Below are positions 1-11,577 of a stretch of DNA of 11,577 bases, in pieces; the stretch's first letter is position 1; each line of letters opens with the position of its first letter. This DNA is from Syntrophomonadaceae bacterium (GTDB lineage: Bacteria > Bacillota_D > Dethiobacteria > DTU022). A model generated the notes under the pieces. The model was given only the letters and a program-made list of their open reading frames with translations. It ran no database searches and was not told where the DNA came from. The translations under genes were made by a program, and so were the position numbers. The stretch covers positions 1 to 11,577 of the forward strand of contig PWUG01000223.1 of the NCBI GenBank assembly GCA_003562605.1, written 5' to 3'.

Positions 1-21
1 ATAAGAATTAGGAAGGTTGTC

Positions 22-756
22 ATGTTTAAAGAGATTGATGAAAAGAAAAAGAAGCTCGACCAAAAAAGGCCTCTTTCTAAAGAGCAAGTCACACAACTAA
101 AACAATATTTCGATGTTGAATTCACTTACAATTCCAATGCGATCGAAGGCAATACTCTTTCTTTGAGTGAAACAAAAGTTATACTTGAAGACGGGCTCAC
201 CGTTGGTAAAGGGAAGAGCTTAAGAGAACACCTGGAGGTTCTCAATCACAAAGCAGCAATAGACTATATTGAACGTATATTGAAGAAGGAACCGTCTATA
301 TCAGAAAGAATCATAAAAGAAGTGCACTATCTAATACTAAAGGGTATTGATGATGAAAATGCCGGCAGATACAGAACAATTAATGTTTTGATCAGCGGAA
401 GTGCCCATAAACCACCAGAACATTATTTGGTGCGAGAAAAGATGGAACAGTTGTTAGCGTGGCATGAAGATAAAAAGAATGAGCTTCATGCAGTAGAGCA
501 GGCGGTTTATTTCCATCATCAGCTAACATCCATTCATCCCTTTATAGATGGGAACGGCAGGCTTGCCAGGCTTTTCATGAACCTTATCCTTCTACAAAAC
601 GGATACCCACTGACAGTGATTAAAGCAGCGGACAGGGAAAGCTATATGGAGGCCTTGGAACAGGCCGGCATAAAAGGACAGTACGATAAACTATTCGAAG
701 TAATCAAGAAAGCGATTTGTGACAGTTTTGAAATATATTTTCATGTCACCGGGTGA
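22..756 (+). CDS. Fic family protein (protein AMP-transferase), N-terminally autoinhibited type
   Basis: A 244-residue protein with the Fic catalytic motif HPFIDGNGRLAR at residues 172-183; H172 is the expected catalytic base, and G177-N178-G179-R180 and R183 bind the nucleotide phosphates. Fic enzymes usually transfer AMP from ATP to hydroxyl side chains of target proteins. Residues 38-43 (SNAIEG) match the inhibitory motif (S/T)xxxE(G/N) of class II Fic proteins, in which the glutamate (E42) blocks the productive ATP pose, so the enzyme should be self-inhibited. Residues 124-137 (ISGSAHKPPEHYLV) fit the target-docking flap. The length is normal for a short Fic protein and no extra C-terminal DNA-binding domain is visible. 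The start is supported by AGGAAGG at 10-16, five bases before ATG. It stands alone; the next 1 kb carries only minus-strand relics. The target is unknown. Confidence 0.93.
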   Translation: MFKEIDEKKKKLDQKRPLSKEQVTQLKQYFDVEFTYNSNAIEGNTLSLSETKVILEDGLTVGKGKSLREHLEVLNHKAAIDYIERILKKEPSISERIIKEVHYLILKGIDDENAGRYRTINVLISGSAHKPPEHYLVREKMEQLLAWHEDKKNELHAVEQAVYFHHQLTSIHPFIDGNGRLARLFMNLILLQNGYPLTVIKAADRESYMEALEQAGIKGQYDKLFEVIKKAICDSFEIYFHVTG

Positions 757-759
757 CAT
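743..759. repeat. Perfect 8+1+8 dyad across the fic stop codon
   Basis: ATGTCACC at 743-750 is mirrored by GGTGACAT at 752-759 around a single G, and the fic TGA (754-756) lies inside it. As RNA it could form a 6-bp stem with a 5-base loop. No T-run follows, so it is a poor intrinsic terminator. It could equally be a protein-binding site or chance. Confidence 0.35.
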
Positions 760-891
760 ACACCCCTGCTAACTCACAAGAACACCTCTTCATCGGCACG
801 AACAAGACCCTGGAAATAGCAAAACCCTCCGGGCAACTATAAACCGTTGGTGAATTCCATCATCTCGGCTGCCATGTGTGTTCCGGGAAAT

Positions 892-915
892 AAAAAAACC
901 GCACCGAAGTGCGGT
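892..915 (-). terminator. Rho-independent terminator, minus strand (for the Rpn relic at 956-1036)
   Basis: Read on the minus strand this is ACCGCAC-TTCG-GTGCGGT followed by seven T: a 7-bp GC-rich stem with a stable UUCG tetraloop and a U-tract. It lies about 40 bases downstream of the stop codon of the minus-strand Rpn tail relic. A closely related hairpin sits in the same place beside the second relic (8997-9020), so it is probably the original terminator of these genes. Confidence 0.85.
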
Positions 916-955
916 ATGAGTTGTGCGATCTATGATGTTACTTCCAGAAGGGCTC

Positions 956-1036
956 TTACTTGTCTTTCAGGTTTTCGATCTCTTCCTTGGTCAGCCGCTC
1001 TGCAATGGTCATTAATATCTCACTCCCCTCCCGGAA
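956..1036 (-). pseudogene. C-terminal remnant of an Rpn-family nuclease/transposase gene (relic A)
   Basis: The minus frame reads EGSEILMTIAERLTKEEIENL and then a stop at 956-958. The first half matches EGSELLMTIAERL of the nearly full gene at 10457-11406. The second half matches that gene's last residues (LTKEEVEKL). About 45 residues in between, including the charged MEKGKKEG repeats, are missing, so this copy has an internal deletion or descends from a shorter-tailed paralogue. No upstream nuclease domain remains. Its terminator follows at 892-915. The short plus-strand open frame over this area (847-1062) has no ribosome binding site and is not credible as a gene. Confidence 0.7.
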
Positions 1037-1058
1037 GGTTCCTAAACTACAGCCAGAA

Positions 1059-1136
1059 CTAATTAACCTTCTTTTCTTTTAGTTCCAAGATGTGCTTTTT
1101 ATCCAGGCCTGTAATTTCTGCTATATCATCAAGCCT
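1059..1136 (-). pseudogene. Second, distinct Rpn-type C-terminal tail (relic E)
   Basis: Read on the minus strand, about 25 codons give RLDDIAEITGLDKKHILELK and a short lysine-rich end before TAG at 1059-1061. This is the same kind of C-terminal tail as in the full gene (SLDKIIRYTGLTKEEVEKLK) and in relic B, but divergent, so it comes from a different family member. It overlaps the end of the TPR fragment (stop at 1121) in another frame. This suggests that deletion joined two unrelated gene ends here. It is too short for a firm family call. Confidence 0.5.
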
Positions 1137-1408
1137 TTGATGTTTTTTATGACACGCTGAACCGCATCTTTAATATCATCTTCCTGCTGCCTGGTTTTGA
1201 CAGCAAGTTCCGCTCGCCTGTACAGATCCAGGGCGCTTAAAAACTCCTTGCGCTGCTCATCCAGGAAGCCAAGGTTAAACAGCAAATCACAGTTTTCCGG
1301 GGCCAGCTTGAGACCCTCCAGCAGCACTTTTTCAGCTTCCGTCAGGCTGCCTTCAAGTATCATGATTACAGCAGTACGTGTATAATTTTCCAGATCATCC
1401 GGTTTGAT
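1121..1408 (-). pseudogene. C-terminal fragment of a TPR-repeat protein
   Basis: The minus frame is open from just after a stop at 1409-1411. The first ATG (1363) has no ribosome binding site, so the gene has lost its 5' part. The sequence contains about two tetratricopeptide-like helical pairs: AEKVLLEGLKLAPENCDLLF, then FNLGFLDEQRKEFLSALDLY and RRAELA, followed by a helical tail ending NIKGLMI. TPRs with the PEN..LLFNLG pattern often follow a family 2 glycosyltransferase domain in flagellin-modifying enzymes of Firmicutes. Because the next gene is a flagellin, a decayed flagellin glycosyltransferase is a reasonable but unproven guess. The stop overlaps relic E in another frame. Confidence 0.55.
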
Positions 1409-1423
1409 TTACAATATACTGAC

Positions 1424-1543
1424 GATGGAACCGTCCCCGTGTCTTTTAGTGGGCAGACGATGGAACCGTCCCCGTGTCTTTCCCCGTGTCTTTTGCCCGT
1501 GTCTTTTGTGGAACCGTCCCCGTGTCTTTTGCCCGTGTCTTTT
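1424..1543. repeat. Cluster of GGAACCGTCCCCGTGTC direct repeats (three full, three partial)
   Basis: TGGAACCGTCCCCGTGTCTTT occurs three times (about 1424-1447, 1458-1481 and 1509-1530). The shorter CCCGTGTCTTT part occurs three more times (1482-1494, 1496-1507 and 1532-1543). All copies are in one orientation and spacing is irregular. Short GC-rich sequences of this kind are scattered in many Firmicutes genomes and I associate them with REP-type elements mobilised by Y1 (RAYT-like) transposases, but no such transposase is in this window. Minus-strand open frames across the cluster (1366-1560 and 1446-1673) only translate the repeat (KDTG...) and are not genes. Confidence 0.75.
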
Positions 1544-1564
1544 GAATTAATTTTTTCCATGACA

Positions 1565-1591
1565 TATATCTTTCTCCAAACCAGCCGATAA
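1565..1591 (+). promoter_or_regulatory. Candidate sigma-28 (SigD/FliA) promoter P1 of the flagellin gene
   Basis: GCCGATAA at 1584-1591 matches the sigma-28 -10 consensus at all eight bases. Exactly 11 bases upstream, TATATCTT (1565-1572) matches the -35 consensus TAAAGTTT at five of eight. Sigma-28 normally drives flagellin genes. Use of this promoter would give a leader of about 260 bases containing the folded element at 1611-1668 and the hairpin at 1769-1809. Confidence 0.55.
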
Positions 1592-1610
1592 GTAATATAG
1601 GATGCATTAA

Positions 1611-1668
1611 AGCACAGGGAGGCGCAAAGATACAGATTATCTCGCCTTCCAAAATGAATAGCTGTGCA
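1611..1668 (+). promoter_or_regulatory. Predicted folded RNA element in the flagellin leader
   Basis: Three nested pairings are visible. GCACA (1612-1616) pairs with TGTGC (1663-1667). GGGAGGCG (1617-1624) pairs with CGCCTTCC (1643-1650) with one G-U pair. AGATA (1628-1632) pairs with TATCT (1638-1642) around the loop CAGAT. A three-base bulge (CAA) separates the two inner stems, and the linker AAAATGAATAGC closes the outer one on the 3' side. I do not recognise it as a known riboswitch class; it lacks the c-di-GMP-I (GEMM) core. It could be a regulatory leader, the end of a mobile element, or a chance fold. Confidence 0.4.
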
Positions 1669-1689
1669 AACAAAAGGAGCCCACAGTCC

Positions 1690-1716
1690 TAAACTTTTCC
1701 GGTTCAGGGCATATAC
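1690..1716 (+). promoter_or_regulatory. Alternative sigma-28 promoter P2 of the flagellin gene
   Basis: TAAACTTT (1690-1697) matches the sigma-28 -35 consensus TAAAGTTT at seven of eight bases. After exactly 11 bases comes GCATATAC (1709-1716), matching GCCGATAA at five of eight. Transcription would start near 1723. P1 has the better -10 and P2 the better -35; one or both may be used. If only P1 is used, the CCTAAACT here becomes part of the transcript (see the hairpin at 1769-1809). Confidence 0.45.
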
Positions 1717-1768
1717 GGGACAAAGACTCGCTCACAGCAAGAACATTATTTGTTTACACGGGATGGAA

Positions 1769-1809
1769 CCTAAGCTATCACTGATAAAACCAGTAGTTTA
1801 GGGTTTTTT
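1769..1809 (+). terminator. Terminator-like hairpin in the flagellin 5' leader (possible attenuator)
   Basis: CCTAAGCTA (1769-1777) pairs along its whole length with TAGTTTAGG (1794-1802), with one G-U pair; CTG/CAG can extend the stem inside. GTTTTTT follows at once (1803-1809). This has the form of an intrinsic terminator, yet no plus-strand gene ends within 1 kb upstream and the flagellin ribosome binding site lies only 34 bases downstream. CCTAAACT at 1688-1695 is a perfect complement of AGTTTAGG (1795-1802) and could act as an antiterminator strand if transcription begins at P1. Read-through control of flagellin is an inference. Confidence 0.5.
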
Positions 1810-1857
1810 CATGTGTGGTAGGTCGCAGCCATGACCATTTTCGGGGAGACTTGGCCT

Positions 1858-4800
1858 ATGATCATCAACCACAACATCCCGGCGATAAACACCCTCCGGC
1901 AGATGAGCAGGCAGGAAACAGCTGTCACCCAGGCGCTCTCTCGCCTGTCGTCCGGTCTGCGTATCAACCGGGCCGCAGACGACGCCGCCGACCTGGGCAT
2001 CTCCGTCCGCATGCGCGCCCAGATCCGCTCCCAGCAGCAGGCCTTCCGCAACACCCAGGACGGCATCTCCCTGATCCGCACCGCTGAAGGCGCCCTGCAG
2101 GAGGCGGCTGATATCCTGCTGCGCATGCGGGAACTGGCCGTCCAGGCATCCAACGGCGCCCTGACATCCCTGGACCGCCAGGCTATGCAGCATGAATTCC
2201 GCCAGCTCGGCGAAGAACTGGACCGCATTGCCAAAACCACCAATTTTAACACCATGAACATACTGGACGGTTCGGCCTCCATCGTGGCCAGCACCGACAG
2301 CAGCCTGCTGGAAGCCTATTTCAGCAGTGATAGGGTGCTGCTTTTGGATGAAATCGCCGGGCGCTACCAGCTCGACATAACCGCTGAAGCGGGCCAAGGG
2401 CAGGTTAAAAAGTCCCACATTTTCGGCCTGATGAACGGGACCATGGCGACAGATATCAACACCCGCCCCGCCAACGGCGAGATTACCGGCCTGACCGGGT
2501 TCAGCGCCAGGGGACTTTCAGAAGGCGATTACCGCATCCAGACCCGGGCCCAGCCCTTCGGGGGGATCGAGTATTTCAACAGCCCTGCCGATCTAGGCGT
2601 TGTAGACGTAAGGCCCTCCTCAACGCCCAACATCATGCCCTTCGGCGAGTACAACGTGCAAACGGCTGAAGAAGTGCCCTTCATGGCCATCTTCCACGAT
2701 TACGAAGGCACCGGCGATGACCTGATCAGGGGGGTGGATCCCACCGGCAGGTTCAACATCGACGTGCGCATGGATGTCCAGGCAGACCTCGGGGCCACCG
2801 ACGCGCAAACCGAGGTGGCCTGGAAAGATATCGGCGGTGCGGGCGGCGGATCGATTGTGGAGAACGGCCCCAACGTAGCCTACCAGACGGATCCAACCTA
2901 CGATACGAATATGTACACGCATTTTCGGGTCAATAACTTGGGTCCCAGGGATCTCCTGAGCTCAGATATCCAGGCGGTTACATCGTATGTTTCGGCAAGT
3001 GGCTCTGAAGTTGACATGGAGCTCACCTACAAATCCGAAGCCGGGGCAGAAGTGGATTTGGAGTTGGACTATCGCGCTTCGGCGGGTTCTGCGGTCGAAA
3101 TGGAGCTCACCTACCGGACAGCATCCGACAGCCAAATTGAGGTAGATGCGACCTATCAAGCCAAAGCGGGTGAAACGATCTCTTTCGATACGACCTATGT
3201 GCTGCCTCCAACCTATAACCTGACCATTGAAAATGCCGACAACAATGACGAAATTGGATCGGTCGATATTGGAGGACAGAATCTTGTTGAAGCAGCGAAT
3301 AGCCTCGATACCACCTTTTCCGGCGATGGAATTACCTTTACTGTCGAGGAAGATTCAGGAACACGGCGGATTGTGGTTCATAACAACTTTACTGAGGATG
3401 CTGAAGGTGCGCCGATTCGGATATCCGACGATCAAGATAATGAACTGGGATTAAGCAGTGATGATGAACTAGGTTATGAAGATTCACGGGAAGGCACGTA
3501 TCGAGATTATGAAGCCAGAACAACGATAAACGTGGAAGAACAAAACATCGAGGGAATCGCTGACTCGTTAAATAATGACCTCAACGGAAAAGGATTAGTT
3601 TTTTCCACCGAGGACACAGTCGGAAATACGCTAAGGCTCAATATAGAAAACACAGGCTCTTACGATGTCCAGATCGTAAATGATGAAACAGCCCAATCCG
3701 TAGAAAGTGTGCTGGGATTGAATAATTATTCATCGGACGCTGGATCGGGCCTGTGGGAAGAGGGAACCAGCGTCTTCCACGACCATACCTTTGAGATCGA
3801 TATCAGCGAACGTTTCCTGCAGGAAGGAGGCGATGGTTTTTTGCAGACTGTGCAGGACGCTATCAACTCACAGTCAGAGGGTGACGCTTCCATTTCAGGA
3901 GTTGCCCTCTCCGCAGAAGGAGGAACTCAACGGAATTTTTCCCTATCGAATGGTTCCATTTATCAACTGATTTTTTCAGATTTGGCAGGAGGGGATTGGA
4001 ATCTTCTAAGCATGGATGGTGTGATTGAACGGGACTCCTCACGCGTTTCGCATCGGGTACACCATGAACACAGCTTTTCTGCGTCCGTTCCCGACAGCAA
4101 TCAAAACCTTGAGGATATACGCCAGTTGATGCAAAATGCCCTAAGTACAGAGTTGGGCGCAGATGAGATTACCAATCCGGTGGTTGTTGACGATGTCTTC
4201 CAGCTTGAAAGCGGCGCTGGAAGCCTGGATCGAATCGTCATCCAAAACTCCGGCACAGCAGATACACGGTACCAGCTCAAAATCAACAGCCACAGCGGGG
4301 CCGTGGACAATGAACTGAACCTGGTTTCGACCACCGAGCGGGGCAGCAGCTATCTGGGCAGTTCTTTGGTGCATCATGCAAATACTGTTCGGATCAACAA
4401 TATTGGAGATCAAAATCTGGAAGAGATTAACACCATCCTGCAAAACAACTTGGGCACTATGTTGGATCAAGACCAAATTGCCAACCCTGCAGAGCCCACA
4501 TTTTTCATGGAAACCCACCCGGACGAAGCACACTTGAACCGGATCGAGATCCGGAATACAGGCGACTCCAACACCCGCTATGCCATCACCATTACCGACG
4601 CGGAAGGAGACATGGCCAATCAGTTAAACCTTCACGATCTGGAAACGAACCGGGATGATGAAAGGGTTTCCTATGGGGTGTATCATGAGCATACTCAGCT
4701 AATCTCCGTTGGGGATCGGGATTTGGAAGAAATCCGTACGGCTTTGCAGACTTTTCTGCAAGAAGATTTTCTCGACAATGATGAGATTGTTGACACCAGT

Positions 4801-7800
4801 GACCAGGATACTTTTCTTAGAGAGAATGTCGCTGCCGGTCGAGAACGTATCGAGATCGACAATACGGGAGACCGCAATACCAGTTATCAGATCATTCTTG
4901 GAGACCACACCGGCGATGTGGCCGAACATCTGGGTATCGCTACGACAACCAACCGCGATGACTCCCATGAAGGCACAGCAAGGGATTATGAGTATGACTG
5001 GGGTGTCGTTGCCACCAACAGTACGAACATCGAGGAATTGATGGAAGAATTGGGTAGCCACGAGCTTTTCTCAACCAGCTGGCTCGTAGAACCTGACTAT
5101 TCCGGACAATACGAAGGGCAATTCGATATTACAAATATAGGAGGGGACGATGCCGAAAATGAAAAGCGGAGAGTAACCCTTAACAGCGGCGATGGTGCTG
5201 AACAGCTGCTGGGCGGCGAAATGATTCTCAGGCTGAATGAGACAGATGATACACTTTTATGGCAGGCAAGGGATCGCATCCAGGTCATCACCGAGTATGA
5301 AGGGATTACCAACACCGGGACCTATGAATCTGGCTCAAGTACAGATTGGTGGTGGGAAGGAGTCGATGGCACTCTCAACCCGCTAGTTGACAATCCGGAT
5401 CTGGGCTTTACATCACTCAAGATTCCCGATAATGATGACCATGATACAGAATGGATTATTGGCGATGCCTGGACCCTTTTTACCATGGCCCAGGGAAATG
5501 CCGATCATGACAGGCTGGACTTTCACCTGGTCGACGAGGCATCTTCGGCCACCTATGCCAGTCAGCACGCAGGGGCCAGCACCTACGGCGGAGGCTCGTA
5601 CCGCTTCAACAACGAAGTGTTGGACGACAGTTCCTTGTTTATCCCCCAGGCGGTGAGGATGGACATCGGCGAACATGAGACCTTCGACCACCGCATCCAG
5701 TTCGGCAACACCATCACTTCCGAAAACGACGCCGCGGTCTATAAAGAGCGCTACCAGACGGGTTACAATCATTATGCCCATGCCTACTACGGAGACCTGA
5801 CCACCTACTATTTCGCCAACGAGGGGGAATGGCAGGACTACATCCACAGCGTGGAGGTCTGGCGGCAGGAAGACACCAACATCTCCATGCTCTTCACCGT
5901 GCTGGAGGATGGCAACCTGCGCGTGGAAGGGAAAGGCTACCACCGCAACGGGACCAGCGCGGACTTCGAGGATCTTACCATTGCACCACCCGGCGGAGGG
6001 CCGGTTGAAATCGGGCCTGTCTGGTTTGATGACCTGTCCATCGGCGGAGATCTCACGGCGGGGGACAAGTTCGTGATCAATGTCGCCGCCCGGGCGGGCC
6101 ATGAGGATTCGGTAGATACCCACGGGGACCTGGAGTATACCGACAACAATATTGCCATTACCGGCTCACCATTCCAGGTCATGGGCAGCTCCATGCAGTA
6201 CCGCTTTGATTCCGGGGCCGTTGACGGCGAGGAGCTGGACCTTCTCGGTTACTTTGTCGATCCCCTCCTGGGCTTTGACGACATCATCGGGGTCAGGACA
6301 GGGCAGATCATCATGGAGGTGGAGGGTGACGGGTTCGCCGACGGGAGCAGGGTCGGCGGGTCCCAGCGGGTGGTGCTGGAGGTGAACCACCACGGCACCA
6401 CCGAGCACATCGCCGCTGCCCTGCTGACAGGCCACTATTTCCAAACCATGGGCGACCAGGAGACCTACTACGATTTCCTGGAAGTCATCACTTACGAGGA
6501 AAACCAGACCCAGAACGCATCGGTGGTTTTCGAGGTGATCGGGGTGGAAAACGACCGCATCACCCTCAGGGGCCAGGCCCATATCTACGACAGGGACGGC
6601 AATTACCGCTACGAGTTCGAAGACCGGTTCAGCCTGGGCCGTTATACAGAAAACCTGCGCCTCTTCGGCAACTGCGGTGAAGAACTGGTTTTTTCAGAGT
6701 TCCAGCTGGGCGATCTGTCCCGCTTCAGGGAAGGCGACCGCTTTTCCCTGTCCCTGGCGGCCAACGCGGAACCGGACGACAGCACTCACGATGAAATTTA
6801 CATGTGGGGTGACGATTACCTGGAACAGGTTCACCCCCACAGCTGGCGCTTCAACGAAGGCGTTCTCGATTACACGGCAACAGTTCTTCGCAGTTACCAG
6901 GTAAACCGCGAGAGCGGCGAAATATTTGATTCGGAAAAAACACTGTCCTTCCACGCGTACCACGGTGGAACCTCCATCGGTGTCACGGACAGCCTTACCG
7001 AACCGCGCGACGTGCCCGACACGGTCCGGTTTAACTCACTTTACAAGCAGTCGGAAGATATGGGTACAGCCCATCGCTACTCCCGCCTGGAAGATATCAG
7101 CGCGTTTGTCACAGCGGAAGGTCGCTCCCTGCTGGAGCAGCCCGCTGTGCTTACCATTCACCAGGGCGACAAAAGCGTGCAGGTCATGCTTTACGCGGAA
7201 GACGAGGTCATGGACGTTATCGACCGCATCAACCGGGTCATATATGAAGACCTGGGTCAAAAGAATTTGGTTTCTATCGAAGACAGCATGACCTTTGCTT
7301 CATTTGTAAACAGCCCTTTCCCGGGAAGTGCCCTTGATGTGATGGAAGGGTCGATCGTTGTCCGCTCGGCCCTGCCAGGGCAAGAAGGAGAGCTGGTTTT
7401 TTCCGGCGATGAAGAACTGCTGAGGGCCCTTGGCATGACAATCATCAGGGAGTCGGAAGAAAATCTCTACAGTATTAATATGACAAATAAGGAAAGCGGC
7501 GAAGTCCTGGCCCGGGGGGTTCGCTTCACGGGTGGTGTGGCGCCGGGGGTCTTGCCGGGTATGACCCTGCACGTGGATTCCATACTCGGTATCGAGCAGG
7601 CTGAATTCGAACGCTGCGTTGAGGATTTCAATTACGTTACCGGCCTGGCCGAGGAAGTATACGTGCGCCTGGCCGACCGCCGCAAAGCCCTGCATACCGG
7701 GCCCAACCCGGGGCAGATTGCCATGCTCAACCTGGGTGATATAAGCCAGAAGGCCCTGGGGATTGCAAATGAAAACCTGCTGACCCGCGACCTGGCCAAC

Positions 7801-8079
7801 CGGGCCGTCCAGCGCATCGACAACGCTGCCGGCCAGGTGTCGAACCAGCGGGCTAACCTGGGAGCGCTGGAAAACCGTCTGGAGCACACCATGAGCAACC
7901 TTATGACAGCCAGCGAAAACTTAACCAGTGCCGAGTCCAGGATCCGGGATGCGGACCTGGCCAGGGAAATGGTTGCCTTTACGAAGAAAAAAATCCTCCT
8001 GGACACAGCCTACAACGTGCTGGGGAAAACCCGCTTGAAAAAGGAAATGATCCTGGAACTGCTCCAGCAGAACCTGTAG
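1858..8079 (+). CDS. Giant flagellin (2,073 residues), filament subunit with a very large repetitive insert
   Basis: Flagellins are secreted unfolded through the flagellar export channel and polymerise into the filament. Residues 1-140 are a normal N-terminal D0/D1 domain: MIINHNIPAINTLRQM, LSSGLRINRAADDAADLGIS, MRELAVQASNG and a FNTMNILDG end. From about residue 1960 to 2073 lies the C-terminal D1/D0 domain (RANLGALENRLEHTMSNL, ENLTSAESRIRDADLAREMV). Typical flagellins have 270-600 residues; here about 1,800 acidic, beta-rich residues separate the ends. The insert holds a 14-residue repeat (376-445), seven larger repeats (469-1121) and 200-224-residue modules (from 1202). Two cysteines are seen (C1606, C1920), uncommon for a flagellin. 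The last helix is lysine/arginine-rich (LGKTRLKKEMILELL) where most flagellins have a Q/N-rich stretch. No HExxH protease motif is present. ATG 1858 is preferred over ATG 1831 because GGGGAG (1843-1848) lies nine bases before it and the protein then begins like other flagellins. The frame is intact; the middle third is much less GC-rich than the ends. Confidence 0.93.
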   Translation: MIINHNIPAINTLRQMSRQETAVTQALSRLSSGLRINRAADDAADLGISVRMRAQIRSQQQAFRNTQDGISLIRTAEGALQEAADILLRMRELAVQASNGALTSLDRQAMQHEFRQLGEELDRIAKTTNFNTMNILDGSASIVASTDSSLLEAYFSSDRVLLLDEIAGRYQLDITAEAGQGQVKKSHIFGLMNGTMATDINTRPANGEITGLTGFSARGLSEGDYRIQTRAQPFGGIEYFNSPADLGVVDVRPSSTPNIMPFGEYNVQTAEEVPFMAIFHDYEGTGDDLIRGVDPTGRFNIDVRMDVQADLGATDAQTEVAWKDIGGAGGGSIVENGPNVAYQTDPTYDTNMYTHFRVNNLGPRDLLSSDIQAVTSYVSASGSEVDMELTYKSEAGAEVDLELDYRASAGSAVEMELTYRTASDSQIEVDATYQAKAGETISFDTTYVLPPTYNLTIENADNNDEIGSVDIGGQNLVEAANSLDTTFSGDGITFTVEEDSGTRRIVVHNNFTEDAEGAPIRISDDQDNELGLSSDDELGYEDSREGTYRDYEARTTINVEEQNIEGIADSLNNDLNGKGLVFSTEDTVGNTLRLNIENTGSYDVQIVNDETAQSVESVLGLNNYSSDAGSGLWEEGTSVFHDHTFEIDISERFLQEGGDGFLQTVQDAINSQSEGDASISGVALSAEGGTQRNFSLSNGSIYQLIFSDLAGGDWNLLSMDGVIERDSSRVSHRVHHEHSFSASVPDSNQNLEDIRQLMQNALSTELGADEITNPVVVDDVFQLESGAGSLDRIVIQNSGTADTRYQLKINSHSGAVDNELNLVSTTERGSSYLGSSLVHHANTVRINNIGDQNLEEINTILQNNLGTMLDQDQIANPAEPTFFMETHPDEAHLNRIEIRNTGDSNTRYAITITDAEGDMANQLNLHDLETNRDDERVSYGVYHEHTQLISVGDRDLEEIRTALQTFLQEDFLDNDEIVDTSDQDTFLRENVAAGRERIEIDNTGDRNTSYQIILGDHTGDVAEHLGIATTTNRDDSHEGTARDYEYDWGVVATNSTNIEELMEELGSHELFSTSWLVEPDYSGQYEGQFDITNIGGDDAENEKRRVTLNSGDGAEQLLGGEMILRLNETDDTLLWQARDRIQVITEYEGITNTGTYESGSSTDWWWEGVDGTLNPLVDNPDLGFTSLKIPDNDDHDTEWIIGDAWTLFTMAQGNADHDRLDFHLVDEASSATYASQHAGASTYGGGSYRFNNEVLDDSSLFIPQAVRMDIGEHETFDHRIQFGNTITSENDAAVYKERYQTGYNHYAHAYYGDLTTYYFANEGEWQDYIHSVEVWRQEDTNISMLFTVLEDGNLRVEGKGYHRNGTSADFEDLTIAPPGGGPVEIGPVWFDDLSIGGDLTAGDKFVINVAARAGHEDSVDTHGDLEYTDNNIAITGSPFQVMGSSMQYRFDSGAVDGEELDLLGYFVDPLLGFDDIIGVRTGQIIMEVEGDGFADGSRVGGSQRVVLEVNHHGTTEHIAAALLTGHYFQTMGDQETYYDFLEVITYEENQTQNASVVFEVIGVENDRITLRGQAHIYDRDGNYRYEFEDRFSLGRYTENLRLFGNCGEELVFSEFQLGDLSRFREGDRFSLSLAANAEPDDSTHDEIYMWGDDYLEQVHPHSWRFNEGVLDYTATVLRSYQVNRESGEIFDSEKTLSFHAYHGGTSIGVTDSLTEPRDVPDTVRFNSLYKQSEDMGTAHRYSRLEDISAFVTAEGRSLLEQPAVLTIHQGDKSVQVMLYAEDEVMDVIDRINRVIYEDLGQKNLVSIEDSMTFASFVNSPFPGSALDVMEGSIVVRSALPGQEGELVFSGDEELLRALGMTIIRESEENLYSINMTNKESGEVLARGVRFTGGVAPGVLPGMTLHVDSILGIEQAEFERCVEDFNYVTGLAEEVYVRLADRRKALHTGPNPGQIAMLNLGDISQKALGIANENLLTRDLANRAVQRIDNAAGQVSNQRANLGALENRLEHTMSNLMTASENLTSAESRIRDADLAREMVAFTKKKILLDTAYNVLGKTRLKKEMILELLQQNL
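2983..3192 (+). repeat. Five tandem 14-residue (42-bp) repeats inside the flagellin
   Basis: Units at 2983-3024, 3025-3066, 3067-3108, 3109-3150 and 3151-3192 are each exactly 42 bases. The consensus is (T/S/D)Y...(A/S)(G/D)..(V/I)(E/D)(M/L/V)(E/D)(L/A), for example TYKSEAGAEVDLEL and DYRASAGSAVEMEL, and a sixth TY begins at 3193. Alternating polar and hydrophobic residues around a small-residue turn suggest stacked beta-hairpins. The DNA copies have diverged more than the length pattern, so the period is under selection or the array is old. Confidence 0.85.
3262..5220 (+). repeat. Seven ~75-103-residue repeats in the flagellin insert
   Basis: Approximate units: 3262-3522, 3523-3789, 3790-4074, 4075-4383, 4384-4692, 4693-4995 and 4996-5220 (truncated). 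The shared plan is a beta strand; a helix with (N/D)(L/I)(E/V)E(I/A)...L; a strand pair such as RIEIRNTGDSNTRYAITI; then an acidic G-D-x-A-x-x-L-x-L end and a joining segment. Units 4-6 are the most alike (LEDIRQLMQNAL, LEEINTILQNNL, LEEIRTALQTFL). Units 2-5 end in histidine-rich joints (HDHT, HHEHS, HHAN, YHEH), while 1 and 6 end in REGTYRDYE / HEGTARDYE, which hints at block duplication. The helix-containing part resembles the flagellin IN motif, but the match is by eye. Confidence 0.8.
5461..7020 (+). repeat. Two and a half 200-224-residue modules in the flagellin insert
   Basis: A core GD-x-(W/F)-x-(L/I)...A begins at 5461 (GDAWTLFTMAQGN), 6061 (GDKFVINVAARAG) and 6733 (GDRFSLSLAANAE), i.e. 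200 and 224 residues apart. A second core, (Y/W)RF(N/D)...VLD/AVD, follows exactly 46 residues after the first core in modules 1 and 2 (5599, 6199) and 37 residues after it in module 3 (6844). Between cores lie parallel segments such as ISMLFTVLEDGNLRVEGKGY and ASVVFEVIGVENDRITLRGQ. The pattern suggests repeated beta-sandwich domains. No family name is offered. Confidence 0.65.
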
Positions 8080-8173
8080 CGGCTCCCCTGGACAAACCCT
8101 CTAGCTCAAAATGTCAAGCATTAGGGCAGAACAAGGAATGAAATAGAGAACAGCAGCTGCCTGTAGTCTGTCT

Positions 8174-8560
8174 TCACCAAATAACTTCCACCTGATATGC
8201 GGTAAAATGGGGATCAACTGTTATGATAGGCACGTTTTCTAGCTGGGCCTGGGCAATTAGCAAGCGATCAAACGGGTCGCGGTGAAGACCGGGCAGGTTG
8301 TGAACATGCAAGGCGTGATTAAGCAGAACCGGCAATGGGGTAATGGCATTAATGTACATTTGGTCCATGATAAACGATGTCATGTCAGATGGTAAGGAAA
8401 GCTTGCCCAGTCCCGCCTTAACTGCTATTTCCCAGCCGCTGGCTGCACTTAAGAATAGCGTGTTATCAGCATTGCTGATGACTTCCCGCGCTTGATGTGA
8501 TAACCGGGGATTATCATTTATCCACCATAAAAATGCATGGGTATCCAGAAGCACTTTCAT
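8174..8560 (-). CDS. PIN-domain toxin, VapC family ribonuclease
   Basis: A 128-residue PIN protein of standard length. Its acidic metal-binding residues are in the expected motifs: D6 in LLDTHAFLWW, E44 in SGWEIAVK, D95/D98 in HRDPFDRLLIAQA and D116 in IITVDPHF. VapC toxins are Mg2+-dependent RNases that often cut tRNA or rRNA and are neutralised by the cognate antitoxin. The start ATG overlaps the antitoxin stop by four bases (ATGA at 8557-8560), and GAGGAG sits about nine bases upstream within the antitoxin gene, so translation is coupled. It converges with the giant flagellin gene. I see no clear terminator in the 94 bases between them. Confidence 0.92.
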   Translation of the reverse strand: MKVLLDTHAFLWWINDNPRLSHQAREVISNADNTLFLSAASGWEIAVKAGLGKLSLPSDMTSFIMDQMYINAITPLPVLLNHALHVHNLPGLHRDPFDRLLIAQAQLENVPIITVDPHFTAYQVEVIW

Positions 8561-8787
8561 TTTTCAAACTCCTCTAAAATATGATCAGGTAATGCCTCAT
8601 TAAAATCGGGGGAAACAGTTATTTTATCCTTGGCGCTGCCGGGAACCCGTTTGGGCGGTTTCTCGGTATATGGAACTAGTTTGGCTACAGGACTCCCTGC
8701 TTTAGCAATGATTATTTCCTGCCCCTCCTTAACTTTTTGCAGTAACTTGGAGAGATTGGTTTTTGCTTCATGGATGTTTACAAGCAT
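8557..8787 (-). CDS. Phd/YefM-type antitoxin of the VapC toxin
   Basis: A 76-residue protein starting MLVNIHEAKTNLSKLLQKVK, the Phd/YefM DNA-binding fold, with the usual GSPVAKLVP segment after the first half. The acidic C-terminal part (SPDFNEALPDHILEEFEK) is the likely toxin-binding tail. The start at 8787 is chosen over the GTG at 8805: AGAGGTGAG (8792-8800) lies five bases before this ATG and would be inside the reading frame otherwise. Antitoxins of this family bind their own promoter, alone or with toxin, and repress the operon. Confidence 0.9.
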   Translation of the reverse strand: MLVNIHEAKTNLSKLLQKVKEGQEIIIAKAGSPVAKLVPYTEKPPKRVPGSAKDKITVSPDFNEALPDHILEEFEK

Positions 8788-8806
8788 ATTACTCACCTCT
8801 GGCACA

Positions 8807-8837
8807 ATAATAAACTAAGTCATGGACTAAGTCAAGG
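8807..8837 (-). promoter_or_regulatory. Promoter and operator-like direct repeats of the Phd-VapC operon
   Basis: On the minus strand TTGACT (8835-8830) and TATTAT (8812-8807) are spaced by 17 bases, a good vegetative promoter, with a start site near 8800 and only about 13 leader bases. A 12-bp tandem repeat, ACTAAGTCATGG/ACTAAGTCAAGG (plus strand, 8814-8825 and 8826-8837), covers the spacer and -35. This is where an autorepressing antitoxin would be expected to bind. Confidence 0.7.
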
Positions 8838-8996
8838 ATTAAGAATATAAACATCATTCCACGATGAAGAAAAAGCATAAGAAATTGCAGAAAGAATCTA
8901 CATTCCTAGTCCAACGCATTTGAAATCCTTTTACAAAACATAAGGCGCTAACACGGAGAGCTCCCACCAGATAAAAGAGCAAAAGCTACTTTTCAT
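8838..8996. other. Intergenic stretch with no recognised gene
   Basis: About 160 AT-rich bases upstream of the antitoxin promoter. Frames are short and broken on both strands and no ribosome binding site leads into one. The octamer GAGCTCCC at 8958-8965 recurs at 9164-9171 on the other side of relic B; otherwise I see nothing. Confidence 0.5.
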
Positions 8997-9020
8997 AAAA
9001 AAACCGCACGTTATTGCGGT
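8997..9020 (-). terminator. Rho-independent terminator, minus strand (for relic B)
   Basis: On the minus strand ACCGCA, loop ATAACG, TGCGGT, then seven T: a 6-bp stem plus U-tract. It is placed about 40 bases after the relic B stop and has the same stem core as the terminator at 892-915, with a different loop. Confidence 0.8.
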
Positions 9021-9059
9021 ATAAGCAGTTCAAGCTATGTTGGTTTGCTTCCAAAAGGT

Positions 9060-9149
9060 CTATTGCGCTTCTTTCAGTTTCTCGATCTCTTCCCTGGGAA
9101 GACCTGTGTAACGAATTATTTTATCGACACTTTCACCGTCTTGTTGCAT
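9060..9149 (-). pseudogene. C-terminal remnant of an Rpn-family nuclease/transposase gene (relic B)
   Basis: The minus frame reads MQQDGESVDKIIRYTGLPRE, then EIEKLKEAQ and a stop at 9060-9062. It aligns without gaps to the last 29 residues of the gene at 10457-11406 (MLKDGESLDKIIRYTGLTKE...). All upstream coding sequence is missing; the match stops at an inverted repeat (9154-9171). The following terminator is kept. With relics A and E and the stub at 10151, it shows repeated loss of copies of this family here. Confidence 0.75.
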
Positions 9150-9153
9150 AAGC

Positions 9154-9171
9154 GGGAGCTCGTGAGCTCCC
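9154..9171. repeat. Strong inverted repeat GGGAGCTC-GT-GAGCTCCC
   Basis: An 8-bp perfect stem with a two-base centre; flanking ATAA/TTAT can extend it past a two-base bulge. It sits exactly at the truncated edge of relic B and 64 bases upstream of the mntA promoter. It may be a deletion or insertion scar, an operator, or a terminator-like hairpin, though no T-run follows on either strand. Confidence 0.55.
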
Positions 9172-9234
9172 TTATCGTGTAATTGTAGTCATTGCAATGT
9201 GAAGCGTGTCATCCCTGGTATTGCCTGGTAAAGA

Positions 9235-9263
9235 TTGAAAAAATAGATTTGCTATGCTATGAT
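9235..9263 (+). promoter_or_regulatory. Vegetative promoter of the mntA-hepT operon
   Basis: TTGAAA (9235-9240) and TATGAT (9258-9263) are separated by exactly 17 bases. The predicted start is near 9270, about 20 bases before the GGAGGAG ribosome binding site. The -10 overlaps the upstream ATG at 9259, which therefore cannot be the translation start. Confidence 0.65.
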
Positions 9264-9306
9264 CATGGTACATCTTTCCCAATGTAGCATGGAGGAGTGC
9301 TTTAAA

Positions 9307-9711
9307 TTGAACTATGCTTTGATAAAGGAAGCCATCAGGAAATACTTTTTCGACAAGCATGAAGTCGTTGCCGTTTACCTTTTCGGGTCTATAGCCGAAG
9401 GTAAAGCCCGCCCGGGAAGCGATATTGATATTGCCGTACTCTTCGACGATAATATCTCCATGGAAGAAAGATTTGACAGAAGGCTAACCTTTATCACTCA
9501 TCTGGAAGACCTGCTTAAATCGGAAGTAGACGTCACCGATCTATTGGCGTCAAACCTTGCTTTCCAGCACCGGGTTCTAAGAAAAGGAAAACTTCTTTTT
9601 GAGCGGGACAAGAAAAAACGGATCTATTATGAGACAAATTTAAGGCGGGAATATTTCGACTTCAAGCCCTACCTGGAGCGATATGAAAAAGCAGCCCTTA
9701 AAAGGCTATAA
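9307..9711 (+). CDS. mntA: MntA-type nucleotidyltransferase antitoxin
   Basis: A minimal nucleotidyltransferase with the signature GS-x10-DxD: YLFGSIAEGKARPGSDIDIA, giving G27-S28 and D39/D41, with a third carboxylate at D75 in SEVDVTDL. In MntA-HepT systems this enzyme uses ATP to add AMP units to a tyrosine of the HEPN toxin and silences it. I place the start at TTG 9307 (134 residues): GGAGGAG (9291-9297) lies nine bases upstream, and the in-frame ATG at 9259 falls inside the promoter -10. The C-terminal tail RIYYETNLRREYFDFKPYLE is typical of Firmicutes members. It is followed after 14 bases by the HEPN gene. Confidence 0.88.
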   Translation: MNYALIKEAIRKYFFDKHEVVAVYLFGSIAEGKARPGSDIDIAVLFDDNISMEERFDRRLTFITHLEDLLKSEVDVTDLLASNLAFQHRVLRKGKLLFERDKKKRIYYETNLRREYFDFKPYLERYEKAALKRL

Positions 9712-9725
9712 AGGGGTATTTTATA

Positions 9726-10139
9726 GTGGATACTGACCTGCTTAAGTCAAAACTGAAAAGTTTAGCGGAATACATCCAAGACCTGGAAGAGGTAAAGGAA
9801 GTCTCGCTAGAGGAAATAAAAACTGATAAAAAGCTGCGGAGATATATAGAAAGGACACTACAGCTTGCCATTGAATGCTGCCTGGATACAGGCAGTCATG
9901 TTATTTCCGACCTGGGGCTAAGAGAGCCTGCCAATAACAGGGATGTTTTTATTGTTCTGGTCGAACACGGATACGTTGAGAAGGCACGGAAGGAAACTTT
10001 TGAAAAGATGGCCGGCTTTAGAAATATTATCATCCATGAATACGCCAGGATTGATCCAGTCATTATCCACTCAGTCCTGCAAAAAGGTATTGCAGATCTG
10101 AGATATTTCGCCTCTGAAATGAAACAATTTATCCCATAG
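9726..10139 (+). CDS. hepT: HepT-type HEPN toxin (DUF86)
   Basis: A 137-residue, all-helical HEPN protein starting with GTG; AAGGGG (9711-9716) precedes it by nine bases and overlaps the mntA stop. The active-site motif R-x4-H-x-Y is complete: R99, H104 and Y106 in RNIIIHEY. In characterised pairs R and H are needed for RNase activity, and the Y is the residue AMPylated by MntA. The protein ends IADLRYFASEMKQFIP, as is usual for the family. It is co-transcribed with mntA. All key residues of both proteins are present, so the pair is probably functional. Confidence 0.9.
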   Translation: MDTDLLKSKLKSLAEYIQDLEEVKEVSLEEIKTDKKLRRYIERTLQLAIECCLDTGSHVISDLGLREPANNRDVFIVLVEHGYVEKARKETFEKMAGFRNIIIHEYARIDPVIIHSVLQKGIADLRYFASEMKQFIP

Positions 10140-10150
10140 TGGATGAAGCC

Positions 10151-10198
10151 ATGAATACCAACAGTATGGACCATAATCGTCTCTTCAAGCGCGAATAA
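10151..10198 (+). pseudogene. N-terminal stub of an Rpn/DUF4351-like gene
   Basis: The frame ATG AAT ACC AAC AGT ATG GAC... gives MNTNSMDHNRLFKRE and then TAA. (M)xHDRLFKEL is the common start of Rpn-like PD-(D/E)XK proteins in Firmicutes. Only 15 codons remain, so this is a decayed start and not a gene. The call rests on one short motif. Confidence 0.4.
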
Positions 10199-10221
10199 AT
10201 CAATGAGATGAAGAAATAAAA

Positions 10222-10392
10222 ATGCAGTTTTCGCGTATTACAGTAGAACTGAAAAAAATGGGAGGTGTTCCATGCATAAGAAGACTTCGCATTCCTGTTA
10301 CAACAATAGTGGGCATGTTTGCTAATAGAATGTCAACAGAAGAAATTATGGCTGAATATCCGTACATTGAAAAGAAAAATAGAAGCATCTAA
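10222..10392 (+). CDS. DUF433 family protein, C-terminally truncated
   Basis: A 56-residue protein that matches the DUF433 pattern: ITVELKKMGGVPCIRRLRIP then VTTIVGMFANRMSTEEIMAE and YPYI. DUF433 proteins are small winged-helix-like proteins, usually 70-80 residues, and often act as antitoxins beside a DUF5615 PIN-like toxin. Here the frame ends early (EKKNRSI, stop). Shifting by one base after EKK gives IEASK, closer to the family's next helix (E.DI.A.L.YA), so a one-base change has probably cut the tail, and that frame also stops at once. No DUF5615 partner is visible. The ribosome binding site is weak. It is likely an orphan remnant. Confidence 0.65.
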   Translation: MQFSRITVELKKMGGVPCIRRLRIPVTTIVGMFANRMSTEEIMAEYPYIEKKNRSI

Positions 10393-10456
10393 ATAGAAAT
10401 GAAAGATTGCGAATGAAAGAGTACGATGAAGCAAACTAAAGAATATAGAGGGAGGT

Positions 10457-11406
10457 TTATTGTTCTTTTTTCAGTTTCTCCACCTCTTCCTTGGTCAGCC
10501 CTGTATAACGAATAATTTTGTCGAGACTTTCACCGTCTTTTAGCATATTCTTAGCAACTATTTCCATACCTTCTTTCTTGCCTTTTTCCATGCCTTCTTT
10601 CTTGCCTTTTTCCATGCCTTCCTTAATCAGCCGCTCTGCAATGGTCATCAATAGCTCACTCCCTTCCAGAGATTTTGCCTGCAACTCACGTTTTACTTCC
10701 TCAAAATCAATATCGCCTCTGGCGCTCAACAAGTAGCGGGTAAGGGCCTCCATGAACCGGAAGGCCTTCTCAAACCCTACTTTTCTTTGCAGGATCAGTA
10801 AGGATTTAATATACACCTGGACAAAATACGCCGGGTCTTTAAGAGAAACGGCACGAATCATATCCAAGTAGATGCGAAGTATCACGCCACCTTTTATATC
10901 CTGCCCGCTGTCCGGCGAAAAGTCATAGACCACATATTCATAGTCCGGGATATACCTTCTTATCTTATCGGGCATAAACTCCAGTCCGGCAAACAGATTG
11001 GAAAAAGTAGATTCTCCTGCCCACTTATGCTCTCCCTGGTAAATGAGCAAAGGTATGATCACAGAGAGGTCACCCGTTTTGTTTTCTTTTGTCTTCTGTT
11101 CCCAGATCTTGACCATATACTTCAGCAGCTGCAAAGCCAGCTTGGGCTCCTGGTAGCTTTTGTGTTCGAATAGAAAGTAGAGATAGCCGTCCTTGCCGTC
11201 AATGCGGGTCTTGTAGAGCAGGTCTGAATAGGCTTCTTTCAGCTCCTGGTCTACGAAGCTGTCTTTTTCCAGCGACAGGTGCTTCGTGTCTATAGCCTGC
11301 AGGGCTTCTGCCGGCAGGTAGTTTTGGTTAAAAAGTCCCCTGCGACATCCGGGTCGCCCATGGTCTCCTTGAAAAATTTATCGTGTGGGTTTTGTATAAA
11401 GCTCAT
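10457..11406 (-). pseudogene. Rpn-family recombination-promoting nuclease/putative transposase, one frameshift
   Basis: The protein starts MSFIQNPHDKFFKETMGDPD (ATG 11406 with GGAAAGG just upstream). Near 11321-11330 the frame breaks, and the expected NYLPAEALQAIDTK continues in another frame with no stop down to 10457. The gap (950 bases) fits a single base lost in the AAAA run at 11321-11326; restored, the protein has about 316 residues. The PD-(D/E)XK core is visible: D62 in SDLLYKTRIDG and E81-x-K83 in FLFEHKS. Rpn proteins are DNA endonucleases that promote RecA-independent recombination in E. coli. A tail of MEKGKKEG repeats and a conserved end (SLDKIIRYTGLTKEEVEKLK) follow. Without correction two fragments would be made: about 63 residues (from 11481 or 11406) and 225 residues (from a TTG at 11134). 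Confidence 0.82.
10564..10624 (-). repeat. 24-bp tandem repeat in the Rpn tail (about 2.5 copies)
   Basis: Units at 10564-10587 and 10588-10611 differ at one base and a partial third follows. Each encodes MEKGKKEG. Such repeats change copy number by slippage and vary the length of the charged linker between the nuclease core and the conserved C-terminal tail. Relic A lacks this segment. Confidence 0.85.
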
Positions 11407-11451
11407 ATCCATCCTTTCCGGCGCACAGGTCACACCTGGCTTCCTGCCTTT

Positions 11452-11481
11452 ATTATAGCACAGGAGCGCTTTGTTCTTCAA
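11452..11481 (-). promoter_or_regulatory. Promoter of the Rpn-family gene
   Basis: On the minus strand TTGAAG (11481-11476), 18 bases, then a perfect TATAAT (11457-11452). The predicted start is near 11445, about 40 bases before the ATG at 11406. This also argues against the ATG at 11481 as the start codon. Confidence 0.6.
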
Positions 11482-11534
11482 TCACTGCGTAAGGGCGGCC
11501 ACAGCCAGGGCGACCGCCTTTCATACCTTGCCAT

Positions 11535-11577
11535 TTAAGCATTTTCCAGCATCTTTACTTCCTGCGCATAGTCAAGG
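11535..11577 (-). CDS. 3' end of a gene entering from the right edge, unidentified
   Basis: The minus frame from the window edge reads LDYAQEVKMLENA and ends with TAA at 11535-11537. A GC-rich imperfect hairpin follows (about 11490-11520; GGCGG...CCGCC) but lacks a good T-run. Only 13 codons are visible, so neither the family nor that it is coding can be confirmed. Confidence 0.3.
   Translation of the reverse strand, partial: LDYAQEVKMLENA

What the first reader, a model, noticed from the sequence alone, without database searches (positions are those of the whole stretch)
1858..8079. A 2,073-residue flagellin with intact D0/D1 ends
The frame is unbroken over 6.2 kb and has canonical flagellin domains only at its two ends. 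The insert of about 1,800 residues is several times the length of a usual flagellin. Giant flagellins of just over 1,000 residues have been reported to build thick filaments in marine gammaproteobacteria; this one is about twice that. If polymerised, the filament would carry a very large surface layer of acidic beta-rich domains that could serve adhesion, sheath formation or cell-cell contact.
Basis: partly seen in the sequence, partly recalled or inferred. Interest (0 to 1): 0.85.

Follow-up and report, generated by a model that had tools for sequence, protein, structure and literature searches.

The report
Giant flagellin built on repeat domains
The gene encodes a genuine-looking 2,073-residue flagellin, about four times the size of the textbook one, whose extra length comes partly from a row of repeated domains, and it belongs to a small family of similarly giant flagellins from other bacteria.

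Summary
In detail: window 1858-8079 encodes 2,073 aa with Flagellin_N at 3-139 and Flagellin_C at 1985-2069. It is not two flagellin ends joined around foreign DNA. Five other proteins from separate contigs align to the insert, four with about 38-54% identity, and a profile search found more. The size is unusual but not unique: 10 of the 179 giant flagellins I held exceed 2,000 aa, and Desulfosporosinus youngiae has one of 1,965 aa.
What I add is the anatomy. The insert holds a 14-residue strand array, six tandem ~100-residue domains (one of which resembles FliD domains in predicted fold), a beta module in about three copies, and a region shared with the solved Geovibrio thiophilus filament. 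In 13 family members, the window's included, the number of tandem domains tracks length (r 0.976). The protein also looks mosaic: residues 256-1470 are 65% identical to relative P0121, the rest 40%. Its D0/D1 ends are full length but among the most divergent, so 'intact' is generous.
Most likely it is a structural flagellin giving a thick filament; polymerisation, width and function are untested.

The parts
1858..8079 (+). Giant flagellin gene, 2,073 aa, 229 kDa calculated
1565..1591 (+). sigma-28 (flagellar)-type promoter-like site TATA-N15-GCCGATAA, about 270 bases before the ATG; one mismatch to the recalled consensus TAAA-N15-GCCGATAA
   Evidence: 0 of 200 single-base shuffles of the 300 bases upstream score as well; another one-mismatch site lies inside the gene on the other strand, so suggestive only
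1843..1848 (+). Shine-Dalgarno-like GGGGAG
   Evidence: sequence
1858..2292 (+). D0/D1 N-terminal half, residues 1-145
   Evidence: Flagellin_N; PDB flagellins
2293..2982 (+). N-flank outer region, residues 146-375; unreliable structure model
   Evidence: alignment; its profile matches 26 of 179 proteins
2983..3240 (+). 14-residue strand array, residues 376-461 (five-residue motif starting at 387, 401, 415, 429, 443)
   Evidence: predicted strands
3241..3474 (+). Tandem domain 1, residues 462-539
3499..3747 (+). Tandem domain 2, residues 548-630
3772..4041 (+). Tandem domain 3, residues 639-728
4057..4350 (+). Tandem domain 4, residues 734-831
4369..4662 (+). Tandem domain 5, residues 838-935
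4678..4965 (+). Tandem domain 6, residues 941-1036
5398..5637 (+). Beta module copy 1, residues about 1181-1260
   Evidence: profile-profile match to copy 3, probability 95.3
6016..6321 (+). Beta module copy 2, residues about 1387-1488
   Evidence: profile-profile match to copy 3, probability 95.0; to copy 1 only 15.0
6682..6951 (+). Beta module copy 3, residues about 1609-1698
6400..7671 (+). Region matching outer domains of the Geovibrio thiophilus flagellar filament (9au6), residues 1515-1938
7747..8079 (+). D1/D0 C-terminal half, residues 1964-2073, with the usual AQAN motif read as GKTR, plus stop

Best explanation
This is a secreted, filament-forming flagellin (FliC type) of the giant class. 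Shown: complete D0/D1 halves at both ends; an outer part made of a 14-residue strand array, six tandem ~100-residue domains, a beta module in about three copies and a Geovibrio-like outer region; relatives with the same order and 2 to 8 detected tandem domains (10 in one protein cut off by its contig end). Inferred: D0/D1 polymerise the filament core as in other flagellins. The Geovibrio-like region packs next to the core. The tandem domains form long, strongly acidic arms whose reach is set by the number of domains, giving a filament much thicker than the 24 nm Salmonella one. The outer block evolves by gain and loss of repeats and probably by exchange between flagellin genes.
Confidence: 0.7

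Rival explanations
1. It is a minor, specialised or decaying flagellin rather than the main filament protein: the host makes its filament from an ordinary flagellin and this one is added sparsely, used under special conditions, or is losing its polymerisation core.
For: 12 of 79 highly conserved D0/D1 positions are changed against a median of 1 + 1, including Q, A and N of the terminal AQAN motif; long D0/D1 branch; no other flagellar gene in the window, which holds toxin-antitoxin and Fic genes.
Against: The frame is open over 6.2 kb; hydrophobic positions of the C-terminal helix look kept and no frameshift is apparent (by eye); a flagellar-type promoter-like site lies upstream; relatives P0123 and P0127 are also deviant, so deviation may be a trait of part of the family.
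Confidence: 0.2
2. The insert is primarily functional rather than structural: an adhesin, ligand-binding or enzymatic layer carried on the filament.
For: Large acidic surface; flagellins with enzyme domains exist (flagellinolysins; abstract start and passages of PMC7643111 seen).
Against: No enzyme or adhesin family among the few weak Pfam matches of residues 140-1735 at E up to 10; no HExxH and no RGD motif; no PDB sequence match for residues 145-1731; the strongest structural matches are to flagellar proteins. None of this excludes a new binding fold.
Confidence: 0.1
3. The contig is a metagenome chimera: the central block and the ends come from two organisms and were joined by the assembler.
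For: Residues 256-1470 are 65% identical to P0121 and the rest 40%; AU tests reject P0001 joined with P0121/P0122 to the exclusion of P0123 for 1-375, 1201-1735 and 1736-2070, while tandem domains 1-3 favour it; third-position GC is lower in 376-1200, amino-acid-matched z -10.8, with block limits chosen after seeing the profile.
Against: Two in-frame joins would be needed; the identity breaks (about 256 and 1470) and the codon breaks (about 376 and 1200) do not coincide; domain order is that of relatives on other contigs; exchange of flagellin variable regions is a known natural process (recalled; imports into E. coli are mentioned in a passage of PMC7018530).
Confidence: 0.06

Closest known systems
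Giant flagellins of Bermanella marisrubri and Oleibacter marinus (Thomson et al. 2018, PMC6248924)
   Same: D0/D1 ends, insert well over normal length, internal domain duplication as a route to size
   Different: 1,020 and 1,190 aa against 2,073; two DE regions against six tandem domains; marine gammaproteobacteria. I did not compare the DE sequence itself with this insert
Geovibrio thiophilus flagellin, PDB 9au6
   Same: D0/D1 plus outer domains; matches residues 1515-1938 by fold and 1-207 and 1740-2069 by sequence
FliD (HAP2) D2-D3 domains, PDB 5h5v, 5h5w, 5fhy
   Same: Predicted fold of one tandem domain
   Different: FliD is the filament cap, not the filament; no PDB sequence match for the array; here six copies in a row
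Desulfosporosinus youngiae 1,965-aa flagellin (P0049)
   Same: Giant flagellin of near-equal length in a named strain
   Different: Aligns with 7% of this protein; none of my four insert and repeat profiles matched it
Flagellinolysin (NF033876)
   Same: Weak match, best stretch at the C-terminal end
   Different: 48.8 bits against cut-off 205; no HExxH motif

Membership tests
Bacterial flagellin (FliC/Hag) | N-terminal D0/D1 helical region | tested here: met
   PF00669 145.1 bits, cut-off 26.6
Bacterial flagellin (FliC/Hag) | C-terminal D0/D1 helical region | tested here: met
   PF00700 70.5 bits, cut-off 23
Bacterial flagellin (FliC/Hag) | Closer to flagellin than to FlgL | tested here: met
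   Best flagellin model 212.3 bits, best FlgL model 88.9; none of the 25 models shown reaches its full-length cut-off
Bacterial flagellin (FliC/Hag) | Highly conserved core positions kept | tested here: inconclusive
   67 of 79 positions kept; as deviant or more: 9 of 179 (N) and 4 of 177 (C), itself included
Bacterial flagellin (FliC/Hag) | Polymerises into the filament | not testable with these tools
   needs EM and proteomics
Giant flagellin (over 1,000 aa) | Length over 1,000 aa with D0/D1 at both ends | tested here: met
   2,073 aa
Giant flagellin (over 1,000 aa) | Thick filament | not testable with these tools
   needs EM
Flagellin_IN (PF07196) | Pfam profile match in the tandem domains | tested here: not met
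   No match at E up to 10 for domain 4, domain 6 and the whole array; not filed as a member
FliD D2-like fold | Fold similarity of a tandem domain | tested here: inconclusive
Flagellinolysin | HExxH metallopeptidase motif | tested here: not met
   motif absent; 48.8 of 205 bits

The most novel reading that the evidence does not exclude
The family makes filaments whose outer diameter is set by counting: each added FliD-D2-like tandem domain lengthens the arm, the arms of neighbouring subunits pack into an ordered acidic outer tube around the core, and whole arms are swapped between flagellin genes by recombination, so lineages tune filament thickness like a ruler.
Probability: 0.2. Interest if true: 0.75.

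Novelty: new variant of a known kind. Interest (0 to 1): 0.48.

Why it matters
It shows a way for a flagellin to reach four times the textbook length: tandem copies of one domain, with copy number tracking length across relatives. That gives a natural series (3, 4, 6, 8 and more copies) in which the open question of what giant flagellins are for could be tested as a function of arm length.

Tried and rejected
Misassembly around foreign sequence: rejected, because relatives share the whole order. A subtler chimera is kept as a rival.
FlgL or another hook-associated protein: rejected on scores.
Metalloprotease flagellin: rejected.
Host identification: failed. No genome is held. Relatives carry the labels Thermotogota, Thermotogaceae, Bacillota, Syntrophomonadaceae, Acidobacteriota and Solirubrobacterales, which disagree. 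In the 103 genomes held for the phylum of G001, only G001 shows a match to the array among the matches listed (list cut). A 421-aa frame in G006 matches only about residues 1730-2050. A Fic search there gave 43% identity in G001, not decisive.
Flagellar-type promoter in the relative L001: one three-mismatch site upstream on the coding strand and one two-mismatch site just inside the gene; 6 found against 5.5 expected.
Plasmid records: 186 with a match, 0 covering 80% of the query, which was the first 1,000 of 2,073 residues.
tRNA scan and Rfam scan of the window: no hit.
The D0/D1 tree of 48 rows does not group the insert family cleanly (4 changes, at least 2 forced) and does not place P0001.
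Fields et al. 2024 on flagellar outer domains, which I recall describes the Geovibrio filament, is not held; I saw only its reference entry.
The 2018 giant-flagellin paper counts 92 UniProt proteins over 1,000 aa; their lengths are in a figure and supplement that I could not see, so proteins of 2,000 aa may already be among them.
Structure models are partial: mean pLDDT 56 and 71; residues 137-372 and most of 1030-1317 are unreliable.

Full report
The observation. Window 1858-8079 encodes one uninterrupted 2,073-residue protein. Pfam finds Flagellin_N at 3-139 and Flagellin_C at 1985-2069 and nothing else above cut-off. GGGGAG lies 9 bases before the ATG. The calculated mass is 229 kDa; residues 146-1963 have pI 4.2 and net charge -220.

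Is it real and is it alone? A search with residues 150-1980 gave five other proteins of 2,017-2,319 aa. P0121, P0122 and P0038 align over 99% of the query at 54, 53 and 38%, P0123 over 70% at 45% and P0124 over 43% at 29%. Their longest contigs are 8-249 kb. A profile search added more. A search with residues 1-150, in which only proteins of about 1,140-3,628 aa are candidates, gave 269 proteins, of which the best 120 were listed. Of all 179 proteins then held, the window's included, 10 exceed 2,000 aa. So the architecture is not an artefact of this contig, and length alone is not unique.

Anatomy. A five-residue strand motif such as MELTY starts at 387, 401, 415, 429 and 443, 14 residues apart. 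Six tandem domains follow at 462-539, 548-630, 639-728, 734-831, 838-935 and 941-1036, with starts 86-104 residues apart. The last three are 37-46% identical to each other; the first three are 13-28% identical to any other. Relatives have the same array with other copy numbers: P0123 8, the Thermotogaceae MAG locus L001 10, P0016, P0021 and P0039 3. In 13 family members, the window's included, domain number tracks length (slope 122 aa, r 0.976). The tandem-domain profile hit 20 of 179 proteins; seven of the 20 were left out of the fit: P0026 (partial), P0100, P0124 and P0128 (distant, domains probably undercounted), and P0012, P0015 and P0029 (one or two domains, outside the family). L001 (partial) was left out too. 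P0127, which lacks Flagellin_C and may be partial, was kept. Related sequences are not independent points. Between 1181 and 1698 lies a module in about three copies (profile-profile probability 95.3 for copies 1-3 and 95.0 for 2-3, but 15.0 for 1-2).

Where the pieces occur. Among 179 proteins, the profile of 1736-1963 matches 61, that of 146-375 matches 26, that of 1037-1735 matches 19 and the tandem-domain profile 20 (the profiles were built from family members, which match by construction). The C-flank is therefore shared by many giant flagellins, while the central block is largely particular to this family.

Mosaic history. Against P0121, identity is 65% in residues 256-1470 and 40% outside; 0 of 40 block shuffles reach that contrast. 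P0121-P0123 shows no such pattern, rather a dip at 421-950. Trees of 1-375, 1201-1735 and 1736-2070 put P0123 with P0121/P0122 and reject P0001 in P0123's place (p-AU 1.5e-4, 1.5e-4, 7e-6). The tree of tandem domains 1-3 does the reverse (p-AU 0.017), that of 376-728 at p 0.058, and those of 941-1036 and 1037-1200 do not decide (0.18, 0.28). Faster change or repeat turnover in the P0123 array could produce part of this conflict. Third-position GC is 0.49 in 376-1200 and 0.68-0.76 in the other blocks, amino-acid-matched z -10.8, with block limits chosen after seeing the profile; the L001 relative shows no such shift (0.55 and 0.58). The limits of the two signals differ, so I read them as evidence for exchange and turnover in the outer block, with assembly chimerism not fully excluded.

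The core. The protein differs at 6 of 52 and 6 of 27 positions conserved in at least 90% of the aligned proteins (179 N-terminal, 177 C-terminal). Nine of 179 and four of 177, itself included, are as deviant or more so. Near the end, the AQAN motif is GKTR. The DNA looks like plain substitution with the hydrophobic positions kept (judged by eye). This is the main reason for not putting the claim higher than 0.7.

Expression and setting. A site with one mismatch to the recalled sigma-28 consensus lies at 1565-1591. In the whole window there are 3 sites with up to 2 mismatches against 0.89 expected, one of them with one mismatch inside the gene on the other strand, so it is a hint; the relative L001 shows nothing above chance. 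Neighbours are a Fic protein, a Phd-PIN pair, an MntA-HepT pair and an Rpn-like nuclease; no flagellar gene is among them. In G001, Flagellin_N matches two frames: the giant and one FlgL.

Interpretation. I commit to a structural giant flagellin with a thick filament, its outer reach set by tandem domains. Shown are the sequence architecture, the family and the repeat-length relation. Inferred are export, polymerisation, thickness and any benefit. Searches for 'giant flagellin', 'longest flagellin', 'largest/large/long flagellin' and combinations with outer domains, Geovibrio, Thermotoga or Thermotogota listed no paper whose title, abstract start or passages that I saw describe flagellins of 2,000 aa or this repeat array. 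The library holds open-licence papers only. The review 'Bacterial flagellins: does size matter?' was seen only as a reference, and the lengths of the 92 flagellins over 1,000 aa counted in PMC6248924 were not visible to me.

Noticed in passing
window 1421-1544: A cluster of short direct repeats GACGATGGAACCGTCCCCGTGTCTTT and CCCGTGTCTTTTG just upstream of the promoter-like site; resembles a dispersed repetitive element of anaerobes (recalled, not tested).
   Followed up: partly
window 8174-10139: Two toxin-antitoxin modules downstream: Phd/YefM antitoxin with PIN toxin (minus strand) and MntA-HepT (plus strand); a Fic protein upstream at 22-756.
   Followed up: partly
window 10457-11481, minus strand: Rpn/YhgA-like nuclease in two separate frames: the longer one matches the Pfam profile from position 87 and a 63-aa frame at 11290-11481 matches positions 1-24 just below cut-off, so the gene looks broken. 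A 12/24-base tandem repeat lies at 10561-10621.
   Followed up: partly
P0140: A 1,265-aa flagellin with Flagellin_N and Flagellin_C at its ends and PD40 and DPPIV_N (beta-propeller-type) matches in its insert.
   Followed up: partly
P0007 and P0008: Two giant flagellins (1,691 and 1,385 aa) whose longest contigs have the same length, 229,537 bases, so possibly the same contig.
   Followed up: no
L022-L039: Flagellin-like genes in 18 contigs of the viral collection, some over 100 kb; host DNA in these contigs or phage-carried flagellins, not distinguished.
   Followed up: no
L001 / G001:C135 and C334: The related Thermotogaceae MAG gene has ten tandem domains in a frame cut off by the contig end; with the 773-aa C-terminal piece on C334, if one gene, the protein would exceed 2,400 aa.
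   Followed up: partly
window 2983-5457 (residues 376-1200): Third-position GC drops to 0.49 inside the gene; its limits do not match the identity breakpoints and it is not explained.
   Followed up: partly
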